A DNA stretch of 64,000 nucleotides from an uncultured Spartobacteria bacterium. GTDB taxonomy: Bacteria > Verrucomicrobiota > Verrucomicrobiia > Chthoniobacterales > Chthoniobacteraceae. Shown one piece after another: positions 1 to 64,000 of this stretch. Below the pieces are notes generated by a model. That model was not told where the DNA came from. It ran no database searches and saw only the letters and a list, made by a program, of their open reading frames with translations. How positions within the stretch are numbered: position 1 is the first letter of the stretch; each line of letters starts with the position of its first letter. The DNA lies in contig CAIRYQ010000032.1 of assembly GCA_903882875.1 (NCBI GenBank), positions 1-64,000 of the forward strand. Reading direction: 5' to 3'. A program made the translations under genes and the position numbers.

Positions 1-1
1 G

Positions 2-130
2 AAGATCGAACGCACCTTTGCCTGGCTGGGCAACTACCGCCGCCTGGTCGTCCGTTACGAAAATCACCTCCTGATGTATCAAGCCTTCTTCCATGTCGCT
101 TGCTCGCTCATCACCCTTCGATACTTATGA
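2..130 (+). CDS. IS5-family transposase, C-terminal end (partial)
   Basis: The frame is open from the window edge and encodes about 42 residues containing IERTFAWLGNYRRLVVRYE, the characteristic tail of IS5-family DDE transposases (IS427-like group). In that family the conserved Glu of the third catalytic block lies in this IERTF segment. The rest of the insertion sequence lies outside the window, so completeness cannot be judged. The stop at 128-130 is followed directly by the remains of an unrelated protease gene, which suggests that the right end of the element lies within the next few tens of bases. No terminal inverted repeat can be confirmed because the left end is missing. Confidence 0.85.
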   Translation, partial: KIERTFAWLGNYRRLVVRYENHLLMYQAFFHVACSLITLRYL

Positions 131-723
131 AACCACTTCTAGCAATTTCCCAGACAATGGACGGCCGTGACCGATGGCCAGTTGTGGAGTACATACTACT
201 GGATGCTATTGAGCAGTATTCTGGAGACGAGTCATACGGCGACGTTGCAGTATTTTGGTTGGATCCCGCAGCGACGTACACTTCGCGATTGCAAGCAGCT
301 GATTATCTGACCGTAGAGCCTTCCTCGTATGTAGAGGTTGGACATCCTTTGTTTGCCATCGGAGCACCTCTTTTCGCGTTCGGTTTTCCGGATAATTTTC
401 CGGCTACTGGAACGAGCGCACGCATAGATTACGAGGCAAGGCTGATTTACACCGATTTGGTTTCAGTTGAAGGAACATATGCCGGCCAAACCTCCGCATT
501 TGGTCTTCATGCTTTCGCAACAGATCAAATGGGGGACAATCCCCCGAATGGCTTTAGCGGTGGCCCGATCACATCATTTACTAGTGGGCAACACCGCCTT
601 GCAGGGATGATCCTCCGCGGGGGTGCTGGGAGTGGATTGTTTAGATTCTTGGGAACCGATTTAATCACCGATCTGCTCGGAAAACTCGCTCCACAATTCG
701 GCAAGCTAAGTCGCCGCCCATAA
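127..723 (+). pseudogene. Truncated trypsin-like serine protease (N-terminus lost at IS junction)
   Basis: About 198 residues remain. A GDVAVFWL segment resembles the catalytic-Asp strand of chymotrypsin-fold proteases, and NGFSGGPI resembles the nucleophile motif GxSGGP. No His-containing segment (usually TAAHC-like) precedes the Asp, so the first half of the catalytic domain is missing. The open frame runs back into the transposase region without a convincing start; the ATG overlapping the transposase stop is only nominal. The simplest reading is a protease gene cut by the IS element. A Ser-protease-like protein with a non-standard start is possible but less likely. Confidence 0.6.
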
Positions 724-734
724 GTTCGGTCGGA

Positions 735-1391
735 CTATCTTCTTTTCCATTCAGCAGCTCCCTTGACGCGATCCTCTACACGACTGACTTTTCCCTCTGC
801 ATTGAAATAAATTACAAACGAATACGGGCTGTAGGTCATAGATTCCAAAATGGGAATTTCGGTGGTGGTGGTGCTCTTGAATCGATCCCGCCCAATCGTT
901 CCTTCCGTGGTGGAATGCGCTGTGTCGAACGTTTTCCGGGTAGCGGTGACGATCTCCCTGTAAAGATAGGCCGTGCCGTCCGGGCCTGTCAGAACCTCGG
1001 TTGGTGGTCCGAGACGATTCTTTACAATTTCTGCTGCAGTTCCTTGAATCCTGATGTCGGCAAGTGCAAAAAGTTTTTGTTCAGATCCTGTGTTCGGTGG
1101 TTTTGGAACCGTATAGGTTTTACCGTTGGATTCGATCACGAAGCCATTTGCAACACGTCCAATAAATGTAACGCAATTGTATTTTTTCAGCGTCACTCGC
1201 CAACCGTCGCGCGAAGTAACGGTCCAGTCGAACGGATAAAGCCACAAAACGGATTCGCCCTTAATCAATTCCCGAGGCCCTCGAAGCCCTTCGGGATCCT
1301 TGCTATCAGTATGAAGCGGGAGCCCAGACACAGTCTGGCTCACGGCCTGAGAAAGTCGCAAGGCGCAAAGGAGGAATAGCAATCGCTTCAT
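735..1391 (-). CDS. Secreted hypothetical protein with BamE/SmpA-like C-terminal half
   Basis: 218 residues starting with MKRLLFLLCALRL, a probable signal peptide cleaved near residue 18. There is no lipobox Cys, so it is probably periplasmic and soluble. The C-terminal half (roughly 115-210) contains VKNRLGPPTEVL, then an aromatic strand and FVIYFNAEGKVSRVEDR. This is the pattern of small BamE/SmpA-like folds, in which a Gly-Pro-Pro turn precedes a two-strand output. The N-terminal half is unrecognised. It stands alone, converging with the protease remnant on the other strand. Function unknown; the fold suggestion is inference from pattern only. Confidence 0.6.
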   Translation of the reverse strand: MKRLLFLLCALRLSQAVSQTVSGLPLHTDSKDPEGLRGPRELIKGESVLWLYPFDWTVTSRDGWRVTLKKYNCVTFIGRVANGFVIESNGKTYTVPKPPNTGSEQKLFALADIRIQGTAAEIVKNRLGPPTEVLTGPDGTAYLYREIVTATRKTFDTAHSTTEGTIGRDRFKSTTTTEIPILESMTYSPYSFVIYFNAEGKVSRVEDRVKGAAEWKRR

Positions 1392-1498
1392 GTTTGGAGT
1401 TTGTGGTTAATCGCGTCGCGAAAGAACAAGGGACAGATTATTGGCTCAGGCTATCTGCTGCTGGCCTGCTGCGGAGAGATTGAGTTAGTCATCGGATT

Positions 1499-1591
1499 TT
1501 ATGGCGTGGGCCTCTCGCCGCAGGGTATCGACGAATTGGGATCGAGTGGAATCGAGGGACAGATAGTTGTGGTATTCAGCACGACGATCAC
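1499..1591 (-). pseudogene. Possible decayed PIN-domain toxin remnant
   Basis: A GTG codon at 1589-1591, five bases after the stop of the antitoxin-like gene, opens a 30-codon frame beginning VIVVLNTTTICPS. PIN toxins (VapC) usually start with a similar beta-strand followed by the acidic DTN motif (VVLDTN). Here the Asp is Asn and the frame ends after 30 codons, so if it is a toxin it is dead. Spacing is what a toxin-antitoxin operon would show. The similarity is short and may be chance. Confidence 0.2.
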
Positions 1592-1596
1592 GGCGC

Positions 1597-1836
1597 CTAC
1601 CGTGTGCGGAGCGCGGCGCGGGCCTCGCGGATGATCTCGGGAAGCCGCGCGAGTTTGCCTGCGGCACGGTCTGCGTCGAAACCTTCGTTTAGCCGCTCGG
1701 TGACTTCATCGAGTTCGAGTTCCAGCGCGACACGGTGCAATACGAGCAGGTTTTCGTCGCGCAGCCTGTCCACCTCGGCATGGAGGAGCGGGCGCAATTC
1801 CTTGGGATCCACAGGCGCGGTGGTGAGTGTGCTCAT
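1597..1836 (-). CDS. Small antitoxin-like helical protein
   Basis: 79 residues from MSTLTTAPVD. The whole protein is predicted helical and charged, with a core around VHR-VALELELDEVTERL and a C-terminal LPEIIREARAALR. Its size and composition resemble short antitoxins that precede PIN or RelE toxins in PVC bacteria. The ATG is chosen because the protein before it in the open frame has no family character. No intact toxin follows; a possible decayed PIN start lies directly downstream. It could equally be an unrelated small regulator. Confidence 0.4.
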   Translation of the reverse strand: MSTLTTAPVDPKELRPLLHAEVDRLRDENLLVLHRVALELELDEVTERLNEGFDADRAAGKLARLPEIIREARAALRTR

Positions 1837-1975
1837 GGGGAGGATGCTGCCACGGGGCACCTGCCCGCGCAACGAGATCGTTGCTGGTGGGAGCGTGTCT
1901 TGCCAACGACGGGAGGCGGCGGGCGCTTTGGAATCGCGGATTGGTGATTGCGGATCAAGAAAAGGGCCAGCCTAC

Positions 1976-3385
1976 TTATCCAAACAGCCCCATAACCGGC
2001 TTACCCGTGGAGAACGGCGGGCGGATGATGCCGGTGTTTCTGGTGAGGTCGTTCAGCGGCAGGCCGAGGGCGTGGAGGACGGTGGCGTGGAGATCCTGCG
2101 GGGTCACGGGATTGCTCTTCGGAGCGGAGGCGGTCTTGTCCGATTCGCCATAGACGGCGCCTCCGCGGATGCCGCAGCCGGCCACGATCGCGGAGAAGCA
2201 CGCGGGCCAGTGCTGGCGACCGGGTGGCCCCTTCGTGAGGATGACCGGTGTACGCCCGAATTCGCCGACGGCGACGACGAGAGTGTCGTCCAACATGCCG
2301 CGATCCTTGAGGTCGGTGAGGAGGGCGGAGAGCGCCTGGTCCAGCCGCGGCAGGCAGAAATTCATGCCGTAGGAACCGGTGCCGAAGGCGTTGCCCATGC
2401 CCATATTTCCGCCGTGCATGTCCCAACTGGAACTCGGCGGCCCGCCTTCCTTTTCGCCCGGCGAGGGGCCGACCCATCCATTCACGGTCACAAAGCGGAC
2501 GCCGGCCTCGACCATGCGCCGGGCGAGGAGCAGGTTCTGGCCGAGCGGATGCATGCCGTAGCGCTCGCGGACGGCCACCGGCTCCTGGGTCAAGTCGAAG
2601 GCCTGCCGCCCTTCCGGGCGCGTCATCGCGTCGTAGGCCTTCTCGCGCAAATCGCTCCAGTCCTTGCCGCCCGCGTCTCCCCCGAGGCGGTCGGTTTCGA
2701 GAGTGTCGAGCAGCTTGCGTCGCTCCTGCAAGCGGGCGGGATCAGCCATGTCGTAAATCTCCGGCAGTCGGAATTTCGGCATCGCCGGGTGGTTGTCCGC
2801 CGAGCCGATGAACACGGGCGCGTAAGCCGATCCGAGGTAGCCGCCGGAGCCGATGTTCGGCGCGCAGAAGACCGGCGGCCCGACGCATTTGATGAGCCAC
2901 GCGTTCGAGATCAGGTTGCGCTCATTCGAGAGACTCTTCGCCACCACCGATCCGATGTAGGGCAGGTCGTCGGCGACGCCTTGCTTCACCTGCTCGACCA
3001 CCTGCCCGCTGAGCAGATTGTGCATTGCGTCGAAGTGATTGTTGATCGGGCGCGGATGCGTCATCGAACGGATCAGGGTGAAATGATCCGTGACCTTCGC
3101 GAGCATCGGGTGAAGTTCGCTGATTTGCATGCCGGGCACCTTCGTGCGGATGGGCTTGTAAGGGCCGCGGATCTCGGACGGGGCTTCGGGCTTCAGATCC
3201 CATGTGTCGAGCTGGCTCGGGCCGCCGCACAGGAGCAGGAAAATGCAGCATTTCTTCGAGGCCACAGCTTTTCCGGATGCGTCGAATTTGTCCTTGCCGA
3301 GGACGAGCCCAGGGACAGCGAGGTTCAGGAGGCCGACGCCCCCGGCCTGCAGAAATTTGCGGCGGGAAGTCTTGGGGAGATTCAT
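1976..3385 (-). CDS. DUF1501 family protein, Tat-exported
   Basis: 469 residues with a twin-arginine signal (TSRRKFLQAGG, residues 7-17), so it is expected to be folded in the cytoplasm and then exported. Residues 45-460 follow the DUF1501 plan, a fold of the alkaline phosphatase/sulfatase superfamily: CIFLLLCGGPSQLDTWD near the N-terminus, the SMTHPRPINNHFDA block, and GEFGRTPVI followed by GRQHWP near the C-terminus. In planctomycetes and verrucomicrobia DUF1501 genes are usually paired with a DUF1549/DUF1553 cytochrome-like gene, but none is adjacent here. Substrate unknown. Full length for the family. Confidence 0.9.
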   Translation of the reverse strand: MNLPKTSRRKFLQAGGVGLLNLAVPGLVLGKDKFDASGKAVASKKCCIFLLLCGGPSQLDTWDLKPEAPSEIRGPYKPIRTKVPGMQISELHPMLAKVTDHFTLIRSMTHPRPINNHFDAMHNLLSGQVVEQVKQGVADDLPYIGSVVAKSLSNERNLISNAWLIKCVGPPVFCAPNIGSGGYLGSAYAPVFIGSADNHPAMPKFRLPEIYDMADPARLQERRKLLDTLETDRLGGDAGGKDWSDLREKAYDAMTRPEGRQAFDLTQEPVAVRERYGMHPLGQNLLLARRMVEAGVRFVTVNGWVGPSPGEKEGGPPSSSWDMHGGNMGMGNAFGTGSYGMNFCLPRLDQALSALLTDLKDRGMLDDTLVVAVGEFGRTPVILTKGPPGRQHWPACFSAIVAGCGIRGGAVYGESDKTASAPKSNPVTPQDLHATVLHALGLPLNDLTRNTGIIRPPFSTGKPVMGLFG

Positions 3386-3477
3386 GCGTGTGATGACTTA
3401 GTTATGAGCATGCCAGCGCGCACCCATTAGCAAAGTTTTTTTTGAGGGCGGCGGTTTGGGTTCGGAAATAAGCGCGG

Positions 3478-6400
3478 CTATTCAATCACGCTCAGATCCC
3501 TTAGCCGGATGTGGCCTCTTACGGGAGCCATCTTTGTGAGGTTCAATGACTGCCGGTGCGTTTCAATGTAGAGGCCCGTGAACTTCAGCGGGTAATCGAG
3601 CTTGCCGTCGCCGTTGCTCTGCCATTGGCCGAGGCCGGCAGCGGGCTCGACGTGCTTGAAGGGCGATTCATTGGTCAGCGGGAAAGTGACGAAGCACCAG
3701 CCGTCGAAATCAATGGCGGATTGGTTGGCCCAGTCGCCGCCATCGGCGAAATCCTTGGACGAGCGCCAGCGTTCGCCCTTGGCGTCCTCGATCTCCCAGA
3801 AGATGCGGCCCCAACTGCTGTCGCCCTTGACCCACATGCCGACGGTGTGCGGCTTGCCGGGAATGGGCAGCGGCTGCTTCAGGCGCAGCGCGGTGTATTC
3901 GCCGACGACATGCGGAACCTCGCCTTCGCGTTTGAGTTCCAGTTCGAGACACGCGCCTTTGTCGGCGTCGCTGACTTGGCGAAGCTCGAATTTGCCGGGA
4001 CGTCGCAACGGCGTGGTGATCGTTTGTTCCTCGGGCGCGAGTTGCCATTGAGCGAGAACGTCCATGTGGCTGATGGCTTGCGTGCCAGCGGGCGGCTGGT
4101 GGTTTGGAAAAGCGCGCTTGCCTGCGGTGATGCGCGTCGCAGCGACAGGGCCGATGATGTAGCTCACCGCGCTATCAGCGGTGATGATAAATCGTTTGCC
4201 GTTCGTCTTGAGCGAGTGCTGCCGTCCGTAAAACTCGACCTGCGTCACACTGGTATCCGCAGGGAATTCAAACTCCAGCTCGCACTGTCCACGCGGCGTC
4301 CACAGCGCGTAGATGCTCTCGTGGCCCCGCTCAAATTCCAGGGCATATGCACTCGACGATCCCGTGGGCATCTGCCGCACGAGTCTTACGCTATCGAGCA
4401 CTTTAGTAAGCGCGGCAAGCGCGACATAGGCGGGCTTCGGGTAGTGCAGGGGCTGGCGCTGACACAATCCCGATGCTCCCCAGAGATGGTCATAGTAAGC
4501 GTTGCCTACATCTTCGAGTCCGCCTGGCGAGATAGTCGGGAAACGGTATGCGAGACCTGTGAGCACATCGCGCGCATACCACTCCGCGTGGCGCTGCGCA
4601 CCGAGGTCGCGCTCGGCGCGGGATGTGAACTCAAAGCAGCCTGCCAGTGGAATATCGTAACCAAACTTCCGCGCCGTCTCCCCCATTAGCCAGATGCCTG
4701 CCGTGGCATTCGGCGAGAGTTTTTCCGGTGCGAAGGTCTGACTGGTACTCTCGCTCCCGAGGTAATCAATGAGTTCACGCGGGAAGCCGCGCCGCAGTAG
4801 TACGGCGATCATGCCAGATGAACCACCGCTGTTCCCCGCGATGATTTTGAGCTGAGGGAACTTCGCCCGGATGAATTTCGCCGCCTTCATTCCCAGTTCG
4901 AAAAGTTCATTCTCGCGTGCGGCGAGCGCGGCATCCTCAGGCACATACTTCTCGCCATAGATCTCCGGAGGATACACGCGCGGGTCGTAGCTTTCGTGAA
5001 ACAAATCTATGAATTGGCAATGCGGGAATCGCTTCAGCTTTTCACTGATGGCTCTCTCCGCGCGGATCTCCGCCGCCGGCCAGTCCTTCAAATCTGCAAG
5101 ACGGAAGGGCCACTGGATCTGATTGAGCGTGAACTTCCATGGCGCGAAATCCTCCTCGGTGGCTTTGGTCCAGCTCATCGGGGTACGACGGAAGCCGGCT
5201 TTGAACAGCATCGGCCCGGCCACCGCGACATCCTGTGTGGAGTAGTGGACGCCGCTGAACCACCAAGTGCCAAACGGGGATTCATAGCCGGCGGTGCGCG
5301 TGTCCTTACCTAATAGCGCAAAGGCCGCGTCGTGCTGAAGCAGCGCATGGCCGCTGGCATCCGCGAGCGTCACGCGAAGCCCGTACCAGCCCAGGTCCGG
5401 CATGATGAGCGGCACCGTGATGTCAGCCTCACTGCCCACGGCTGAAAGCTCGATAACCTTCGCCTTCGTCACGAGCACGCGGCCATCGATGCCGGTGATT
5501 TCCCATCGCAATTCATAACGCCCTGCCGTGTTCGCGCGCACGGTGAAGGTTGTCTCTGGCGTCTCCTCATTGTGGAAGATGTTGCCCGGCTGCGATTGCT
5601 TGAGCCGCAACTCGGCGGGAGATTTTTCCAGCGTAACTCCAAAGATATGCACGGCACTGGTCGAGGTTGGTGCCGGTTTGCGGCGACGATCCGTTTGCAC
5701 CTCCAACCCGCCGCACTTGCCGAAAAACTCAAAATCGAGATACGGCCCGATTTTCATCGGAGCATACGGGTCCTTCTGGTCGGCGAGGATGTCCAGGATA
5801 TCGCCTATCTTCACATCAACCTGCACGAGATAGAGCGGCGTGCTGATCTTCTTCTGGTCGGCGGTGTATTCCACGGTGCCTACTTGATCGAATTTCTCAC
5901 CGCGTTTCTCGTCGCCGTGTGGCAAAGTGAGCGTCGTATCTGCCATCGCGCCACCACGGCCCCAGATGCCGAAACGTGTCAGTCGCGTGGTCAGCACGGG
6001 ATCTTTTTGAATATCCGGATCCGCCGCGCACAGCACCCATGCCCGATGATAAAACGCCTGAGGCACCGAAAAGTGGAGCGACTCCTTCATGCCGTCCAGC
6101 GATGTGCGCGAGGTGTTCTCATTCGTCTCCAGCGCCCGCAATCCCTGCATCTCTTTTGCCACGCCGACCTCCGCATTTCCCGCTCCGTCCGCCACCAGCA
6201 TCGGTACCGCTTTGATCTGCTGCGCTCCGGATGCCAGCGAGACCACCGCATCCTTCATCGCACCCGGCCTCGCAATGTGCTTCACATCGAGGGGCAGAAA
6301 CAGGCCGGTGTCGGCGCGCTTCACCGCGTTTACATTCCGCACTGCACCATCGCCTTCTGTTTTGAATATTATTCCCGTGAGCTTACTCTCGCTAGCGATA

Positions 6401-6885
6401 TGCCCGCAGTACCGGCCTTCCATCCATAACTCCGCACCTGCGCTCAGTCCTCGCACCTCCAACGGAATCCAGTGCCGCGTAGCCGATGGCATTGCACCCC
6501 AAGTCGTGACCAGTTCCTCGCGCTGTTTCTCCGTGTAACGCACAAGATTGGGCCGCACATGATTCTGGAATATAAGTCCTGCGCCTTTGAACTCAATGAG
6601 GGCGTCCGGCATCGGCGTGCCCACTTGCACTTTCTTACCATCCATTTCCACAGTGCGCTTCATCTCGTCGGCCTTCACGACACCCAAGATTTCCTGAGTC
6701 TTTCCATCTGCAAACTTAAATGCCAATGCGATCCGGCCCGATGCCCCGACTTGAATCTCCGCCCGGACCGTGTCAGCGTCGCCTAAGAGAACCGACTGCT
6801 CGGCAGCCGATACCAGCGATGGATGAACAGAGATGAAAAATGCCGCGGCCAGGAATATGATGCGAACTAATGTGGACGAATTCAT
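3478..6885 (-). CDS. Large secreted glycosidase-like protein (TIM-barrel core, beta-rich flanks)
   Basis: 1135 residues with an N-terminal signal peptide (hydrophobic stretch 8-27, cleavage after VSAAEQ). Residues to about 530 are beta-rich. Residues about 545-850 look like a TIM barrel: repeated strand-helix pattern, WTKATEEDFAPWKF, FIDLFHESYDPRVYPPEIYGEKY and IIAGNSGGSSG, with possible acidic catalytic residues in the FHESYD and LMGETARKFGYD segments. The C-terminal 180 residues (WGRIFWEIEDAKG..., IDFDGWCFVTFPL) resemble a carbohydrate-binding beta-sandwich. I do not recognise a named CAZy family. The neighbours, an M14 peptidase-like protein and a SASA esterase on the same strand, fit an exported degradation set. 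Confidence 0.6.
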   Translation of the reverse strand: MNSSTLVRIIFLAAAFFISVHPSLVSAAEQSVLLGDADTVRAEIQVGASGRIALAFKFADGKTQEILGVVKADEMKRTVEMDGKKVQVGTPMPDALIEFKGAGLIFQNHVRPNLVRYTEKQREELVTTWGAMPSATRHWIPLEVRGLSAGAELWMEGRYCGHIASESKLTGIIFKTEGDGAVRNVNAVKRADTGLFLPLDVKHIARPGAMKDAVVSLASGAQQIKAVPMLVADGAGNAEVGVAKEMQGLRALETNENTSRTSLDGMKESLHFSVPQAFYHRAWVLCAADPDIQKDPVLTTRLTRFGIWGRGGAMADTTLTLPHGDEKRGEKFDQVGTVEYTADQKKISTPLYLVQVDVKIGDILDILADQKDPYAPMKIGPYLDFEFFGKCGGLEVQTDRRRKPAPTSTSAVHIFGVTLEKSPAELRLKQSQPGNIFHNEETPETTFTVRANTAGRYELRWEITGIDGRVLVTKAKVIELSAVGSEADITVPLIMPDLGWYGLRVTLADASGHALLQHDAAFALLGKDTRTAGYESPFGTWWFSGVHYSTQDVAVAGPMLFKAGFRRTPMSWTKATEEDFAPWKFTLNQIQWPFRLADLKDWPAAEIRAERAISEKLKRFPHCQFIDLFHESYDPRVYPPEIYGEKYVPEDAALAARENELFELGMKAAKFIRAKFPQLKIIAGNSGGSSGMIAVLLRRGFPRELIDYLGSESTSQTFAPEKLSPNATAGIWLMGETARKFGYDIPLAGCFEFTSRAERDLGAQRHAEWYARDVLTGLAYRFPTISPGGLEDVGNAYYDHLWGASGLCQRQPLHYPKPAYVALAALTKVLDSVRLVRQMPTGSSSAYALEFERGHESIYALWTPRGQCELEFEFPADTSVTQVEFYGRQHSLKTNGKRFIITADSAVSYIIGPVAATRITAGKRAFPNHQPPAGTQAISHMDVLAQWQLAPEEQTITTPLRRPGKFELRQVSDADKGACLELELKREGEVPHVVGEYTALRLKQPLPIPGKPHTVGMWVKGDSSWGRIFWEIEDAKGERWRSSKDFADGGDWANQSAIDFDGWCFVTFPLTNESPFKHVEPAAGLGQWQSNGDGKLDYPLKFTGLYIETHRQSLNLTKMAPVRGHIRLRDLSVIE

Positions 6886-6917
6886 ATAGAATAAAATGTG
6901 ATGTGACTTGAAATCAT

Positions 6918-8225
6918 TCAGTGCGTGCCCATCCGTGCGGGCCGTTCGGCCAGATACTCGTGGACGGCAGCAGCGAGGTTTGCACCCACAGCACGATATC
7001 CATCGGCCGTGCTATTCTTGTAGTTCCAGATAGTCTCCAGACACAGGCTCACGGTATGCGGATTGCCGTTCATCGAGACCCAGTTTGCGCTGATCTGCCG
7101 CCACAACGGATGATAAGCCGGTCCGGTCGTCTTCGGTTTGTTGCTCATCGGGATGAGCGGCTCGATTTTGCTGATGCGCCCATACGCAAGCTGAATAAAG
7201 CGATCCCGCAAGGTGATCATCGGTTCCTTCAGCAATCCATTGTCGAGGATATAGAAAAACGTGGGATCGCCTGGTGCAGGATTGTGCAAGTCGAGGAAAA
7301 CGTCCATCCGTCCTTCCTTGATCAGCTCGGTGACACTGCGCTGCGCTGCGACGACTTCATTCCAATGCGGCTTCTCTGACCAATCGCGGTTATGATCCTG
7401 CGGCTGGGCGTCCTTCCCGCCATTCCCGGTCGCGGCATTGTCTATGTCCATAATTGGAACGATATGTATCTCCGCATGCTGGCGAAGCCACGCCGCATCA
7501 GCGCCATCACCAGTGAGCCATTCCGCGAAGCCCTGAGCCACCCAGCTCGAACCACTTTCCCATGCGTGCTGTCGAGCCTGCACCCATATCCCAAATCGCT
7601 GTTCTTTTGGAAGCTCGCCCTCCTGCACATGAAGCATCGGAACCGCGCGCCCTTCGCGTGAACGGCATAACTCAACGGCCTTTGCGCATCGAGTCTTCCC
7701 AACTAATCCGTACACAAACTTGGCCGCCATGCCTGGCGTGTAGGGTGGACCCCACGCGACAGACACTGAGGCAGCATCCAGTTTGATGCTATATTCCATT
7801 TCCTCGCCCTGCTTCGTGCCCTTTTCGGTATGAAGCCAGTTTTTGCCATCCACGGAATAGGTCGCTTGCTCCGGCATCGCCCAAACTGGTGCCAGCGGCT
7901 TTGCAAGCATCCCTCCGGTTTTTGCAGTGGTGGCTGTCGAGCTACGGAGCCGCAAGGTGATCGTTTCGCCGGGAGTGATCCCATTTACACGGAAGTACCA
8001 CCAGCAGGGCCAGCCACGCTCGGGATCGCCGCCGGGCATGAAACTGATCCGCCGGGCTGCATTGTCAATTTCCACACCTTTGACAGAGGCGCCCTCAAAA
8101 TCTGAGACGACTGTCAGCGGTTCCGCCGCAACGGCGGACGCAAACCACATGCTGATGCTCATCCCAAACGCGGCGATGCGATCCTGGAGGGCACCGCGAA
8201 AGTTAATAATAGTGGAGAGGTTCAT
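6918..8225 (-). CDS. Secreted M14-type zinc carboxypeptidase-like protein
   Basis: 435 residues from an ATG giving a signal-like N-terminus (hydrophobic region to about 35, ending SAVAAEP); an in-frame ATG 63 bases upstream is less likely. Residues 35-195 are a beta-sandwich like the N-terminal domain of cytosolic-carboxypeptidase-type M14 enzymes. Metal ligands expected for M14 are visible: H220 and E223 in RQHAWESGSSW, and H314 in VFLDLHNPAPGD. HNRDW (278-282) fits the substrate-binding Asn-Arg region. The general-base Glu near the C-terminus is probably in SLCLETIWN. Likely trims peptides or amide-linked substrates outside the cytoplasm; the substrate is unknown. Confidence 0.75.
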   Translation of the reverse strand: MNLSTIINFRGALQDRIAAFGMSISMWFASAVAAEPLTVVSDFEGASVKGVEIDNAARRISFMPGGDPERGWPCWWYFRVNGITPGETITLRLRSSTATTAKTGGMLAKPLAPVWAMPEQATYSVDGKNWLHTEKGTKQGEEMEYSIKLDAASVSVAWGPPYTPGMAAKFVYGLVGKTRCAKAVELCRSREGRAVPMLHVQEGELPKEQRFGIWVQARQHAWESGSSWVAQGFAEWLTGDGADAAWLRQHAEIHIVPIMDIDNAATGNGGKDAQPQDHNRDWSEKPHWNEVVAAQRSVTELIKEGRMDVFLDLHNPAPGDPTFFYILDNGLLKEPMITLRDRFIQLAYGRISKIEPLIPMSNKPKTTGPAYHPLWRQISANWVSMNGNPHTVSLCLETIWNYKNSTADGYRAVGANLAAAVHEYLAERPARMGTH

Positions 8226-8598
8226 CTGGGTGAGGATCTTCGTGAATGGTGGGTGATTGATATGGATGTGAGCCCGTAATCCCGCCATGCGGAATGTTGA
8301 ACTCCAAAGCTTAAACCTTCAGAGCAACAACACCTTTGCCGTGACCGCATCAGAGAAAGTAGCCTGTCTCGTTCGCCGGCACTGCCCAATCCGACGGCGT
8401 ATTCAAGACCAGTAGCGGGCAGACGCCTTCATTCAGCCGGCACACTGCCTCCAAGGCAGCCCGCTCGCCACGTTGACTGAGCATCCGCACACATCTGTCG
8501 GAAACCTCGGGTTTTAATGATAAGCCATCTGGCGTTCGCAGTGTGCAGCGCGGCACTGAATTCCGATGCGAGTGCGCAGGTGACAGAAAAGGCGGCGA
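8226..8598 (-). other. Intergenic stretch without a supportable gene
   Basis: A 68-codon open frame on the minus strand (8350-8556) ends in SDWAVPANETGYFL but matches no family I know, and its start has no evident ribosome site. The rest is non-coding. It may be the decayed tail of a gene. Confidence 0.4.
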
Positions 8599-9588
8599 TT
8601 ACCTAAGATTGATTAGTTTCTTCATCGCCTCACCCATTGCCTCACCGATGAGGTAATAAGTCTCCGCATTAGTATTCCAATGATAGCCCTGCTTGCTAGG
8701 CGACTGCTCCTCGCTGCGCCAGAATGAGCGGGTGCCGACGAAAGCCACATTGCCCTTGAACTCCGGGTGCTCCGCGACCGCAGCCTGCGCCTTCATCAAT
8801 GAAAGCGCACGCGGGTGCGTCTCCGCGGGGCCGTTCATCCCCGTCTCCGCGATCACAAACGGCAGCATCGGCACGCCGAGTTCCTTGCGCATGTCTCTGA
8901 TGAAATGTGCCATATTGCTCTCATACTCCCCATTGAACTTGTCATTGATTCGGTCGTTCCATCCCTGATGCCAGCCGAAGCCGACAATCTCGTAACGGCC
9001 ATCCGAACCGGGCACGAGTTCCTTCACCTTCCCAAGGGCGGCCTTGGTCAGCGACACAGTTTCGCGATAGTATTTTCCCAGAATGCTCGGATCCTGCGCG
9101 ATGGATTCCTGCTCCCTTTTGCCGAGATCGTATGGCGGCTTTCCGGCGCTAGGTGGGCGGAAATCTATCGCCAGACTCTTGCCGCCCCACGCGCACTTAA
9201 TAAGCAGAACCGGTTCTTCCAGTGCATCTCCCATCACCCAGCCGAAACCCAGCTCAGGCCCGATGCGATCTTCCTTTGCGCCATAGCCGACGGTTAGCGG
9301 CCCCTTGCGATCGAGATAGGTAATCCACACATCATCACGCGTGAGCCACTTGCCAGAGTCGTCCGTGAGACGCTTGAAATGCGGTGCGGTCGCCGCATCT
9401 TTCACCACATATTCGAGGCTGCCCCTGCCACCGTTGCGTTTCGGATCCGCGACGATGAATCCCTGCCCTTCCATGTTTGATTGACCGGCAAGGATGAATA
9501 CCTTCACCGGCTTTTTTGGAGAGTCGGCTGAATGGACGGACAGGCTGAGGGCGAGGACCGATGCCAGTATTCGGAGGGAGTTTTTCAT
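8599..9588 (-). CDS. Secreted SASA-family carbohydrate esterase (sialate O-acetylesterase-like)
   Basis: 329 residues with a signal peptide (MKNSLRILASVLALSLSVHS). The SASA/CE6 SGNH fold is shown by KVFILAGQSNMEGQG (about 29-43), where the Ser of GQSN is the nucleophile, by the Gly in KCAWGGKSL, and by GFGWHQGWND (about 208), the Asn/His-type block. These enzymes remove O-acetyl groups from sugars such as sialic acid or xylan; which one cannot be told from sequence. It is read in the same direction as the peptidase-like and glycosidase-like genes and lies upstream of them, consistent with deacetylation before chain cleavage. Confidence 0.85.
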   Translation of the reverse strand: MKNSLRILASVLALSLSVHSADSPKKPVKVFILAGQSNMEGQGFIVADPKRNGGRGSLEYVVKDAATAPHFKRLTDDSGKWLTRDDVWITYLDRKGPLTVGYGAKEDRIGPELGFGWVMGDALEEPVLLIKCAWGGKSLAIDFRPPSAGKPPYDLGKREQESIAQDPSILGKYYRETVSLTKAALGKVKELVPGSDGRYEIVGFGWHQGWNDRINDKFNGEYESNMAHFIRDMRKELGVPMLPFVIAETGMNGPAETHPRALSLMKAQAAVAEHPEFKGNVAFVGTRSFWRSEEQSPSKQGYHWNTNAETYYLIGEAMGEAMKKLINLR

Positions 9589-9850
9589 GGATTACGATTG
9601 ATTTGATTCCGCACTGGTATCCGATGAATTTCCGCAACGTGGCGGAGTTCTTCGGGCGGGGACAGAGTCCGGCTGAAATTTGGAGGCGTGGACTTCAGAT
9701 GCGGGAAGCTAGCACTCTTCGGTTTTTCGAAAGAAGACAAGCATTCTTGCAGTGCGCCATACCCGGTAAGATTCGGATTGCTATCTAAAGATTCGCACGG
9801 CCCCAGCCCTGATTCAGCCGGGCGAAACGATGCCCGATGATCAACGACAC

Positions 9851-10828
9851 TCAGATTACCTGCTTCGTGCCCTCAAAATCGAAACGGAACCGCACCTCCA
9901 TGAGCCCTGCCAGGCGCATGGCATGACGCAGCCGCGTCTTTTCCTCCGCATAGAAAAGGAGAAAGCCGCCGCCACCCGCGCCGATCAGCTTTCCTCCGAG
10001 CGCGCCGTTCGCCATCGCGTGCTCGTACCATTCGTTAATCTTCGGGTTGCTCATCTCGCCGGATCGCTCCTTTTTCCGCTGCCAATGCACATCCATCAGC
10101 CGCGCAAACTCCCGCAGGTTCCCCGACTCGATGGCCTCCTTGCTCTGCACGCCCAGTTCCTTCACGAAATGCAGGTTCTCGATCATCGCCGAATTCATCC
10201 CGCGAGTCTTGTCGTTCTGTTCCTTCAGTATTTTCGATGCCGAACGCGTATAGCCGGTGAAGAACATCAGCAGGTTGTCCTGGAGGTTGTACAGCGTCTC
10301 CTCGTCCGCCTCGACCGGCAGGATTTCCACTCTGCCATTCGGCAAAAAATGGAACGATGTTAGCCCGCCGACCGCCGCGATGTACTGATCCTGCTTGCCA
10401 ATCGGCTCATGCAATTTCTCCAGCTCGATCTGGCACGCCTGCGCAGCGATCTCCTCGGGGCGCACGATGTTTTTTTTGTAAGTGTGCAGCGCCTTCAGCA
10501 GCGCCGTGGTGAAGCTCCCCGACGAGCCGAGCCCCGTGCCGGCGGGAATGTCCGCCATCGCCGTGATCTCCAGCGAACGCCCGTCCATCTGCAGCAGCGC
10601 GCACGCCTCGCGCACGATCGGATGCTCGATCTGCTCCGCGTGATCCACGCGCTCGACCTTCGAATACTTGAGAATCATCTCCGGCACGAACGTCTTGTGG
10701 ATCGTGATGTACACGTATTTGTCGATCGCGGCCGCGATGAGAAATCCGGTGTGGTCCTCGTAATACGAAGGCAGGTCGGTGCCGCCGCCGCCGAGTGAAA
10801 TGCGCAAGGGTGAACGTGTGATGATCAT
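9851..10828 (-). CDS. hddA: GHMP-family D-glycero-D-manno-heptose 7-phosphate kinase
   Basis: 325 residues. The start MIITRSPLRISLGGGGTDLP and the phosphate-binding loop PAGTGLGSSGSF (95-106) are those of HddA-type GHMP kinases. The third motif, KLIGAGGGGFLLFYA, is near residue 280. The known reaction is ATP-dependent C1 phosphorylation of heptose 7-phosphate on the way to GDP-D-glycero-D-manno-heptose for S-layer or surface glycans. The partner genes gmhA, gmhB and hddC are not in the window, so the pathway must be completed elsewhere or the substrate differs. It is the last gene of a minus-strand chain; its ATG overlaps the stop of the preceding oxidoreductase (ATGA). Confidence 0.85.
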   Translation of the reverse strand: MIITRSPLRISLGGGGTDLPSYYEDHTGFLIAAAIDKYVYITIHKTFVPEMILKYSKVERVDHAEQIEHPIVREACALLQMDGRSLEITAMADIPAGTGLGSSGSFTTALLKALHTYKKNIVRPEEIAAQACQIELEKLHEPIGKQDQYIAAVGGLTSFHFLPNGRVEILPVEADEETLYNLQDNLLMFFTGYTRSASKILKEQNDKTRGMNSAMIENLHFVKELGVQSKEAIESGNLREFARLMDVHWQRKKERSGEMSNPKINEWYEHAMANGALGGKLIGAGGGGFLLFYAEEKTRLRHAMRLAGLMEVRFRFDFEGTKQVI

Positions 10829-11814
10829 GCGTAGCCGCTTTTTTGGTAAATCGTTTCGACAACACGCAGCGCCGCCGCCGCATCGGCAAGCCCGGGATTC
10901 GGCGTGCGTCCGGTGCGGATGTCCTCAATGAACGCCTCGACCTCCAGCTGCCACGACTGGTCGCCTTGCGGATACTCGAAGAGCGTCGTCTCCGGCGGCC
11001 CCATCTGCGGCAGCATTTTGTAAAAGTGCAGCCGCTCCATGCCGTAGCTTCCTCCGAGTCCCTCAATATGCAGCTTCGCGTCGCGCCCGTAGATCTCGAA
11101 CGAGAACAGGTTCTTCCACTCCGTGCAGCTCACATGTAGCCACGCGGTCTGCTCCTTCGCAGTGCGGAGGTTCAGAAACGCATTGTCGTCCACCGGCATG
11201 TCCCAGAAATATGTCTTCGCGAAACCGTCCACGAACGGAAAGTCGCCGAGGAACCAGCGCGACAGATCGATCAGATGCACACCTTGATCGATCAGCTCGC
11301 CGCCGCCGGAGAGCTTGGGATCGGCACGCCACTCGCGGTCGTATCCGACTCGTCCACCATGTCCATACCGTCCGCGGATAAACATGAGCGGCCCGAGCGC
11401 GCCCGAGTCCACGATCTCCCGCGCCTTCTGAAATGCAGGATGAAAGCGGTGATTGTAGCCCGCGCGCACGAGCACCTTTTTCTCGCGTGCAAGCGCGAGC
11501 AGCGCCTCCGCCTCGCCTACACGGAGCGCCACGGGCTTCTCGACGAGCACATGCTTGCCCGCACGGATCGCATCGCCTGTGAGTGTGGAAAGCGCGGAGT
11601 TGATCGCGGAGATGATCACCGCATCCACATCGGCCGATTTCAAAACCTCCGCCGGATCCGTCACCGCGCGGCAACCTGGCACTGTCGCAGCCAGCGCCTC
11701 CGCGCGCGCACGATCCAGATCGCACACGACGGTAAGCGCACCATTCGGCAGACACGCAGCGCGTTTTTTCCCGATGAGCCCGCAGCCGATGATTGCGAAT
11801 TTCACAGTGCTCAT
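10825..11814 (-). CDS. Gfo/Idh/MocA-family sugar oxidoreductase
   Basis: 329 residues. The N-terminal Rossmann domain begins VKFAIIGCGLIGKKRA (GxGxxG), with the family EKP motif in HVLVEKPVAL at about 95. The C-terminal domain contains the GGGELIDQGVHLIDLSRW segment, where the His is the usual catalytic residue. The enzymes oxidise or reduce sugar hydroxyls with NAD(P). The start at MSTVKF overlaps the stop of the SDR gene upstream (ATGA), which favours it over an ATG six bases earlier. Its place between a heptose kinase and an SDR points to synthesis of a modified sugar for the surface glycan. The exact substrate is unknown. Confidence 0.85.
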   Translation of the reverse strand: MSTVKFAIIGCGLIGKKRAACLPNGALTVVCDLDRARAEALAATVPGCRAVTDPAEVLKSADVDAVIISAINSALSTLTGDAIRAGKHVLVEKPVALRVGEAEALLALAREKKVLVRAGYNHRFHPAFQKAREIVDSGALGPLMFIRGRYGHGGRVGYDREWRADPKLSGGGELIDQGVHLIDLSRWFLGDFPFVDGFAKTYFWDMPVDDNAFLNLRTAKEQTAWLHVSCTEWKNLFSFEIYGRDAKLHIEGLGGSYGMERLHFYKMLPQMGPPETTLFEYPQGDQSWQLEVEAFIEDIRTGRTPNPGLADAAAALRVVETIYQKSGYA

Positions 11815-12668
11815 CCCCAATTTTTGCCCCGATCCTCGGGCACGATGCGCCGCAGAGTGTAGATGTCGCCGAACTCATCCTTGTGCGTGTGCAGCGTCTT
11901 CCACGGATCCCACTGCGCGGAGATGAGCCGCCCCGTCACGCCGTCGCTCTCGGTGCTCGCGAGATACGCGCAGAGATTTGCCGCGAGCGCGGGCGGTGTC
12001 GCGCCATCCTCGGCCCACTTCACGTTCTTAGCGAAAAATGCCGCGCCCACTTTTTCCGGCCCGGCCGCGATCACTTCCTCCATCATGCGCGTTTTCAGCG
12101 CGCCGGGCGCGACGGCGTTCACGTCAATGTGGTGCGGCTTCAGTTCCTCGGAAAGCGTCTCCATCAGACGTACGACCGCGGCCTTCGACGCCGCATAGGA
12201 ACTGATGTTCGGAAGTGGATTCGTCGCGCCGCCACCGGAGATGATGATGATTTTTCCGCGGCCCGCAGCCTTGAAATGCGGGATGAACGCGCGGCATGGC
12301 AGCAGCACGCCGAGGAGGTTGATCTCGATCGCGTGCCTCCACTCGTCGAGCGGCACGGACTCCGTCGGCCCGAGCGGGCCGTACACACCCGCGTTGTTCA
12401 CGAGCACATGGACCGCGCCGAATTCCGCAATCGCCGCCGCCGCAATCGCGTTCACCTGCGGCTCGGAGGAAACATCGCACACACGCGCGAGCGCCTTCCG
12501 CCCCGGCGCGGCAATCGCCGCGAGTTCTCCGCGCGTTTTTTCCAGTAGCACGGCATCGCGCGCGCAAAGCATCACACTCGCACCCTCGCGCACGAATGCC
12601 TCAGCGATTGCACGGCCGAGGCCCTGGCTGCCGCCGGTGATGAGTGCGTTGAGTCCCGTGAGTTTCAT
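11811..12668 (-). CDS. Short-chain dehydrogenase/reductase
   Basis: 285 residues, classical SDR: TGGSQGLG (cofactor loop, about 10-17), NNAG (about 87), IISGGG (catalytic Ser strand) and YAASK (catalytic Tyr-x-x-x-Lys). The open frame extends further upstream, but the ATG at 12666-12668 overlaps the stop of the dehydrogenase-like gene as ATGA and gives a normal SDR N-terminus (MKLTGLNALITGG). A C-terminal extension of about 35 residues after the core (DPWKTLHTHKDEFGD) is not typical. Probably reduces or oxidises a sugar intermediate with the adjacent Gfo/Idh enzyme; substrate not deducible. Confidence 0.85.
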   Translation of the reverse strand: MKLTGLNALITGGSQGLGRAIAEAFVREGASVMLCARDAVLLEKTRGELAAIAAPGRKALARVCDVSSEPQVNAIAAAAIAEFGAVHVLVNNAGVYGPLGPTESVPLDEWRHAIEINLLGVLLPCRAFIPHFKAAGRGKIIIISGGGATNPLPNISSYAASKAAVVRLMETLSEELKPHHIDVNAVAPGALKTRMMEEVIAAGPEKVGAAFFAKNVKWAEDGATPPALAANLCAYLASTESDGVTGRLISAQWDPWKTLHTHKDEFGDIYTLRRIVPEDRGKNWG

Positions 12669-13936
12669 GTCGTCTTTCCCACGGAGAAATAGCGGAGCCC
12701 CGGCGTCTCTGGCAGCGACGATTTCGTGAAACTGTTTGCGTCGAAAATGAGCGGCCTTCGCATGGACGCGATCAACTCCGCCCAAGGCAGCGCCCTGAAC
12801 TCCGGCCACTCGGTACAAATCACGGCCGCATCCGCGCCTGCGAGCGCTCTGCGCGGATCGGGCGACATCGTCGCGCCCGCGAGCGACGCGGGCAGTTGCT
12901 TCGCAGCGGGATCGAATGCACGCACCGCACAACCCTCCGTGAGAAGCCGCTCGCACAGCTCCACCGCCTGGCTGCGCCGCAGCGTGTCCGTCCCCGCTTT
13001 GTAAGTCAGCCCGAGCACGGCGACCGCGATGCCGCGCAGCGAGCCGAGTTCGTCCTTCAGCCGGCTCAGCGCCCAGCCCTTGTGCCGGTCGTTGCTCATT
13101 TTGATCGCCGGGATCAGCGCGAGCGGCTCATTGCGGTTCGCGGCGAGCTGCGTGAGCGCGACCACATCGCGCGCGAGCGTGCCGCCAGCGAACGCCGCCC
13201 CCGGCCCGAGATACGCGCGCGGGCCGATGCGCACGTCGCTCTTCAGCCCGGCCTCGACTTCCTTCGCATCCGCGCCCGTCAGCTCGCACAGCCGCGCGAT
13301 CTCATTGGCAAAAGTCACCGACAGCGCGAGGAACGAATTCAGCGCGTGCTTGGTCATCTCCGCGGACTCGGGGCTCATCCAGATCACATTCGCGCAGAAT
13401 GGTCGGAACAGTTCCGCAAGCAGCGCGCGATCTTTTTCCGTGCGGCATCCTGCGACGATGCGCTCGGGCTCGTTGAAAACTTTCAGTGCGCCGCCGAGCC
13501 GCAGGTTTTCCGGGGAGTACGCGAAGCGCCTGCCGGGAAATTCCGCCTCCAGCTTGCGGCACGTCCCGGCGGGCATCTGCGAGGAGATGAGGAAAATCGC
13601 GTCGGCCTTTGCGAGCGGCACGAGCCTGCGGATGTGCGCGAGCACGGAATCCGCATCCGGCACGTCGTCGTCGTTCACCGGCGTGTCGAATGTGTTCCAG
13701 ATCACCGCCGCATCGCCGCACGCGGCCTTCGCGTCTGTCGTGAATTTCAGCTTCCCGCTGCGCAGCCCGTCCTGCGTCAGCTCCGCGAGGCCCGGCTCGA
13801 AGATCGGCGGCTTTCCTTCGCGGAGCGCGGCGATGTTTTTCGCATCGTCGTCGAGCGCGCACACGTCGAAGTGCTTCGCGCACGACGCGGCCGTCACACA
13901 ACCGAGATGCCAGAGTCCGGCGACGGCGACCTTCAT
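12665..13936 (-). CDS. UDP-glucose/GDP-mannose dehydrogenase-like protein lacking the catalytic Cys
   Basis: 423 residues with all three family domains: an N-terminal Rossmann domain (MKVAVAGLWHLG), a central AE..K...N helix (E193 to N200) and a C-terminal UDP-binding domain (VLGLTYKAGTDTLRRSQA). In active enzymes a GGxCxPKD-type loop supplies the Cys that forms the thiohemiacetal. Here the loop reads AGGTLARD, so Thr253 replaces Cys, and Pro-Lys become Ala-Arg. The usual four-electron oxidation to a uronic acid should therefore fail. The start overlaps the epimerase stop (ATGA). It may perform a two-electron reaction or act on another nucleotide sugar; this is inference. Confidence 0.8.
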   Translation of the reverse strand: MKVAVAGLWHLGCVTAASCAKHFDVCALDDDAKNIAALREGKPPIFEPGLAELTQDGLRSGKLKFTTDAKAACGDAAVIWNTFDTPVNDDDVPDADSVLAHIRRLVPLAKADAIFLISSQMPAGTCRKLEAEFPGRRFAYSPENLRLGGALKVFNEPERIVAGCRTEKDRALLAELFRPFCANVIWMSPESAEMTKHALNSFLALSVTFANEIARLCELTGADAKEVEAGLKSDVRIGPRAYLGPGAAFAGGTLARDVVALTQLAANRNEPLALIPAIKMSNDRHKGWALSRLKDELGSLRGIAVAVLGLTYKAGTDTLRRSQAVELCERLLTEGCAVRAFDPAAKQLPASLAGATMSPDPRRALAGADAAVICTEWPEFRALPWAELIASMRRPLIFDANSFTKSSLPETPGLRYFSVGKTT

Positions 13937-14904
13937 CGGCGCGCGAGCACCCACTGGTTTTTCTGCAGCCACTCCAGCGTACGCACGATGCCCTGCTGAA
14001 TGGTGAGTTTCGGCTGCCAGCCGGTCGCGCGGATTTTTGCCGTGTCGAGGAAGATGAACGGGTTGTCGCCGATCCACCCGCGCTCGCCGCCGGTGAATTG
14101 CAGCTCCGGCTTCAGCCCGAGGTGCGCGCAGATCCAGCCGATGGAATCCGTGACCCGGCAATATTCCGCCGTGCCGAGATTATAAATCTGCACGCGGTGC
14201 TTCGCCTTCTCCGCAGTGCGCTGCGTGGCGACGTGCAGGATCGCATCCACACAGTCCTGCACGTAGAGATATGATTTGCGCTGCCTGCCGTCGCCGAGCA
14301 CGCGCAGGTGGCCGGGATGTTCGAGGAGCTGCTTGTAAAAATCGAACACATGCCCGTGCGTGTATCGCTCGCCGAGGATGCTCACGAAGCGGAAAATGTA
14401 GCCTTCGAAACCGAAGCCCTCGCAATACGCCTCGATGAGATTTTCGCCCGCGACCTTCGACGCGCCGTAGAGCGAAGTCTGGATCGGGAATGGCGCGTCC
14501 TCCGGCGTCGGAATCACCGGCGCCTCACCGTACACGGATCCGGTCGAGGAAAATGCGATGCGCCTGATCCCGTTCGCGCGCATCGCCTCGAGCACGTTGA
14601 AAGTGGCGATGGTGTTTTGATGCAGATCCTTCGACGGATGCTCGGTGCCGAAGCGCACGTCCGCATTCGCAGCGAGGTGAATCACGAAATCGCATCCGGC
14701 CATCGCCTTTGTCAGCGCGGGCGCGTCGAGATTGTCGCCGCGGTGGAAAGTGAAGCCGGGCTGCTGCCGCGCCGAGGTGAGGAACTCCTCCTGCCCGGCG
14801 GAAAAATCATCCCAGCCGACCACGCGTCCGCCGAGCGCAAGCAGCCGATCCGCGACGGTGCTGCCGATGAAACCCGCAACACCTGTGATGAAAACATTCT
14901 GCAT
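13933..14904 (-). CDS. NAD-dependent nucleotide-sugar epimerase/dehydratase
   Basis: 323 residues of extended-SDR type: GVAGFIGS (NAD loop), HLAANADVRFG, FSSTGSVYG (catalytic Ser/Thr) and YGASK (Tyr-x-x-x-Lys, about residue 148). The plan is that of UDP-glucose 4-epimerase-like enzymes. The start MQNVFITG is 21 codons inside the longest frame, because earlier codons do not fit the Rossmann N-terminus. It follows the glycosyltransferase by about 60 bases and overlaps the dehydrogenase-like gene, so it belongs to the minus-strand operon making a nucleotide sugar for the surface glycan. Confidence 0.85.
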   Translation of the reverse strand: MQNVFITGVAGFIGSTVADRLLALGGRVVGWDDFSAGQEEFLTSARQQPGFTFHRGDNLDAPALTKAMAGCDFVIHLAANADVRFGTEHPSKDLHQNTIATFNVLEAMRANGIRRIAFSSTGSVYGEAPVIPTPEDAPFPIQTSLYGASKVAGENLIEAYCEGFGFEGYIFRFVSILGERYTHGHVFDFYKQLLEHPGHLRVLGDGRQRKSYLYVQDCVDAILHVATQRTAEKAKHRVQIYNLGTAEYCRVTDSIGWICAHLGLKPELQFTGGERGWIGDNPFIFLDTAKIRATGWQPKLTIQQGIVRTLEWLQKNQWVLARR

Positions 14905-14967
14905 TTGGCGGGCGAGAATCGGCGGGAGCGTTTGCGGATGTCGAGCGAACAAACGTGCGGATCGCAC

Positions 14968-16104
14968 TCACGCACGTCCTTCGATCCAGTGCAGCGCGCG
15001 CTGCGGGTAGTCGAATGTCTCCGCGGTGAAACGGTGGCGGTCGAGGAAGAGCTGCCGGTTGCGCCCGAGCCACACCGTCCTGCGCCGCAGGATTTCGATC
15101 GCATCAGCAAGTGCGGCTGCAATGGACGCGGCGGGATCTTCGCCGGGCGCGTGGCAGATTCCCTCGAAGTCGCCGCCGAGCACGTCGCGGTTTCCGCGCC
15201 AGTCTGTGGCGACGATCGGCAGGCCCCACATCATCGCCTCGACCATCACGAGGCCGAACGACTCGTACGGCGCGACGCTCGGAAAGACGAACATGTCCGC
15301 GCGGCCGAATGCCTCTGATTTTGCACGGCCGGTCAGCACGCCCGGCAGCTCGACACGACCCTCGATGCCGAGTTCGCGGATCTGTGTGCGCAGCAATTCG
15401 TCGGAGAGCGGCGGCAGGCATTCGCCGACCAGCTCCAGCACGAGCGAAGGGTCGCGCGCGGCGATCCCGCTGAATGCGCGCAGGAGGGCAGGCGTTCCCT
15501 TGTCCGGGCAAAGGTGGCCGACGTAGAGCAGGCGGAGCTGCGCGGGATTCTTCCGCACAAGCGCGGGATCGAATTCATCCGGGAGCCGGTGCGGGATGAT
15601 CTCGATTTTCCGGATGCCGAAAAATGCGGGATCGCGCCGGTTGAATTCCGTCATCACCACCGCGACCTCGCAGCGGCGGTAGAGCGACGAAAGGAATGCG
15701 CGCAGGACGCCGCCGTTTTTTGCGAAGCGATCCGCGATGCCGGCGGCGTGGAATTGCAACGCGACGCGGCGCGCGAACAGCAGCACCCAGGGCAGGAGCA
15801 AAATGTCGCGCACGATGGGCACCGTCTGCGGGCCGCCCGCCGGGTAGATGAGCAGATCGATCGGCCCGCGCAGCCGCAGCGCGATGAGGCGGAAGATGAC
15901 TTTCACCAGCTCGAAAAGTTTTTGCACGCTGCCGCGGCGCACGTCCTTGAAGTCCGGCGTGAAATGAAACGCGAGGTGTTCGCATTCGAAGCGCCCGTCC
16001 GCGCGGAATGCGTCGAGCATCCGCGCAATCATCACGTTCTGCCCGCCCTGCGGCGGCGGCACCTGGCCTGCGATGACGATGCGAGGCTTATGCGTTGCCG
16101 GCAT
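14968..16104 (-). CDS. GT-B glycosyltransferase, family 4 type
   Basis: 378 residues. The N-terminal domain starts IVIAGQVPPPQGGQNVMI; the C-terminal domain has LLYVGHLCPDKGTPALLRAF and the GT4 donor site YESFGLVMVEAMMWGLPIVA (the E-x7-E motif, about 285-300). Retaining transfer of a sugar from a nucleotide donor at the inner face of the membrane is expected; a hydrophobic patch near residues 70-110 could aid membrane association. It is first in the minus-strand chain that runs to the heptose kinase. A 61-base gap separates it from a divergent epimerase gene, so a divergent promoter is probable there. Confidence 0.85.
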   Translation of the reverse strand: MPATHKPRIVIAGQVPPPQGGQNVMIARMLDAFRADGRFECEHLAFHFTPDFKDVRRGSVQKLFELVKVIFRLIALRLRGPIDLLIYPAGGPQTVPIVRDILLLPWVLLFARRVALQFHAAGIADRFAKNGGVLRAFLSSLYRRCEVAVVMTEFNRRDPAFFGIRKIEIIPHRLPDEFDPALVRKNPAQLRLLYVGHLCPDKGTPALLRAFSGIAARDPSLVLELVGECLPPLSDELLRTQIRELGIEGRVELPGVLTGRAKSEAFGRADMFVFPSVAPYESFGLVMVEAMMWGLPIVATDWRGNRDVLGGDFEGICHAPGEDPAASIAAALADAIEILRRRTVWLGRNRQLFLDRHRFTAETFDYPQRALHWIEGRA

Positions 16105-16165
16105 GGGCGGAGTTGTTCACGGTGGTTTGCTGCGCACGACGCGCTTTTTTTTTCCACGCAGCAAC

Positions 16166-17131
16166 ATGAAAATCCTGCTCACCGGCGCGTCCGGCTTCAT
16201 CGGCACGAACGCCGTCGAACACTTCACCGCAAACGGCGATGTGGTCTGCAACGTGGATGCGCAGCCGCCGCTGAATCCCGCGCACGCGGCCTTTTGGAAA
16301 AAGGCGGACATCCTCGATGCCGCATCGCTCGTCGCGCCGTTCGCGGAATTTGCGCCGGATGCGGTGATCCATCTCGCGGCGCGCACGGACTGCGACGAGA
16401 ACACGACCGTCGAGGCCGGCTACCGGCTGAACACCGACGGGACGCGCAATGTGCTCGCGGTGATCAAAGCCACGCAGTCGGTGCGGCGCGCGATCATCAC
16501 GTCGAGCCAGTTCGTCTGCGGGCCCGGCTACCAGCCGCAGCACGACGAGGATTTTCACCCGGCGACGATCTACGGACAGAGCAAGGTGATCGCCGAACAA
16601 CTCACACGCGCGGCTGCGCTGCCATGCGTGTGGACGCTCGTACGCCCGACGAACATCTGGGGCCCGTGGCACGAGCGGTACCGGCGTGAATTCTGGCGTG
16701 TGGTGGCGAAGGGCTGGTACGTGCATCCCGGCGGCGCGCCGGTCGTGCGCTGCTACGGCTACGTCGGCAACGTCGTACGGCAGATGCGCAAAATCCTCGA
16801 CCTCGCGCCGGAGGTGGTGAACGGGCAGGTCTTCTATCTCGGCGATCCGCCGGGCGACATCGCGCTGTGGGTGAACGCATTTTCCCGCGCGCTGCGCGGA
16901 AAAAATGTGCGTGTCGTGCCACGCCCGATTCTCGCGACGGCAGGGATCATTGGCGATGTGATCAGCCGGATCATCCGGAGGCCGTTTTACATCAACAGCT
17001 CGCGTTTCCGCAGCATGACGAGCGACTACCCGGTGAGCATGGACAAGACGTTCGGGGTGCTCGGCGATCCGCCGGCGAGCCTCGAACAGGGAGTCGCGGA
17101 GACCGTGGCGTGGCTGCGGCAAAACCGTTGA
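16166..17131 (+). CDS. NAD-dependent epimerase/dehydratase
   Basis: 321 residues, extended SDR: GASGFIGTN (NAD loop at 7-15), HLAARTDCDEN, ITSSQFVCG (Ser position) and YGQSK (Tyr-x-x-x-Lys). The start MKILLTGASG is chosen as the normal Rossmann N-terminus; the frame is open 31 codons further upstream. It opens a plus-strand group divergent from the GT4 gene and is followed 32 bases later by a small unknown gene. Likely acts on a nucleotide sugar for the same surface glycan; the C-terminal region (RPFYINSSRFRSMTSDYPVSM) fits substrate-domain sequences in UDP-sugar epimerases. Confidence 0.85.
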   Translation: MKILLTGASGFIGTNAVEHFTANGDVVCNVDAQPPLNPAHAAFWKKADILDAASLVAPFAEFAPDAVIHLAARTDCDENTTVEAGYRLNTDGTRNVLAVIKATQSVRRAIITSSQFVCGPGYQPQHDEDFHPATIYGQSKVIAEQLTRAAALPCVWTLVRPTNIWGPWHERYRREFWRVVAKGWYVHPGGAPVVRCYGYVGNVVRQMRKILDLAPEVVNGQVFYLGDPPGDIALWVNAFSRALRGKNVRVVPRPILATAGIIGDVISRIIRRPFYINSSRFRSMTSDYPVSMDKTFGVLGDPPASLEQGVAETVAWLRQNR

Positions 17132-17163
17132 TCTCGCCCCGTGCCGCTGCCAGAAACGCCGCC

Positions 17164-17427
17164 ATGAACAAGCTGAAGAGATTCCTCCGCGATCTCGGGC
17201 TGAAAATTTTGCGCGCCTGCGGCTCGACGATCATTGACGCCGAGACCGGCAGGAATCTTGGCCGTGCGTTCCTTTTCACATGGCGGGGCAAAGTGTTTGT
17301 GATCGGCCTCGACACACCGGTGCGGCCGGTCTTCCGCCCGCAGGCACGGCTTACGTACTGGAAGCAGGAACTCGGATTCACCGTGCATCCGCCCCCGGAT
17401 TTTCCGCGCTGTGGCAAAGGTCCTTAA
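17164..17427 (+). CDS. Small hypothetical protein in glycan locus
   Basis: 87 residues, basic N-terminal helix (MNKLKRFLRDLGLKILRAC), then a beta-rich segment with FLFTWRGKVFVIGLD. No signal peptide or family recognised. It lies 32 bases after the epimerase and overlaps the next gene by 17 bases, so it is probably translated in the same operon. It could be a small accessory or scaffold for the neighbouring glycosyltransferase-like protein. Confidence 0.55.
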   Translation: MNKLKRFLRDLGLKILRACGSTIIDAETGRNLGRAFLFTWRGKVFVIGLDTPVRPVFRPQARLTYWKQELGFTVHPPPDFPRCGKGP

Positions 17428-18160
17428 CGTCATCCTCACGCACCAGCCGGCGGCGTGCGTCGCGGCGATGATCGAGTGGTGGAGCCGGCATGCGGATTCC
17501 GCACAGGTGCTCATCGTCGCCGGTGGACGACGCGAGGACTTCGACGAAATCGCGCAGGCGCAGAAAATTTTCGCGGATGATGCGCGCCTGCGAACGATGG
17601 ATCACCAGCGCGAATTTCAGAGCTACACGGGTGTTTTTCGAGACGTGTCCGCGTGGCTCGCGGGGCGCGACCGCACTCACGTCTCCTTCTGCGAATACGA
17701 TCACCTGCCGCTGGTCGGTGACTTCAACGAGGGCCAGCTCGCCCGGCTTGCCGCGGAGGACGCAGACGTGATCGGCCATCATGTGCAGCGCATTGATGGC
17801 ACCAGCCACCCGCATTACCTCTGCCATCACAGCAATCCCGAGTTCCACCGCCACTGGGAAAAAATCACGCGACGCGAAGATCCGGAGGTGATCCTGAGCA
17901 TGTTCGGCAGCGGCTCGTTCTGGACGCGCGAGGCGTTCGACGCCGTGGCCTCACACGAGGAGCCGTTTCGGATTTACCTCGAGATTTACCTGCCGACGCT
18001 CGCGCATCATCTCGGTTTCCGTGTGCGCGATCTGCCGGATCAAAATTCATTTGTGCAAGTCTCCCCCGATCGTGAACCCGAACTCGACGCCGTGCGCGAG
18101 GCGGGCGCGTGGGCCGTGCATCCGGTGAAGCGCCGGTGGAACCGCGCCCGCGGTCACTGA
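17411..18160 (+). CDS. Putative glycosyltransferase-like protein of unknown family
   Basis: 249 residues from a GTG start that lies inside the end of the preceding gene. The N-terminus VLNVILTHQPAACVAAMIEWW looks like the first strand-helix of a GT-A fold. VSFCEYDHLPLVGDF (about 90-104) contains an acidic E-Y-D that could serve as the metal-binding DxD. FGSGSFWTREAFDAV resembles an acceptor-side block. I do not recognise a named family. Context among glycan genes supports transfer of a sugar; the assignment is inference. The C-terminus overlaps the converging GT39-like gene by seven bases. Confidence 0.5.
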   Translation: MAKVLNVILTHQPAACVAAMIEWWSRHADSAQVLIVAGGRREDFDEIAQAQKIFADDARLRTMDHQREFQSYTGVFRDVSAWLAGRDRTHVSFCEYDHLPLVGDFNEGQLARLAAEDADVIGHHVQRIDGTSHPHYLCHHSNPEFHRHWEKITRREDPEVILSMFGSGSFWTREAFDAVASHEEPFRIYLEIYLPTLAHHLGFRVRDLPDQNSFVQVSPDREPELDAVREAGAWAVHPVKRRWNRARGH

Positions 18161-19674
18161 CGGCCAAATGCGACGAAGCCCGGCTCCTCCGCCACGGGTG
18201 CAAAACCAATCTCGCGCAGCCATCCGGTGGAGGGCGCGGGCGGCAGCGGCATGCCGCGGATCCTGCGGATCGCGGCGGCCACTGTTCCCTCGGGCAGCGG
18301 CAGGGTCACGATCGCGAAGCGCGAACGTTGCAGCGCCGCGGTGCGGTAGGGCTCCATGAGCTGTTCGGTCCAGATGAAGGATGGACGTTCGGCGTAAAAC
18401 GGGAAGACCGCATTGGGCGTGTAGTCGCGCATGTCCGCGCGATGCCCGGCGTGGAAGAGGATGACGCTGCCCGGCGCGGTGTGTTCGCGCGCCCAGCGCG
18501 CGGCGGCGAGGATGGGGTGATCCTGTTTGAAAAGATAGATCCACACCGGCGCCGCGCAGCCGGCGGTGAGCGTTGCGGCGATTCCCGCGACGAGCACGCG
18601 GCGCCGTTGCACGCGCGGCGATTCGAGGAACGCGTTCATTCCGAGCCCGAACAGCGCGCAGAGCGGCGCGAGTGCGGGAAGGTTGTAGTAGCTCTGGCTC
18701 GCAGGGCCGTTGCCGAGCCATGCGAGGTAGAAAATGGCGAGCGCGACCAGCCACGCGACAAGCAGGCGCGGGGACTTCGCACGCATGATTTCGGGCACGC
18801 CGCGCGCGACGGAAAGCGTGGAGAAGCCGGGGATCAGAAACCCGGCGACATAGAGCGCGATCATCAGCCAGGTCTTGAACTGGAATCGGATCACGAGCGG
18901 GCCGATGAAGCCGCGCAGCGTGTCGCCCGCACCGCCGAACGAAAGCGGCGACACATTCACCTTCCCGAGATATGCGGTCCACGCGACGACACACGCTGCG
19001 GACACCACGCCGGCGAGCAGATACGGCACGCGGAAAAGCTCGCGCCATCCGCCGCGGCGCAGCGCGAGGAGGATGAAGATCACGTAGAGGTGCGCGGTCT
19101 CGGGAGCCTTCACCACGAGCGCAAGCAGCCCGGTCGCTGCCGCTGGCAGCCAGCGGGCGAGCGTGGGATTTTCATCGTGCCGGATGAGCAGTAGCACGAA
19201 TGCAAATGCGAGCGCCTGCACGAGCATCTCCGGCATGAACGCCTGCGCGTAAAAAACTCCGAGCGGCGAGACGACGAACAGCACGTTTGCCCAGATCGCG
19301 GCGCAAGGCGCGAGGATGCGCCGCCAGATCGCCTGGAGCAGAAAAAACGAGAGCGCCCACAGCGCGACGGATACGAGCTTGCCGCTGAGCGTGAGATTTC
19401 CCGTGACCGCGTGGACGGCGACGACGAGCCAGTTGTACACAGGCAGCTCGAGCAGGAACCGCTCGTGAAAATCACCGACCCAGGGAATGGGAGCGCTGAG
19501 CGAGAAACCGTGCGCGACGAGGCTCTGCGTCGCCGCGGCCGTCTGGCACTGCCGCAGCAGGTGCGCATCGGCGAGCGGGTGCGTGAGCGCCACGCAACGG
19601 ATGAGGATTCCCGCGGCGAGGAGGATCCAAAACGTGCGGCCCAGAGTGGCGCTGCGGGGTGTCTCGTTCGGCAT
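18154..19674 (-). CDS. Membrane GT39-like (ArnT/PMT type) glycosyltransferase
   Basis: 506 residues with roughly 10-12 hydrophobic segments (for example WILLAAGILIRCVAL, LVSVALWALSFFLLQAI, LLVAWLVALAIFYLAWL). The PMT/ArnT first-loop acidic motif is suggested by LADAHLLRQCQ, where an Asp follows the first helix. The C-terminal 120 residues are soluble and periplasmic in such proteins. These enzymes use polyprenyl-phosphate sugars on the periplasmic side to modify lipids, glycans or proteins. The start at MPNETPRS is 11 codons inside the longest frame. The next gene in the same direction lies upstream on the minus strand, so they may be co-transcribed. Confidence 0.8.
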   Translation of the reverse strand: MPNETPRSATLGRTFWILLAAGILIRCVALTHPLADAHLLRQCQTAAATQSLVAHGFSLSAPIPWVGDFHERFLLELPVYNWLVVAVHAVTGNLTLSGKLVSVALWALSFFLLQAIWRRILAPCAAIWANVLFVVSPLGVFYAQAFMPEMLVQALAFAFVLLLIRHDENPTLARWLPAAATGLLALVVKAPETAHLYVIFILLALRRGGWRELFRVPYLLAGVVSAACVVAWTAYLGKVNVSPLSFGGAGDTLRGFIGPLVIRFQFKTWLMIALYVAGFLIPGFSTLSVARGVPEIMRAKSPRLLVAWLVALAIFYLAWLGNGPASQSYYNLPALAPLCALFGLGMNAFLESPRVQRRRVLVAGIAATLTAGCAAPVWIYLFKQDHPILAAARWAREHTAPGSVILFHAGHRADMRDYTPNAVFPFYAERPSFIWTEQLMEPYRTAALQRSRFAIVTLPLPEGTVAAAIRRIRGMPLPPAPSTGWLREIGFAPVAEEPGFVAFGRQ

Positions 19675-19761
19675 CGGAAAAGTGTGGGACGCTCGCGATG
19701 GGCGCACGGCTTGTCACGCAGGAACTCGAGCAGGCAGCCGCGCAGGGTTGGCGAGTCCCGC

Positions 19762-20799
19762 CTACTTTTTCGCCGTCGCGATCCCGTCCCACTTTGCAAT
19801 CCACTCGCGGCTGCGCGCCTCGACTTCGGCGACCGACCAGCGCGCCATGCACGCGAGGGGCGCGGCTTCATTCCGGCACGAGCCGGCGGGGCGCAGCAGG
19901 CCGTCGCACGGCAGGCACGGGAGCGAGGTGTCGCGCAGGATCAGGAAGCGATCGGGAAACCAAAGCGGATCCCAGATGGGATTCGACGGGCCGCTGAGGA
20001 TTACCGAGGGACAGCCGAGCGCGGAGGCGAGGTTCATCGGCGCGGAATTGTTGCCGATGAAGAGGCTGGCCGTGCGCAGCGTCCGCACGAATGCGCCGAG
20101 CGAATCCGGCTTCACGCGCTGCACGGAGGGCGGCAGTTCCGCGCCCGCCGTGTCCGGCTGTTCGATCCACAGCACCTCGAAATTTTCCGCAAGCCGGCCC
20201 GCGAGCGCGGCGAAGCGATCGGGAAACCATCGCTTGTAGGCGAGGCTCGCACCGGCGTGGATCACGATGCGTCCCGCGACCGGCGCGGCGCTCCCGCCGA
20301 GGTGGCCGAGATCGGGCGCGGGCGGCGTCTCCGCCCATTCCGCGCCGCCGCAGCGTCGCACGAGAGCGCGTGCGATTTCCCAGTTTGCCTGCGCGACTTT
20401 CAAGCCCGGCTGGAGCGGGACGATTTCGGTGAGGCCGCCTGGCACCCGGATGAATGGCGGACGGATCCCGACGCACGTCCGCCCACCGCCGAGGAACGCA
20501 AGCAGGTGCGCGACGTTGCCCTGGTCATCCGCGAGCAGCGAGGCATCCACGCGTTCACGCCGCACGCGCGCGATGAGCCGGAGCAGCGTGCCGGGATGTT
20601 TCCACGCGCCGTTGAATTCGGCCGTGGGCATGAGAAGCATCCGCTCCGGCGGGATGGCCGCGGCGAAAAGCTCCGCCGCGACCGGGCTCGTGATCATGAA
20701 AAGCTCCCACCGGGGACACGCCTTTCGCAACGCCTGCACGACCGGCAGGAAGACGACGTTGTCGCCGAGCTGGTTGACTTTGAAAATCGCGAGCTTCAC
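19762..20799 (-). CDS. GT9 family (heptosyltransferase-like) glycosyltransferase
   Basis: 345 residues from a GTG start (VKLAIFKVNQLGDNVVFLP), the standard GT9 N-terminus with the LGDxVxxxP loop. The ADP-heptose-type donor site is suggested by RIVIHAGASLAYKRWFPDRFAAL and by FIGNNSAPMNLASALGCPSV, the family's conserved D/N-S-A/G-P block near residue 265. Here NNSAP stands where many members have NDSGP. Two Cys pairs (LPCLPCDG and SCRN...LACM) resemble the C-terminal Cys-rich tail of some GT9 enzymes. It would transfer a heptose or related sugar, in keeping with the hddA gene in the locus. Confidence 0.85.
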   Translation of the reverse strand: MKLAIFKVNQLGDNVVFLPVVQALRKACPRWELFMITSPVAAELFAAAIPPERMLLMPTAEFNGAWKHPGTLLRLIARVRRERVDASLLADDQGNVAHLLAFLGGGRTCVGIRPPFIRVPGGLTEIVPLQPGLKVAQANWEIARALVRRCGGAEWAETPPAPDLGHLGGSAAPVAGRIVIHAGASLAYKRWFPDRFAALAGRLAENFEVLWIEQPDTAGAELPPSVQRVKPDSLGAFVRTLRTASLFIGNNSAPMNLASALGCPSVILSGPSNPIWDPLWFPDRFLILRDTSLPCLPCDGLLRPAGSCRNEAAPLACMARWSVAEVEARSREWIAKWDGIATAKK

Positions 20800-20995
20800 T
20801 TGCCGGGCGGATGGTGCGCGGGACACTCGGAATGGCCGCGGTGCGTCACGGATGGAGGCGGGTTCGGCAAGGTGATCAAAGGGTACGCGCGGAAGCGGCG
20901 GAGCGGCGAAGTCACACTTGCGAAGCTGCGCGCGCAAGCGTGAATTGGAAATTGCTTGCCGCTGCCGTGCAGCGCCGTGAACTTTTGAAATCCCA

Positions 20996-22213
20996 TTGAC
21001 GACTCCCAACCACCGCAGCAAGTCGCTCCTCTGGGTGGACGCTTTTGCCTGCCACACGGATCCGACGATGCGGCAGTTGCTCCAGGCGCTGCCGGAGCTT
21101 CGGGCGGCGGGGTGGAAAATCCGCGTGTGGTGCCTGCGCTCCGATCTTCCGCGGGACTCGGTGGAGCACGTCATCTTCCCCGCCCCGCGCTGGCTCGGCC
21201 CGCTCGCGCTGATCTATTTTTCCGTGATCGTGAATCTCTACGGCTTCTGGCGCTGGCTGACGCGCAGGCCGCGTCCGGCGGATGTGATCCACGCGACGTG
21301 CGGCACGTATCTCGGCGCGGATATCGCCACGGTGCAATTTGTGAACTGCGTCTGGCTGCGCATGCAATTCAGGCTCGGCTTTTCGGGCTTCAAGGAGATC
21401 GCGAAATTTTTCCTCCACTGCTGCGGCGCGATCTTCGAGCGCTTGCACTGGTGGAGCCCGTCGCTCCGGCTCGTGCTCCCCGTGTCCGACTCGGTTGGCG
21501 ATGAGGTGCGTCGGCGTGTGCGCCGCGCGGTGTCCGTCGAGACGCTGCCAAACAGCTACGACGAGACGCGCTTCAACCCCGAGGTTCGCGCGCAGAAGCG
21601 TGAGCCTGAGCGGGAAAAATTTGGCTTCCGTGCGGAGGACAACGTGTTCGTGTTTGTCAGCCTCGGGCACCACAAGCGGAAGGGATTCTGGCTCGTCGTC
21701 GAGGCCCTGGCGCGCGTGCGCCGCAGCCCGTCGCAGCAGCCGGTGAGATTCCTCGTCGTCGGCGGGCTGCCGAAGACGCTCGCCGCGCTCCAGTCCCGGC
21801 TCGACCGCGAATACGGCGGATGGCGCGAATGGATCACATTCACCGGGCAGCGGAGCGACGTGGAGCACTGCCTCGCGGCGGCCGATGCGTTCCTTTACCC
21901 GTCCTACTTTGAGGCGTTCTGCATCGCGGAGATCGAGGCCGCCGCACTCGGCATCCCGCTGCTCCTCACGCGGCACCACGGCTCGGAAATGATCCTCGAT
22001 CCCGGCGTGAACGGCCTGTGGCTCGACTTCGATCCCGCCGCGATCGCGATGACCATCCAGAGCTTTCTCAAACGCGGCGCGTCCTCGTTCCGCCATTCGA
22101 CCGGCGCCGCCCTCACGCGCAACGGATACGCGGCGCGGCTGCTCGCGATCTATGACCGTTTCGTCCCCGCGGACGATCGTGAGGCGGAGAAAAATGGCGG
22201 CGGTGCCGGCTGA
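20996..22213 (+). CDS. GT-B glycosyltransferase, family 4 type
   Basis: 405 residues from a TTG start (MTTPNHRSKS). The N-terminal domain has a hydrophobic helix (LALIYFSVIVNLYGFW), suggesting membrane contact, and HATCGTYLGADIATVQFVN. The C-terminal domain has VSLGHHKRKGFWLVVEAL and the GT4 donor motif SYFEAFCIAEIEAAALGIPLL (about 302-322). It starts 196 bases from the divergent GT9 gene and precedes an FkbM methyltransferase, giving a two-gene plus-strand group. Acceptor and donor sugars unknown. Confidence 0.85.
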   Translation: MTTPNHRSKSLLWVDAFACHTDPTMRQLLQALPELRAAGWKIRVWCLRSDLPRDSVEHVIFPAPRWLGPLALIYFSVIVNLYGFWRWLTRRPRPADVIHATCGTYLGADIATVQFVNCVWLRMQFRLGFSGFKEIAKFFLHCCGAIFERLHWWSPSLRLVLPVSDSVGDEVRRRVRRAVSVETLPNSYDETRFNPEVRAQKREPEREKFGFRAEDNVFVFVSLGHHKRKGFWLVVEALARVRRSPSQQPVRFLVVGGLPKTLAALQSRLDREYGGWREWITFTGQRSDVEHCLAAADAFLYPSYFEAFCIAEIEAAALGIPLLLTRHHGSEMILDPGVNGLWLDFDPAAIAMTIQSFLKRGASSFRHSTGAALTRNGYAARLLAIYDRFVPADDREAEKNGGGAG

Positions 22214-22297
22214 ACCGCCGCGGAATGATCCTGCGCGGATTTCTTTGCCCTGCGGTCGCTGTTTGCTGTCCACTCGCCAGACGCCCGAATTTTCCGC

Positions 22298-23014
22298 ATG
22301 ACGCCGCGCCACCGATTTGTCTCGCGACTTTGCTCGCACACCTTCCTCTCGTATTTTCTCAATGAAAAATCGGCGGTGGTGGATCTCGGCGTGAACAAGG
22401 GCGAGTTTGCCCGCTCGATGATCGCGAAATTCGGATGCCGCGTCCACGGGCTCGAGCCGGTTCCGGAGCTTTTCGCGGCAGTCACTGGCACGCCAGGTCT
22501 CATCGTCGAGCAGGCCGCCATCGGCACGACCGTCGGCACGCAGCAGATCCGCGTCTTTGAAAATCGCTGCGCCAGCATGGGCGCCGCGCTCCCCGGTGAG
22601 ACCAGCCGCAGTGTGGACGTTCCGACCGTCCCGCTCGAAGTGTTCCTCGATCGCCAGGGGCTGCGCGAAGTGGATCTGCTGAAGGTGGACATCGAGGGAG
22701 CGGAACTCGAAATGCTCCCGCGCATCCCCGCGGCGGTGCTTGCCGGCATCCGGCAAATCGCGGTTGAGTTCCACGACTTCATCTATCCCGAAACCGCGCC
22801 GCGCGTGCAGGCGGTGATCGCGGGACTCGTCGCGGCCGGCTTCCGCCGCGTGCGTTTTTCAAAGGACAACATTGATCTGCTGTTCATCAATCCGCGCTTC
22901 TTCCGGCATCCCGCGCTCTTGCACCTCGTTCTGAACTTCTGGTTTCGCCCGCTCCTCGCGATGACGAGGAAAATCCGGCGGCTGTTCGGCAACGAAAATC
23001 CGGATCACTTTTAA
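22298..23014 (+). CDS. FkbM family methyltransferase
   Basis: 238 residues. The SAM-binding motif is VVDLGVNKGEFARSM (about 27-41), followed by VHGLEPVPELF (acidic motif II). DLLKVDIEGAELEML (about 127-141) is the FkbM signature. These enzymes usually O-methylate sugars of antibiotics or surface glycans. It lies 84 bases after the GT4 gene in the same direction, so it probably methylates the glycan or a precursor built by this locus. The C-terminal 60 residues include a hydrophobic helix of unknown role. Confidence 0.85.
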   Translation: MTPRHRFVSRLCSHTFLSYFLNEKSAVVDLGVNKGEFARSMIAKFGCRVHGLEPVPELFAAVTGTPGLIVEQAAIGTTVGTQQIRVFENRCASMGAALPGETSRSVDVPTVPLEVFLDRQGLREVDLLKVDIEGAELEMLPRIPAAVLAGIRQIAVEFHDFIYPETAPRVQAVIAGLVAAGFRRVRFSKDNIDLLFINPRFFRHPALLHLVLNFWFRPLLAMTRKIRRLFGNENPDHF

Positions 23015-23071
23015 GCCACTGGCCACACGCGCGCGCTGTCCGTGCGTGCCGCGGGGTTTTCGCACGATCTG

Positions 23072-24136
23072 TTAGCCTGAAATCTCCAGCCACTCCGGAT
23101 TCGCCGACGCGTGGGCCGCGATCCCGCCGAGAATTTCCTCCAGCGAAATCTCCGGTTCCCACTGCCACTGCCGAGCCGCGAGGCGCGAATCCATCACCAT
23201 CCACGGGATGTCAAAGGCGCGTTCGGCCGTGTCCGCGGCGACATCGTGCGCGCCGAAATGCCGTGAGCACCATGCGCTGAGCTGCCGCAGCGACATCGCA
23301 CGCGCGGTGCCGCCGCCCACATTCTGAACGCGGCTCACGGCACGGTGCGGATCGCGCATTTGCGCGAGGACGAGCCGCGCGAGATCGCGCGGATGCAGGC
23401 AGTCGCGCACTTGGTGCCCGGTCCCGCCGAAGCCGATGTATTTCAGCGCGCGACGCCGCGCCCACGAGTGAATCCAGAAACTGAAGATGCCCTGATCCGC
23501 GCGGCCAAACTGCCCCGCGCCCGCGAGCACGCCGCAGCGGTTAATCCACACCGGCAGGCCGAACGCGCTGCCGTACTCCAGCGCGAGCCGCTCGGAACAC
23601 AGCTTCGTGCTGCCGTAGAGCGAGAGCGGCGGCTCAGTGGAAAAATCCTCGGCCACTCCGCCGGCGCTCACGCCATGTGGCAGCGTACCATTTTCATCCG
23701 GAAAAAATGCGTCTGCCTCGCTCCGCATCGGCAGCGATGCGAGGGGCGCGATGGAATACACGCGGCTCGTGCTCAGCAGCACGAAGCCCGCGCGGTGTGC
23801 CTTGCAGTATTCGAGCATCTGCACGGTGCCGCCGAGATTGTGCTCGATGATCTGCCGGCTGCTCGTGCGTCCGTCCACGCCGGCGAGCACGCTCGCATTC
23901 GCCGCCGCGTCCACGACCCAGTCGGCGTCGGGCAGCGCATCCACGTCGCTCTGCACGCGGAGGTCCGCGTGCGAGACCTTCACGCCGAGCGCCTGGAGGT
24001 TGCGCCGGTTCGTCTCGCTGCCCGCGCGGATGAAATTGTCAAAGCCCAGCACCTCGATGCCAGAGTCGGTCTCGATGAAATGCCGCGCGAGCGCGCTGCC
24101 CGCGAATCCGCACACTCCGGAAATGAGGATCTTCAT
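23072..24136 (-). CDS. NAD-dependent epimerase, CDP-paratose 2-epimerase-like
   Basis: 354 residues: NAD loop GVCGFAGSA, catalytic LLSTSRVYS and YGSTK. The block EDFSTEPPLSLYGSTKLCSE and the later NRCGVLAGAGQFGRADQG are typical of CDP-tyvelose/paratose epimerase-like extended SDRs. Such enzymes interconvert dideoxyhexoses used in O-antigens, but family members also act on other NDP-sugars, and the other dideoxysugar genes are absent. The start MKILISGVCG is chosen over a frame extending 63 codons further because that extension is low-complexity and lacks a signal. It converges on the FkbM gene. Confidence 0.8.
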   Translation of the reverse strand: MKILISGVCGFAGSALARHFIETDSGIEVLGFDNFIRAGSETNRRNLQALGVKVSHADLRVQSDVDALPDADWVVDAAANASVLAGVDGRTSSRQIIEHNLGGTVQMLEYCKAHRAGFVLLSTSRVYSIAPLASLPMRSEADAFFPDENGTLPHGVSAGGVAEDFSTEPPLSLYGSTKLCSERLALEYGSAFGLPVWINRCGVLAGAGQFGRADQGIFSFWIHSWARRRALKYIGFGGTGHQVRDCLHPRDLARLVLAQMRDPHRAVSRVQNVGGGTARAMSLRQLSAWCSRHFGAHDVAADTAERAFDIPWMVMDSRLAARQWQWEPEISLEEILGGIAAHASANPEWLEISG

Positions 24137-24386
24137 GGCGCGAGGTGATGCGTGGCTTGCGGTTTGAACATCGGGAAATAACTCCGCGCCGATCAAACAC
24201 GACGCACGCGGCGGCGGCAACACCGCTTCATTCGTGTGCGCAGTGCCGCGAGGGCGTGGCGGGCGGCACGGGCATTCCACGGGATTCGCCACCGCGCGGC
24301 GGCCACCGTCCAAGAATGACCGCATTTTTCACACGCACAAGCGGCCCGCGTGCTGCTAGGTTCACACGCAGCCCACACATTTCCCC

Positions 24387-25448
24387 ATGCAAGACCACAA
24401 CGGCGGCGCGACCAACCGGCCCATCCGCAGCAACTCCATCGGCGACTCACGGCTCGATCAAAAAATCCGTGAACTCGTGGACGAAATCCACATGGAGAAG
24501 CCGCGCGAGCTGATCGAGGAAATGATCGTGACCGCGCTTAAAATGGCGCGCGATCAGACGAGCGTCGCCGATTTGAAAATGCTCAACCGCGCGCTGAAGG
24601 AGCTGCGCTATGCCGGGCAGGTCTTCGCGCCGTACCGCCAGCGGCGGAAGGTCGCAGTCTTCGGCAGCGCACGCACGCCAGAGGATGCGGAGGAATTCAA
24701 GGCCGCAGAGAATTTCGGACGCGAGATGCGCGAGCGCGGCTACATGATTGTGACCGGCGGCGGCGAAGGCATCATGGGCGCGGCGCAGCGCGGCGCGGGC
24801 CGCGAGAACAGCTTCGGGCTGAACATCCGCCTGCCGTTCGAGCAGTCGGCAAACCAGACCATCGAGGGCGACAAGAAGCTGATCAGCTTCAATTATTTTT
24901 TCACGCGCAAGCTGAACTTCGTGAAGGAGACGCACGCCATCGCGCTTTTCCCTGGCGGCTTCGGCACAATGGACGAGGGCTTCGAGGTGCTCACGCTCAT
25001 GCAGACCGGCAAGGCGCGCATCTTCCCCGTCGTGCTCGTGGACAAACCCGGCGGCACGTACTGGCAGACGTGGCTCGAATTTCTCCGCGGCCATCTGCTG
25101 AAGCTGCGGCTCATCTCCGAGGACGACTTCAATCTTCTGCACCACTGCGAGTCCGTCGAATGCGCCGTCGAGCACATCATGCACTTCTACCACAACTTCC
25201 ACAGCTCGCGCTGGGTCGGCGGCAAACTCGTGATCCGGTTGCAGCGCCCGCTCTCGCAAAAGCTCGTGGAGAAAATGGACACGGAGTTCGATGACGTGCT
25301 CGCGAGCGGGAAGTTCACGCAATGCGCCGCGCTGCCGGAGGAATCCGCCGAGACGGAAATCGCGCACCTGCCGCGCCTCGTCTTCCAGCCGAAGCGGAGA
25401 AATTTCGGTCGGCTGCGAGCGGTGATTGATGCGGTGAACCGGGAGTAG
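24387..25448 (+). CDS. LOG-family Rossmann-fold protein
   Basis: 353 residues. The LOG/TIGR00730 core spans about 85-260, with VAVFGSARTPEDAEE, GGGEGIMGAAQRGA and the signature PGGFGTMDEGFE (about 191-202), where the Glu and Arg-rich region bind a nucleoside monophosphate. Known LOG enzymes release cytokinin-like bases or hydrolyse purine monophosphates. This longer version has an extra N-terminal helical region of 85 residues (EIHMEKPRELIEEMIVTALKM) and a 60-residue tail, as in several bacterial long-form homologues. It stands alone between the glycan locus and the integrated element. Confidence 0.9.
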   Translation: MQDHNGGATNRPIRSNSIGDSRLDQKIRELVDEIHMEKPRELIEEMIVTALKMARDQTSVADLKMLNRALKELRYAGQVFAPYRQRRKVAVFGSARTPEDAEEFKAAENFGREMRERGYMIVTGGGEGIMGAAQRGAGRENSFGLNIRLPFEQSANQTIEGDKKLISFNYFFTRKLNFVKETHAIALFPGGFGTMDEGFEVLTLMQTGKARIFPVVLVDKPGGTYWQTWLEFLRGHLLKLRLISEDDFNLLHHCESVECAVEHIMHFYHNFHSSRWVGGKLVIRLQRPLSQKLVEKMDTEFDDVLASGKFTQCAALPEESAETEIAHLPRLVFQPKRRNFGRLRAVIDAVNRE

Positions 25449-25766
25449 CGTCCGCTGTTAACCGCCCCGCGTGCATCCACTCGAATAGCGACTGTCCATT
25501 TGCGGATTTGACGAACGGGATAACACTGTCTGGCGAAAGCGATCGGACCGCAGAGAGGTGATTGTGGAGGACGCAAAAGCCGCGAAGATGCGAGGCATCT
25601 GAGGCCCGTTTCTTTTCTTCGCGCCCTCCGTGGTCATTTTGTTTTTGGAAGATGGCATAAGTATCAATCGCGCCGGATTTCGCATTTGCCCACGATTACG
25701 AATACGCGTGCCGCGGACGGAAGTGTCATTCCAAACCGTTATGCAAACCGCAAAAAAACACGCAAT
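25449..25766. other. Intergenic region between LOG gene and tRNA 3' end
   Basis: Long minus-strand open frames here have no family character. The stretch 25560-25645 mixes phrases such as GACGCAAAAGCCGCGAAGATGC and CGCGCCCTCCGTGGTCAT, resembling the decayed intergenic repeats found in many high-GC genomes. The original chromosome side of the tRNA-Leu terminator begins at about 25750. I see no gene. Confidence 0.5.
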
Positions 25767-25789
25767 CCACCTCTGATGATCAAAGGTGG
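25752..25789 (-). terminator. Original tRNA-Leu terminator, left copy
   Basis: Read on the minus strand, 25789-25767 folds as a nine-pair stem (one G-U) with a five-base loop and is followed by seven T residues (A run at 25752-25758). The matching hairpin at the right copy is perfect. Because integration split the tRNA, this copy now follows only the displaced 3' fragment. Confidence 0.6.
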
Positions 25790-25818
25790 TGCTCACGAGA
25801 GGACTCGAACCTCCACGG
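25784..25818. repeat. attL-like direct repeat (displaced 3' end of tRNA-Leu)
   Basis: 35 bases identical to 32017-32051. It contains the T-arm, acceptor 3' strand and CCA of tRNA-Leu, read on the minus strand. The flank to its left also matches the flank of the right copy for about 45 more bases with a few differences. Beyond 25818 the sequence diverges from the tRNA, so this is not a functional tRNA gene. Confidence 0.85.
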
Positions 25819-25892
25819 CCAGTCCTCACCGTTTCAGGGTGATTTGTCAGAGGTAAAACGAACACGGGCAAACGCACTTGACACGGGGAGAC

Positions 25893-25919
25893 GTTATGCT
25901 TTCGTGTTATGCGTTATGG
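25893..25919 (+). repeat. GTTATGC boxes at left end of the element
   Basis: GTTATGC occurs at 25893-25899 and 25906-25912, and GTTATGG at 25913-25919, the last containing the integrase start codon. A further GTTATGC at 25738-25744 lies outside the core. The right end has the same box at 31960-31966 and 31973-31979 with the same 13-base period. Candidate arm-type integrase or excisionase binding sites. Confidence 0.5.
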
Positions 25920-27097
25920 CGTCCATTCACAAGCAGCCCGGCAGACCGTTCTATTTTTGCGCGTTCTCCACGTGGGATTCGGAGGGCAATCGCTGGAAAC
26001 GCCACTTTCGTTCAACGGAAACGGGAGACAAACGGGAGGCTCAGGAAATCTGCCGGGCGTGGGAGAAAGCCGCGAAAGCCGCGCACAATGGACGGCTCAC
26101 ACCGGACGCTGCGCGCGAGGTTATCGCACGTGGCGTGGCGGACGTGTTCTCCGCTGCCAGCCGTGAAAGCCTGCAAAGCCGCTCGGTGCGCGATTGGTGC
26201 GCGGCATGGCTGGAATCGAAGCGGCTCGAAAGCGCGGTGACGACTGCCAGCCGTTACGAGGGCATCATCGCGCGGTTCACCGAACATCTCGGAAGGAAAG
26301 CGGATCGCGACATTTCCAGCCTCACGGCAACGGACGTTGGCGGTTTTCGGGACACTCTCGCAAAGGACTTGAGCCGCAATTCGGCAAACCTCGCCGTCAA
26401 GACACTGCGCGTGTGCCTCGGCTCCGCGCTCAAGCAAGGACTCGTGACGAGCAACCCGGCAAACCTCGTGGACAAGCTCAAGGCTCGCGGGGAAAGCCAG
26501 CGTCGGCCATTCACGCTCAAGGAAATTGCGCGCGTGCTCAAGGCGGCGGACGGCTCGGAATGGCGCGGCATGACGATCCTTGGCATCTATCTCGGCGCGC
26601 GGCTCACGGACTGCGCGCGGCTGACGTGGCGCTCGGTGAATCTGGAAACGGAGACGATTTCCTTTGTGGCAAAAAAGACGGGCGGACGGCTTTCGATCCC
26701 GATGGCAAAGCCGCTCGTGGATTTCTTCACGGCACTGCCAGCGCCGGACGCGCCGGACGCACCCATTTTCCCGAAGCTCTCCACAAAGAGCGCCAGCAAG
26801 CTCTCGGAGGGCTTCCGCTCGGTGCTTGCGGACGCGGGCCTTGCCGAACCGCCGAACAAGCGGAGCACGGGCAAGGGACGCCACGCCGCGCGCGAAGTCT
26901 CGGAATTGTCCTTTCACTGTTTGCGCCATGCGTTCGTTTCCATCCTCAAGGCGACGGGTGCGAGTGAAGCCGTGGCAATGGCGCTCGCCGGACACGAGAC
27001 GAAAGCAATCTCGCAGCATTACACGACGCTCGACGATGCCACGCTCCGCGCAGCGGTGGACAAGATGCCGGACGTGACCGTGAGGGCCGCACGATGA
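25916..27097 (+). CDS. int: Tyrosine site-specific integrase
   Basis: 393 residues from MASIHKQPGRPF, the usual start of phage-type integrases; the frame is open 24 codons earlier. An SAM-like core-binding domain (about 85-175) precedes the catalytic domain. The catalytic set is visible: R229 in LGARLTDCARLTW, H334 and R337 in FHCLRHAF, H360 in LAGHE and nucleophile Y369 in QHYT. It excises or inserts the element at the tRNA-Leu core. The position next to attL and inward orientation are standard. The start codon lies inside the third GTTATG box, so integrase or excisionase binding there could repress its own expression; this is inference. Confidence 0.92.
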   Translation: MASIHKQPGRPFYFCAFSTWDSEGNRWKRHFRSTETGDKREAQEICRAWEKAAKAAHNGRLTPDAAREVIARGVADVFSAASRESLQSRSVRDWCAAWLESKRLESAVTTASRYEGIIARFTEHLGRKADRDISSLTATDVGGFRDTLAKDLSRNSANLAVKTLRVCLGSALKQGLVTSNPANLVDKLKARGESQRRPFTLKEIARVLKAADGSEWRGMTILGIYLGARLTDCARLTWRSVNLETETISFVAKKTGGRLSIPMAKPLVDFFTALPAPDAPDAPIFPKLSTKSASKLSEGFRSVLADAGLAEPPNKRSTGKGRHAAREVSELSFHCLRHAFVSILKATGASEAVAMALAGHETKAISQHYTTLDDATLRAAVDKMPDVTVRAAR

Positions 27098-27735
27098 AAC
27101 CCAAGCCGTCCAATAAAAAGTGCAAAGCGACCCAGCCAAGCGCGCCAGCGCACGATCAATCGCTCGATTCCCAGTTCACGGACATCTTCGGAAAAAAGAT
27201 TCCCCGCCTGATTCAATTCGGCAGGTCTGCCAACAACGCCGAACCGCGAAACGCAGTGTTTGAGGCGTTCTCGTCTGGCTTGCGGAGATTACGACATTTG
27301 GTCAAGGACTCGGGGCAACCGGCGTCTCAAGAAAGCATGGAAGTATTGTTTCCCGATCTCGCCAACACGGAGCGAAAACTTGGCCGACTTTTACTCGATG
27401 CCATTGTTGCCGGAAATAAGGAGTTTCCCGACACTGTCCGCCAAGCGATTAAGCGTGGAGACTCGGTGTTTAACCGCACCAAGGGGACCGCATTACTTGG
27501 GGATTTCGTGCGGTTCTTTTGGGCCAACAGATACAAGGAGGGAATGACCATAGGAAAATTGCGACGATCCTATGAGGAAAAGATTGGCCGGGAATTGGAG
27601 CCGCGCCAGTGGCGCGAATTAAGGAACGCGTGCGGCGTGGCGTTGCTCATGCCAGAGGGGAAGGCGGGACGGCCAGCGACGCGGAAGAAACGGAAAGCTG
27701 CAAAGCCAGAAAAGCAAGACGACGGGCTCGTGTAA
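27094..27735 (+). CDS. Hypothetical protein coupled to integrase
   Basis: 213 residues, basic at both ends (KPKPSNKKCK and GRPATRKKRKAAKP). Its ATG overlaps the integrase stop (ATGA), so it is probably translationally coupled. The middle (FPDLANTERKLGRLLLDAI, LLGDFVRFFWANRYKEGM) is helical without a recognised domain. The basic tails suggest nucleic-acid binding; a role in recombination or control of the element is a guess from position only. Confidence 0.6.
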   Translation: MKPKPSNKKCKATQPSAPAHDQSLDSQFTDIFGKKIPRLIQFGRSANNAEPRNAVFEAFSSGLRRLRHLVKDSGQPASQESMEVLFPDLANTERKLGRLLLDAIVAGNKEFPDTVRQAIKRGDSVFNRTKGTALLGDFVRFFWANRYKEGMTIGKLRRSYEEKIGRELEPRQWRELRNACGVALLMPEGKAGRPATRKKRKAAKPEKQDDGLV

Positions 27736-27804
27736 ATAGGGGGACAGGCACCGGGATTCGTTGTCCCTGAATTAACGCGCGCCGCGCGTGTTTGCTCGCG
27801 TCGC

Positions 27805-28089
27805 ATGAGTCCTAAAAACAACGCAACCGCTGACGCAAACCTTACAGCGGCACCCATCCAAGAAGCTGGTGCGAACGCTTCTCTCACTCCTGAATTTATC
27901 CGCGTCCCTGACGTGGAAAGGATTTTCGGAATCAAGCGCGGGCATTGTTATCAGTTGATCGGCGCAGGTGCCGTCAAAAGCTGCTGTCTGCGAAAACCGG
28001 GGGCAAAGACGGGCGTAAGGTTAGTGTCGTATGCGTCGCTGAAAAACTACCTTGCGCAGTGCGGAGATGGAAGGGAGGCCGGGCGATGA
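27805..28089 (+). CDS. Excisionase-like helix-turn-helix protein
   Basis: 94 residues. The core VPDVERIFGIKRGHCYQLIGAGAV (about 34-57) followed by VRLVSYASLKNYL is a winged HTH of the AlpA/excisionase (MerR-like) type, with a recognition helix and wing. Such proteins bend att DNA for excision or activate integrase transcription. Its stop overlaps the start of the next gene (ATGA). Placement close behind the integrase fits recombination directionality. Confidence 0.7.
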   Translation: MSPKNNATADANLTAAPIQEAGANASLTPEFIRVPDVERIFGIKRGHCYQLIGAGAVKSCCLRKPGAKTGVRLVSYASLKNYLAQCGDGREAGR

Positions 28090-29444
28090 ACCCCGAAAAC
28101 CGAAACGCCCGCCCCGGAAAGCCGGGCACGGACAGCTCTGGCAAAAATGGAATGCCGAGCGCAATGAGCACGAAGATCACGGCTGGCGGGAAAAATCCCA
28201 CACCTGATATATGCAGTTCAAAAATCCCACACCTTATCCATTGGGAGCGTGCCTGTGTTGTGTGTGTTGGTTCTGTCGTTCTCTCTCTGCCTGCCGGTGG
28301 TTTGTCTCTTTTGCTCTCCGCCTGTTCTGGATTCAGTTCTCTCACTTGTTCCGGTGTTTTGCTCATCGCATCGTTGCTTTGGTCGTCGCGCCGCACGTTG
28401 AAAAACGGATGCGTCGAGATGCGACTGACAACTGCCGCCGCTCGCAGTTTTGTTGATCGTGTCGGCGGTTGCTCCACTCCCGCAACTTTCGTCGCGAAGG
28501 CATGGGGCTGCAAACAGCTCACACGCGGCTGCAATGTGAACGGCAAGGTGACGAATACCTGGCGCATTCCTGACTGGTGCAATGGCTCATCCGAAAAGAT
28601 CACTGTTCACCTGACTCCGCATCAGCTTCGCCGCTGGAATCGCCGTGGTGAAATCCTGCGCGAAAGGCTCGACGACGCGAACCCGCATGCCGCGCTTGTT
28701 CGCAAGACGTTAATGGTGACGATGCCGGGGCCAGCGTTTGACGGGACGGCGCGGAAACTCACAGAAGACGGCGAACTTCGTGCCGTGAGCAATTATCGCA
28801 AGCATCCCCATCGGCTGAACGTCACGAGGGATGTGGACGTGCAATCGAACGTCTCGCGGCTGCCGGAACCGATGCGTGAGACTTTGCAAATCAGCGGACA
28901 AACGGTTGCCGAGTTTGACGTGAAATCCGCGCACGCAGTTTTGCTCGGAATGCTCTACAAGGGCGAGACTGGCGCGGAATGGGCGAAGGAAAAAGCCCGC
29001 TTTGCCGATCAAGTATTGCTCGGCTTCCCGTCCATCTACGGCGAGCGCAAACAGTGGAAGGTTGATTTTCTCTCGGCGCTTAATCAGCGGACGCGCGTTG
29101 CCCGACACGCGAGCGAAGGCTACCGTGAATTTGAACGCCTGTTCCCGCTTCTGGCGGAGAAAGCCGCCCGCATGAAATGGCGGAACAAGAATGCCGTGGG
29201 GCGTCTGCTGCGATGCGAGATGGCGAAGATTCAGAAGCAACTACTCATTGAGAATCACGCAGACGGCATCCCATCAATTCCGGTCGTGGACTCGGCGGTT
29301 GTCGCCATGCCCGAAGGCATCCATGCACAGCACCGCGCCGCATTCAGAACCGCATGGCGACTCGGCGCTCCCATCGCGGAACTCACAGGCACCGCGCCGC
29401 GAATCGAGGGCAGCAACGGAGAAAACTTCCGCTTCTTCCTGTGA
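28086..29444 (+). CDS. Putative replication protein with degenerate polymerase-A-type palm
   Basis: 452 residues from the ATG overlapping the HTH gene. Residues 1-105 are low-complexity and Cys/Ser/Leu-rich and may be poorly conserved; a later start near MRLTTAAARSF is possible. The C-terminal 200 residues show the order of a DNA polymerase A-like palm seen in unannotated mobile-element proteins: AEFDVKSAHAVLLG (D278, motif-A-like), a K/R-rich helix followed by FERLFPLLAEKAARMKWRNKNAVG, then IPSIPVVDSAVVAMPE (D402) where polymerases have HD. The His of motif C is Val here, so activity is doubtful. Probably serves replication of the element; the assignment rests on motif order only. Confidence 0.4.
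   Translation: MNPENRNARPGKPGTDSSGKNGMPSAMSTKITAGGKNPTPDICSSKIPHLIHWERACVVCVGSVVLSLPAGGLSLLLSACSGFSSLTCSGVLLIASLLWSSRRTLKNGCVEMRLTTAAARSFVDRVGGCSTPATFVAKAWGCKQLTRGCNVNGKVTNTWRIPDWCNGSSEKITVHLTPHQLRRWNRRGEILRERLDDANPHAALVRKTLMVTMPGPAFDGTARKLTEDGELRAVSNYRKHPHRLNVTRDVDVQSNVSRLPEPMRETLQISGQTVAEFDVKSAHAVLLGMLYKGETGAEWAKEKARFADQVLLGFPSIYGERKQWKVDFLSALNQRTRVARHASEGYREFERLFPLLAEKAARMKWRNKNAVGRLLRCEMAKIQKQLLIENHADGIPSIPVVDSAVVAMPEGIHAQHRAAFRTAWRLGAPIAELTGTAPRIEGSNGENFRFFL
28191..28234 (+). repeat. Direct repeat AAAAATCCCACACCT (two copies)
   Basis: The 15-mer occurs at 28191-28205 and 28220-28234, a 29-base period. It falls in the low-complexity first part of the replication-like gene. It may be a binding site pair inside a coding region, or a sign that the true start of that gene lies downstream. 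Confidence 0.5.
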
Positions 29445-29494
29445 AGGCTGCCCAATTCTACCCGCTGGCCGGGCCTTTCACGTCGAATCCCATA

Positions 29495-29520
29495 TTGACA
29501 CCGCTTATACCATGTATAAC
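29495..29520 (+). promoter_or_regulatory. Promoter/operator of toxin-antitoxin pair
   Basis: A perfect inverted repeat TTATAC-CAT-GTATAA lies at 29505-29519, overlapping a -10-like TATAAC (515-520). A TTGACA-like element lies at 29495-29500, but its 14-base spacing is short. The position 11 bases before the toxin start fits autoregulation by the downstream HTH antitoxin, as known for higBA operons. Confidence 0.5.
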
Positions 29521-29530
29521 CTCATTCCCG

Positions 29531-29866
29531 ATGACCGTCTGCTTTGTAGAGCTGCAAGCCTTCACCGAAGAAGTGCTGCGCGTCGCCGATGAGGAGACGT
29601 TGCGGCAATTCGAGACGGAGCTTGCGGCAAACCCGGAAGCCGGGGACTTGATCCGGCATTCGGGCGGCCTTCGCAAAGCCCGGATGAAACTTCCGGGCCG
29701 GGGCAGGAGCGCGGGCGCTCGCGTGATTTACCTCTGGCTCCCGGAGGCGCGGCGCTTCGTCCTTTTCATGCTCTACACAAAGGCGAACAGCGCGGACATC
29801 CCGCCCGCGATGCTCGCACGCCTGCGGGCGGCAGTCGAAACGATCAAAGCGCACTACAACCGATGA
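29531..29866 (+). CDS. HigB/RelE-type toxin of type II toxin-antitoxin system
   Basis: 111 residues. The RelE/HigB fold is suggested by an N-terminal strand-helix (FVELQAFTEEVLRVADEETLRQFETELAANP), then GDLIRHSGGLRKARMKLPGRGRSAGARVIYLWL and RFVLFMLYTKANSADIPP. The G-G-L-R-K-x-R and final strand/helix are those of phage-type RelE-like proteins that cleave ribosome-bound mRNA. The start at 29531 is taken because upstream codons run into the promoter. It is first in the pair and overlaps the antitoxin by four bases (ATGA), the toxin-first order typical of higBA. Confidence 0.8.
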   Translation: MTVCFVELQAFTEEVLRVADEETLRQFETELAANPEAGDLIRHSGGLRKARMKLPGRGRSAGARVIYLWLPEARRFVLFMLYTKANSADIPPAMLARLRAAVETIKAHYNR

Positions 29867-30183
29867 AAACGAAAACGAAGAAAACCGAAATTGCATTCGA
29901 CGCAGCGGCGCTTGTCGCCCGCGTGGAAGGCTTCGCCGCCGGGCACGCGCCCGCGCGCGAGCGCACCGTGACACGGCCCCCGCCCGTGAAGGCGATGCCC
30001 GCAAAGGCAATCCGCGCTTTGCGGATTCAACTCGGCTGCACACAGATGGAATTCGCCGCACTGCTGAACGTGCCGAAAGTCACGGCAATCTCATGGGAGA
30101 ACGGCACCCGCAAACCCAGCGGTGCCGCCCTGCGCTTGCTCGCCGTCGCCAAGCATCACCCGGAAGCGTTGCAGGCGGCGTGA
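29863..30183 (+). CDS. HigA-type XRE antitoxin
   Basis: 106 residues. The C-terminal half holds a Cro/CI-type HTH: AIRALRIQLGCTQMEFAALLNVPKVTAISWENGTRKPSGAAL (split here as IQLGCTQMEFAALLNV and VTAISWENGTRKPSG). The N-terminal half is a flexible, probably toxin-binding segment. It neutralises the toxin and should bind the inverted repeat upstream of the toxin start. ATGA coupling to the toxin ensures co-translation. Confidence 0.85.
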   Translation: MKTKTKKTEIAFDAAALVARVEGFAAGHAPARERTVTRPPPVKAMPAKAIRALRIQLGCTQMEFAALLNVPKVTAISWENGTRKPSGAALRLLAVAKHHPEALQAA

Positions 30184-30225
30184 CGTTGGCAAACTGCGGA
30201 CTTGTGCTGTTGGTTCGCTCATTCC

Positions 30226-31140
30226 CTAGGGTTTGGGCGGACGGACGGGCGGCGATGCCTGTCGGAACACCCCGTCTCCAACCTTGGCAACCTCATCCGC
30301 TAACACTGTCGGCCATTCGGGATCGCTGAAAATCTCCGGCTTTGCGATCTGATAGCGTTGAACCCTGAGTTTGAAAAACCGGTGGAATGGCGAGTCTTCA
30401 TTCCCCAGTTCGGGATACTTGTGGAGCGCCCTTGCCTGTGCGGCGGGTGATGCCGCTGGCACTGCGTCGGCTGACGCACTTGGTTCCGGCATTGGTGACG
30501 GTATTGGCGTTTTCGCTACTGACGGAGGATTGGGTGTAGAAACCTGTTGCGGTGTTTCTCGCGGCGGAATCGGCGGTGGAGTCGGCGCGGCTTCTGAATT
30601 TTTCGGCGCGTCGTGATAGATTGAGTAAAGCCATCCGACCGCAAGACAGGACAGCACGACAGCAAGCAACGGAAGCATCCCGGATCTATTCTCTCGGACT
30701 GCTTCGGTGTTCGCGACCTGCGAAAACGGATCGGCGGACGGAAGCTCTTGTTTTGGGCAAAATTCATCCTCCAACCGAAATCGTTTGATCAAGACCACAA
30801 GTGCATCCCCATCGATCAACTGGATGGGTTTCCCGTCGGCAAACGCGATAGCCTTTTTTGAGAAAGAACCCGAAGTAACCAAAATTGCGCCCGCCGCACC
30901 CACGTGCATCAGCGTCCCGTAAAGATCGCGAATTTCTGGTTCGCCGACACTGCCTTCCCAGTGTTTTGCCTGCACGATGTAGTGGCGACGACGACGAGAC
31001 CAAAACAACGGTCTCGTGAAAATGTTCAGATCGATTCCACCGTCACCAGTGGCTTGCGTGACTTCAACGCTATAACCCATTCGCTCGTAGAGCACGCCGA
31101 GGGCGTGTTCAAACTTCCAATAGTCGCAAGTGATTTTCAT
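30226..31140 (-). CDS. Mrr-type restriction endonuclease with transmembrane helix
   Basis: 304 residues from MKITCDYWKF. An Mrr_cat-type PD-(D/E)XK core is clear: ATGDGGIDLNI (D37), then the strand YIVQAKHW (Q57-x-K59) and VGEPEIRDLYGTLMHVGAAGAILVTSGSFS. A single hydrophobic helix follows (about 150-172, MLPLLAVVLSCLAVGWLYSIY), then a Pro/Ala-rich linker and a 60-residue tail. Mrr domains cut modified or foreign DNA. Tethering to the membrane is unusual for Mrr but is seen in some defence proteins. It is transcribed opposite to the neighbouring toxin-antitoxin pair. Confidence 0.8.
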   Translation of the reverse strand: MKITCDYWKFEHALGVLYERMGYSVEVTQATGDGGIDLNIFTRPLFWSRRRRHYIVQAKHWEGSVGEPEIRDLYGTLMHVGAAGAILVTSGSFSKKAIAFADGKPIQLIDGDALVVLIKRFRLEDEFCPKQELPSADPFSQVANTEAVRENRSGMLPLLAVVLSCLAVGWLYSIYHDAPKNSEAAPTPPPIPPRETPQQVSTPNPPSVAKTPIPSPMPEPSASADAVPAASPAAQARALHKYPELGNEDSPFHRFFKLRVQRYQIAKPEIFSDPEWPTVLADEVAKVGDGVFRQASPPVRPPKP

Positions 31141-31254
31141 GCGCGCCCACTCACCGTGGGCCGGTGCCAGCGCACACTCAAGACGCATCGCGGGAGGATT
31201 TTTCCAGAGCCGGTTACAAGCCGCTCAAACCCGCCAGCGCGAACAAGCGCAAAT

Positions 31255-31518
31255 CTACTGCCGGTAGATTTCCCGACGATTGCCGATTTGCACCACGAGC
31301 ACCACGAGCACGGCGTCCTGAATCTGGTAGATGATCCGGTAGTCGCCCACGCGGACGCGGTAAAGCCCGTCCTCACCCTGCATCTTGAGGCATCCGGGCG
31401 GGCGCGGGTTGCTGGCGAGTCCGCCGATGGCATCTTGCAGCCTGTCGCGAAGCCTCTTGTCTGTCAGCGAAAGGAGGAACTTGCGCGCCTTCCGGCCAAC
31501 CTCAACCGTGTAGGGCAT
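31255..31518 (-). CDS. RelE/ParE-family toxin
   Basis: 87 residues. Classic RelE fold: MPYTVEVGRKARKFLLSL, the helix DKRLRDRLQDAI, then NPRPPGCLKMQGEDGLYRVRVGDYRIIYQIQD, with the RVRVGDYRIIY core strand. Residues that cut mRNA at the ribosome in RelE (basic residues and a final Tyr/Arg) are represented by R72/R76-type positions. It overlaps the end of its antitoxin gene by 17 bases and follows it, the antitoxin-first order. Confidence 0.9.
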   Translation of the reverse strand: MPYTVEVGRKARKFLLSLTDKRLRDRLQDAIGGLASNPRPPGCLKMQGEDGLYRVRVGDYRIIYQIQDAVLVVLVVQIGNRREIYRQ

Positions 31519-31720
31519 CCAATTCGGCTTTCACTTTTTCCCACGGCACGGGCTTTTCCCCGGCGGCGATCTCCGCGAGAGCTTCGCGGGCGGATGCCAA
31601 GTCTTCCGCCGCTTCGCGCGCTTCCAATTCCGCAAGGTCTTCAATCAGCGAAACGACGCACGCTGCCCTTTCATCGGAAAGCGTCTGCATTTTCGCAACG
31701 GCATCGGCGACTGCAATCAT
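31502..31720 (-). CDS. Antitoxin for RelE-family toxin
   Basis: 72 residues from MIAVADAVAKMQTL; helical throughout with an acidic, Ala/Glu-rich middle (LIEDLAELEAREAAEDLASAREALAEIAAGEKPVPWEKVKAEL, here abbreviated), the plan of short Phd-like RelE antitoxins. A longer frame begins 17 codons upstream but adds no family character. Co-transcribed with the toxin, whose start lies within its last codons. Confidence 0.7.
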   Translation of the reverse strand: MIAVADAVAKMQTLSDERAACVVSLIEDLAELEAREAAEDLASAREALAEIAAGEKPVPWEKVKAELDALHG

Positions 31721-31959
31721 GCGGAGAGAATCCCATAAGACCGCGCAAGCGTCAACCGGGACAAACGGCACCCCGCCTCTAGGTTCTCCTTTCCGAAAAG
31801 CACGCAGGCAGGTTCCGAAGTGCTCCGAATCGCTAGCTGCGATTTTTTTCTAGGCTCTCACCACTACTCGACGCGTTTTGAGAGGGAAAACGCGCGGCTG
31901 AGTGCGCGATCCGGTGACGCACCGCCAGATGGCAAAACACGCATGACACGGGCGGCGTT

Positions 31960-31979
31960 GTTATGCAAAAGTGTTATGC
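31960..31979 (+). repeat. GTTATGC boxes at right end of the element
   Basis: Two copies (31960-31966 and 31973-31979) with a 13-base period, mirroring the left end. The preceding phrase TGACACGGGCGGCGTT also matches the left TGACACGGGGAGACGTT. They lie 38-57 bases inside the right core, as arm-type sites would. Confidence 0.5.
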
Positions 31980-31986
31980 AAATCCC

Positions 31987-32022
31987 AAAAAAACGCAATC
32001 CACCTCTGGTTATCAGAGGTGG
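31987..32022 (-). terminator. tRNA-Leu terminator, right copy
   Basis: A perfect nine-pair inverted repeat (32000-32008 with 32014-32022, loop GTTAT) followed on the minus strand by seven T residues. The outer stem bases are the encoded CCA end of the tRNA, so the terminator and tRNA 3' end share sequence. Confidence 0.8.
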
Positions 32023-32051
32023 TGCTCACGAGAGGACTCGAACCTCCACGG
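32017..32051. repeat. attR-like direct repeat inside intact tRNA-Leu
   Basis: 35 bases identical to 25784-25818. It covers the T-arm, acceptor strand and CCA of the functional tRNA gene, so insertion of the element keeps the tRNA intact at this side. Confidence 0.85.
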
Positions 32052-32104
32052 GTTGCCCCATACGGTCCTGAGCCGTACGCGTCTGCCAATTCCGCCACAT
32101 GAGC
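32020..32104 (-). tRNA. tRNA-Leu(CAG)
   Basis: 85 bases on the minus strand. Seven-pair acceptor stem (GCTCATG with CGTGAGC, one G-U), D-arm GCGG...CAGACGC, anticodon stem TACGG/CCGTA with loop CTCAGGA giving anticodon CAG, a long variable arm (GGGCAACCC) as expected for leucine, T-stem GGAGG/CCTCT with loop TTCGAGT, discriminator A and an encoded CCA. Its 3' part is the integration target of the neighbouring element. It lies 76 bases beyond the dnaN stop on the same strand. Confidence 0.95.
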
Positions 32105-32180
32105 ATTTTTGCGGGGCGGGAGTGTTGTTTCACCCGCCGTGCATTGCAAGTGCGACTTTTGAAAAAAGCCGCGTGGCGCG

Positions 32181-33275
32181 CTACGAGATGCGCATCGGCA
32201 TGAGCACGTAGAGGAATGGCGAGTTCACCTTGATCACGCCGGGGCTCATCTCGTCGCTCACCTCGAGGTGGATCTCGTCCTCGATGAGATTGCGCAGCGG
32301 ATCCATGAGGAAGATCGGGTTGAAGGCGACGGAAAAATCCTTGCCCTTGTAGGCGATTGCCAGCGATTCGTGCGCCTCGCCGATGTCCGGCGTGTTCGCG
32401 GTGATCTCGATGTTGTTCTTCGTGAAGATGAGTTTCACGGAATTCGACTTGTCGCTTGAGAGCAGCGAGACGCGGCGCACGGCCGTCAGCAGAAGCTCGC
32501 GCTCGATCGTGATCCGCTCGCGCGATTCCGCGGGGATGACCTGGCGGTAGTTCGGGTAGTTGCCTTCGATGAGCTTCGAGACGAGCAGCTTGCCGCCAGC
32601 TTCGAAGGATACGTGATTTTCGCCGACGGCGAGCTTCACATCGCCCTCCTCGCCGAGCAGCCGCTGGAGTTCCGTGATGCACTTTGCGGGAATGACCACG
32701 TCCACCTCGTTGCTACGCGGGAATTCCGACTCGATGTCCACGAGCGCGAGCCGGCGCCCGTCGGTCGCCACGAGCGTGAGCTTGTTTTCCTTGAACGAAA
32801 AAAGAATGCCGTTGAGCACGTAGCGCGTCTCGTCGGTCGAGATGGCGTAGCTCGTCTTGCGCAGCGCCTCCTTCAGCGCCTTCTGGTGCAGCGTGAAGGC
32901 CTTCGCCTTGTCCAGCTTCGGCAGCGCGGGGAACTCATCCTCCGGCAGGCACATCATCTTGAAAAAGCTCGGGCCGCAACTGAGGGACGCCGCATTTTTT
33001 CCGTCCACCTCCACGTTCACTTCCGAAGAGGGAAGCTCCTTCACGATGCCCGCGAGACGTCGCGCGGGTATCGTCGTGCCGCCCGGCTTTTCGATCTTGG
33101 CCTCGACGGAGCAACTCATGCCGCAATCGAGATCATTCGTGGTGAAGTGGAGCGCGCCATTCTCGGCGCGGATCAGCACATTCGAGAGGATTGGGAGCGT
33201 GGTGCGGGTGCTCACGACGTTCTGCACGGTTTGCAATCCTTCGAGCAATTTGTCTTTGGCGACGCTGAATTTCAT
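32181..33275 (-). CDS. dnaN: DNA polymerase III sliding clamp beta subunit
   Basis: 364 residues from MKFSVAKDKLL. Three clamp repeats are visible, with the family markers NVVSTRTTLPILSNVLI near the start, ATDGRRLALVDIE in the middle and a C-terminal LMPMRIS, the standard end that lines the protein-binding pocket. It forms a dimeric ring that tethers polymerase III to DNA. It is not next to dnaA or recF here, and is followed on the same strand by tRNA-Leu. The start is taken at MKFSV, eight codons after the longest frame start. Confidence 0.95.
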   Translation of the reverse strand: MKFSVAKDKLLEGLQTVQNVVSTRTTLPILSNVLIRAENGALHFTTNDLDCGMSCSVEAKIEKPGGTTIPARRLAGIVKELPSSEVNVEVDGKNAASLSCGPSFFKMMCLPEDEFPALPKLDKAKAFTLHQKALKEALRKTSYAISTDETRYVLNGILFSFKENKLTLVATDGRRLALVDIESEFPRSNEVDVVIPAKCITELQRLLGEEGDVKLAVGENHVSFEAGGKLLVSKLIEGNYPNYRQVIPAESRERITIERELLLTAVRRVSLLSSDKSNSVKLIFTKNNIEITANTPDIGEAHESLAIAYKGKDFSVAFNPIFLMDPLRNLIEDEIHLEVSDEMSPGVIKVNSPFLYVLMPMRIS

Positions 33276-33384
33276 GGGTTGGGATAAAGTGGAACCCAAG
33301 GCTTTTGACCGAACATCTTGTGGGAGGCAAATCTTTTTACCCCACGGATTGTGCGCGTGAAGGCGCGGCGATCACGCGCGGCGG

Positions 33385-34578
33385 CTACAAATTTTCCGCC
33401 ACCCAGGTGAATTCGCGCGCGATGCTCCCCACCACATCAGCGGGGCGAATCTCGGCGGGGAGCACGTCGAACGTGTACGTCTCGATCTCCGCGTGGCTCG
33501 TCGCGCCTTGCCGGAGTTCGCGGAAAAAATCCGGCGTGAGCGTGGACACGGTGCTGGCGAGCGGGCCATTGCCTTGGAAAAAAAGAGGGACGTGGAAATG
33601 CACGCGCGTCTCGGCGACGCTGTAACGCCCGTCCTCGTCGGCGAGCGCGAGCGGCAGATCCGTCCACGAGCGCAGTGCGCCTGCGACAGTGCGCGCCTTC
33701 ACCTGATGAAGATAGACGCCCTCGGCGTACGGCTGAAGCGCATCCCAGCACGCCTTGTCGCCGCCGGTCATGAGCGCGGCACTGAGCTGCACCTTGGAAA
33801 TGCGGATGCCCTCGGCGCGGTAGGCGCGTAGCGCGGCGAGCGGATCCTCGAATTGCAGCGCCACATGGCATGTGTCAAAACACACGCCGATATGCCTGCG
33901 CAAAATCTCGCCGGCCTGCTGCGCATCACAGCCGCGGATTTTCCGCACAGCATCCGCGCCTTTCGTCCAGAGCGTGTCGCGGAAAAATGCGATCGTCTCC
34001 GCAGTGGTCTCAAGATAGCATGAAGGCTCGGGCTCGAGTCCGAGGTGGATTTCTCTGCCCGTGTCCTCGTGCAGCGCGGCGAGGTAGGCCGCGACTGCAC
34101 CGAGATTTTCAGCCATCAGCGCAGTGTCCTCAGGATTAGTGATCCACTCCTTAAAAGAACACGGCACGGTGCTGATCGATCCGTCCACGCCCTCGGGCAG
34201 CCAGCCCGCGAGGATGTCGGCGACCTGCATCGTATAGTCGCGCCGCGCGGGTGAACGCCAGTCGGGCGCATAGACATTTTGCTTCACCGGACCCGCGTGA
34301 AACTGGCCGTAAGGAAACGCGTTCACCGAGAACGGATACATCTGGTGTTCGGCAAAAAGATCGAGCGCCTCATTCCGCAACGCGGCATTGCCGGCGAGTT
34401 CCGCCGCCGCCTGCGCACTGAGCCGCAGCCCGAGGCCGAACCAGCCCTCCGGCGCGACAAATTGCTTCACGCGCACCGCCTTCTCGCGGATGGCCGCGAG
34501 ATTCTCCGCCCACGACTCACCGGGGTGGATGTTCAGGCAGTAGCTGAGATGGAGCGGTGGCTTGTGTTGGAGGATCAT
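33385..34578 (-). CDS. eboE: Metabolite traffic protein EboE (TIM-barrel)
   Basis: 397 residues. The xylose-isomerase-like barrel is marked by LHLSYCLNIHPGESWAENL near the start, SISTVPCSFKEW, LGLEPEPSCYLETT (acidic metal-like cluster) and IGVCFDTCHVALQFED. This matches the EboE family of the ebo cluster, which in cyanobacteria is needed to move a scytonemin precursor to the periplasm. It lies 32 bases after the eboD-like gene in the same direction. The ORF extends 44 codons upstream without family character. The transported metabolite here is unknown. Confidence 0.8.
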   Translation of the reverse strand: MILQHKPPLHLSYCLNIHPGESWAENLAAIREKAVRVKQFVAPEGWFGLGLRLSAQAAAELAGNAALRNEALDLFAEHQMYPFSVNAFPYGQFHAGPVKQNVYAPDWRSPARRDYTMQVADILAGWLPEGVDGSISTVPCSFKEWITNPEDTALMAENLGAVAAYLAALHEDTGREIHLGLEPEPSCYLETTAETIAFFRDTLWTKGADAVRKIRGCDAQQAGEILRRHIGVCFDTCHVALQFEDPLAALRAYRAEGIRISKVQLSAALMTGGDKACWDALQPYAEGVYLHQVKARTVAGALRSWTDLPLALADEDGRYSVAETRVHFHVPLFFQGNGPLASTVSTLTPDFFRELRQGATSHAEIETYTFDVLPAEIRPADVVGSIAREFTWVAENL

Positions 34579-34610
34579 TGCGGCGCGCGGGAACGAGGCA
34601 TACCGGCGCG

Positions 34611-35777
34611 CTACGCCCGCGGCAAGTTTTCCAAACAGCGCTGCATGAGCGGCAGATCGATCTCGTGCATCTCGAAGCGCGCGCCGATTCCCTGCGGAAA
34701 AGTGACGCATAATTCGCCGCCGAGGTGCTCGCGGAAATCGCGGAGGCCGGCGAAAATTTCCAGCTCTCCCGAGGCGTTGCGCACAAATGCCTCGTCGTGC
34801 ACCAGCGGGAACCCGCTCTGCCGCAACCCGCGATCGATCACCGCAAACTCGCCCGCGGAGATCCAGCCCTTCTCCTTCGCATAGCTCGAATCGAGCAGCA
34901 CGCCGAACGCGACCGCCTCGCCGTGGCTGATGCGGAAGCCGGACATGAGCTCCAGCTTGTGCGCCGACCAGTGGCCGAAATCGAGCGGGCGCGCGCGGCC
35001 ATATTCGAACGGATCACCATTGGAACGGATGTGTTCGAGGTGCTCGTCCGCGCAGCGATACACGAGTTCCTCCATCGCAGCGAGGTCGCGCGCCGGGAAT
35101 TTTCCCGCGTTTGCCGTGAGCCAGTCGAAAAACGCGCGGTCTCGGATGATGGCGACCTTCCACGCCTCGGCGACGCCGCAGAGCCAGTCGCGCTGCGGGA
35201 GCGAGACGAGAAAATCAAAGTCGTTCAGCACGGCGAACGGCGGGGCAAATGTGCCGATCGCATTTTTTCCGCCCATGAAATTCACGCCGTTCTTCACACC
35301 GACGCCCGCGTCGTTCTGCCCGAGCACCGTCGTCGGCACGCGGATCTGTCGTAGCCCGCGATGCACGAGCGCGGCGGCGAGGCCGACGGCATCCATTACC
35401 GCGCCGCCGCCGACGATGATGATGAACGACTGCCGGTCCATGTGCGCCTCCAGCATCAGCCGCATGAAGCCCTCGACGAGCTGGATGTCGTTTTTGATCG
35501 CCTCGCCGCCAGGCACGATGCGCGGCGCGAGCGCGAGATCGATCTGCGCGGTGTGCGCAGCGAAATAACCTTCGATCTCGCGCACCAGTTCGGGGCGCGC
35601 GGCGGCGACGTGCGAATCCACGAACACCAGCGCGCGATGGCGGCGATCCTCGCCGAGCCGGCGCATCGTCTCCACGAGCACGCGATTTTCTGCGCGGAAA
35701 AGCCCGTGCGTGAACGTCACCGGGAAATCCCACTTCACCGCGACGCGCTGCTCGATCGTCCGCGTCCCGCCGCTCAC
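34611..35777 (-). CDS. eboD: 3-dehydroquinate synthase-like protein of ebo cluster
   Basis: 388 residues from a GTG that overlaps the stop of the phosphodiesterase gene (GTGA). The dehydroquinate-synthase fold is clear: GGGAVMDAVGLAAA (nucleotide site), VPTTVLGQNDAGVGVKNG, and metal ligands expected at GVAEAWK (Glu), FGHWSAHKLE (His) and ISHGEAVAFG (His). It is a sugar-phosphate cyclase homologue; in ebo clusters it goes with EboE and a phosphodiesterase and need not make dehydroquinate. The symbol rests on this context. Confidence 0.8.
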   Translation of the reverse strand: MSGGTRTIEQRVAVKWDFPVTFTHGLFRAENRVLVETMRRLGEDRRHRALVFVDSHVAAARPELVREIEGYFAAHTAQIDLALAPRIVPGGEAIKNDIQLVEGFMRLMLEAHMDRQSFIIIVGGGAVMDAVGLAAALVHRGLRQIRVPTTVLGQNDAGVGVKNGVNFMGGKNAIGTFAPPFAVLNDFDFLVSLPQRDWLCGVAEAWKVAIIRDRAFFDWLTANAGKFPARDLAAMEELVYRCADEHLEHIRSNGDPFEYGRARPLDFGHWSAHKLELMSGFRISHGEAVAFGVLLDSSYAKEKGWISAGEFAVIDRGLRQSGFPLVHDEAFVRNASGELEIFAGLRDFREHLGGELCVTFPQGIGARFEMHEIDLPLMQRCLENLPRA

Positions 35778-37060
35778 CGCTGGCCCTCCATCCACGACTG
35801 CACCGCGCGCGCGAGGTCGAGCTGCGTCACGGGAAGCTGCGGCATTTTCAGCGACGAGGCCCACGCGACTTCGAGCCCTGCGCGGTTACTGCCGTGCGTG
35901 CCGCGGATATTGCGCGTGTCGAAACTCACGCTGCCCGGCGGCCAGCCGAAATAAAGTTCGCACGGGTCGTAGCCGGGCTTGTTGTGGATGTCCACGTGGC
36001 TCGCGTAATCGGGCGCCTCGTCGCGATCCGTGAACCAAGGATACGCAAACCACGCGCTCTCCGCCGCAGTGATCACAAGATCGCCGCTGCGCCGGTGCGC
36101 GATGCCGTGCTTTTCCTGATCATTCTTGTCCCATACTTCGGCCACGCCCGGCAGCGTGCGCAGCGCCTCGGCGGCGGCGAGCTTCGACGCCTCATCGCGG
36201 CAATAGACGTGCGCAAATCCGTGATCGCATACGGCAAATGCGCGGCCCGTGAAAAAATCCGTGTAGGCCATTCCTTCGATCGTGCGCGTGCCGAAGAGCC
36301 CGGCTTCGCGCAGGCGGCGGTTTGGAAAGACTGCGCCGTCGTGAACCTGCTCGATCGCGTAGTCGCCGAAGACGAGCCATTCGTAGCCGCACTCCGCGGC
36401 CTTCGCCTCGATGCGCGTGAGATAGCCGAGGAGGATGTCGAGCGCCTTGTCCGCCTCGCGGCTCACGGGGCCGTAGCGTTGCAGATCGTAGTCGAGGTGC
36501 GGAATGTAGGTGAAGAGAACGTCCGGCGCGACATCCGGCATCTCCATCACCGCGCAAGTCGCGTCCACGATCCAGTCGGACGACTTGTGGTTCGCGAGCG
36601 GGCCCCAGTAGTTCATGAGGTTGAAAGGGCGTCCGATTTTTTCCGTGAGCCGCGCCTCCAGCGACGCAGGCTGCGTGTAGCACGCCTGGATCATGCCGCC
36701 GCTGTGCTTGTGGATCGGCGCGGGCGTGACGACGAGATCCGCCGCCTCACCCATGCTCTGCTGCCAGAACATGAGGCCCACTTTTTTCCCGCGCGCGCGG
36801 AAATCGTCCCAGATGCGCGGGCCTTCCACGAGCGTCGCGCTTTGCTCCCAGAAGAGCACTTTCCGCAGATCGGAAAAAAAGAGGCCGTTCGCGACGAGGC
36901 CATTTTTCGAAGGCGTCGTGCCGGTGCGGAATGCGGCCTGCACCGGGCACGTCACCGCGGGAAAAATGCTCTGTACCGGACGGAACTCGGGCAGATGCGA
37001 CACGAGATTCCAACCGAGTGCGGCGACATCAACGACGAGCAGCTTGCTTTTGGCCGGCAT
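35774..37060 (-). CDS. Alkaline-phosphatase-superfamily phosphodiesterase of ebo cluster
   Basis: 428 residues from MPAKSKLLVVDVAALGW. The type I phosphodiesterase/nucleotide pyrophosphatase fold is shown by SIFPAVTCPVQAAFRTGTTP (about 34-53, the metal-site Thr/Ser region), YIPHLDYDLQRYGP (metal Asp and His) and later VCDHGFAHVY and HGSNRAG (metal His). No signal peptide is visible, so it is cytoplasmic. It heads the three-gene ebo group and overlaps the eboD-like gene by four bases. Genes for EboA, EboB and EboC are not in the window, so the cluster is incomplete here. Confidence 0.8.
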   Translation of the reverse strand: MPAKSKLLVVDVAALGWNLVSHLPEFRPVQSIFPAVTCPVQAAFRTGTTPSKNGLVANGLFFSDLRKVLFWEQSATLVEGPRIWDDFRARGKKVGLMFWQQSMGEAADLVVTPAPIHKHSGGMIQACYTQPASLEARLTEKIGRPFNLMNYWGPLANHKSSDWIVDATCAVMEMPDVAPDVLFTYIPHLDYDLQRYGPVSREADKALDILLGYLTRIEAKAAECGYEWLVFGDYAIEQVHDGAVFPNRRLREAGLFGTRTIEGMAYTDFFTGRAFAVCDHGFAHVYCRDEASKLAAAEALRTLPGVAEVWDKNDQEKHGIAHRRSGDLVITAAESAWFAYPWFTDRDEAPDYASHVDIHNKPGYDPCELYFGWPPGSVSFDTRNIRGTHGSNRAGLEVAWASSLKMPQLPVTQLDLARAVQSWMEGQR

Positions 37061-37473
37061 GGAGAGCGGCAAAGAGAATCAGCTTCGCGGGAAAAAGCTA
37101 GCCACGACATGAGTGCATTGATCCGCGGCGTGCAGCGCATGCAGTGGCACCATTCGCCGCCCGTGAAGGCGGGCGGGATTTTCGTCATGCCCATGATGGG
37201 GGTCATGGTGGCGCAGAGGTTGCCGAGGGATTTGTCGTTCTTGATGAGACGGCCCCGATGCTTCACGCCGATGCGCGCTCCTTCACTGCGTCGCGCTTTT
37301 CCTTCGGCTTGTTCACGGTCGCGGTGATTCTCCCAGGGCTGAATTGATCCCCGGCTCTTTCTGCCACACATAATGCACATCGCAGACGCCGCCGGCCACG
37401 CCATCATCAACCCCACAAACGCGACGATTGTCCGTTCATGTTCACGGGGACAATCGGAGTCGCTTTGCCCGGC
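37061..37473. other. Intergenic region without a supportable gene
   Basis: Small open frames on both strands (for example 37109-37327 on the plus strand) have no family character and no clear ribosome site. The region probably holds the promoter of the ebo group on one side. Confidence 0.4.
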
Positions 37474-39381
37474 CTACAGGTCCTTCTTCAATTCCGTTTC
37501 TTGCCGGCGTTTGAGCCCGCCTTCCGTCGCCGTCGGGTTCGGCAGGCCGTGCGATTCGCGGAGGAACTCCACCATGCGCAGCTCGTATTCGGTGAGCTTC
37601 TGGCTGCCGCCTGCGAGCGCATCAATCGCCTTCACATACGGCGCGATCTCGTCGTGCGACCAGTCAATCGCATTCAGCGCGAAGACCGTGGCCGACGTGT
37701 GCGCCTGCACCATTTCGGCGAGAGCCAGCCGCGCCTTCGCCGGATTGCCTGACTGGATCAGCACCCACGAGGCAATCGCGCGTTCCTCGCCGCAATCATC
37801 GTGCAGCACGCCTGCGAGCGCGGCCTGCGTGGGCGCGTCCGCTTTGCCGAGCACGAGCAATCCGATCGTGCCCCAATAGCGAATGCCCGAGTCCTTGCTC
37901 GCGAGCATTTCGGTGAAGCGCGCGTTGTTCGCAGGATTCTTCGCCAGCGCGAGGTCGGCGGCATCGAGATACGCGGGCAGATCGTAGAGCTTCGGGTCGC
38001 GCACCATCTGGTAGATGGTCGTTTTGCTTTCCGTTGCGCGGCGCACGCGCTCGGCCTCGGGGAGCAGGCCGGTGTCGTGAATGGCGAGCTGCCATTCGCG
38101 CAGTGCGGCGCGCATTTTTTCGAGCGTCTGCTGGTGCTCCGGCTTGTCGGCGAGATTCGTCACATTGTCCGGGTCCGCCTGCATGTCGTAGAGTTCCTCG
38201 TCGGGCTTGAGGTGAAAGAATGCGCCCGTGATTTCATTCGTGCGGCCATGCTTGAACGCATCCTCCCAAGTCCGCATCGCGACCATTTTCCACAGGTAGT
38301 CCAGATGCTGCCCCCACACGACGTAAGGCATGTAGTTCTTGATATAGACATACCGCTTGTCGCGCACCGCGCGCTGGTTGTCGAATCGCTCGTCCATGCG
38401 CTCGCGGAAGCTGAACACGTGCGCCGGCTCCGGCTCCGCCTTCGGCCCGAGGAACACGCGGCCCTGCATCACCGCCGGCACTTCCGAACCCGCGAGCGCG
38501 AGCCACGTCTTCGGCAAATCGAGGAAGCTCACGAGCCGGTCCACCGTCGTGCCGGGCTTCTCGGCGGGCCAGAGGTGCCTCCACTTTTCCGGGATGCGCA
38601 CGATGAGCGGCACATGGATGCCACTGTCGAAAAGGTAGCGCTTGCTGCGCGGCAGCACGCCGCCGTGATCGGAGTTGAAAATCACGATCGTGTCCTCGGC
38701 GAGGCCGGATTTTTCGAGGGCCGCGAGCGCCTTGCCGATCTGCGCGTCCATGTTCTCCACCGCGTCGTAATACTTCGCGTAATTCATGCGGATGGGCATC
38801 TCGTCCGGATGATATTTCGCCAGCGTGACGCTGCCCGGCGAATGCCGCGTGTTGGTCACTTCGCCCTGCGCCTGGCTCTCGTGCGACTCGTTGAAGTTGA
38901 TCACTTGGAAAAACGGCTGCCCATCTTTCCGCGCGCTCCAGGGCTCCGTACCGTGGCCGTCCCAACACGCGCCGTCCTCGCGTCCGCCGATGTTGTAGTC
39001 GGTCTTCACATGGTTCGCCGTATAATAGCCCGCCGCGCGGAGGTAGTCGGGGTAATACTTAATCTGATCGTGCGGGATCGCATAGCGGCTGCGCATCGGA
39101 TGCGTGCCCATCGAGATGGAATTGATGCCCGTGATCCAGGTGCTCCGCTGCGCCGCGCACACCGGCGCGCTCGCGAAGACATTCGTGTAACGGAAGCCCT
39201 GATTTGCAAACGCATCAATGTTCGGCGTCTTGGCCTCGGCATTCCCATAGCAGCCGAACCAGTCCACGCTCGAATCCTCGCAGACGAGCCAGAGGATGTT
39301 TGGCCGTGCTGGAGCATCAGCGGAGTGGAGTGCGGCAGGCGATGCGAGCAGCAGCGTTGCAAGCAGGCGGATGAATTTCAT
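37474..39381 (-). CDS. Secreted sulfatase, variant active-site motif CAAQR
   Basis: 635 residues with a signal peptide (MKFIRLLATLLLASPAALHS). The sulfatase core starts PNILWLVCEDSS. The formylglycine motif is VCAAQR (C75 to R79), where the third position is Ala instead of Pro but still fits C-x-(P/A)-x-R. Metal and substrate residues continue in IVIFNSDHGGVLP (near 255) and the C-terminal helical third (QTLEKMRAALREWQLAI). A maturase (FGE) is needed and is not in the window. It ends the minus-strand sulfatase run. Likely removes sulfate from a polysaccharide or glycosaminoglycan; substrate unknown. Confidence 0.85.
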   Translation of the reverse strand: MKFIRLLATLLLASPAALHSADAPARPNILWLVCEDSSVDWFGCYGNAEAKTPNIDAFANQGFRYTNVFASAPVCAAQRSTWITGINSISMGTHPMRSRYAIPHDQIKYYPDYLRAAGYYTANHVKTDYNIGGREDGACWDGHGTEPWSARKDGQPFFQVINFNESHESQAQGEVTNTRHSPGSVTLAKYHPDEMPIRMNYAKYYDAVENMDAQIGKALAALEKSGLAEDTIVIFNSDHGGVLPRSKRYLFDSGIHVPLIVRIPEKWRHLWPAEKPGTTVDRLVSFLDLPKTWLALAGSEVPAVMQGRVFLGPKAEPEPAHVFSFRERMDERFDNQRAVRDKRYVYIKNYMPYVVWGQHLDYLWKMVAMRTWEDAFKHGRTNEITGAFFHLKPDEELYDMQADPDNVTNLADKPEHQQTLEKMRAALREWQLAIHDTGLLPEAERVRRATESKTTIYQMVRDPKLYDLPAYLDAADLALAKNPANNARFTEMLASKDSGIRYWGTIGLLVLGKADAPTQAALAGVLHDDCGEERAIASWVLIQSGNPAKARLALAEMVQAHTSATVFALNAIDWSHDEIAPYVKAIDALAGGSQKLTEYELRMVEFLRESHGLPNPTATEGGLKRRQETELKKDL

Positions 39382-39431
39382 AGGGAGGTGTTTCTTGAAA
39401 TGGACTGGCCGTGCAGTTGTGAGTTCATCGT

Positions 39432-41939
39432 TCAGTGAAGTCCTTGGCTGCTTTGTCTCACATGCTGAACAATCCAGTCGCCGACGATTTGCAGTACCTC
39501 CGGCGACATCGTTTCCTCGATCCCGGCATACTCGCTTCCGGCCCCGGTCGGGCAGTGTTGAAACAGGTGGTTGAGGCCCGGCATCTCGCGGATGACGAAG
39601 TCGGTATGGCCCGAGACAGCCAGCGTGCGGGCGATGGGGCACAGGTTCTCTTTCGGCGGCACTTGCCGATCCTTCCCGCCGTTGAGCGCCAGCACGGGGC
39701 ACCGGACTTTTTCCAGCGCCGGCAAGCACGAGTGGGTGAGGGCGAACCGCGCCCACGGCGAGCGATAGTATGCCAACTGCTGCGCCACTGCCATCAGGTT
39801 CCCTTGGCTCTGGGCTGCCAGCAGCGGCAGCAACTGCCGCTCGATTTCGCTGCCATCGGCACCGCGCTTCGACAGGTCGAACCACCGTTTGAGCAGTTCC
39901 TCATGCTTCGTCAATTCTTCCTCCGTGGCGCCTCCCGCCTGGCCCGCCAGACGGTCCTGCTGCGGAGCGTTCTCCTCCCCGGTGGTGCCCACTCCTGCGA
40001 GCATCACGATGAACGCGGTGTCCGGCCAGTTCACGGCCAGGGTCGGCATGATGGTGCCGCCTTCGCTGTGTCCGATTGCGCCGGTGTGTTTCGGATCGAT
40101 GTCCTTGCGCCCCTTCAGGAATTCCATGCCCGCCACCGCATCGTCCGCGAAGTCGAGCGTCGTCGCCTGTTGGTAGTCGCCGGTGGATTTGGCCACGCCG
40201 CGCTTGTCGTAGCGCAAAACCGCCAGCCCGCGCCGTGTGAGATAATCGGACAGCAGGAGGAAGATGCGGTGCCCGGCGACGGATTCATCGCGCTCGAGTG
40301 GCCCGCTGCCCGCCACCAGCAGCACGGCGGGGAAAGGCCCCGCGCCCTTCGGGTGCGTGAGCGTGCCGGCCAGGGTCGCCTTCGCGCGCGGGTTGTCGAA
40401 CTGCACGTCTTCCTCGTCATATGGGAACGGTCGCTTCGGTTCTTGCGGATGCTGCGGCTGTGGCCTGGGCGCGGGCCGTTCCTTCGCCGCCGCGCGGAAT
40501 GCCTCGGCCTTCGCGGCGTCGGGCGTGCCGGGCTGCGGACGCCAGTCACGGGCGGGCGTGAATTTCGGATCGGCGGCCTGAAGTTCTTCGAGCGTCTCCA
40601 TATGGCGGCCGTGGTCGTCGGTGTCCACAATCCATTTTTCCAAAACTCCGCGCATCCGCGTGAGCGTGGCCTTCGCCTCGGGGCTGTCGGATTTTGCGAG
40701 GTTCGTAAGCTGCCACGGGTCGCTGTCCATGTCGTAGAGTTCCTCCTCGGGCATCGTGGGCTGCACGGCGAATTGCTGCGCGGGCGTGAGCTTACCCTCG
40801 GCTTGCAGCTTCGGCCACAGCGTCCAGACGGGATACTGCTCGGTCTTGTATTCGTTGAACGCGAGGAACGGCACCCACGGCGTAAAATCGCGGATGTAGC
40901 GCCAGCGCGTGTCGCGCACGCTGCGGATGCGCATCACGGTCATGTCGCAGCGGTCGCGGTAGCCGAAGATGTATTCGTTGTCGGGCTCGCAACGGTCGCC
41001 GAGGAAAATGCGACCCTGCATTTTCGGCGGCTTCGCGGCACCGGCGATGTCGAGCATCATGGGCGCGAGGTCAATGCCGTCGAGCAGCCGCGCGTCGCGT
41101 GTGCCGGGCGTGAAATGTGCGGGCGCGGGAAAATTCTTCGGCCAGCGGATGATGAGCGGTACGAGGAACCCCTCCTCGTAGCAGAACTGCTTGCCGCGCG
41201 CGTGCGACTGCCCGTTGTCGCCGAAGAATACGATGATGGTATTGTCCGCGAGGCCGTCGGCTTTCAGCGACTCGAGCACTTTGCCGATTTTCAAATCCAG
41301 CTCCGTGGCGGAGTCGAGATAGTCCGCCCAATCCTGCCGCACGATGGGATGGTCGGGATAGTAAGGCGGAATCTCCACCTTCGCCGGGTCGGCCTTTTTC
41401 GGCGCTTTGTAAGTGCGGTGCGTCTCGTGGAAATTCACCTGCGCGTAAAATGGCTGGTGCGTTTTCAAATCGTCCCACTTTGCCGAATCGAATGGCTTGT
41501 CGTTCGTGAGGAAATTCCAGTCCGTCTTTCCCGCGCCCTTGAAGCCGCACGACTCCGGCATCTGCACGAGGTTCGCCGTGAAGTATCCCGCATCGCGCAG
41601 CCAGCCCGTAAGCGGACGCACTCCGTCGGGGAGCATCTGCCTGTTTTTCGTGCGATGATTCTGCGCGCCGATGCTCGTCGCATACATCCCGGTCATGAAC
41701 GACGAGCGGCTCACCGAGCACACCATGCCGTCGTAGAAACGCGTGTAGAGCACGCCGTCGCTCGCGAGCTTGTCGAGGTGCGGCGTCCACACTTCCTTCG
41801 TGCCGAAGCAACCGAGGTGCTGCCCGAAGTCCTCGGCGATGAGCCAGAGAATGTTTGGCCGCGGCTGATCCGCGGCGAATGACGAATGACCGACGAGCAA
41901 CGACGACAGGGCGAGCGCAAGGATGAGGATGCGTTTCAT
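39432..41939 (-). CDS. Sulfatase fused to alpha/beta hydrolase
   Basis: 835 residues with a signal peptide. Residues 25-500 are a sulfatase (PNILWLIAEDFGQ; formylglycine motif VCSVSR, C74 to R78, with Val where Pro is usual). From about residue 515 a serine hydrolase of the dienelactone/alpha-beta type follows: AVLRYDKRGVAKSTG, nucleophile GHSEGG (S625), acid GGKDRQVP (D757) and base LNHLF (H791). The start overlaps the stop of the preceding sulfatase gene (ATGA). An enzyme that removes both a sulfate and an ester group from one glycan is a reasonable inference. The fusion is continuous with no frameshift. Confidence 0.85.
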   Translation of the reverse strand: MKRILILALALSSLLVGHSSFAADQPRPNILWLIAEDFGQHLGCFGTKEVWTPHLDKLASDGVLYTRFYDGMVCSVSRSSFMTGMYATSIGAQNHRTKNRQMLPDGVRPLTGWLRDAGYFTANLVQMPESCGFKGAGKTDWNFLTNDKPFDSAKWDDLKTHQPFYAQVNFHETHRTYKAPKKADPAKVEIPPYYPDHPIVRQDWADYLDSATELDLKIGKVLESLKADGLADNTIIVFFGDNGQSHARGKQFCYEEGFLVPLIIRWPKNFPAPAHFTPGTRDARLLDGIDLAPMMLDIAGAAKPPKMQGRIFLGDRCEPDNEYIFGYRDRCDMTVMRIRSVRDTRWRYIRDFTPWVPFLAFNEYKTEQYPVWTLWPKLQAEGKLTPAQQFAVQPTMPEEELYDMDSDPWQLTNLAKSDSPEAKATLTRMRGVLEKWIVDTDDHGRHMETLEELQAADPKFTPARDWRPQPGTPDAAKAEAFRAAAKERPAPRPQPQHPQEPKRPFPYDEEDVQFDNPRAKATLAGTLTHPKGAGPFPAVLLVAGSGPLERDESVAGHRIFLLLSDYLTRRGLAVLRYDKRGVAKSTGDYQQATTLDFADDAVAGMEFLKGRKDIDPKHTGAIGHSEGGTIMPTLAVNWPDTAFIVMLAGVGTTGEENAPQQDRLAGQAGGATEEELTKHEELLKRWFDLSKRGADGSEIERQLLPLLAAQSQGNLMAVAQQLAYYRSPWARFALTHSCLPALEKVRCPVLALNGGKDRQVPPKENLCPIARTLAVSGHTDFVIREMPGLNHLFQHCPTGAGSEYAGIEETMSPEVLQIVGDWIVQHVRQSSQGLH

Positions 41940-44077
41940 TGGATGATATGGAGGTTGCGGAAGCCCATCTCGCCTTCGAACGCGAGGAGGTTGAAGACGC
42001 CCTTCGGCTGCGCGATGACTCCGTGTTTCCCTTTCGCAATGACGCCGCCGATCTGCGCGGTGAGCTGCTCGCCTTTGAACGTGATGCGCAGCGTGTGCCA
42101 CGCATCGCGCTTCAGCTTCACCCGCTCGTGCGCGAGTTGGACGGTCTGGTCCTGCCCTTCGCCTTGCTCGGGGTTCTTTGCGATCTCGATGTGCCCGCCG
42201 CCGACCACCACGCGGAAGGAGTGCCTGTTGTCCGCGGTGTGGACGCGCACGGAAAGGCGGTCGGCGCCGCCGAGGTTGAACTCCACCTGGAGCGTGCCGT
42301 CGGTGATCGCGAGCGGGCCGCGCAGCGTCGCTGGCGTGGTGTTGTTCGGGGCCCTGCCCCAGACGGCGTTGTCGCGCTCCATCCATTTGCCGGGCGTCGA
42401 GATCCACGGCTTGCCGGGGATTTTCTGCAAAGGTTCATCGAGGACCATTTCGCCGTTAAGCGGCGGCAGTTCGACGATGGCTTCCTTCGCTTTCACAACC
42501 ACCGGCGGCAGCTCCCGGCTGTATCCTCCATCGCGCTGGCGGTTCAGCAGCGCGCGGAGTTCCGCGACGATCTCGGGATGCTCCGCGCTCACGTCCTTCG
42601 TCTCGGCGGGATCGTCGTGCATGTTGTATAGCTGCTCGTGGTATTCGTCCGCGTGCGCCTTGCGTGCGCCGGGTTTGATTTCATCCACCGGCACGCCCTC
42701 GATCCATTTCCACGGGCCTTTGCGAATCGCGAACACGCCATCGGCGCTGTGGACGATCATGTCCTCGCGGATCGGCTTCGCGGGATCGCCGAGGATCGCG
42801 GGGAGAAAATTGCGGCTGTCCTCCGCCGCCACCGATGCCGCAGGCAGCGGCTCGCCGACGATCGCCGCCGTCGTCGCGAGAATGTCCGCGAGGCTCACCA
42901 TTTCCTTGCTCACCGATCCTGCCGGCGCGTGTCCCGGCCAGCGCACGATGAAAGGCACCTTGAACCCGCCCTCCCACACGTGATGCTTGCCCCCGCGCAG
43001 GATGCCGTTCGTCACGAGGCCAGCGTGCCACGCCTTCGTGGACCACAGGTCTTCGCGCGCGAGTTCCTTCACGCCGCCGTTGTCGCTGGAGAAAATCACG
43101 AGCGTGTCCTTGGCGATGCCCATCTTGTCGAGAGTGTCGAGGATGCGGCCCACGCCGCGATCCAGCTCGGTGATCCAGTCGCAATACAGCCCGCCCTTGC
43201 TTTGCCCCGCGATGTCCTTGTCCGGCGTGATCGGCGCATGCACCGCGACCGGCGTGAAGTAGAGGAAGAACGGCTTGTCCTTCGGCTGCTGCTGCATCCA
43301 CGTCGTCGCTTTGTCCGCAAGCACCTTCATCACGCGCTGGTTCTTCCGGCGCGGCGCGTCGAGATCGAGGATCTTCACCGGGTTCTTCGGATTCTCCATG
43401 TCCTCGGGGCCGTAGGTTTTTTGGAAGTCGTCGTCCGTGTCCGCGACGGGCTTCAGCGTCTTCATGCTGTCGGGGATTTTCCCGCTGCGCAGCCCGTACA
43501 CGAACCGGTTCTCCACAAACACGCCCGTGAGGTCGCCGTGGTTGCTCGGCACGGAAAAGTGGTAGTCGAACCCGATGTCGAGCGGCCCCGGCGAAAGCTC
43601 CGCCGTGTAGTCTGTGCGCCACTTCGGCGAATCGTCCGCCGTTCCGTAGCCGAGGTGCCACTTGCCGACGGACGCGGTCGAGTAGCCGTGCTTTTTCAGC
43701 AGCGACGCCATGTTCAGCCGCGTGGGCTCGATGTGCAGCGGCGCGAACGTGCTCAGCACCTCGTGCGTCAGCGAAGTGCGCCAGCAATAGCGTCCGGTGA
43801 GCACCGAATAGCGCGTGGGCGAGCAGACGGACGAGGTCGTGTTCCCGTCCGTGAAGCGGCGGCCTTCCGCCGCGATGCGATCGATGTTCGGCGTCTTCAC
43901 CAGCTCGGGATTCGCACCGTAGCAGCCCGCGCTGCCGTAGCCGTAGTCGTCGCTGAGGATGATGACGATGTTCGGTTTCGCAGACGGCCGGTTGTCCGCT
44001 GCATGGGCCGTCGCATGAACCGTCGCGATACACGCAGCCAGCAGCACCGCGGCGAGTCTGAAGATGCTTGGTTTCAT
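41936..44077 (-). CDS. Secreted sulfatase with C-terminal jelly-roll-like domain
   Basis: 713 residues with a signal peptide. The sulfatase core has IVIILSDDYGYGSAGCYG and the canonical motif VCSPTR (C85 to R89), VGKWHLGYG and VIFSSDNGGVKEL. After about residue 530 a beta-rich domain follows (GKPWISTPGKWMERDNAVW, GTLQVEFNLGGADRLSVRV, HTLRITFKGEQLTAQIGG), like the DUF1080/LamG-type sugar-binding fold. Overlaps the metzincin gene upstream and the fusion sulfatase downstream (ATGA at both ends). Needs an FGE maturase from elsewhere. Confidence 0.9.
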   Translation of the reverse strand: MKPSIFRLAAVLLAACIATVHATAHAADNRPSAKPNIVIILSDDYGYGSAGCYGANPELVKTPNIDRIAAEGRRFTDGNTTSSVCSPTRYSVLTGRYCWRTSLTHEVLSTFAPLHIEPTRLNMASLLKKHGYSTASVGKWHLGYGTADDSPKWRTDYTAELSPGPLDIGFDYHFSVPSNHGDLTGVFVENRFVYGLRSGKIPDSMKTLKPVADTDDDFQKTYGPEDMENPKNPVKILDLDAPRRKNQRVMKVLADKATTWMQQQPKDKPFFLYFTPVAVHAPITPDKDIAGQSKGGLYCDWITELDRGVGRILDTLDKMGIAKDTLVIFSSDNGGVKELAREDLWSTKAWHAGLVTNGILRGGKHHVWEGGFKVPFIVRWPGHAPAGSVSKEMVSLADILATTAAIVGEPLPAASVAAEDSRNFLPAILGDPAKPIREDMIVHSADGVFAIRKGPWKWIEGVPVDEIKPGARKAHADEYHEQLYNMHDDPAETKDVSAEHPEIVAELRALLNRQRDGGYSRELPPVVVKAKEAIVELPPLNGEMVLDEPLQKIPGKPWISTPGKWMERDNAVWGRAPNNTTPATLRGPLAITDGTLQVEFNLGGADRLSVRVHTADNRHSFRVVVGGGHIEIAKNPEQGEGQDQTVQLAHERVKLKRDAWHTLRITFKGEQLTAQIGGVIAKGKHGVIAQPKGVFNLLAFEGEMGFRNLHIIQ

Positions 44078-44784
44078 TTCGATGAATCCGCCTGCGCCGC
44101 ACCCGCGGCCTTGGATTGCTGGAATTTCGCAGCGACCCCGCGCGCAGCCTGGATCTCCGCGTCGTTCAGCGAAAATCCCGTCGTGCCCGAGGCCATGAGG
44201 TTCGTGCGGTCCTGCCGGTGGCTCAGACTGAGCGCGTGTCCGATCTCGTGCGAAGTCACGCGCGGCAGCGGCTCGTCAATGCCGCCTTCGACCGCGCGCA
44301 GGCTCGCCGTGTCCTTCACCACGATCAGCCCGTTGTGGAAAAATCCGTTCGGCTTCACCTCCTTCACGTAGCAGACGTTCAGCGCCGTCGCGGCCAGGCT
44401 CGCCTTCGGGATCATCGCATGAACCCGCACGAACTCATCCTTCTTCTCCATCTCCGGCGACAGCACGGCGGCCTCGGTGCGGACGATGGACTCGATCTGA
44501 AAATGAACCCCGGCCTGCGCCCACACCATGTTCACCTTGCCGAAAATGCGGCGCACATCCGAATCCGTCATCGTCGTTTGCATCGCGGGCGTCGCCTTCG
44601 ACTGCACGAGATGCACGCGCACCGGCACCGTGAGCACCGGCAGCTTCGCCTCGGCCTTCGCGTCCTTCGCCGCCGGATCGCAAATGCCGCGTGGCACGGA
44701 TGCGATGACGATGAGGACGGCACAGAGTGCCCGGAAGACACCGGGATGGCGGCGGGACACGGCAGGGGGAATCGGCGGGGTCAT
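44074..44784 (-). CDS. Secreted metzincin-type zinc protease
   Basis: 236 residues with a signal peptide (hydrophobic 16-34, VFRALCAVLIVIASV). The extended zinc motif THEIGHALSLSH begins at about H179, giving HExxHxxxxxH (H179, E180, H183, H189), and a Met-turn lies in NLMASG (M197). This is the metzincin set. The domain is short, like small matrixins. It is translationally coupled to the sulfatase that follows, so it may process exported proteins, perhaps the sulfatases themselves; that is inference. Confidence 0.85.
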   Translation of the reverse strand: MTPPIPPAVSRRHPGVFRALCAVLIVIASVPRGICDPAAKDAKAEAKLPVLTVPVRVHLVQSKATPAMQTTMTDSDVRRIFGKVNMVWAQAGVHFQIESIVRTEAAVLSPEMEKKDEFVRVHAMIPKASLAATALNVCYVKEVKPNGFFHNGLIVVKDTASLRAVEGGIDEPLPRVTSHEIGHALSLSHRQDRTNLMASGTTGFSLNDAEIQAARGVAAKFQQSKAAGAAQADSSK

Positions 44785-44927
44785 CCGCGCTGTATAGCGA
44801 AACTCCCCGCAATTGCCCCAACTTCTTTCCCGCGCCGTCCGCGCCGGCATCCCGCAGAAATGGGTTCGCTTGGCAAAATGCATCGCTCCCATCCCCGATC
44901 CGGGACTTCCACGGCCATCGTCGGCGA

Positions 44928-45674
44928 TCATGGCTTCGGGCTCTCCGCCGGTTTGTCTTCCGGCTTGTCCATGTCCATCTCCATCTTCCCGAAAATCCCG
45001 CCGCACGCATCCACGAGCGCATCCATCGCGGCTTTCACCTTGGGGTCTTTCTTCGACAAAGACATCAGCGTCTCCAGGCCCACGATGGTCCGGCGCTTGA
45101 ACCGCCCCATGCTGAAGTGCTTTTGCAACGACACCCGCTCCCCGTCGAATTCGATCCGCTTCCAGTCCATCGCCACCCGCTCCCGCTCCATCCGCAGCCG
45201 TTCCGCCTGATGATCGCCCCTGCGCAGCGCGACCACATCGCCGCACACCTGCCGCAGCACGCGGAAATCCGGCCCTCCGCCCGCACCGTCGGCGGACTGC
45301 GTCCGCAGCGCTGCCATCAGCCGCGCGAGAATCCACACGGCCATGTCCTCTATGAGTTCGTTGCCGTTTCCTTCGCCTGCTGCGCCTCCTTTCCCGCGCA
45401 GCTCCGCCGCCTCCTCGCGAAACTTCCCGACGCCTTCCAGCGCCTCCTGTTGCAGCAGCCATTCCCGGTAGCCGCCCTGCTTCCACTCGGAAACATTCTG
45501 CTCCCGCACCGGCCTGCCCTGAAACTCCCTGGCCATCACCGCGCGGACTTCGGGCAGCCCGTTCAGCCACGGCACGAGCGCCTTTCCCTGCTCTCCGTCC
45601 TGCAAACGCCGGTTCAGTTGCTCCCGCACCGCGTGCGGCAGCCGGGCGATTTTTCCATTGCGGGTGATGTTCAT
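44928..45674 (-). CDS. Phage-like helical DNA-binding protein (small-terminase/Mu Gp27-like)
   Basis: 248 residues. The N-terminus KIARLPHAVREQLNRRLQDGE followed by LNGLPEVRAVMAREFQGRPVREQNVSEWKQGGYREWL resembles the HTH-like start of DUF3486-type proteins of Mu-like phages, with the NxSEWxxGGYxxWL block conserved in PVC-group copies. The later part (LRRGDHQAERLRMERERVAMD) is a coiled-coil-like stretch shared with the protein encoded at 45732-46274. Ten-base tandem repeats precede its start codon. Role unknown; DNA binding is likely. Confidence 0.6.
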   Translation of the reverse strand: MNITRNGKIARLPHAVREQLNRRLQDGEQGKALVPWLNGLPEVRAVMAREFQGRPVREQNVSEWKQGGYREWLLQQEALEGVGKFREEAAELRGKGGAAGEGNGNELIEDMAVWILARLMAALRTQSADGAGGGPDFRVLRQVCGDVVALRRGDHQAERLRMERERVAMDWKRIEFDGERVSLQKHFSMGRFKRRTIVGLETLMSLSKKDPKVKAAMDALVDACGGIFGKMEMDMDKPEDKPAESPKP

Positions 45675-45676
45675 CG

Positions 45677-45726
45677 GTCGGATTCAGTCGGATTCAGTCG
45701 GATCAGGTCGGATCAGGTCGGATCGC
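45677..45726 (+). repeat. Five tandem 10-bp repeats (GTCGGATTCA/GTCGGATCAG)
   Basis: Units GTCGGATTCA x2, GTCGGATCAG x2 and GTCGGATCGC lie directly between the start codon of the 248-residue gene (45674) and the end of the next gene. On the minus strand the repeated core is ATCCGAC. A ten-base period equals one helical turn, so a cooperative protein could bind one face. Candidate operator of the downstream gene. Confidence 0.7.
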
Positions 45727-45731
45727 ATGGC

Positions 45732-46274
45732 TCAAAGGATTCCCATCGCCCTTTCAATTTCCGCGCGGGTTTCGGGTGAGATTCCGCCCTTTGGCCGGTC
45801 GGGCATCTTGAAAATCTCCCGGATGCGATCCGCGCGCTCCTCTTCGCTGAGCGGTCTGGCTTTCATGCCGATCGTTTCCGTCAGCTTGTCCAGTGCGGCC
45901 GTCGCCGCGGAGTTGCCCCTGATTTGCTCCGCGAGTTCCTCCAGCCCTGCCTCAACCTTCGTCCGCTTGCCGGTCTCGAACTTTTCCCGCTCCAGTTCCA
46001 GCCATTCCTGCTCCCGCCGCAGGCGGGCCGCGCTGTGATCGCCTTTTCGGAGCAGCGCCCAGTCCTGCGCAAAGGTCCGCAGCAAGCTCAACTGCTCCGA
46101 CCCTTCCAAGGCGTCGAGCTGCTCCCGTGCCGCCTGCGCATAGCGGGGCGCGAGCCACCCGGCCACGGCGTCCGTCACCGAACCGCCCGCGGCTTCCTGC
46201 ATCTCCTTGGCCTCCTCGGCCATCGCAATCAGCGCGGCCCTGGTCTCGGCCCGGATGGAGTCCGAATCACTCAT
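45732..46274 (-). CDS. Coiled-coil phage-like protein related to the downstream gene
   Basis: 180 residues from MSDSDSIRAETR. The segment TFAQDWALLRKGDHSAARLRREQEWLELEREKFETG is similar in order to the LRRGDHQAERLRMERER segment of the 248-residue neighbour, so the two probably share an origin. It is strongly helical and charged throughout. The C-terminus RPLSEEERADRIREIFKMPDRPKGGISPETRAEIERAMGIL (abbreviated) ends a long helix. No catalytic motif. It lies directly upstream of the repeats. Confidence 0.55.
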   Translation of the reverse strand: MSDSDSIRAETRAALIAMAEEAKEMQEAAGGSVTDAVAGWLAPRYAQAAREQLDALEGSEQLSLLRTFAQDWALLRKGDHSAARLRREQEWLELEREKFETGKRTKVEAGLEELAEQIRGNSAATAALDKLTETIGMKARPLSEEERADRIREIFKMPDRPKGGISPETRAEIERAMGIL

Positions 46275-46293
46275 GCAAGACGGAGCCGGTCGC

Positions 46294-46488
46294 TCACCGG
46301 CCGTACCTCCCGCGGATGTTGCGCGCATAGTAGTTGCCCTTGGAGGCCGCACCCATCAGCCCGCGAAACACGGACTCCGGCACGCCGGGATGGTCATAGA
46401 TGCCCCCGTGGCGAAACTCCACGGTGAGCGTGTAGCCGTCGTAGCCGACGGCACGGATGGCGGATGATTGAACACGGATCATGGTCAT
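46294..46488 (-). CDS. KTSC domain protein
   Basis: 64 residues. The KTSC pattern is complete: SSAIRAVGYDGYTLTVEF, GGIYDHPGVPESVFRGLMGA, then ASKGNYYARNIRGRY. The Lys-Thr-Ser-Cys-like region is at the ASKG turn. The domain often occurs alone or fused to RNA-related proteins; its role is not firmly known. An alternative ATG six bases later would give nearly the same protein. It lies between the unknown 313-residue protein and the coiled-coil gene, all on the minus strand. Confidence 0.8.
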   Translation of the reverse strand: MTMIRVQSSAIRAVGYDGYTLTVEFRHGGIYDHPGVPESVFRGLMGAASKGNYYARNIRGRYGR

Positions 46489-46571
46489 GCTCGCTCCATA
46501 AGCCGATTGAGTTGCGCAGCCAAATGGCGCTTTTCGGGAAAACGGAACCGTCTTTTTCCCTAGTTTGCCTC

Positions 46572-47513
46572 TCAGGTTCGCCTCCGCGGCTGAGGTTTCC
46601 TGCGGCTCTTGTTGGCACCTGCGATGGTCCGCAAGGCGATCAGAATGTCTTTGAAAATCGCGTGCTGGATGGCTCCGGGCTTCGCACCGCCTTTGTAGGA
46701 GCGCTGATGATAGGTCTTCCACTCGGGACTCCGATGAAAATGCGGCATTTCCTCAAGGATGATTTCTTTCCCTTTGCGCCAGTATTGCAGAACGCTTTTC
46801 GGCGAAATGGGGTAGGGAATGTCGTCTATCCCCTTGATGTAATTTGGAAATGGCAACACACGGGTCCTGACGCCGTGCTCCCGGTCAAACGGCTCCCATT
46901 GTCGCTGCTGATCTTCGACCGATGAGAGGCCTTGGTTGAGTTCGACGCTGCATATGATGGCTCTCGCATACACATTGGCGGGCGCGTTGCTGACGAACCA
47001 TGCTTTCGAACCAACCACACCGGACTCGATGGTTGCTTTCCCGAGTCTTGCATCACCCGCCATCTGGGCCATGACTTTTGCCGTTCTTGGATGGATGGAA
47101 ACCAAGCTCGGCAGCAACCTTCGGTGAGCGGCAATCTTATCGAAGAGCTTTCGCTTCCTCAGATAGAGGGCCATGACTTCAAATGCCGCGGCAGTGGCGA
47201 TCGCATAAAGCATTTCAGCCGCTGCAAGGTCGTTCTTCCCACGCGCCCGGTCACTGAGTTGATCGATCATTTTTCGCACGGTCAGTCCCTCACTTGGCGC
47301 GGATTTGCGCCACAAGAAGTCGTCTATGTCCGCATGCATCAACATGCAAAGCTCGGCGACATGATCATCTCCCCAGGTCGGAGTGAAAAAGCCGGGATCG
47401 ATCCCATGCACGCAGTAATCGATCATGTGGCAAAACGGCGTGTGTGAAGGCCAGTAGCCGTCAGAACACTCCCGACTCTTTCGCTTGCTCATGCGCTGAC
47501 CCTCCGCCTTCAT
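46572..47513 (-). CDS. Hypothetical protein, 313 residues
   Basis: The N-terminal part is Cys/His-rich (ECSDGYWPSHTPFCHMIDYCVHGIDPGFF), followed by a helical region (GLTVRKMIDQLSDRARGKNDLAAAEMLYAIATAAAFEVMAL). The C-terminal 50 residues are strongly basic. No family recognised. It starts three bases after the stop of the PD-(D/E)XK-like gene and belongs to the same minus-strand run. A start at MSKRK, seven codons in, is also possible. Confidence 0.6.
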   Translation of the reverse strand: MKAEGQRMSKRKSRECSDGYWPSHTPFCHMIDYCVHGIDPGFFTPTWGDDHVAELCMLMHADIDDFLWRKSAPSEGLTVRKMIDQLSDRARGKNDLAAAEMLYAIATAAAFEVMALYLRKRKLFDKIAAHRRLLPSLVSIHPRTAKVMAQMAGDARLGKATIESGVVGSKAWFVSNAPANVYARAIICSVELNQGLSSVEDQQRQWEPFDREHGVRTRVLPFPNYIKGIDDIPYPISPKSVLQYWRKGKEIILEEMPHFHRSPEWKTYHQRSYKGGAKPGAIQHAIFKDILIALRTIAGANKSRRKPQPRRRT

Positions 47514-47516
47514 TGG

Positions 47517-48521
47517 TCAGAAAACCTCGTCCAGCGTCTTCGCCTTTTGCAGTCTCGTGGATGACGTATAGCGTGGGGCCTGCGGGGCGCTCACCTTGCC
47601 GCCGGGTACCAACGGGATCGGCGTGATCTTCTTTGCGGGTTCCTTGAAATAGAGAACGTATTTCCCCGTGTCCTTCCACGGTTCGATGCGCGCCACTTCC
47701 GCGACGTAGGTAATCGCCGACACCGGGGCCACCTGATACGTCGCGAGATAGCGCACCTTCGGAATCATGCTGGAATGAATCCGCACCGCATACCACCGGT
47801 CCTCGCCGAGGAAGGTTTCCTTGAACCCATCCTCCCGCGCCCCGACGACGAGCGTATCAATCTCCGCCGGATCAATCGCCGGGGTGTTGCCCGGCTCGGC
47901 CTTCGCCGTCGCGCCTTGCGTGCTCAGGTCGTAGAGGAACGGCTCAAACTTCATCACCGCCTCGCCGTTCGCCGAGCGGAACCGCTCCACCGTGAGTGTC
48001 TCCACGGGGAACCGCAGCGAACTCCGCACGATGCTCTCCAGTTCCTCCTCCAGTTCATCAATGATCACCAGCGCGTTGAACGCGTTCTCCGGGTAGATCA
48101 TCTGCTCCAGGAGGTAGTCCAGATTGCTGAATCCGTTCTTCGCCGCATACGCCTCGCAGCGCGCCACCGTCTCCGGGCTGCGGTGGATGGTGTCGCGCAG
48201 GATGCCCTTCATCTTCTGCGGCGTGCTCTTGAAGGAGAGGGAAAAATTCAGGAGCTGCTGGGCGATGTGCCGCAGCGGGTCATGCCTCGCCAGCTCCACC
48301 TCCACGAGGTAAAGCACAGGCTTCCGCGGCGAGGAGAGATCGAGCAGGTAGCCGTCGGGAACGTTCTGCGTCTTCCCGCGCTCCCCGATGAGCTTCTTCA
48401 CATCGAGATAGATCCGGCTCTCGCCAAAGAGCGCCGCCTTCACCTCCGCGATGACCGCTTCGAGTTCCGCCTCCTTGTCAAAGGGCCACGGGTGGAATTG
48501 TTGGGTGGGGGTCCAGAGCAT
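47517..48521 (-). CDS. PD-(D/E)XK nuclease-like conserved hypothetical protein
   Basis: 334 residues from MLWTPTQQFHPWPF. The segment TQNVPDGYLLDLSSPRKPVLYLVEVELARHD (about 45-76) has the D-x(n)-E-x-E order and strand pattern of a PD-(D/E)XK fold (D of PDGY and the E residues of VEVE), then a long helical part (DTIHRSPETVARCEAYAAKNGFSN). Conserved hypothetical proteins of this plan occur widely. It lies 21 bases after the CHAP gene and is probably part of its operon. Nuclease activity is not proven. Confidence 0.6.
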   Translation of the reverse strand: MLWTPTQQFHPWPFDKEAELEAVIAEVKAALFGESRIYLDVKKLIGERGKTQNVPDGYLLDLSSPRKPVLYLVEVELARHDPLRHIAQQLLNFSLSFKSTPQKMKGILRDTIHRSPETVARCEAYAAKNGFSNLDYLLEQMIYPENAFNALVIIDELEEELESIVRSSLRFPVETLTVERFRSANGEAVMKFEPFLYDLSTQGATAKAEPGNTPAIDPAEIDTLVVGAREDGFKETFLGEDRWYAVRIHSSMIPKVRYLATYQVAPVSAITYVAEVARIEPWKDTGKYVLYFKEPAKKITPIPLVPGGKVSAPQAPRYTSSTRLQKAKTLDEVF

Positions 48522-48542
48522 GTTCCTTGGGGTGAGATAGCT

Positions 48543-49613
48543 CTAATCGAAATTCATGTCTCCATATCCTTTGACCCGATTCTTGGTGCTTACTTTGCCG
48601 GCAACGGAATCGCCGTTACGACTCTTGTCGTCAGGACTCGTGTTGCCCTCGATTGTGTAAACTTTATCGCCGTCGACACCTGCCACGATGCCTCCGTGAA
48701 ATGAATCCGTCGTCCACTCAAAGATAGCGAGATCACCGGGTTTTGGTTCGTAGCCAGATCCTTGCGGTTTCCATCGTCCAGCCTCTTTCAGAGAATGTTC
48801 CGTCGCCCTCCAAGAAGCTGACAGCTTTACTGGAAGCGTGGTGCCCTTTTTCAACGCTTGGGTGTAACACCAGAATACAAAACTGCCGCTCCATGGGATT
48901 CCTGATTCGCTAAACCCAGCCGCCCGATTGTATACGTCTATTCTTTCTCCCCGATTGGAGTCGGGCGGTTCTTCCTTCACCCCGCGTTTCAACTCTCCCA
49001 ACGCGATCTCCAGCGCCCTTTCCCCAAGTGTTTGGATCCCCTTCGTCGGGACAGCGCGACTGACGGTTTCGATAAGGTTCAGCGTGGCCGAAGCCCGTGT
49101 CCTAATTTCTTCGGTTGGTCCTTTCGATGCCACCAAGGCGAGACCTGATTGCACTCCCTTGCCGGGCGTCATTCGTGCGACGGCATCCATCAACTCGGAA
49201 TCACCAGTGATAGAGATAGCCACGATCGCCATGCTTACTTCCTCGTCCTTGCCGGCCAGATAGGGGATGAATTTGTTGAGCAACTCTGTGCGAGCCAGAC
49301 GCAGCTGGTATTCCTTTTCCCGCGCGGCAGTCTCCTCATGGAGTTTTCGTGCTACCTCGCTCGCCTTTCGGTCAGCTTCCGCCTTGAGAGCAGCGGCGGC
49401 CTTTTCTGTCCCTTCCTTTCGGTCTGCGGCTACCTTTTGTGCGCTCTGGATTTTGTCGGTGATGTAGAGGCTCGTCCCAGTAATCACCAGGCCCGTGATC
49501 AAAGGGGCGAAGATTGAGAACTTGTCCCAGAAGTCGCGTTTGGGTTTTTCGATTAGTTTCTTCTGCTGCGATGCGAGAAGGGCAAGGGCTTCGCGGAGCT
49601 GTTCGTTGGTCAT
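48543..49613 (-). CDS. Membrane protein with CHAP-like domain lacking the usual Cys
   Basis: 356 residues. A short N-terminal helix and a single transmembrane helix (about 34-51, IFAPLITGLVITGTSLYI) precede a coiled-coil (55-110) and a helical middle. The C-terminal CHAP domain has WSGSFVFWCY (240s), KPGDLAIFEW, FHGGIVAGV (H306) and YTIEGNTS. In CHAP peptidases the segment is W-C-x-x-F-V and Cys is the nucleophile; here Ser242 replaces it. Another Cys (C249) is close. A peptidoglycan amidase or an inactive binding module are both possible. Confidence 0.65.
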   Translation of the reverse strand: MTNEQLREALALLASQQKKLIEKPKRDFWDKFSIFAPLITGLVITGTSLYITDKIQSAQKVAADRKEGTEKAAAALKAEADRKASEVARKLHEETAAREKEYQLRLARTELLNKFIPYLAGKDEEVSMAIVAISITGDSELMDAVARMTPGKGVQSGLALVASKGPTEEIRTRASATLNLIETVSRAVPTKGIQTLGERALEIALGELKRGVKEEPPDSNRGERIDVYNRAAGFSESGIPWSGSFVFWCYTQALKKGTTLPVKLSASWRATEHSLKEAGRWKPQGSGYEPKPGDLAIFEWTTDSFHGGIVAGVDGDKVYTIEGNTSPDDKSRNGDSVAGKVSTKNRVKGYGDMNFD

Positions 49614-49667
49614 GGTTCCGGCTTGTTGGAAGGTTGTGCGAGAGCAATACGAGCAACGGGAATGCGT

Positions 49668-49958
49668 TTAGGCGAGCCGCAGCTCCGCCAGCCAATCTTC
49701 GATCCGCGGACGCGGCATGATGCGATGTGCGGTCGTGTAGGCGTTGCCGCGCTGCCGCCATTTCGGCTCGGGATGCACGCGCACGGCCCAGAGCATGGAT
49801 TGCCAGTCGCGCAGAGAGATGGTGAAGCGCACGCCGTTCTCCGGGTTGCACACGGCGAGGCGGCGCTTTTCGCGGAGCAGGGCGAAGGTGGGCGTGCGCT
49901 GCGATGGTGGAACGCGACCTCCGGGCGCGTTTCGCTGGATGATCGCTGTTCGTCTCAT
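49668..49958 (-). CDS. Small hypothetical protein coupled to nuclease-methyltransferase
   Basis: 96 residues, basic and aromatic (SLRDWQSMLWAVRVHPEPKW). Its ATG overlaps the stop of the 1043-residue gene (ATGA). No family recognised. Position suggests an accessory protein of the restriction-modification gene, for example a regulator or inhibitor; this is inference. Confidence 0.55.
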   Translation of the reverse strand: MRRTAIIQRNAPGGRVPPSQRTPTFALLREKRRLAVCNPENGVRFTISLRDWQSMLWAVRVHPEPKWRQRGNAYTTAHRIMPRPRIEDWLAELRLA

Positions 49959-52900
49959 GGCAGTTTCAATTCAGGCAGTTCGCGGATGAGCTTCATCGTC
50001 TCCACGCTCACGGTGACGACCTGGCCGATGAGGCGCACGATGGCTTCCTCGTCGTCGGGCGGGTTCGGGTCGGAAGTGATTTCGCCGTCGGCGTTGCGGT
50101 CCACGCGGTATTGGTCGATCACCCAGGCGAGCGCGCTGCGGTTGCCGAGCCGGTATTCGTGAGCCTCCGGCGGGAGGCCGTGGAGGGTGAGCCACTCGTT
50201 GTAAATCACGGCGTCGCCTTCCTTGGTCAGTTTCATCGCCTCCACGCGCCAGTTCGGCGGCACCTCGTTGTTTTCGATGCGCTTGAGTTTGAAGGGCTTC
50301 ACCGACTCGTAGCCCACGTGCAGGTCGGCCAGCTTGCGGCCCGCGGTGGCGAAGGCGTGGAAATCCTTCGCCGTGCCGGTGAGAGGCGCGCGCGCTAGTT
50401 CGCAACGCAAATGCTCGGCGTAGCGCGAAGCATAGCCCGGGTGATGAAGGACACCGTAGATATAATAGAAGATGTCCTCTCGCGAGATGGCATCGTCACT
50501 GTAGTGGATGAGGAACCGATCAAGTATAGAACGCGGGATGTTGTCCCGCCGGTCGGTGCCGTCTTCGCTGTAGCTGTAAAGTGGAAAGCACTGTGTCGCG
50601 CATCCAAAGGATGCAAAATGAAGATCAACGACGCCGTCTGCCATGAGTGCCATAAACGGCTTCTCTGAACCAATGCCGGTCACGCATATCGCTCGGTTCT
50701 CCTTTCGCGCCTTCGCGTTCGGAAAGTAGTCACCAACGGATCCAAGGCGATCAACAAACAAGCCGGCAAAATACAGCGGCTTTTTTGTAAATGGACGGTA
50801 GAGCGCTTCCTGAATTCGCGCAGCATCGAACTCTGCTTCCACGCCTTCGATCAATCGCTTCTTCAATGTCTCGCTCCATTTGAGGCGAGGAGGGTCGAGA
50901 AAATCGTCGACGTATTTGCCGATACGTTTTCGATCCTTTGGCGGCTTCGCCTTTCTCCGCCAGCGCTCCAACTCGGCATTATAGTCGTCAGCAAACTTTT
51001 CCACGCGCGTTGCGAGCGTCGCCGCGTCGAAATCGTAAACGACCGCATCACGATTCGTGGAGACTCCAAGCGAGTAAGTTCGAAAGATTGTTCCGAGACT
51101 TCCGTTGCCCTGTGCGCGCGCTGCTTTGCTACCGAGCGGGAGGAAATTGGCGAACTCAGTGAAGGAACGAACCTCTTGGCCAATCCAGTTATGGCGAGAG
51201 TCGGGCGTGATTGGTTCAAAATGAACGCCTTTGATATCTTTAGTCTGATCCAGAAAGGCGCACTTCTGTTCTCTCCGCCAATCTATAGGCACTTCGTGAA
51301 ATAGAATCTTTGCGCGCCGCGGGCCGCTCCTTTTCCCCGGCAGACGGATGAAAAGATTGATGCTCACGCCGACCTGGATGCCGAAAACATTGTGTGTTGT
51401 GCCGGAGAGTTCCGGGTTCTTTCGCACGTTGCCGCCGAGATCGACCACGTAAATGAGATCGAAGTCCTGCTCGAGGTGCTTCCTCATTCCGTCGAACGAG
51501 CAATCGCGCAGGAAAGAGTTGTTGTTCACGTAGCACACGACGCCTGCTTCGCCGATGCGATCCGTGGCGAATCGAATGGCTTTGACGTAGGGATCGCTCA
51601 GCTTGCGCACAAGGGTGGCTCCGGAATCGGCGCTGTAGGTTCGCTTTACCTTGCCGTCGATCTCCGGGTATTTGCGGTTCTTGTTGTTGTCGTTCTCGTC
51701 GATCTGTCCGGCGTTGTAGGGCGGGTTCGCGATGATGACGCGGAGGTCTTTCACCGCACGCTGCTTCTTCACCCGCTCGCTGTTGGCTTCGTTGAAGATG
51801 TCGAATTCGCCCTGCTCCTTCTCGACCGTCTCGAAGGTGTCCACGAGGCAGATGCCCTCGAAGGAGTCGTATTGCTTCATCCGCTCGTAGTAGGCGTGCT
51901 CGATATTCATCGAGGCGACGTAGTAGGGCAGGAGGCTCACCTCGTTGCAGTGCAGCTCATGCGCGTATTTGTGCTTCAGGGCCGCGCCGGAGATGTGCTC
52001 GGGCTGCATGATGTTCACGATGAAATTCCCCGTGCCGGTGAAGGGATCGAGGATGTGGACGCCTTCCGCATCGAGCGAGGTTTTGAAATGTATGTCGAGG
52101 ACGTGCGCGACGCTGGCGATCATGAATTGCACGAGCGGCTGCGGGGTATAGACGACGCCGAGCACGTCGGCCTGCTTCACCGCGAAGCCCTGGAAGAACC
52201 GCTCATAGACGATGTTCAGGAACTTCTGCTTTTCGGTGAAGTCCGTGAAGGTCTCCGCGGCGGTCTCGACGGCGAGGTAGAAGGGATCGAGCGCCCGCAG
52301 GAAGTCGTCGCGCCGGAAATGCCGGTCGGAAATCGTGGCGATGACCTTCTCGATGTCGGAGGCGATGACGTTGCGCTCGCGGAAGTTTTCGATGTCGAAA
52401 ATCTTGCGCAGGATGCGCTCGGTGAGGAGATGCTGGACGAGCATTTCCTCGACGGCGGCCTCGGAGAGATTCGGGTTCAGCGAGCCGCGGCAGGTGGTGA
52501 CGAAGCCCGCGAAGGCGGCGGCGTATTTCGGGTTTTCCTTGCGCGCCTTTTTCAGGATCGCGGCGAGGGCCTTGCCGAGTTCGGGCACCTTGTCCTGAAA
52601 CTCGGCGACGGCGCTTTCCCACTGCGCGATGGCCTCGGGGGCGAATTCGAGGAACTTCCCGAGGATGGCGAGGAGCGCCTCGGGCTGGTCGAGCGGCACG
52701 TCGGCGATGCGCTGGCCGTGCTGGTAGAGGACGGCGCGGCGTGGCTCCCAGAAGAGGAGGTTTGCCGTGGGGTAGCCTTTGTCGATCTTCGCGCGGATTT
52801 CCTTGTCGAGGTCATCGCCGGAATCCTTCGCCTCCCAATGCCCGTGCTGGAGGCGGAAGAGATCCATGAGCGTGCCATCGGGCTGGATGCGCCGCCCGCC

Positions 52901-53086
52901 CTTGCCGCGCATGGAGTGCTCTGGGACGAGCTTCCAACCGAAGGGTTTCGCCGCAACTTCGAGGAGCGTGGCGAAGGCGGTCTTCACCGCGAGTTCATGC
53001 GTCGCGCCGAGCGTGCGGAAGGCGTCGAGCGATTCGTAATACGCGGCGACGGCCTTGTGACTTGGGCGGAGAGTCAGGCTCGGCAT
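49955..53086 (-). CDS. Type IIG-like restriction-modification enzyme (nuclease plus N6-adenine methyltransferase)
   Basis: 1043 residues. A PD-(D/E)XK-type nuclease is at the N-terminus: the PDGTLMDLF strand (D near 74) and HWEAKDSGDD (E-A-K). A gamma-class-type methyltransferase follows: motif I DPFTGTGNFIVNI (about 340), catalytic IANPPYN (near 447) and FxGG-type ends. The rest (about 600-1043) is target-recognition-like, with no helicase motif, so it is not a type ISP enzyme. It would methylate and cut the same site. Related fragments lie upstream. The 96-residue gene is coupled at its end. Confidence 0.85.
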   Translation of the reverse strand: MPSLTLRPSHKAVAAYYESLDAFRTLGATHELAVKTAFATLLEVAAKPFGWKLVPEHSMRGKGGRRIQPDGTLMDLFRLQHGHWEAKDSGDDLDKEIRAKIDKGYPTANLLFWEPRRAVLYQHGQRIADVPLDQPEALLAILGKFLEFAPEAIAQWESAVAEFQDKVPELGKALAAILKKARKENPKYAAAFAGFVTTCRGSLNPNLSEAAVEEMLVQHLLTERILRKIFDIENFRERNVIASDIEKVIATISDRHFRRDDFLRALDPFYLAVETAAETFTDFTEKQKFLNIVYERFFQGFAVKQADVLGVVYTPQPLVQFMIASVAHVLDIHFKTSLDAEGVHILDPFTGTGNFIVNIMQPEHISGAALKHKYAHELHCNEVSLLPYYVASMNIEHAYYERMKQYDSFEGICLVDTFETVEKEQGEFDIFNEANSERVKKQRAVKDLRVIIANPPYNAGQIDENDNNKNRKYPEIDGKVKRTYSADSGATLVRKLSDPYVKAIRFATDRIGEAGVVCYVNNNSFLRDCSFDGMRKHLEQDFDLIYVVDLGGNVRKNPELSGTTHNVFGIQVGVSINLFIRLPGKRSGPRRAKILFHEVPIDWRREQKCAFLDQTKDIKGVHFEPITPDSRHNWIGQEVRSFTEFANFLPLGSKAARAQGNGSLGTIFRTYSLGVSTNRDAVVYDFDAATLATRVEKFADDYNAELERWRRKAKPPKDRKRIGKYVDDFLDPPRLKWSETLKKRLIEGVEAEFDAARIQEALYRPFTKKPLYFAGLFVDRLGSVGDYFPNAKARKENRAICVTGIGSEKPFMALMADGVVDLHFASFGCATQCFPLYSYSEDGTDRRDNIPRSILDRFLIHYSDDAISREDIFYYIYGVLHHPGYASRYAEHLRCELARAPLTGTAKDFHAFATAGRKLADLHVGYESVKPFKLKRIENNEVPPNWRVEAMKLTKEGDAVIYNEWLTLHGLPPEAHEYRLGNRSALAWVIDQYRVDRNADGEITSDPNPPDDEEAIVRLIGQVVTVSVETMKLIRELPELKLP

Positions 53087-53094
53087 TGGTGCGG
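52871..53094. repeat. 224-bp duplicated 5' end of the restriction gene, copy 1
   Basis: The start region of the 1043-residue gene, including its first about 70 codons and a few bases of its leader. The other copy is at 54091-54314, in the same orientation, with roughly nine in ten bases identical by eye. Confidence 0.85.
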
Positions 53095-53258
53095 ACAGTT
53101 GTATGCAGGTGTGCGGCGGCGTGGCAATGCGCGGGATGTGGAGAGTGCTTCCAGCCGCAACGGGGACTTAATAATCCCACAGGCAGACCCGTAGCCCGAC
53201 GCGCAGCCCGTCGGATGCCGGGACTTGGATTCGAGCTTCGCGAAGAGCACCTTGGGGA

Positions 53259-53750
53259 TCAGGGAGTTTCGCCGGCGATGCGGAGAACCTGCTCGCAAAG
53301 GCGCGGGTGCATCCAAAATCGCGCGCCAGCGGCAAGGCTGTCGAGGAGCGGGCGCAGGGCGGGAACGAGCTGGCGTTGCCTGCCCTCGATCAGGACGCCG
53401 AGCAGGCCGGAGACGTGGAGGCCGAGGGCGAGTGCGGCGGCGCGTCCGTAGGATTCATCAATGAGCACGTCGGCAATGCCGCGCTCGACGGCGAGCGCGA
53501 TGGCGGCAATTTCACCGGCGTCGAGGTCCGCATTGTTCGCAAGGGTCGTCGGAATGGAGGTGGGATCCGCAACCGTGATGAAGGAAGGAAATCGCAGCCC
53601 GATGAATCGGGGATCGGTGGCAGCTTTGCGCTCGAACTCCAGGCGGACCTGATGCGGAGAGAGGACGTCTTCGTAGATGGCCGGGAGCAGGGACTCAAGG
53701 CGCAGCCAGCAGAGATTCAGGACGACGGAGGTGTCGGTGACGACGATCAC
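53259..53750 (-). CDS. PIN-domain toxin (DUF3368 type)
   Basis: 163 residues starting MIVVTDTSVVLNLCW, with the first PIN aspartate at D6 (VTDTS). Further acidic positions lie in DLDAGEIAAIALA (about 95) and VLIDESYGRAAALALG (about 112). PIN toxins cut RNA. The gene follows the UPF0175 antitoxin and overlaps it by four bases. It sits between the two copies of the duplicated restriction-gene end. Confidence 0.85.
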   Translation of the reverse strand: MIVVTDTSVVLNLCWLRLESLLPAIYEDVLSPHQVRLEFERKAATDPRFIGLRFPSFITVADPTSIPTTLANNADLDAGEIAAIALAVERGIADVLIDESYGRAAALALGLHVSGLLGVLIEGRQRQLVPALRPLLDSLAAGARFWMHPRLCEQVLRIAGETP

Positions 53751-53986
53751 TGCCGGTGCATTCTTTCGAGCGCCGCGAGGTCCTGCTCAAGCATCTCCTC
53801 GGTGAAGGAGGGGATTTTCCGGCGAAACAATTCCTCGTCGAACTCGAAGGAACCAAGCCCGGCAATGCGGGCGCACACGCTGCGCGAGACGCGTCCGGCG
53901 GCAAACAGGCCGCAGGCGAGGTCGAGCCGCAATTGCGCTTCATCAAGATGCAGCAATGCCGGGTCATCGGGCAATGTGATGATCAT
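53747..53986 (-). CDS. UPF0175-family antitoxin
   Basis: 79 residues with the UPF0175 order: an N-terminal strand (MIITLPDD), a helix LRLDLACGLFAAGRVSRSVCARIAGLGSFEFDEELFRRKI (abbreviated), then the LFRRKIPSFTEEML region. These pair with DUF3368 PIN toxins. It starts the two-gene module and is coupled to the toxin by an ATGA overlap. Confidence 0.85.
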   Translation of the reverse strand: MIITLPDDPALLHLDEAQLRLDLACGLFAAGRVSRSVCARIAGLGSFEFDEELFRRKIPSFTEEMLEQDLAALERMHRQ

Positions 53987-54045
53987 GGGAGAACGATAGG
54001 CGGGCGTTCAGTGGTTTCCAAGGTGCAATTCCGGTTGCACCAGGG

Positions 54046-54306
54046 TCAGTTGAGTTCCATCCAGCACTTGAGAACCGGCTTCACGCCGAGCGTGCCATCG
54101 GGCTGGATGCGCCTGCCGCCCTTGCCGCGCATGGAGTGCTCTGGGACGAGTTTCCAGCCGAAGGGTTTCGCCGCCGTTTCGAGGAGCGTGGCGAAGGCAC
54201 TGCGCACCGCCGTTTCATGCGTCGCGCCGAGCGTGCGGAAGGCGTCGAGCGATTCGTAATACGCGGCGACGGCCTTGTGACTTGGGCGGAGAGTCAGGCT
54301 CGGCAT
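54046..54306 (-). pseudogene. Truncated copy of the restriction-enzyme N-terminus
   Basis: 86 residues. Residues 1-71 are nearly identical to the start of the 1043-residue protein (MPSLTLRPSHKAVAAYYESL and on), then the sequence changes to VKPVLKCWMELN and stops. The nuclease D of PDGT is present but the rest is missing, so it cannot be active. It results from the duplication described at 52871. Confidence 0.8.
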
Positions 54307-54314
54307 TGGTGCGG
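54091..54314. repeat. 224-bp duplicated 5' end of the restriction gene, copy 2
   Basis: Matches 52871-53094 in the same orientation. Both copies are followed, after about 16-21 unlike bases, by GCGGCGGCGTGGCAATGCG, so the promoter region was probably duplicated too. Confidence 0.85.
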
Positions 54315-54392
54315 TTCTTTTAAGCGGGACTGCGGCGGCGTGGCAATGCGGGTGTTCCATTTTGACGGGAACCCGAAGCAGCAGCCGCCGGC

Positions 54393-54578
54393 GTGGTCGT
54401 TGCCGGGGCGCAGCACGCCGAGGAGATCCGTCAGGAAAAGCTGCGCATTCGCCCGCTCACTCGCGGCAGCATTGCTCCAGCGCGCGATGAAATCATCGGG
54501 GGAAGTTGGCGGTTCAGCCGTGGCCACTGGCGGGAAGCGGCAGGCCCGCGGGCGGGTGGCAAGCCGTCGCAATCCCAC
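54393..54578 (-). pseudogene. N-terminal fragment of a second DNA methyltransferase
   Basis: The segment PPTSPDDFIARWSNAAASERANAQLFLTDLLGVL matches the start of class-I DNA methyltransferases of large R-M genes (the DFIxRW...ERANxQLFL helix pair). It continues as unrelated sequence into the duplicated region. With the copy above it suggests repeated loss of modification genes at this locus. Confidence 0.55.
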
Positions 54579-54602
54579 GCAAGGGCGCGGGAATATTGCG
54601 CG

Positions 54603-55865
54603 TCAGCGGCCCTTCGGCTTGATGAACATGACCTCCGCGCGATCGATCCACTTTTTGCGCAAGTCGAGGCGGAACCAGCCGTCGGCATTCTTTCGGTTGA
54701 TGCGGCAGCCGGAGCGCGGGCCGAATTCCTTGAGGTCGTATTGCGCCCACGTCCTCCCCATGTCGGGCGACCAGATGATGCCGTTCGCATACGTCGAGGC
54801 GGGCGCGCAGTGCGTCGCGAGCATCACGCCGTCCTGGATGATCATGTTTGCGGACTCAAATTTCGGATTGAACAGCAGCGTGTGCTTCGACGTGTCAGTG
54901 ATGTCCGCGGGCGCGCAGGTGAAGATGCCGCGGTCGTGCTCGGGGCCGACCTTCGGGCCGTTTGCGTCGGCGATCCAATGGACGCGGCCGTCCACGAAGT
55001 TGATCCCCCCGCACTTGAAACGGGAGTCGGAGTTCACGCTGATGATCACCTTCCAGCTCCACGCATCCGCCTTCGCGTCGTAGGTGCCGCGCAGCCAGTG
55101 GCACTCGTTGCCGTGGCCGCGATCAATGTCCCCGGTGCAGGCGTAGAAGGCGTTCTCGGTCGGGCTGTAGGTCACGTTGTGGATGTGGCGCGCGATGACC
55201 CTGTTCGTGGCGTCGCCGAGCATCGGCGCATCGGGCGCGGCGCCCTTTTGCTGGAACTTCGGATTCTGCCCGAACGAATACGCGAGCTTCACGGTCGCGC
55301 CGCTGTCGGTGGAGTAGAAGATGTTCACCGGCACCGCGCCGCCGATCACGTTGCAGTAGTTCCCCCACACGAGCATTTCCCTGCCTTCCACCTCGAAGCA
55401 GTGCTCGCCGTCGAGCGAGTGAAAATACCAGCCGGGCAGCGCGGGATCGAGCGGCGTGTGCGGGAGGTAGTCGCTGCCGTCGGCGCGCTTCACGAGGATC
55501 TCGCGGTGCGTCCTGAGATTGTCCGTGCTCAGGAAGAGCCGCGTGCTCGTGGCGAAGAGGACGTTCCCGTTTTTCAAAATCACGCTGAATGTGATCGCGT
55601 CCGCATCGGGAAATTCCGCGCGGTGCGCCCACGTCTTCGCATTGTCCTCGGAGAGAAAAATCTTCCCGCCGCCGAAGCCGAACGCCTTGTGGTCGCGCTG
55701 AGAATCAATGTAGGGCCCCTCGGGCGCGCCGCGGTAGAAGAAGTGCTCGGTCTCGCCCACGATGCCCGGCTCGGCGTGCAGCGTGAAGGCGTCCGCCAGC
55801 ACGAGACCGCCGAGGGTGGTCCCGAGAAAATTGCGACGGGTGATGGGTGATGCGGTGTGGTTCAT
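54603..55865 (-). CDS. Tat-exported BNR/sialidase-like beta-propeller protein
   Basis: 420 residues with a Tat signal (ITRRNFLGTTLGG, residues 8-20). The repeated S/T-x-D-x-G-x-T-W-type turns (LSEDNAKTWAHRAEF, FYSTDSGATVKLAY, SPDMGRTWAQYDL) are Asp boxes of BNR propellers. No sialidase catalytic Tyr/Glu arrangement can be placed with confidence. Probably binds or cleaves a glycan in the periplasm or outside. Neighbouring exported proteins on the same strand support that. Confidence 0.75.
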   Translation of the reverse strand: MNHTASPITRRNFLGTTLGGLVLADAFTLHAEPGIVGETEHFFYRGAPEGPYIDSQRDHKAFGFGGGKIFLSEDNAKTWAHRAEFPDADAITFSVILKNGNVLFATSTRLFLSTDNLRTHREILVKRADGSDYLPHTPLDPALPGWYFHSLDGEHCFEVEGREMLVWGNYCNVIGGAVPVNIFYSTDSGATVKLAYSFGQNPKFQQKGAAPDAPMLGDATNRVIARHIHNVTYSPTENAFYACTGDIDRGHGNECHWLRGTYDAKADAWSWKVIISVNSDSRFKCGGINFVDGRVHWIADANGPKVGPEHDRGIFTCAPADITDTSKHTLLFNPKFESANMIIQDGVMLATHCAPASTYANGIIWSPDMGRTWAQYDLKEFGPRSGCRINRKNADGWFRLDLRKKWIDRAEVMFIKPKGR

Positions 55866-56003
55866 GGGTGCGGGGATGGTTACGCGGGAGCGGCTTGGAG
55901 GCGCGTGAGCAGGAGCAGGAAGGCGGGCTTCATTTTGTTCAGCGTGATGGCCAAGGCGGATCGGATGCCGCGGCTTGAATACAGGCCGCGTGAACTTTCG
56001 GGT

Positions 56004-56930
56004 TCACTTGCCGGTTCCCGCTGTATGGACACCGCTCATCGGGTGCTTCGTCACCGCATCCCATGCGATTTCCTGGAGCAGGCGGTTCAGCTTGTCGTCC
56101 CACGCGGGGTTCTTCGCGAGAGCCGCGGGCAGCGGCAGGCCCACGGGGCTGCGTTTGTAGATCACCGCAAAGTGGCAATACGCGGCGAGCACCTCCACGG
56201 GCGCGGTCGGGTGGCCCCAGTTGTCGCGGAAGAGTTCCGTCTGCTGTTTGATGCCCGGCACTTCACCGGCGATGATTTTCTCGCGCAGCGCCACCACGGC
56301 CCGGCCCACGGGCACGGTGACGAGCACGTCCTTGCCGAGCTTCTGGTTGATGCCGCGCACATGCTCGTCAATGTCGTGGTCGTATTGGTCCTGCGCCTTG
56401 CGCAACGCGGGAATGGTCGTCGCGTTGTGGTCCACCTTCTTGCGCGTATCGAGCGGATAGACCGGGTTGTATTCGTCGTTCGGCAGCCAGTATTCCTGCA
56501 CGGTGATGCGGATGTCCCTGTTGTGCTCGAAGGCCAGCGTCGCGAATTTTTCAGTGCCCTCCTCGGGCAGCCAGATCGGCGCAAGGGTGAGCACGTCCAC
56601 CTTCCCCTCGGTGAGCAGTTTCTTCGCGGTATTTTTTTCATCCGCGACATTCCAGTGCTGGATGATGCGCGAGCCGCCGATGGACGACACGCCTGCGATC
56701 TGATGGCCCTTGATTCCCGCGGCCTCCGCCATCGCCGCGATCATCGGCGCGACCCAGACGTGGAAGCTGTGCCCGCAGGTGAGGACACGCAGCCCCGCGG
56801 GAAACGCCGCCGGATTTTTCTCCGCGGCAAAAATGCGTGGAGCGGAAAGGCCGGTCGTGAGCGCGACGAACGCAGCGGCGGCGGAGAAAAAATGGCGGCG
56901 TGAAATGACGGTGTTGGATTTTGGGCTCAT
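56004..56930 (-). CDS. Tat-exported SGNH-like hydrolase
   Basis: 308 residues with a Tat signal (ISRRHFFSAAAAF). The core starts LRVLTCGHSFHVWV, where GHSFH fits the first SGNH block, with VDVLTLAPIW after it and a C-terminal DAVTKHPMSGV that would give the Asp and His. The N block is unclear. Related to GDSL-type esterases by this order only. It lies between the BNR-like protein and a sulfatase on the same strand. Confidence 0.6.
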   Translation of the reverse strand: MSPKSNTVISRRHFFSAAAAFVALTTGLSAPRIFAAEKNPAAFPAGLRVLTCGHSFHVWVAPMIAAMAEAAGIKGHQIAGVSSIGGSRIIQHWNVADEKNTAKKLLTEGKVDVLTLAPIWLPEEGTEKFATLAFEHNRDIRITVQEYWLPNDEYNPVYPLDTRKKVDHNATTIPALRKAQDQYDHDIDEHVRGINQKLGKDVLVTVPVGRAVVALREKIIAGEVPGIKQQTELFRDNWGHPTAPVEVLAAYCHFAVIYKRSPVGLPLPAALAKNPAWDDKLNRLLQEIAWDAVTKHPMSGVHTAGTGK

Positions 56931-57024
56931 GGGTGGGTGTGGATGTGAATGAGCAAATCGAGCTGGCCTCGGCGGCCTTAGCCCCTGCGAACGCGCACCG
57001 TCACGGTTCGCACCTGAGCCCGCG

Positions 57025-58602
57025 CTATTTTTTCACGCCCTTCATGAACTCGTCGCGCGAGATGAAGCCGTCCTTGTCCGTGTCGAACTTCTCGAACCGC
57101 GCCTTCGCACCGTCCTTGTCGGACGCGGTCGCGATGAACTCCTCGAGGCTCAGTTTCCCGTCGTGATTGAGATCGCGCTGGGTGAATCGCGCGACGCGCG
57201 GATCGGCATCCGCCGCCGGAGCAGCGGCATTCGCGCCCTTTTTCTTCGCGGGCATCGCGAGTTTGTTTGCGTCGGCGTCCTCGCCTTTCTCGCCGCCGAA
57301 TTTTTGCGACTGCTTCACGAAATATTCCTCGCGCGGGCCTTCGTGGCTTTTCAAAAGCGCGGCGAGTTTCACCTTCGCAACACGTGCCTCGTGATCGAGC
57401 GCGGGATCGGCGAGCGGGGATTTTTCGAGGTCGTCCTTGGCGACGTTGTAGAATTTCCCGTCGGCATGGAGCTTGTAGTTCTGGTCGTGCGCGAACTCGA
57501 ACTTCGCGGCCGGGCCGCCATCGGGGTTATACCAAGTGTAGCGCCCGTCGCGGGGATTCCCTTTCTCACCACGGAGCTGCGGGAGGAAACTGCGGCCGTC
57601 AATCTTCAGCTCGGCGGGCACCTTCACGCCCGCAGCCTCGCAGATCGTCGGCAGGAAATCCGTCACATCAATCATGTCGCTGCACACTTTCCCGCTCGCG
57701 AAATGTCCGGGCCAGTTGCCGATGCCGGGGACGTGCGTGCCCCACGTCGTGGACGTGCCTTTTCCACCGACGACATCGCGACCTTGGAAACGCGACGGCG
57801 TGCCGCGGCCCGTGCCGTTGTCGCCGAGGATGAGCACCAGCGTGTTGTCGCGCAGGTTCAGATCTTCGAGTTTCGCGATGAGCTTGCTGATGAGCTTGTC
57901 CGTGTAGGCGACCATGTCGGGGAAATGACCCAGCTTCGTCGTGCCGTCGCCGGCGGATTTCGACTGGAGATAGTCCGGGCCGTCCGGCGTCGCGTCGTAG
58001 GGCGCGTGCGTGAGCATCATCGGGTAGTAGAGGAAAAACGGCGCGTCCTTTTTCCGCTGGATGAAGTCGAGCGCGTAGTCGCTCACGATGTCGGGGCCGT
58101 ATTCGTTCTTCGAGTAGTCGTGCTGCTTGCCGTTGATTTCGAGGCCGGGATTCTTGTAGCGGCCCGGCCTGCGGTTGAGCTGCCAAAGCGCATACTCGTC
58201 GAAGCCAAAATGCCCCGGCCCCTCGTATTCACCCTTGAGCTGCCACTTGCCCGTGATGCACGTCGCGTAGCCCGCGTCGCGGAAAAAATTCCCGAACGTC
58301 TTCTGCGAAAAATCGAGGTGGCCGAAGTGCGTGTAGTTCCGCTTGTTGATGATGCCCGTCATCAGCGCCGCGCGCGTCGGCGTGCAGAGCGGCTGCACAT
58401 GCACCTGCTCGAAGCGCACGCCCGTCGCCGCGAGCCTGTCCATCACGGGCGTCTTGTAGCTCTCGCCGCCATTCGCGGTGACGCACTCGTAGCCGAAGTC
58501 ATCAATGAGGATGAGCACGACGTTCGGCTTTTTGTCCGCAGCATGGAGTGCGGCGTACGACGCAAACAGCAGAACAGTGATGAACCGGAGGAGGGTTTTC
58601 AT
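57025..58602 (-). CDS. Secreted sulfatase with C-terminal EF-hand pair
   Basis: 525 residues with a signal peptide. Sulfatase core: VVLILIDDFGYE, formylglycine motif LCTPTR (C73 to R77), TGKWQLKGEY and LVLILGDNGTGRG. The last 50 residues carry two EF-hand loops, DLNHDGKLSLEEF and DTDKDGFISRDEF, which bind calcium and are unusual on sulfatases outside PVC-type bacteria. Calcium-dependent attachment or folding is possible. The start MKTLLRF is inside a longer frame. It stands alone on the minus strand. Confidence 0.9.
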   Translation of the reverse strand: MKTLLRFITVLLFASYAALHAADKKPNVVLILIDDFGYECVTANGGESYKTPVMDRLAATGVRFEQVHVQPLCTPTRAALMTGIINKRNYTHFGHLDFSQKTFGNFFRDAGYATCITGKWQLKGEYEGPGHFGFDEYALWQLNRRPGRYKNPGLEINGKQHDYSKNEYGPDIVSDYALDFIQRKKDAPFFLYYPMMLTHAPYDATPDGPDYLQSKSAGDGTTKLGHFPDMVAYTDKLISKLIAKLEDLNLRDNTLVLILGDNGTGRGTPSRFQGRDVVGGKGTSTTWGTHVPGIGNWPGHFASGKVCSDMIDVTDFLPTICEAAGVKVPAELKIDGRSFLPQLRGEKGNPRDGRYTWYNPDGGPAAKFEFAHDQNYKLHADGKFYNVAKDDLEKSPLADPALDHEARVAKVKLAALLKSHEGPREEYFVKQSQKFGGEKGEDADANKLAMPAKKKGANAAAPAADADPRVARFTQRDLNHDGKLSLEEFIATASDKDGAKARFEKFDTDKDGFISRDEFMKGVKK

Positions 58603-58935
58603 ATTTTGGGCGGTGGCTGGCGGATGCGAAAATAACAGCGCAACCGCGTCACTTTGCCTTCTGTTTTCCGTTCTGCCTGCGTTTGCTCGGCTTGATCTCA
58701 AGCCGCATCACCACCTGTGAGCGGCAATTGAACAGTGCGGCGGGTGTCGGAACGAAGTGCGGCACCTGAGGGCGAATGAAGGCGATGCGCGGTGCGGGCG
58801 GTGTGGCTTACCGGCGTTTGAGGCGTTTCTTGGCGTCCTTGAGCCGATAGCTGTCGCCGTTGGCTTCGAGGCAAGGCTATATTCCGGCCACGGAATTCCG
58901 TTCACTGGATAACTCATGGAGAGTCCGCCATCCGA
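58603..58935. other. Intergenic region with a short IstB-like remnant
   Basis: Apart from the fragment at 58808-58876, no gene is visible. A 69-codon minus-strand frame (58708-58917) is the same stretch in another frame and has no family character. Confidence 0.4.
58808..58876 (-). pseudogene. Possible C-terminal fragment of IstB (IS21-type) ATP-binding protein
   Basis: Twenty-two codons ending LEANGDSYRLKDAKKRLKRR. The GDSYRL block resembles the C-terminal end of IstB helper proteins of IS21-type elements. A stop codon directly upstream shows the rest is gone. A chance match of this short stretch is possible. Confidence 0.35.
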
Positions 58936-60501
58936 TCACCAGGGTACCGGCTGGTAGTCCTTCAGGAATTTTCCCCACACATGCTCGCCCGTGTTAAAGC
59001 CCGCGATGATCGGATCCACGATCCGCGCTGCGCCGTCCACGATGTCGAGCGGGGGGTGGAAGCGGTGCTCCTCCACTTTTCGCGCGGCGATGTGCGCGGG
59101 GTCCTCGTCGGTGACCCAGCCGGTGTCCACGCTGTTCATGTGGATGCCGTCGGCGAAGTAGTCGGCGGCGGAGGTGCGCGTCATCATGTTGAGCGCGGCC
59201 TTGGCCATGTTCGTGTGCGGGTGGCGCGTGGTCTTGAAGCTGCGGTAGAACTGCCCCTCGACGGCGGAGACGTTCACGATGTGCTTGTCGCGCCCGGGGG
59301 TGCGGAGCATGAGCGGCTTCAGGCGTGCATTCAGGATGAAGGGGGCGATGGCATTCACGAGCTGCACCTCCAGCAGCTCGACGGCGGGCACCTCGGCGAG
59401 CAGGAGCCTCCACGAGTTGCGCTCGCGTAAGTCCACCTGCTGCAAGTCCTGGTCGAGCCGGCCCTCGGGGAAGAGGTCGCGCTGCGCGGCGAATTCGTCC
59501 GGGAGCATCGGCACCTGCGAGAGCGCGGCGGCGTGCGTAAGGCCGGCGACTTCGGAGATGCGCTGCCCGGCGAGCGCGCGGTCGCCCTCGTGGAGCCGCC
59601 CGCCCTCGGGCAACATATAGTAGCCGCGCAGGCCCTCGTAGGCGCCGAGCAGGCGGCGCGCTTTCTCGGGCATTGCGTCGAGCGCGGCGGCCTCGTCCTT
59701 CATCATGTGCTCGTAGAAATCCGGCGGGCGGCGGACGGTCTGGCAGGCGTTGTTGATGATGAAGTCGAGCCGCTGTCGCGTCGCGAGCAGGTGCCGGCAG
59801 AACGCCTCGACGCTCGGCGTGTGCCTCAGATCGAGGCCGAAGATCTCCAGCCGGTCCGCCCATTGATCAAAGTCCGGCTCCCTCGCATAGCGCGCCGCCG
59901 AGTCGCGCGGGAAGCGGGTGCTCACGATGAGATGCGCCCCGGCGCGCAGGAGCTTGATGCCCGCCTGGTAGCCGATCTTCACGCGCCCGCCGGTGAGCAG
60001 CGCGACGCGCCCGCGCAGGTCGGCGGTCTCGGTGCGCTTGCGGAAATTCAGCTCCGCGCACGCGGGGCAGAGCTGGTCGTAGAAGTGGTGGATGGCCGAG
60101 TAGTCGCGCTTGCAGATGTAGCAGTTCTGCGGGTCCGCGACCTCGCGGAACTCCGGGTCGTCCGTCACTTCCTGCTGCTGGAAGTCGAGCGGGGGAAAGG
60201 CCGCGGGAGTGGTGAACACTTTTTCCTTCCGCAGCTTGCGGATGCCGGTCTCGGCGAGTTGCCCCTGGTCGCGCTGCATCTGTTCGGTCTTGCGCTGTCG
60301 CGACTTCGCCTTCACGAGCCGGCGGCGCTCGCGGAGATCCGGGCAGAAGACTTCGCCCGCCGCCTGCACGAGCCGCGTGCGTTCCTCCTCGGGCAGCGCC
60401 GCGAGCAGGGCGCGATCCTTTGCCACGCGTTCGAGCAGGTCGGCGGCGGCCCTCAGTGCATTCGCGTCCGGGGCGCTGTTCGTGTTTGGTGTTTCAGGCA
60501 T
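58936..60501 (-). CDS. SDR-type oxidoreductase with N-terminal zinc-ribbon-like region
   Basis: 521 residues from [12 protein letters not shown] Cys cluster [26 protein letters not shown] (about 145-171, C-x2-C and C-x2-C) precedes an SDR domain with [25 protein letters not shown] (NNAG-like), [26 protein letters not shown] (Ser near VNVSA, Lys in MAKAA) and [10 protein letters not shown]. The N-terminal 130 residues are helical. Homologues of this plan are known but not assigned; a metal-dependent reductase is inferred. It stands divergent from the gene at 60633. Confidence 0.7.
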
Positions 60502-60632
60502 GCTCGAAAGGGCGGGGAACTTACAGACGCGGCCACGGCGCGCGAGAGAAGATCGTGATTCCAAACCGGCGTCGCGCGAGAAAGCTGTCAATCTGCCGCG
60601 CGATCGAAATCCTCCCGCGCAGACACACGCCC

Positions 60633-61343
60633 ATGCCCGCCTTCACACCGCCTCCCGGCTACTCGCGCATCAAGGCGGTGAAGAGTTTTGCGGAGTTGGT
60701 TTCGACGCCGTTTGGCGGCGGCGTGAATGCGCTGTGCTGGGAGCGCACGCTGGCCGGCGACTTCGGCGAGATCGTCGAGCGGCTCGGCAGCGATGAGGGA
60801 ATGGCCACGCTCGACGAGGCTCGGCTCGGTGAACTCGGACTGAGCGCAGCCGGGCGCGCGGCGGCGGATGCAATGATCAATGACCTGCGGCGGCTCTCCG
60901 ATCTCGGACTCGCACCGGTCCTCGATTGCATCCGCAGCTATCCGCGCGACGACGACTCTGGACCGGTGCGCACAGATGTCTATTCGTGGCACGCCGACAG
61001 TGCGCCGGTGGAGGCCGACACTTGGCTGTGCACGTATTTCGGCGCGACGAGCGAGGCACTGCGCAATGACGAGGCGCTTCGCCGCGCGGACATCGCCGAC
61101 ACGCGCGCGGAACTGCTGCGGATTTTCGGCGGCGAGGACGACGAGGCCTTCGCGGAATTCCTGCGCGAGCACTGCTACGATCTCCACTATGCCGCAGCGC
61201 CGCACGCGCGGCCGATTCCGTTCGGCATCGGCAATCTCTGGCGCATCGCGACCGAATGGCCCGGAAGCCCCGTGCCTCCGTGCATCCACCGTGCGCCGGA
61301 GACGCTGCCGGGCGATCCGCCGCGGCTGTTGTTGATCAGTTGA
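60633..61343 (+). CDS. DUF1826-like protein, possible iron-dependent oxygenase
   Basis: 236 residues from [16 protein letters not shown]. The segment [29 protein letters not shown] holds an H-x-D pair (about 120) and the aromatic TY-x-G-x-T block, and the end [22 protein letters not shown] has a further His with Arg. This order resembles DUF1826 proteins and the H-x-D...H of 2-oxoglutarate oxygenases. The assignment is tentative. It is transcribed away from the SDR gene. Confidence 0.45.
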
Positions 61344-61452
61344 GAATTGCCGTGCGGCATTTCGTGATTTTCCTCCGCCCGAGTCTCTGCCCATCCTCCG
61401 CATCGTGCGCGGGAATTTGAAATCCCACGCGCACACATTCCCTCATCTCCCC

Positions 61453-62172
61453 ATGAAAAAACTCCTCGTCTCCATCGCCACCGTCGCGGCCTTCGTCGCA
61501 CCAATCCATTGCGCCGACACGCCCGTATTCGTGGATCTTTTCAATGGCAAGGATCTCACCGGCTGGGTGGACGTGAACACGAGCAAGGATACGTGGAAGG
61601 TGCGCGACGGGCTCCTCATTTGCAGCGGCCATCCCATCGGCGTAATGCGTTCGGAAAAGCAATACGAGAATTTCATCCTCCACATCGAGTGGAAACACAT
61701 GGAGGCCGGCGGGAATTCCGGCGTGTTCGTGTGGAGCGAGGGCACGGTGCCGCCCGGAAAAAATCTGCCGAAGGGCATGGAGGTGCAGATGCTGGAACTC
61801 GACTGGATCAACCTGCATCCCGGCAAGGACGGCAAACCGAACCACCCCGGCTACGTCTCCGGCGAGCTCTTCGGCGCGAACGGCGTGAAGGCCACGCCCG
61901 ACAATCCGCGCGGCGAGCGCAGCATGGCCTTCGAGATGCGCTGCAAGGGCAAGGGCGAGTGGAACACCTACGACGTGGTGTGCGTGGACGGGACGATCAA
62001 GCACTGCATCAACGGCAAGTTCGTGAACGGCCTGCGCAATTCATCGGTGAAAAAAGGCTACCTGTGCCTGGAGTCTGAGGGCGCGGAGATTCACTTCCGC
62101 AACATCCGCATCCTGGAACTCCCGCCGGGCATCACGACGCCGGAGCAGGCCGCGCCCGTGGTGGAAAAGTGA
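61453..62172 (+). CDS. Secreted DUF1080 (3-keto-disaccharide hydrolase-like) protein
   Basis: 239 residues with a signal peptide ([20 protein letters not shown]; a Cys follows, so a lipoprotein is possible but the lipobox is weak). The DUF1080 jelly roll is clear: [56 protein letters not shown] and a final [13 protein letters not shown]. Members cleave 3-keto-glycosides or bind glycans. The next gene in the same direction is a DUF6797-type protein 66 bases away. Confidence 0.9.
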
Positions 62173-62238
62173 GAGGCGGAAGAATCCGTGATCTCCGCTT
62201 GGCATCGCGGCGGGAATGCAGTTCACATTCGGGCTCCC

Positions 62239-64000
62239 ATGAACCTCCGCCTCCTCTCCGCCGTCGCCGCCGCACTCGCGCTGCCGCAAATTTCCATCGC
62301 CCAAAAGACGAACACGCTTCCGAACAGCAAGCTCGCTCCGGGCGAGAGGAAGCCGCAGCAGAAAATCAAATGGGACGACATGGATCTCGGGCCGTTTTTC
62401 AGCGGCTGCTACAAGGTCGGCGACAGCACTTCGTTCAAGGGCATCGCGGTCGCCGTCGGCACGAAGGACGCGCCGGCGACGATGCTGTTTGACTCGGAGC
62501 TGCTGCGTTTTCATGCGGCGTGGGAAGGCGGGCTCGCGCGGTTTCCGCGTGCGCGCGGCGGGCTCGAAGGGCAGATCGCGGCGGATGGCGACGTGAAAGT
62601 TTCCGCGGGCTGGCGGACGGGCTGGGGCACTGCAATCAAGGACGATCCGCGCGAGAAACATCAGGGCAATCTGCCCGGCACGAAGTGGCACGGCATCTAC
62701 GTGCATGGCGACGCGACGGTGCTCAGCTATTCGGTCGGCAAGCAGGCAATCCTCGAAGTCCCCGGCAGCGAGGTGCATGACGGCGTACGCATTTTCACCC
62801 GCACGATCACCGTCGGCGCGGGCAGCGAAGCGCGCAGGCTGCTCGTCGCAGATGCACCCGGCGCTGCGCACTCCGCATCGAAGGGAATCGTGGCGACGGA
62901 AAAAGGCGGCACCGTCACCGCCGCCGCGCTGCGTGGCGCGCAGGGCGTGAGCATCGTGAGCGATGCGAATGGCTGCTTCGTCGTTGATCTCCCGGTGCTC
63001 ACGGCGGAGACGACTTTCCAGATCGCATTCGGCAGCGCGCCGATTGCAGACGCGGGAAAACTGACCTCCGCATTGCAGTCGAAGCCGCAGCTTGTCCTGC
63101 CCGCCACGTACACAAAGCCCGGCCCGGCGCGCTGGGGCGCGGCGCTCGATGTTCCCGGCAAGCCCGGCGACAGCTCGCTGCCCTACACGGTGGACGACAT
63201 CACGCTGCCGGACGAAAATCCCTTCAAGAGCTGGCTGCGCCCCGGAGGCCACGACTTCCTGCCGGACGGCACCGCGGTGGTCGCAAACATCAGCGGCGAC
63301 GTGTGGCTCGTCTCCGGCCTCGACGAAAAACTCGAGCATGTGAAGTGGAAGCGTTTTGCGACCGGCCTTTTCCAGCCGCTCGGCTGCAAAGTCGTGGACG
63401 GAAAAATCTACGTGCTCGGTCGCGACCGCATCACGCTGCTGCACGATCTGAACGGCGACGGCGAGGCGGACTTTTACGAGAGCTTCAACAGTGACAGCGT
63501 GGTGACGGAGAATTACCACGAGTTCGCGCTGGATCTCGATACGGACAGCGCGGGCAATTTTTACTACGCGAAGGGCTCGCCGTGGACGCCGACGAACCAG
63601 AGCCCGCACCAGGGTACGATGCTCAAAGTGAGCAAGGACGGCTCGAAACTCGAAGTCTTCGCGACCGGTCTCCGCGCGCCGAACGGCCTCGGCATCGGCC
63701 CTGGCGACGTGCTCACATGCAGCGACAATCAGGGCCATTGGATGCCGACGAACCGCGTGAACATCGTGAAGCAGGGCGGCTTCTACGGCATGACGCCCGC
63801 CGCGCATCGCGAGCTGCTTTTCAAACGCGCCGATGGCACGACTTTCACCGCGAATCCGTCGCTGCAATCTGCGCGCGATGAATTCAAGACCGAGTTCTGG
63901 GGCAAGAGCGACACGCCGATTCCGGCAAACGGCTACGACCTTCCGCTGCTCTGGATGCCGATGGACATTGACAATTCCTCCGGCGGCGAAGTCTGGGCGC
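62239..64000 (+). CDS. Secreted DUF6797/beta-propeller protein (partial, runs off window)
   Basis: The frame is open from the ATG at 62239 to the window end (587 codons). A signal peptide (MNLRLLSAVAAALALPQIS) leads into a DUF6797-like region (DLGPFFSGCYKVGD, GIAVAVGTKDAPATMLFDSELLRFHAAW). From about residue 320 a beta-propeller with NHL/gluconolactonase-like repeats begins: GGHDFLPDGTAVVANISGDVWLV, LDTDSAGNFYYAKG and FATGLRAPNGLGIGPGDVLTCSDNQGHW. In PVC bacteria such proteins often continue into a cytochrome c domain, which cannot be seen here. Likely a periplasmic sugar dehydrogenase-like protein. Confidence 0.75.
   Translation, partial: MNLRLLSAVAAALALPQISIAQKTNTLPNSKLAPGERKPQQKIKWDDMDLGPFFSGCYKVGDSTSFKGIAVAVGTKDAPATMLFDSELLRFHAAWEGGLARFPRARGGLEGQIAADGDVKVSAGWRTGWGTAIKDDPREKHQGNLPGTKWHGIYVHGDATVLSYSVGKQAILEVPGSEVHDGVRIFTRTITVGAGSEARRLLVADAPGAAHSASKGIVATEKGGTVTAAALRGAQGVSIVSDANGCFVVDLPVLTAETTFQIAFGSAPIADAGKLTSALQSKPQLVLPATYTKPGPARWGAALDVPGKPGDSSLPYTVDDITLPDENPFKSWLRPGGHDFLPDGTAVVANISGDVWLVSGLDEKLEHVKWKRFATGLFQPLGCKVVDGKIYVLGRDRITLLHDLNGDGEADFYESFNSDSVVTENYHEFALDLDTDSAGNFYYAKGSPWTPTNQSPHQGTMLKVSKDGSKLEVFATGLRAPNGLGIGPGDVLTCSDNQGHWMPTNRVNIVKQGGFYGMTPAAHRELLFKRADGTTFTANPSLQSARDEFKTEFWGKSDTPIPANGYDLPLLWMPMDIDNSSGGEVWA

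Follow-up and report, generated by a model that had tools for sequence, protein, structure and literature searches.

A TV-Pol-derived family-A-like polymerase protein lacking three active-site residues, the likely replication protein of a small integrative element in Verrucomicrobiota

The window analysed here is a stretch of 64,000 nucleotides from an uncultured Spartobacteria bacterium. Within it a 6.2-kb stretch encloses a polymerase-like gene and carries a 65-bp direct repeat (94% identity) at both ends. The left attachment-site repeat (25754-25818, + strand) is a copy of the tRNA-Leu 3' end, and the right one (31987-32051, +) overlaps the 3' end of tRNA-Leu(cag) (32020-32104, -), the apparent integration target. 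The genes between the repeats are, in this order, a tyrosine integrase (25916-27097, +; Phage_integrase and Phage_int_SAM_5, PF00589 E=2.4e-12), a 213-aa protein without a family match (27094-27735, +), a small excisionase- or regulator-like HTH protein (27805-28089, +; weak AlpA/HTH_17 match), the polymerase-like ORF (28086-29444, +), a RelE-like toxin with an XRE-type antitoxin (29531-30183, +; family match), an Mrr-type restriction endonuclease protein (30226-31188, -; PF04471 E=8.6e-29) and small genes at the right end. The toxin-antitoxin pair and the Mrr-type protein were classed as cargo. From the repeats, the tRNA, the integrase and the HTH gene the stretch was read as an element integrated at tRNA-Leu. 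When the joined flanks were searched against the genus for an empty integration site, relatives matched the tRNA side and the left flank was unmatched. Pfam gave no helicase match among the scanned neighbours of the polymerase-like gene.

Some further features of the element were recorded. The Mrr-type protein, with a possible membrane segment, is likely defence cargo, and two small genes at the right end (31255-31771, -) resemble a second RelE-type toxin-antitoxin module. The 213-aa protein could partner the polymerase-like protein.

The polymerase-like ORF codes for 452 amino acids, is present in one copy in its own genome and starts within an ATGA overlap with the stop codon of the upstream HTH gene. 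A candidate second start ATG lies at 28419. Codon statistics leave the choice between 28086 and 28419 undecided; relatives have a similar start region and carry repeats in the 5' coding end. Codon-position G+C is atypical across residues 1-160, and we are unsure of the coding status of residues ~1-85. An antisense ORF of 209 aa (27974-28603, -) runs across the 5' portion of the gene; over most of 28086-28560 codon-position G+C suits its frame better than that of the gene. For the core, comparison with the truncated copy found in a genome of the same genus (G008) gave pN 0.20 and pS 0.68, and dN 0.24 and dS 1.74. Purifying selection acts on the core; the dN/dS of ~0.14 is a rough value because dS is near saturation.

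Relatives were collected with profiles. A two-row profile (window protein and G008 copy) run over the class found L011, L012, L013 and the fragment L016. After addition of L011-L013 the profile also found L022 and L023 and, less strongly, L025 and L026. L083-L088 came from later searches, which covered the class and the order. L013 weakly matched (E 0.07) a hypothetical protein of Vibrio phage ICP1 (L019, 1496-3157) that belongs to phrog_4756, a family of unknown function in PHROGs. The same family was matched by L022, L023, L025 and L026. With L025, L026 and the ICP1 protein as queries, 20 loci were obtained from viral contigs. The motif order of these viral and bacterial proteins (GGR-x-Y, motif A D, D-x-Y, RxxxK, LQ...D/E, HD) is the order described for the TV-Pol family (PMC2579912), and they are called TV-Pol-type below, a label given by features (motif order, PHROG 4756) on the basis of that description. 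Since the ICP1 protein has the TV-Pol-type motifs including His-Asp, phrog_4756 is probably a polymerase family.

Translated searches of plasmids and phages with the window protein yielded no reliable match. No relatives turned up when viral contigs were scanned with the window protein, A1, A3, L022 and A6, and profile searches of the PDB with A4 and A7 returned chance matches only. Two candidates were discarded: a match to the 'DNA polymerase I' of phiXaf18, which runs antisense to that gene, and a match in G422 (E 0.006), which was rejected after its open frames had been read.

An HTH gene lies 5' of the polymerase-like gene in the window and in L072 (L011), L073 (L012), L074 (L013) and L087, with one intervening gene in L073. 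The HTH assignment comes from Pfam in L074, is weak in the window and in L073, and was made by eye for L072 and L087. Integrases were found in the window, L072 and L074 and, weakly by Pfam, in L075. The latter is a short contig (1-4751) and perhaps a further small integrative element: it combines a tRNA-Pro and a TV-Pol-type gene with genes that resemble an integrase and, by eye, possibly a relaxase.

The window protein had no match in Pfam or NCBIfam, PF00476 being absent up to E 10, and searches of PHROG and PDB sequences gave chance-level matches only. When the window subfamily was compared directly with canonical family A by hhalign there was no match, so the link to family A rests on intermediates. 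The window subfamily matched the TV-Pol-type set with a probability of 98.4% and a pairwise E of 8e-15 (here as below, profile-profile E-values refer to single comparisons). The probability was 98.9% for the window subfamily against L022/L023, and 98.3% for L022/L023 against the TV-Pol-type set. The TV-Pol-type profile in turn matched canonical family A weakly (36%, E 4e-4), in register at GR, motif A and RxxxK. These comparisons support a chain of homology that would lead from the window protein over its Verrucomicrobial relatives and the phage and bacterial TV-Pol-type proteins to E. coli Pol I.

The empty family and sequence searches, together with the missing direct profile match to canonical family A, would fit an ORF that is unrelated to polymerases and resembles them by accident. 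Profiles made independently of the window protein nevertheless find this ORF: a profile of L011-L013 that excluded the window protein had it as the single match among the 1077 six-frame segments of the window (E=2e-12), and the TV-Pol-type profile found it at E=3e-5, a resemblance beyond chance. The alignment of the catalytic columns and the unanimous structural matches, both given below, also oppose an accident, which we regard as very improbable. The window protein is very likely homologous to the family-A palm.

A structure was predicted for residues 195-452 from an alignment with the G008 copy and 17 viral relatives. The model had a pLDDT of 62.5 and a pTM of 0.52, with block means of ~67-86 across much of the palm; its fold is not fully independent evidence because the alignment contained TV-Pol-type rows. 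With the G008 copy as the only second row, the prediction was useless (pLDDT 34.5). In the secondary structure of the model D278 ends the first palm strand and D402 is in the following hairpin turn, as in family A. Helices precede the palm (the thumb of TV-Pols consists of two antiparallel helices) and are followed by a low-confidence stretch. Foldseek against the PDB gave no significant E-value, the best rows being mostly Taq polymerase, and against viral models its top match was a putative DNA polymerase I (probability 1.00, E 2.5e-4). In VIA the best 50 alignments were all with family-A polymerases (Z to 8.3), including T7 DNA polymerase at 3.9 A over 183 residues. As VIA warns that a Z of about 8 can reflect a common arrangement, the weight lies on the unanimity of the 50 chains. 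A palm fold of the core is thus supported by a model of moderate confidence. A family-A-like palm in a mobile-element protein had been suggested from the sequence-only reading, and it is borne out by the profile homology, by this fold search and by an in-register catalytic alignment with Pol I.

This was a single alignment of 27 sequences, including E. coli Pol I and T7 DNA polymerase, to which a later table adds six relatives. R668, D705, R754, K758, Q849 and D882 of Pol I share columns with residues of the relatives. D278 (28917-28919, +), the metal-binding Asp of motif A, lies in EFDVKSAHAVLL in the translated ORF and aligns with D705. R321-x3-K325 (29046-29060, +), the RxxxK of the fingers, aligns with R754/K758. 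V401-D402 (29286-29291, +) of motif C, within IPVVDSAVV, aligns with H881-D882; the Asp is kept and the usual His is lost. D251 (28836-28838, +) stands in place of the hairpin Arg R668, and R376 (29211-29213, +) in place of Q849. The sequence-only reading had placed motifs A and C correctly and had rightly noted Val-Asp for His-Asp, but its motif list overlooked motif B R321-x3-K325 and the loss of the hairpin Arg. Of its FP-x-L-x4-K motif, F353, P354 and K364 proved invariant among the first relatives collected, though the exact spelling is F353-P354-LLAEKAARM-K364. 'Degenerate', its word for the palm, is apt for the lost equivalents of Arg668, Gln849 and His881 but not for the metal Asp and RxxxK residues, which are kept.

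The equivalents of R668 and H881 are both gone in seven sequences (window, G008, L011, L012, L013, L086 and L087), and the fragment L016 has lost the His equivalent. Both are kept in L022, L023, L025, L026, L083, L084, L085, L088, the viral members and E. coli Pol I; in T7 DNA polymerase a slip of the alignment displaces the Arg from the column by two residues. The Gln849 equivalent is changed in the window, G008, L012, L013 and L087 and kept in L011, L016 and L086, and three viral members have Met in this column. The Arg668 column contains D251 in the window protein and T, H, H, T and T in L011, L012, L013, L086 and L087, respectively, and the replacements of His881 also vary (V, T, S, A). 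Both metal Asp residues are present in every palm-complete relative. The seven clade members with a complete palm, most of which share little sequence identity, all keep these two residues and the Lys of RxxxK. For the Arg of RxxxK, G008 has N, L087 has P, L083 has H and L031 has K; in L088 both RxxxK residues differ in this alignment. At the position of the fingers Asp, which is present in L011-L013, the window protein has S316 (PSIYGE). In a palm tree the triad-less sequences formed one clade (support 98/93), which was recovered (96/82) with the three diagnostic columns masked and Pol I omitted. The simplest reading is a single ancestral loss of the triad residues, and the seven sequences therefore count as one event, not seven.

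Gln849 of Pol I is presumably the counterpart of Gln1102 in Pol gamma. The three residues match the 'fidelity switch' Arg853, Gln1102 and His1134 of Pol gamma (PMC11122685). Mutation of Arg668 in Pol I lowers catalytic proficiency ~1300-fold, whereas kcat falls ~400-fold on mutation of Asp882 and ~10-fold on mutation of His881; Arg668 has been reported to outweigh the metal ligand Asp882 in Pol I catalysis (PMC11122685). The protein might accordingly be an iteron-binding initiator with a dead palm kept as a scaffold, whose core does no more than bind DNA or bring in replication proteins of the host. The whole clade lacks the Arg668 and His881 equivalents, and most of it also that of Gln849; this and the size of the Arg668 effect agree with a dead palm. 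The lost Arg668 equivalent, S316 in place of the fingers Asp and the missing Arg of RxxxK in G008 and L087 all speak against an active polymerase. A dead active site, however, would be expected to lose its metal ligands, and it is these and the RxxxK Lys that seven of seven palm-complete clade members have kept while the triad drifts. The core is, moreover, under purifying selection. A dead palm is therefore disfavoured, and we consider it rather unlikely. With the metal ligands most conserved amid a drifting triad, the core is probably catalytically active, as far as residue conservation can tell.

The window protein resembles the TV-Pol family (PMC2579912) in its length class (~400-600 aa), in having an extra N-terminal domain and no nuclease domain seen, in the two palm Asp residues (D278, D402) and RxxxK (R321/K325), and in its location in a mobile element with integrases or resolvases. 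It differs in several respects: its clade is devoid of the hairpin Arg termed absolutely conserved in TV-Pols (PMC2579912), the protein itself has no fingers Asp, unlike L011-L013, its motif C His is replaced, no D5-like helicase was seen in the element, and the gene has repeats in its own 5' coding end. Because two defining features, the hairpin Arg and the fingers Asp, are absent, the protein is called TV-Pol-derived and not a canonical member. Our call from these comparisons is that it descends from TV-Pol-type enzymes and would work like a TV-Pol. The suggestion made earlier that an active enzyme of this kind may be new was too strong in one respect, as the protein appears to descend from this described group (PMC2579912).

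The conserved Asp and RxxxK residues and a mobile-element context like that in PMC2579912 would also suit an ordinary TV-Pol-type primase-polymerase in which other residues substitute for the triad and the mode of working is unchanged. Such an enzyme is hard to reconcile with a whole clade missing the 'absolutely conserved' Arg and the motif C His, or with an element in which no D5-type helicase was seen, and we think it distinctly improbable. The phrog_4756 proteins share the palm motif order and profile-level similarity with the window protein, but they keep the Arg and His-Asp and belong to tailed phages. Pol I and T7 DNA polymerase (PF00476) share the palm fold, as seen in the model, and the positions of D705, R754, K758 and D882. 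The window protein is much shorter than these enzymes, has no Pfam match and no exonuclease domain seen, and has lost the equivalents of R668, Q849 and H881.

Two copies of an iteron-like repeat, AAAAATCCCACACCT, are located within the 5' end of the polymerase-like ORF (28191-28205 and, 29 bp on, 28220-28234, both +). They are the only occurrences in the window, against 0.06 expected, and as they are in different reading frames the repeat is one at the DNA level. Repeats also occupy this part of the gene in L011, L012 and L013, with sequences of their own. For the in-gene repeats of the window and these three relatives, 0 of 40 shuffles did equally well, and the different frames of the copies in these four genes point to selection on DNA. 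L022 has repeats upstream of the gene. By the same test there were none in L023, L083, L084 and L087 and marginal ones in L085 and L088; among the viral and other members tested, two copies were found in L034 (upstream) and L043 (same frame) and none in the rest. We infer that the repeats are iterons or an origin, and they may be binding sites of the window protein. That the window has only two of them, and that none were detected in L087, counts against the mode of working proposed below. The pre-palm region of L011-L013 resembles a winged helix by eye. The window protein aligns weakly with this region from ~residue 85, and its statistically supported match begins near residue 158; its N-terminal half may thus be winged-helix-like.

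The protein is likely the replication protein of the 6.2-kb element, and most likely the replication initiator and primase-polymerase in one. We favour, as rather probable, a protein with a winged-helix-like N-terminal half and a TV-Pol-derived family-A core that starts synthesis at its own repeats. The N-terminal half would bind the iteron-like repeats that lie in the 5' coding end of the gene, the polymerase core would start DNA synthesis there by making a primer or by short extension, and host replication enzymes would take over from the started strand. As the metal- and nucleotide-contacting residues are kept and the residues that check the strand end are lost, the protein is probably the element's own replication starter. 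A more specific version, which we put forward tentatively as a possibility, is a one-protein starter made up of an iteron-binding domain and a triad-less family-A core that begins strands without needing or checking a paired primer end. No description of such primase-like family-A catalysis was found in the literature searched. The proposed logic, an initiator with a winged-helix-like half that binds repeats, is that of the winged-helix Rep initiators of iteron plasmids. To our knowledge, these Rep proteins have no polymerase core.

The closest analogy for priming is the A-family polymerase CCPol of SCCmec, which primes together with its partner MP as CCPol-MP (PMC7581432); de novo priming by the window core would be a guess from this analogy. 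Compared by description, the two systems have in common a compact family-A core, an integrative element and repeats near the replication genes (PMC7581432, PMC10061031). CCPol, in contrast, uses the OB-fold partner MP and the helicase Cch2. Neither a helicase nor an MP-like partner was seen in the window element, and this counts against the proposed mode of working. According to Rice 2023, the active-site and helix O residues are conserved in the CCPol group.

PF00476 had no match in the window's own genome or in 24 of the 28 genomes of the relatives search, in agreement with the report that many Verrucomicrobia are without Pol I (PMC12926913). Few enzymes have been studied as thoroughly as the family A polymerases. 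A natural clade without the Arg668 and His881 equivalents, and mostly without that of Gln849, in which the metal and nucleotide ligands are kept is a direct test of what these residues are for, and it also allows one to ask whether loss of the triad accompanies de novo priming. If the proposal is true, it would provide a replication protein for small integrative elements of Verrucomicrobia, whose hosts are often without Pol I (PMC12926913).

Follow-up and report, generated by a model that had tools for sequence, protein, structure and literature searches.

In Formosa agariphila, the protein P36 carries an S1_25 sulfatase and a GH78 rhamnosidase, both of which are described as taking successive steps in the breakdown of ulvan (PMC8511951). 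The sulfatases S1_8A, S1_8B and S1_8C have been reported as galactose 2-O-sulfatases; S1_8A is a monosaccharide-specific galactose-2-sulfate sulfatase that acts on the free monosaccharide, and its catalytic acid is H202 (PMC12549532). No sulfatase-esterase fusion was named in the titles or abstract openings of the literature that we searched, and neither an S1_8-type sulfatase paired with an EstD-like hydrolase nor the second fusion treated below (L200) was met there. The words “fused”, “fusion” and “multimodular” are absent from the main texts of PMC9096561 and PMC8857213. Here we describe a fusion of this type in an uncultured Spartobacteria bacterium. The window, i.e., the whole stretch of DNA that was analysed, comprises 64,000 nucleotides, and all coordinates refer to it unless a locus is named.

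The fusion gene and its neighborhood

A preliminary description had located a sulfatase fused to an alpha/beta hydrolase at 39432-41939, and these coordinates are correct, the gene lying on the minus strand. It is a single frame of 835 codons (41939-39432), free of internal stops and frameshifts, with the ATG at 41939 and the stop codon at 39432-39434. An alternative GTG upstream of this ATG would produce a 991-aa frame. We have taken the ATG as the start because a typical Sec leader (recognised by eye) comes after it and because it forms an ATGA with the overlapping stop of the upstream sulfatase gene. The protein is thus predicted to be exported. The features of the gene and of its immediate neighbors are as follows.

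39432..41939, minus strand: fusion gene coding for signal peptide, S1 sulfatase, linker and alpha/beta hydrolase, 835 aa (open frame, Pfam)
41874..41939, minus strand: Sec-type signal peptide, approximately residues 1-22 (MKRILILALALSSLLVGHSSFA, then AD; read by eye from the sequence)
41706..41720, minus strand: formylglycine motif C74-S-V-S-R78, C74 being the residue to be oxidised (C and R in 44/44 aligned sulfatases)
41037..41858, minus strand: sulfatase domain PF00884, residues 28-301, within a sulfatase half that reaches to about residue 490 (Pfam; closest solved structure 9bb9, S1_8A)
40455..40472, minus strand: junction, approximately residues 490-495, in a Pro-rich linker (from the ends and starts of homologues)
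39435..40448, minus strand: alpha/beta hydrolase half, residues 498-835, with Ser625 (40065-40067), Asp757 (39669-39671) and His791 (39567-39569) (Pfam, alignment, model)
41936..44077, minus strand: upstream sulfatase with a CSPTR motif and a weak PF06439-like tail below cut-off (Pfam; nearest solved structure 6s20)
37474..39381, minus strand: downstream sulfatase (Pfam; nearest solved structure 9bba, S1_8C)

The gene had been said to lie between two coupled sulfatase genes. This holds in part: the upstream one overlaps the fusion gene by 4 bases, and the downstream one starts 50 bases past the fusion stop. The upstream sulfatase has as its nearest structure 6s20, a GalNAc-6-O-sulfatase, with S1_15A/B lower in the list. 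Taken together, these two neighbors would suit a galactose- or GalNAc-type glycan carrying 2- and 6-sulfates, a guess that leans on distant characterised relatives. The fusion gene is probably co-transcribed with both, i.e., with a 6-sulfatase-like and an S1_8C-like enzyme.

Several other genes of the window, all on the minus strand, may be mentioned. A frame at 44077-44832, which runs with its stop (44074-44076) into the start of the upstream sulfatase, has a weak Peptidase_M10 (matrixin) match below the cut-off. At 33385-37072 there are consecutive phosphodiesterase, dehydroquinate-synthase-like and weakly TIM-barrel-like genes, a row that we take to resemble the ebo metabolite-traffic cluster. 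A Type ISP restriction-modification enzyme was recognised by its Pfam domains at 49955-53086, and another sulfatase, with EF-hand matches at its C-terminus, is found at 57025-58701.

The two catalytic halves and their join

The Pfam search of the fusion protein found both domains complete, with all scores above the cut-offs. PF00884 scored 129.3 bits (cut-off 25) and was covered from position 1 to 301 of its 301, which places the N-terminal half among the S1 sulfatases, and SGSH_C was also above cut-off at residues 250-350. Ranking of the solved structures by sequence gave S1_8A first (1.7e-92), followed by S1_8B (1.1e-65), S1_8C (4.2e-50) and the next other sulfatase (1.5e-23), so that among the solved structures the half is closest to SulfAtlas S1_8. 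The fold comparison of the sulfatase model agreed, its first match being 9bb9 (S1_8A; E 5.3e-44, TM 0.85 by target length). S1_8A, which comes from Pseudoalteromonas distincta U2A (PDB 9bb9/9bes), is 36% identical to the sulfatase half over 493 Foldseek columns and shares its catalytic Cys and His: C74 and H174 map onto fGly82 and H202 (counted along the sequence alignment, with a numbering offset of one residue). It differs from the fusion in having no C-terminal hydrolase and in coming from a marine carrageenan locus.

We aligned the fusion with 43 relatives, hand-picked for spread from 63 translated sulfatases. Of the formylglycine motif and the catalytic Lys, His and Asp, C74, R78, K138, D241 and K250 were kept in 44/44 sequences and H174 in 39/44. 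The textbook formylglycine motif is CxPxR or CxAxR, from which the CSVSR of the fusion departs; this version is common to 7 of the 43 aligned relatives (over the 44 rows, CSPSR 19, CSASR 12, CSVSR 8 with the fusion included, CSAAR 2, CSTAR 2 and CSTCR 1). S1_8A itself carries CSTAR, and fGly82 has been modelled in one monomer of the two in its structure (PMC12549532), so that an unusual third letter of the motif is no ground for calling the sulfatase half dead. The genome contains 20 matches to PF03781 (FGE-type) above cut-off, among which there is presumably a true formylglycine-generating enzyme.

The C-terminal half has matches to Peptidase_S15, Hydrolase_4 and Peptidase_S9 at residues 523-791, each above its cut-off. 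A script located the triad at Ser625 (GHSEGG), Asp757 (GGKD) and His791 (LNHLF), and these three residues were invariant in 4/4 aligned hydrolases. A full sulfatase and a full Ser-Asp-His hydrolase had been claimed to share one frame without a frameshift, and the Pfam matches, the triad and the leader bear this out. The model of the full-length protein was good over the sulfatase half and poor over the hydrolase half (mostly pLDDT <50, with 3/46 of the other alignment rows covering the hydrolase), and it gives no information on the relative orientation of the two heads. For this reason the hydrolase half was modelled alone, on 4 sequences, reaching pLDDT 77.9 and pTM 0.81. This model contains a nucleophile elbow (strand 124-134, Ser135, which is Ser625 of the protein, and helix 136-147). 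With its fold (Z up to 23.7), the elbow and the Ser-Asp-His triad, the half belongs to the alpha/beta hydrolase superfamily.

The top folds were the alpha/beta hydrolase 7qjm (Z 23.7), the ferulic acid esterase 7z2v (23.0) and the thermophilic lipase 7q4j (22.7); these and 7z2u lay at Z 22.6-23.7, with rmsd 3.4-3.8 over 236-254 residues. Thioesterase DcsB, GrgF and the PETase PET46 followed close behind. The list also included dienelactone hydrolase and, at Z ~19-20, peptidases, prolyl and acylaminoacyl peptidases among them. Rows less than 1 Z apart were treated as tied, and likeness of fold does not determine the substrate. The half models as an esterase/lipase-like enzyme. The peptidase names of its above-cut-off Pfam families and the peptidases in the fold list could mean instead an S9/S15/S33-like hydrolase, of peptidase type or otherwise not acting on glycans, in which case there would be no pair of glycan enzymes. 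We consider this very unlikely, since esterases and lipases make up most of the top folds (Z 21-24), the curated model with the nearest score (EstD, below its cut-off) is an esterase and the half sits among sulfatases. Furthermore, S9 peptidases carry a beta-propeller, and there is none in the hydrolase half.

The best-scoring NCBIfam model, EstD (NF041096), gave 99.1 bits against a cut-off of 600, which rules out membership in this equivalog and makes the hydrolase half a relative of EstD. PF20434 was not among the Pfam matches listed for the fusion protein at E<=0.1. AMWEst, which is described as belonging to another esterase family (PMC10781878), was dropped as a comparison. The nearest sequences were those of two Acidobacteria records (L096 and L097, 48-49% identity), a Bacteroidales record (L104, 43%) and L148 (39%). 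All four are frames without a sulfatase, each with its own N-terminal region. EstD and the stand-alone L096, L097 and L104 have in common with the fusion the catalytic domain, with its start motif RPQxPxxPFPY, whereas the latter three have at the N-terminus an additional region of, very roughly, 120-300 residues (by eye, on stop-to-stop frames).

The homologues of both halves mark the position of the join. Close sulfatase orthologues stop just past a KERPA motif (one of them, L038, on a contig of the same-genus genome G002, ends with KERPA and a basic tail), and the hydrolase homologues start at RPQxPxxPFPY. In the fusion, KERPA is followed by a Pro-rich stretch ending in RPFPY, with which the catalytic domain of the hydrolases begins. 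This indicates that the sulfatase is complete up to about its natural end, and that the hydrolase has been deprived of its leader and its N-terminal region. Full-length homologues exist for each half (80% identity for the sulfatase, L037; 49% for the hydrolase, L096), and the fusion is therefore not a product of chance. The hydrolase half showed no sign of a foreign base composition: GC3 was 0.82, compared with 0.83 in the sulfatase half and 0.81-0.86 in four neighboring genes.

Occurrence of the fusion in other genomes

We searched 57 genomes with the fusion protein, scoring the best 17 candidates at most in each. Matches at E<=1e-60 were found in 20, the own genome included, and the own match alone extends past residue 500, i.e., the exact fusion is absent from the 56 relatives. 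A wider search over 387 genomes of the phylum (best two candidates at most scored per genome; 82 with a match at E<=1e-50, own included) had the same outcome, the own match alone passing residue 498 and none of the other 386 having the exact fusion. Nor was it present in any of 73 loci of the genome collection. The hydrolase half had no match at E<=1e-15 in 39 other genomes of the family. Over the phylum it was detected at E<=1e-20 in 9 of the 387 genomes, own included (best five candidates at most scored), and the sulfatase half was not found (E<=1e-10, short flanks) at the nine hydrolase loci of the eight others. Hydrolase matches at E<=1e-6 were present in 5 of 109 loci, two of them the window itself and three L096, L097 and L104, which had no sulfatase match. 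Among plasmids there were 358 matching records, none with one place covering at least 80% of the query, and no relative of the hydrolase half was found in viral contigs. One locus, L087, had been tabulated as matching “residues 1-630”; it proved to be the normal end of a sulfatase frame, without a hydrolase match. Within the own genome, sulfatase matches other than the fusion gene were confined to residues 2-461, and the search for a second hydrolase fusion gave 14 sulfatase-matching frames (11 stretches), none reaching past residue 445 of the fusion at E<=1e-6.

The halves are thus separate in every relative examined, an outcome that the preliminary description had itself set against its proposal. 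It speaks against a two-step enzyme that is old and conserved, but not against one that is young. As a singleton, the exact fusion shows no conservation across species that would point to selection for the joined form.

A singleton may also arise when contigs of different organisms are joined during assembly. The genome assembly consists of 129 contigs (completeness 96.18, contamination 1.92), the hydrolase half is missing from the rest of the family, and the counterparts in G002 are scattered: that of the sulfatase half has no relatives of the window neighbor genes within 11 kb around it, and that of the downstream sulfatase is on a different contig, next to a relative (38%) of the upstream sulfatase, so that the three-gene order of the window is not common to G002. 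On the other hand, the join is in frame and at domain borders, GC3 is similar on either side of it and in the neighbors, and the gene with the G002 counterpart, 75% identical, is the one that directly follows the hydrolase half. An assembly chimera is in our view highly improbable. The sequence points instead to a real and intact fusion, probably an active enzyme with two heads, and confined to one genome within the searches made.

Predicted function and comparison with other fusions

Other combinations of a sulfatase or an esterase with a second domain were found in related genomes. One analogue comes from the same class (L200:884-3451, contig C38 of genome G216), where a frame of 856 aa, stop to stop, contains a sulfatase (residues 128-436) and a BD-FAE esterase (614-817). 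Like the fusion it has the sulfatase at the N-terminus and an alpha/beta-hydrolase esterase at the C-terminus. However, the sulfatase is of another type (29% identity to that of the fusion, 31% to the upstream sulfatase) and the hydrolase is of another family (PF20434), so that L200 is probably an independent fusion. On contig C15 of the same genome (L208:2545-5009) a BD-FAE gene is located 53 bases upstream of an S1_8-type sulfatase, on the same strand. The sulfatase-esterase linkage therefore occurs both fused and adjacent. These G216 cases were found via long frames and table coordinates and are not a systematic count.

The BD-FAE search covered 194 genomes, and the 8 frames longer than 780 aa among the matches listed were read. 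They included one sulfatase with BD-FAE (L200), two BD-FAE with GH95 and one pectinesterase with GDSL and BD-FAE. In two genomes (L203:3576-7226 and L204:3890-7432) the esterase is fused to a GH95 catalytic domain, and the 808-residue frame of L206:2876-5299 has three consecutive esterase-type domains (pectinesterase, GDSL hydrolase and BD-FAE). By eye, L201 and L205 look like upstream read-through, and L202 and L207 have different N-terminal parts. Relatives of the sulfatase half were also found fused to a second sulfatase (L040:4809-7796, L164:1901-5158 and, in a Singulisphaera record, L060:6197-9253), to BNR_4 (L165), to a xylose-isomerase-like barrel (L167) and to a DUF5060 protein (L053). 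These are stop-to-stop frames with in-frame Pfam hits, chosen for their length, from which no rate can be derived.

The preliminary description had proposed a two-step enzyme for sulfated and esterified glycans. P36, L200 and L208 make this plausible, and joint activity would be its predicted part. We think it reasonably probable that a recent fusion, private to its lineage, has given rise to an enzyme with two functions, the removal of sulfate and of ester groups from sulfated glycans of the galactose type. In one lineage (probably Verrucomicrobiota, Chthoniobacteraceae), an S1_8-type sulfatase would have been joined at its end to a secreted EstD-like hydrolase, of which the catalytic domain would have been kept and the leader and N-terminal region dropped at the fusion. 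The protein would be exported once, as a two-headed enzyme. After conversion of Cys74 to formylglycine, the sulfatase head would take off a sulfate, most likely from O-2 of a galactose-type sugar, and the hydrolase head, through Ser625-Asp757-His791, may remove an acyl group (acetyl, feruloyl-like or another ester) from the same or a neighboring glycan.

It could also be that the fusion is fortuitous and without joint function, a working sulfatase having acquired recently a passenger hydrolase, active or not, for an unrelated ester. The single genome with the exact fusion among those searched would fit this, as would a hydrolase half unmatched in the 39 other family genomes and fold matches that span general esterases, lipases and thioesterases and not carbohydrate esterases alone. 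Still, the join respects the borders of both domains, neither the triad nor the frame shows decay, GC3 is even, and an analogous fusion of unrelated parts exists in L200; we regard a passenger as unlikely. As to the bifunctional enzyme, there would be little scope for its heads to act jointly on a polymer if the fusion, like S1_8A, acts on the free monosaccharide. A more specific version, in which a young, lineage-private enzyme strips O-sulfate and O-acyl from the same galactose-type unit, the S1_8 sulfatase having replaced the EstD-like N-terminal region in a new domain pairing that, together with L200, would represent repeated invention of sulfatase-esterase fusions, appears to us possible and somewhat unlikely.

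If both heads do share one substrate, the natural glycan would bear sulfate and acyl esters close together, and the protein would be a ready-made tool for the removal of both. Two sulfatase-esterase fusions of unrelated parts in one class hint at a recurrent need. As a system the fusion is an ordinary modular glycan enzyme, with several others in related genomes, and a sulfatase joined to a second enzyme of glycan breakdown is an already known kind, of which P36 is a proven example (PMC8511951). Bifunctional enzymes of the P36 type have two catalytic domains of one chain acting in consecutive steps; for the fusion, Pfam shows two complete domains, and action in consecutive steps would be the predicted part. 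The partner in P36 is a glycosidase, its sulfatase is of another subfamily and its activity has been proven, with the domains analysed separately (PMC8511951); what the two proteins have in common is a sulfatase and a second glycan enzyme, predicted in the case of the fusion, in a single chain.
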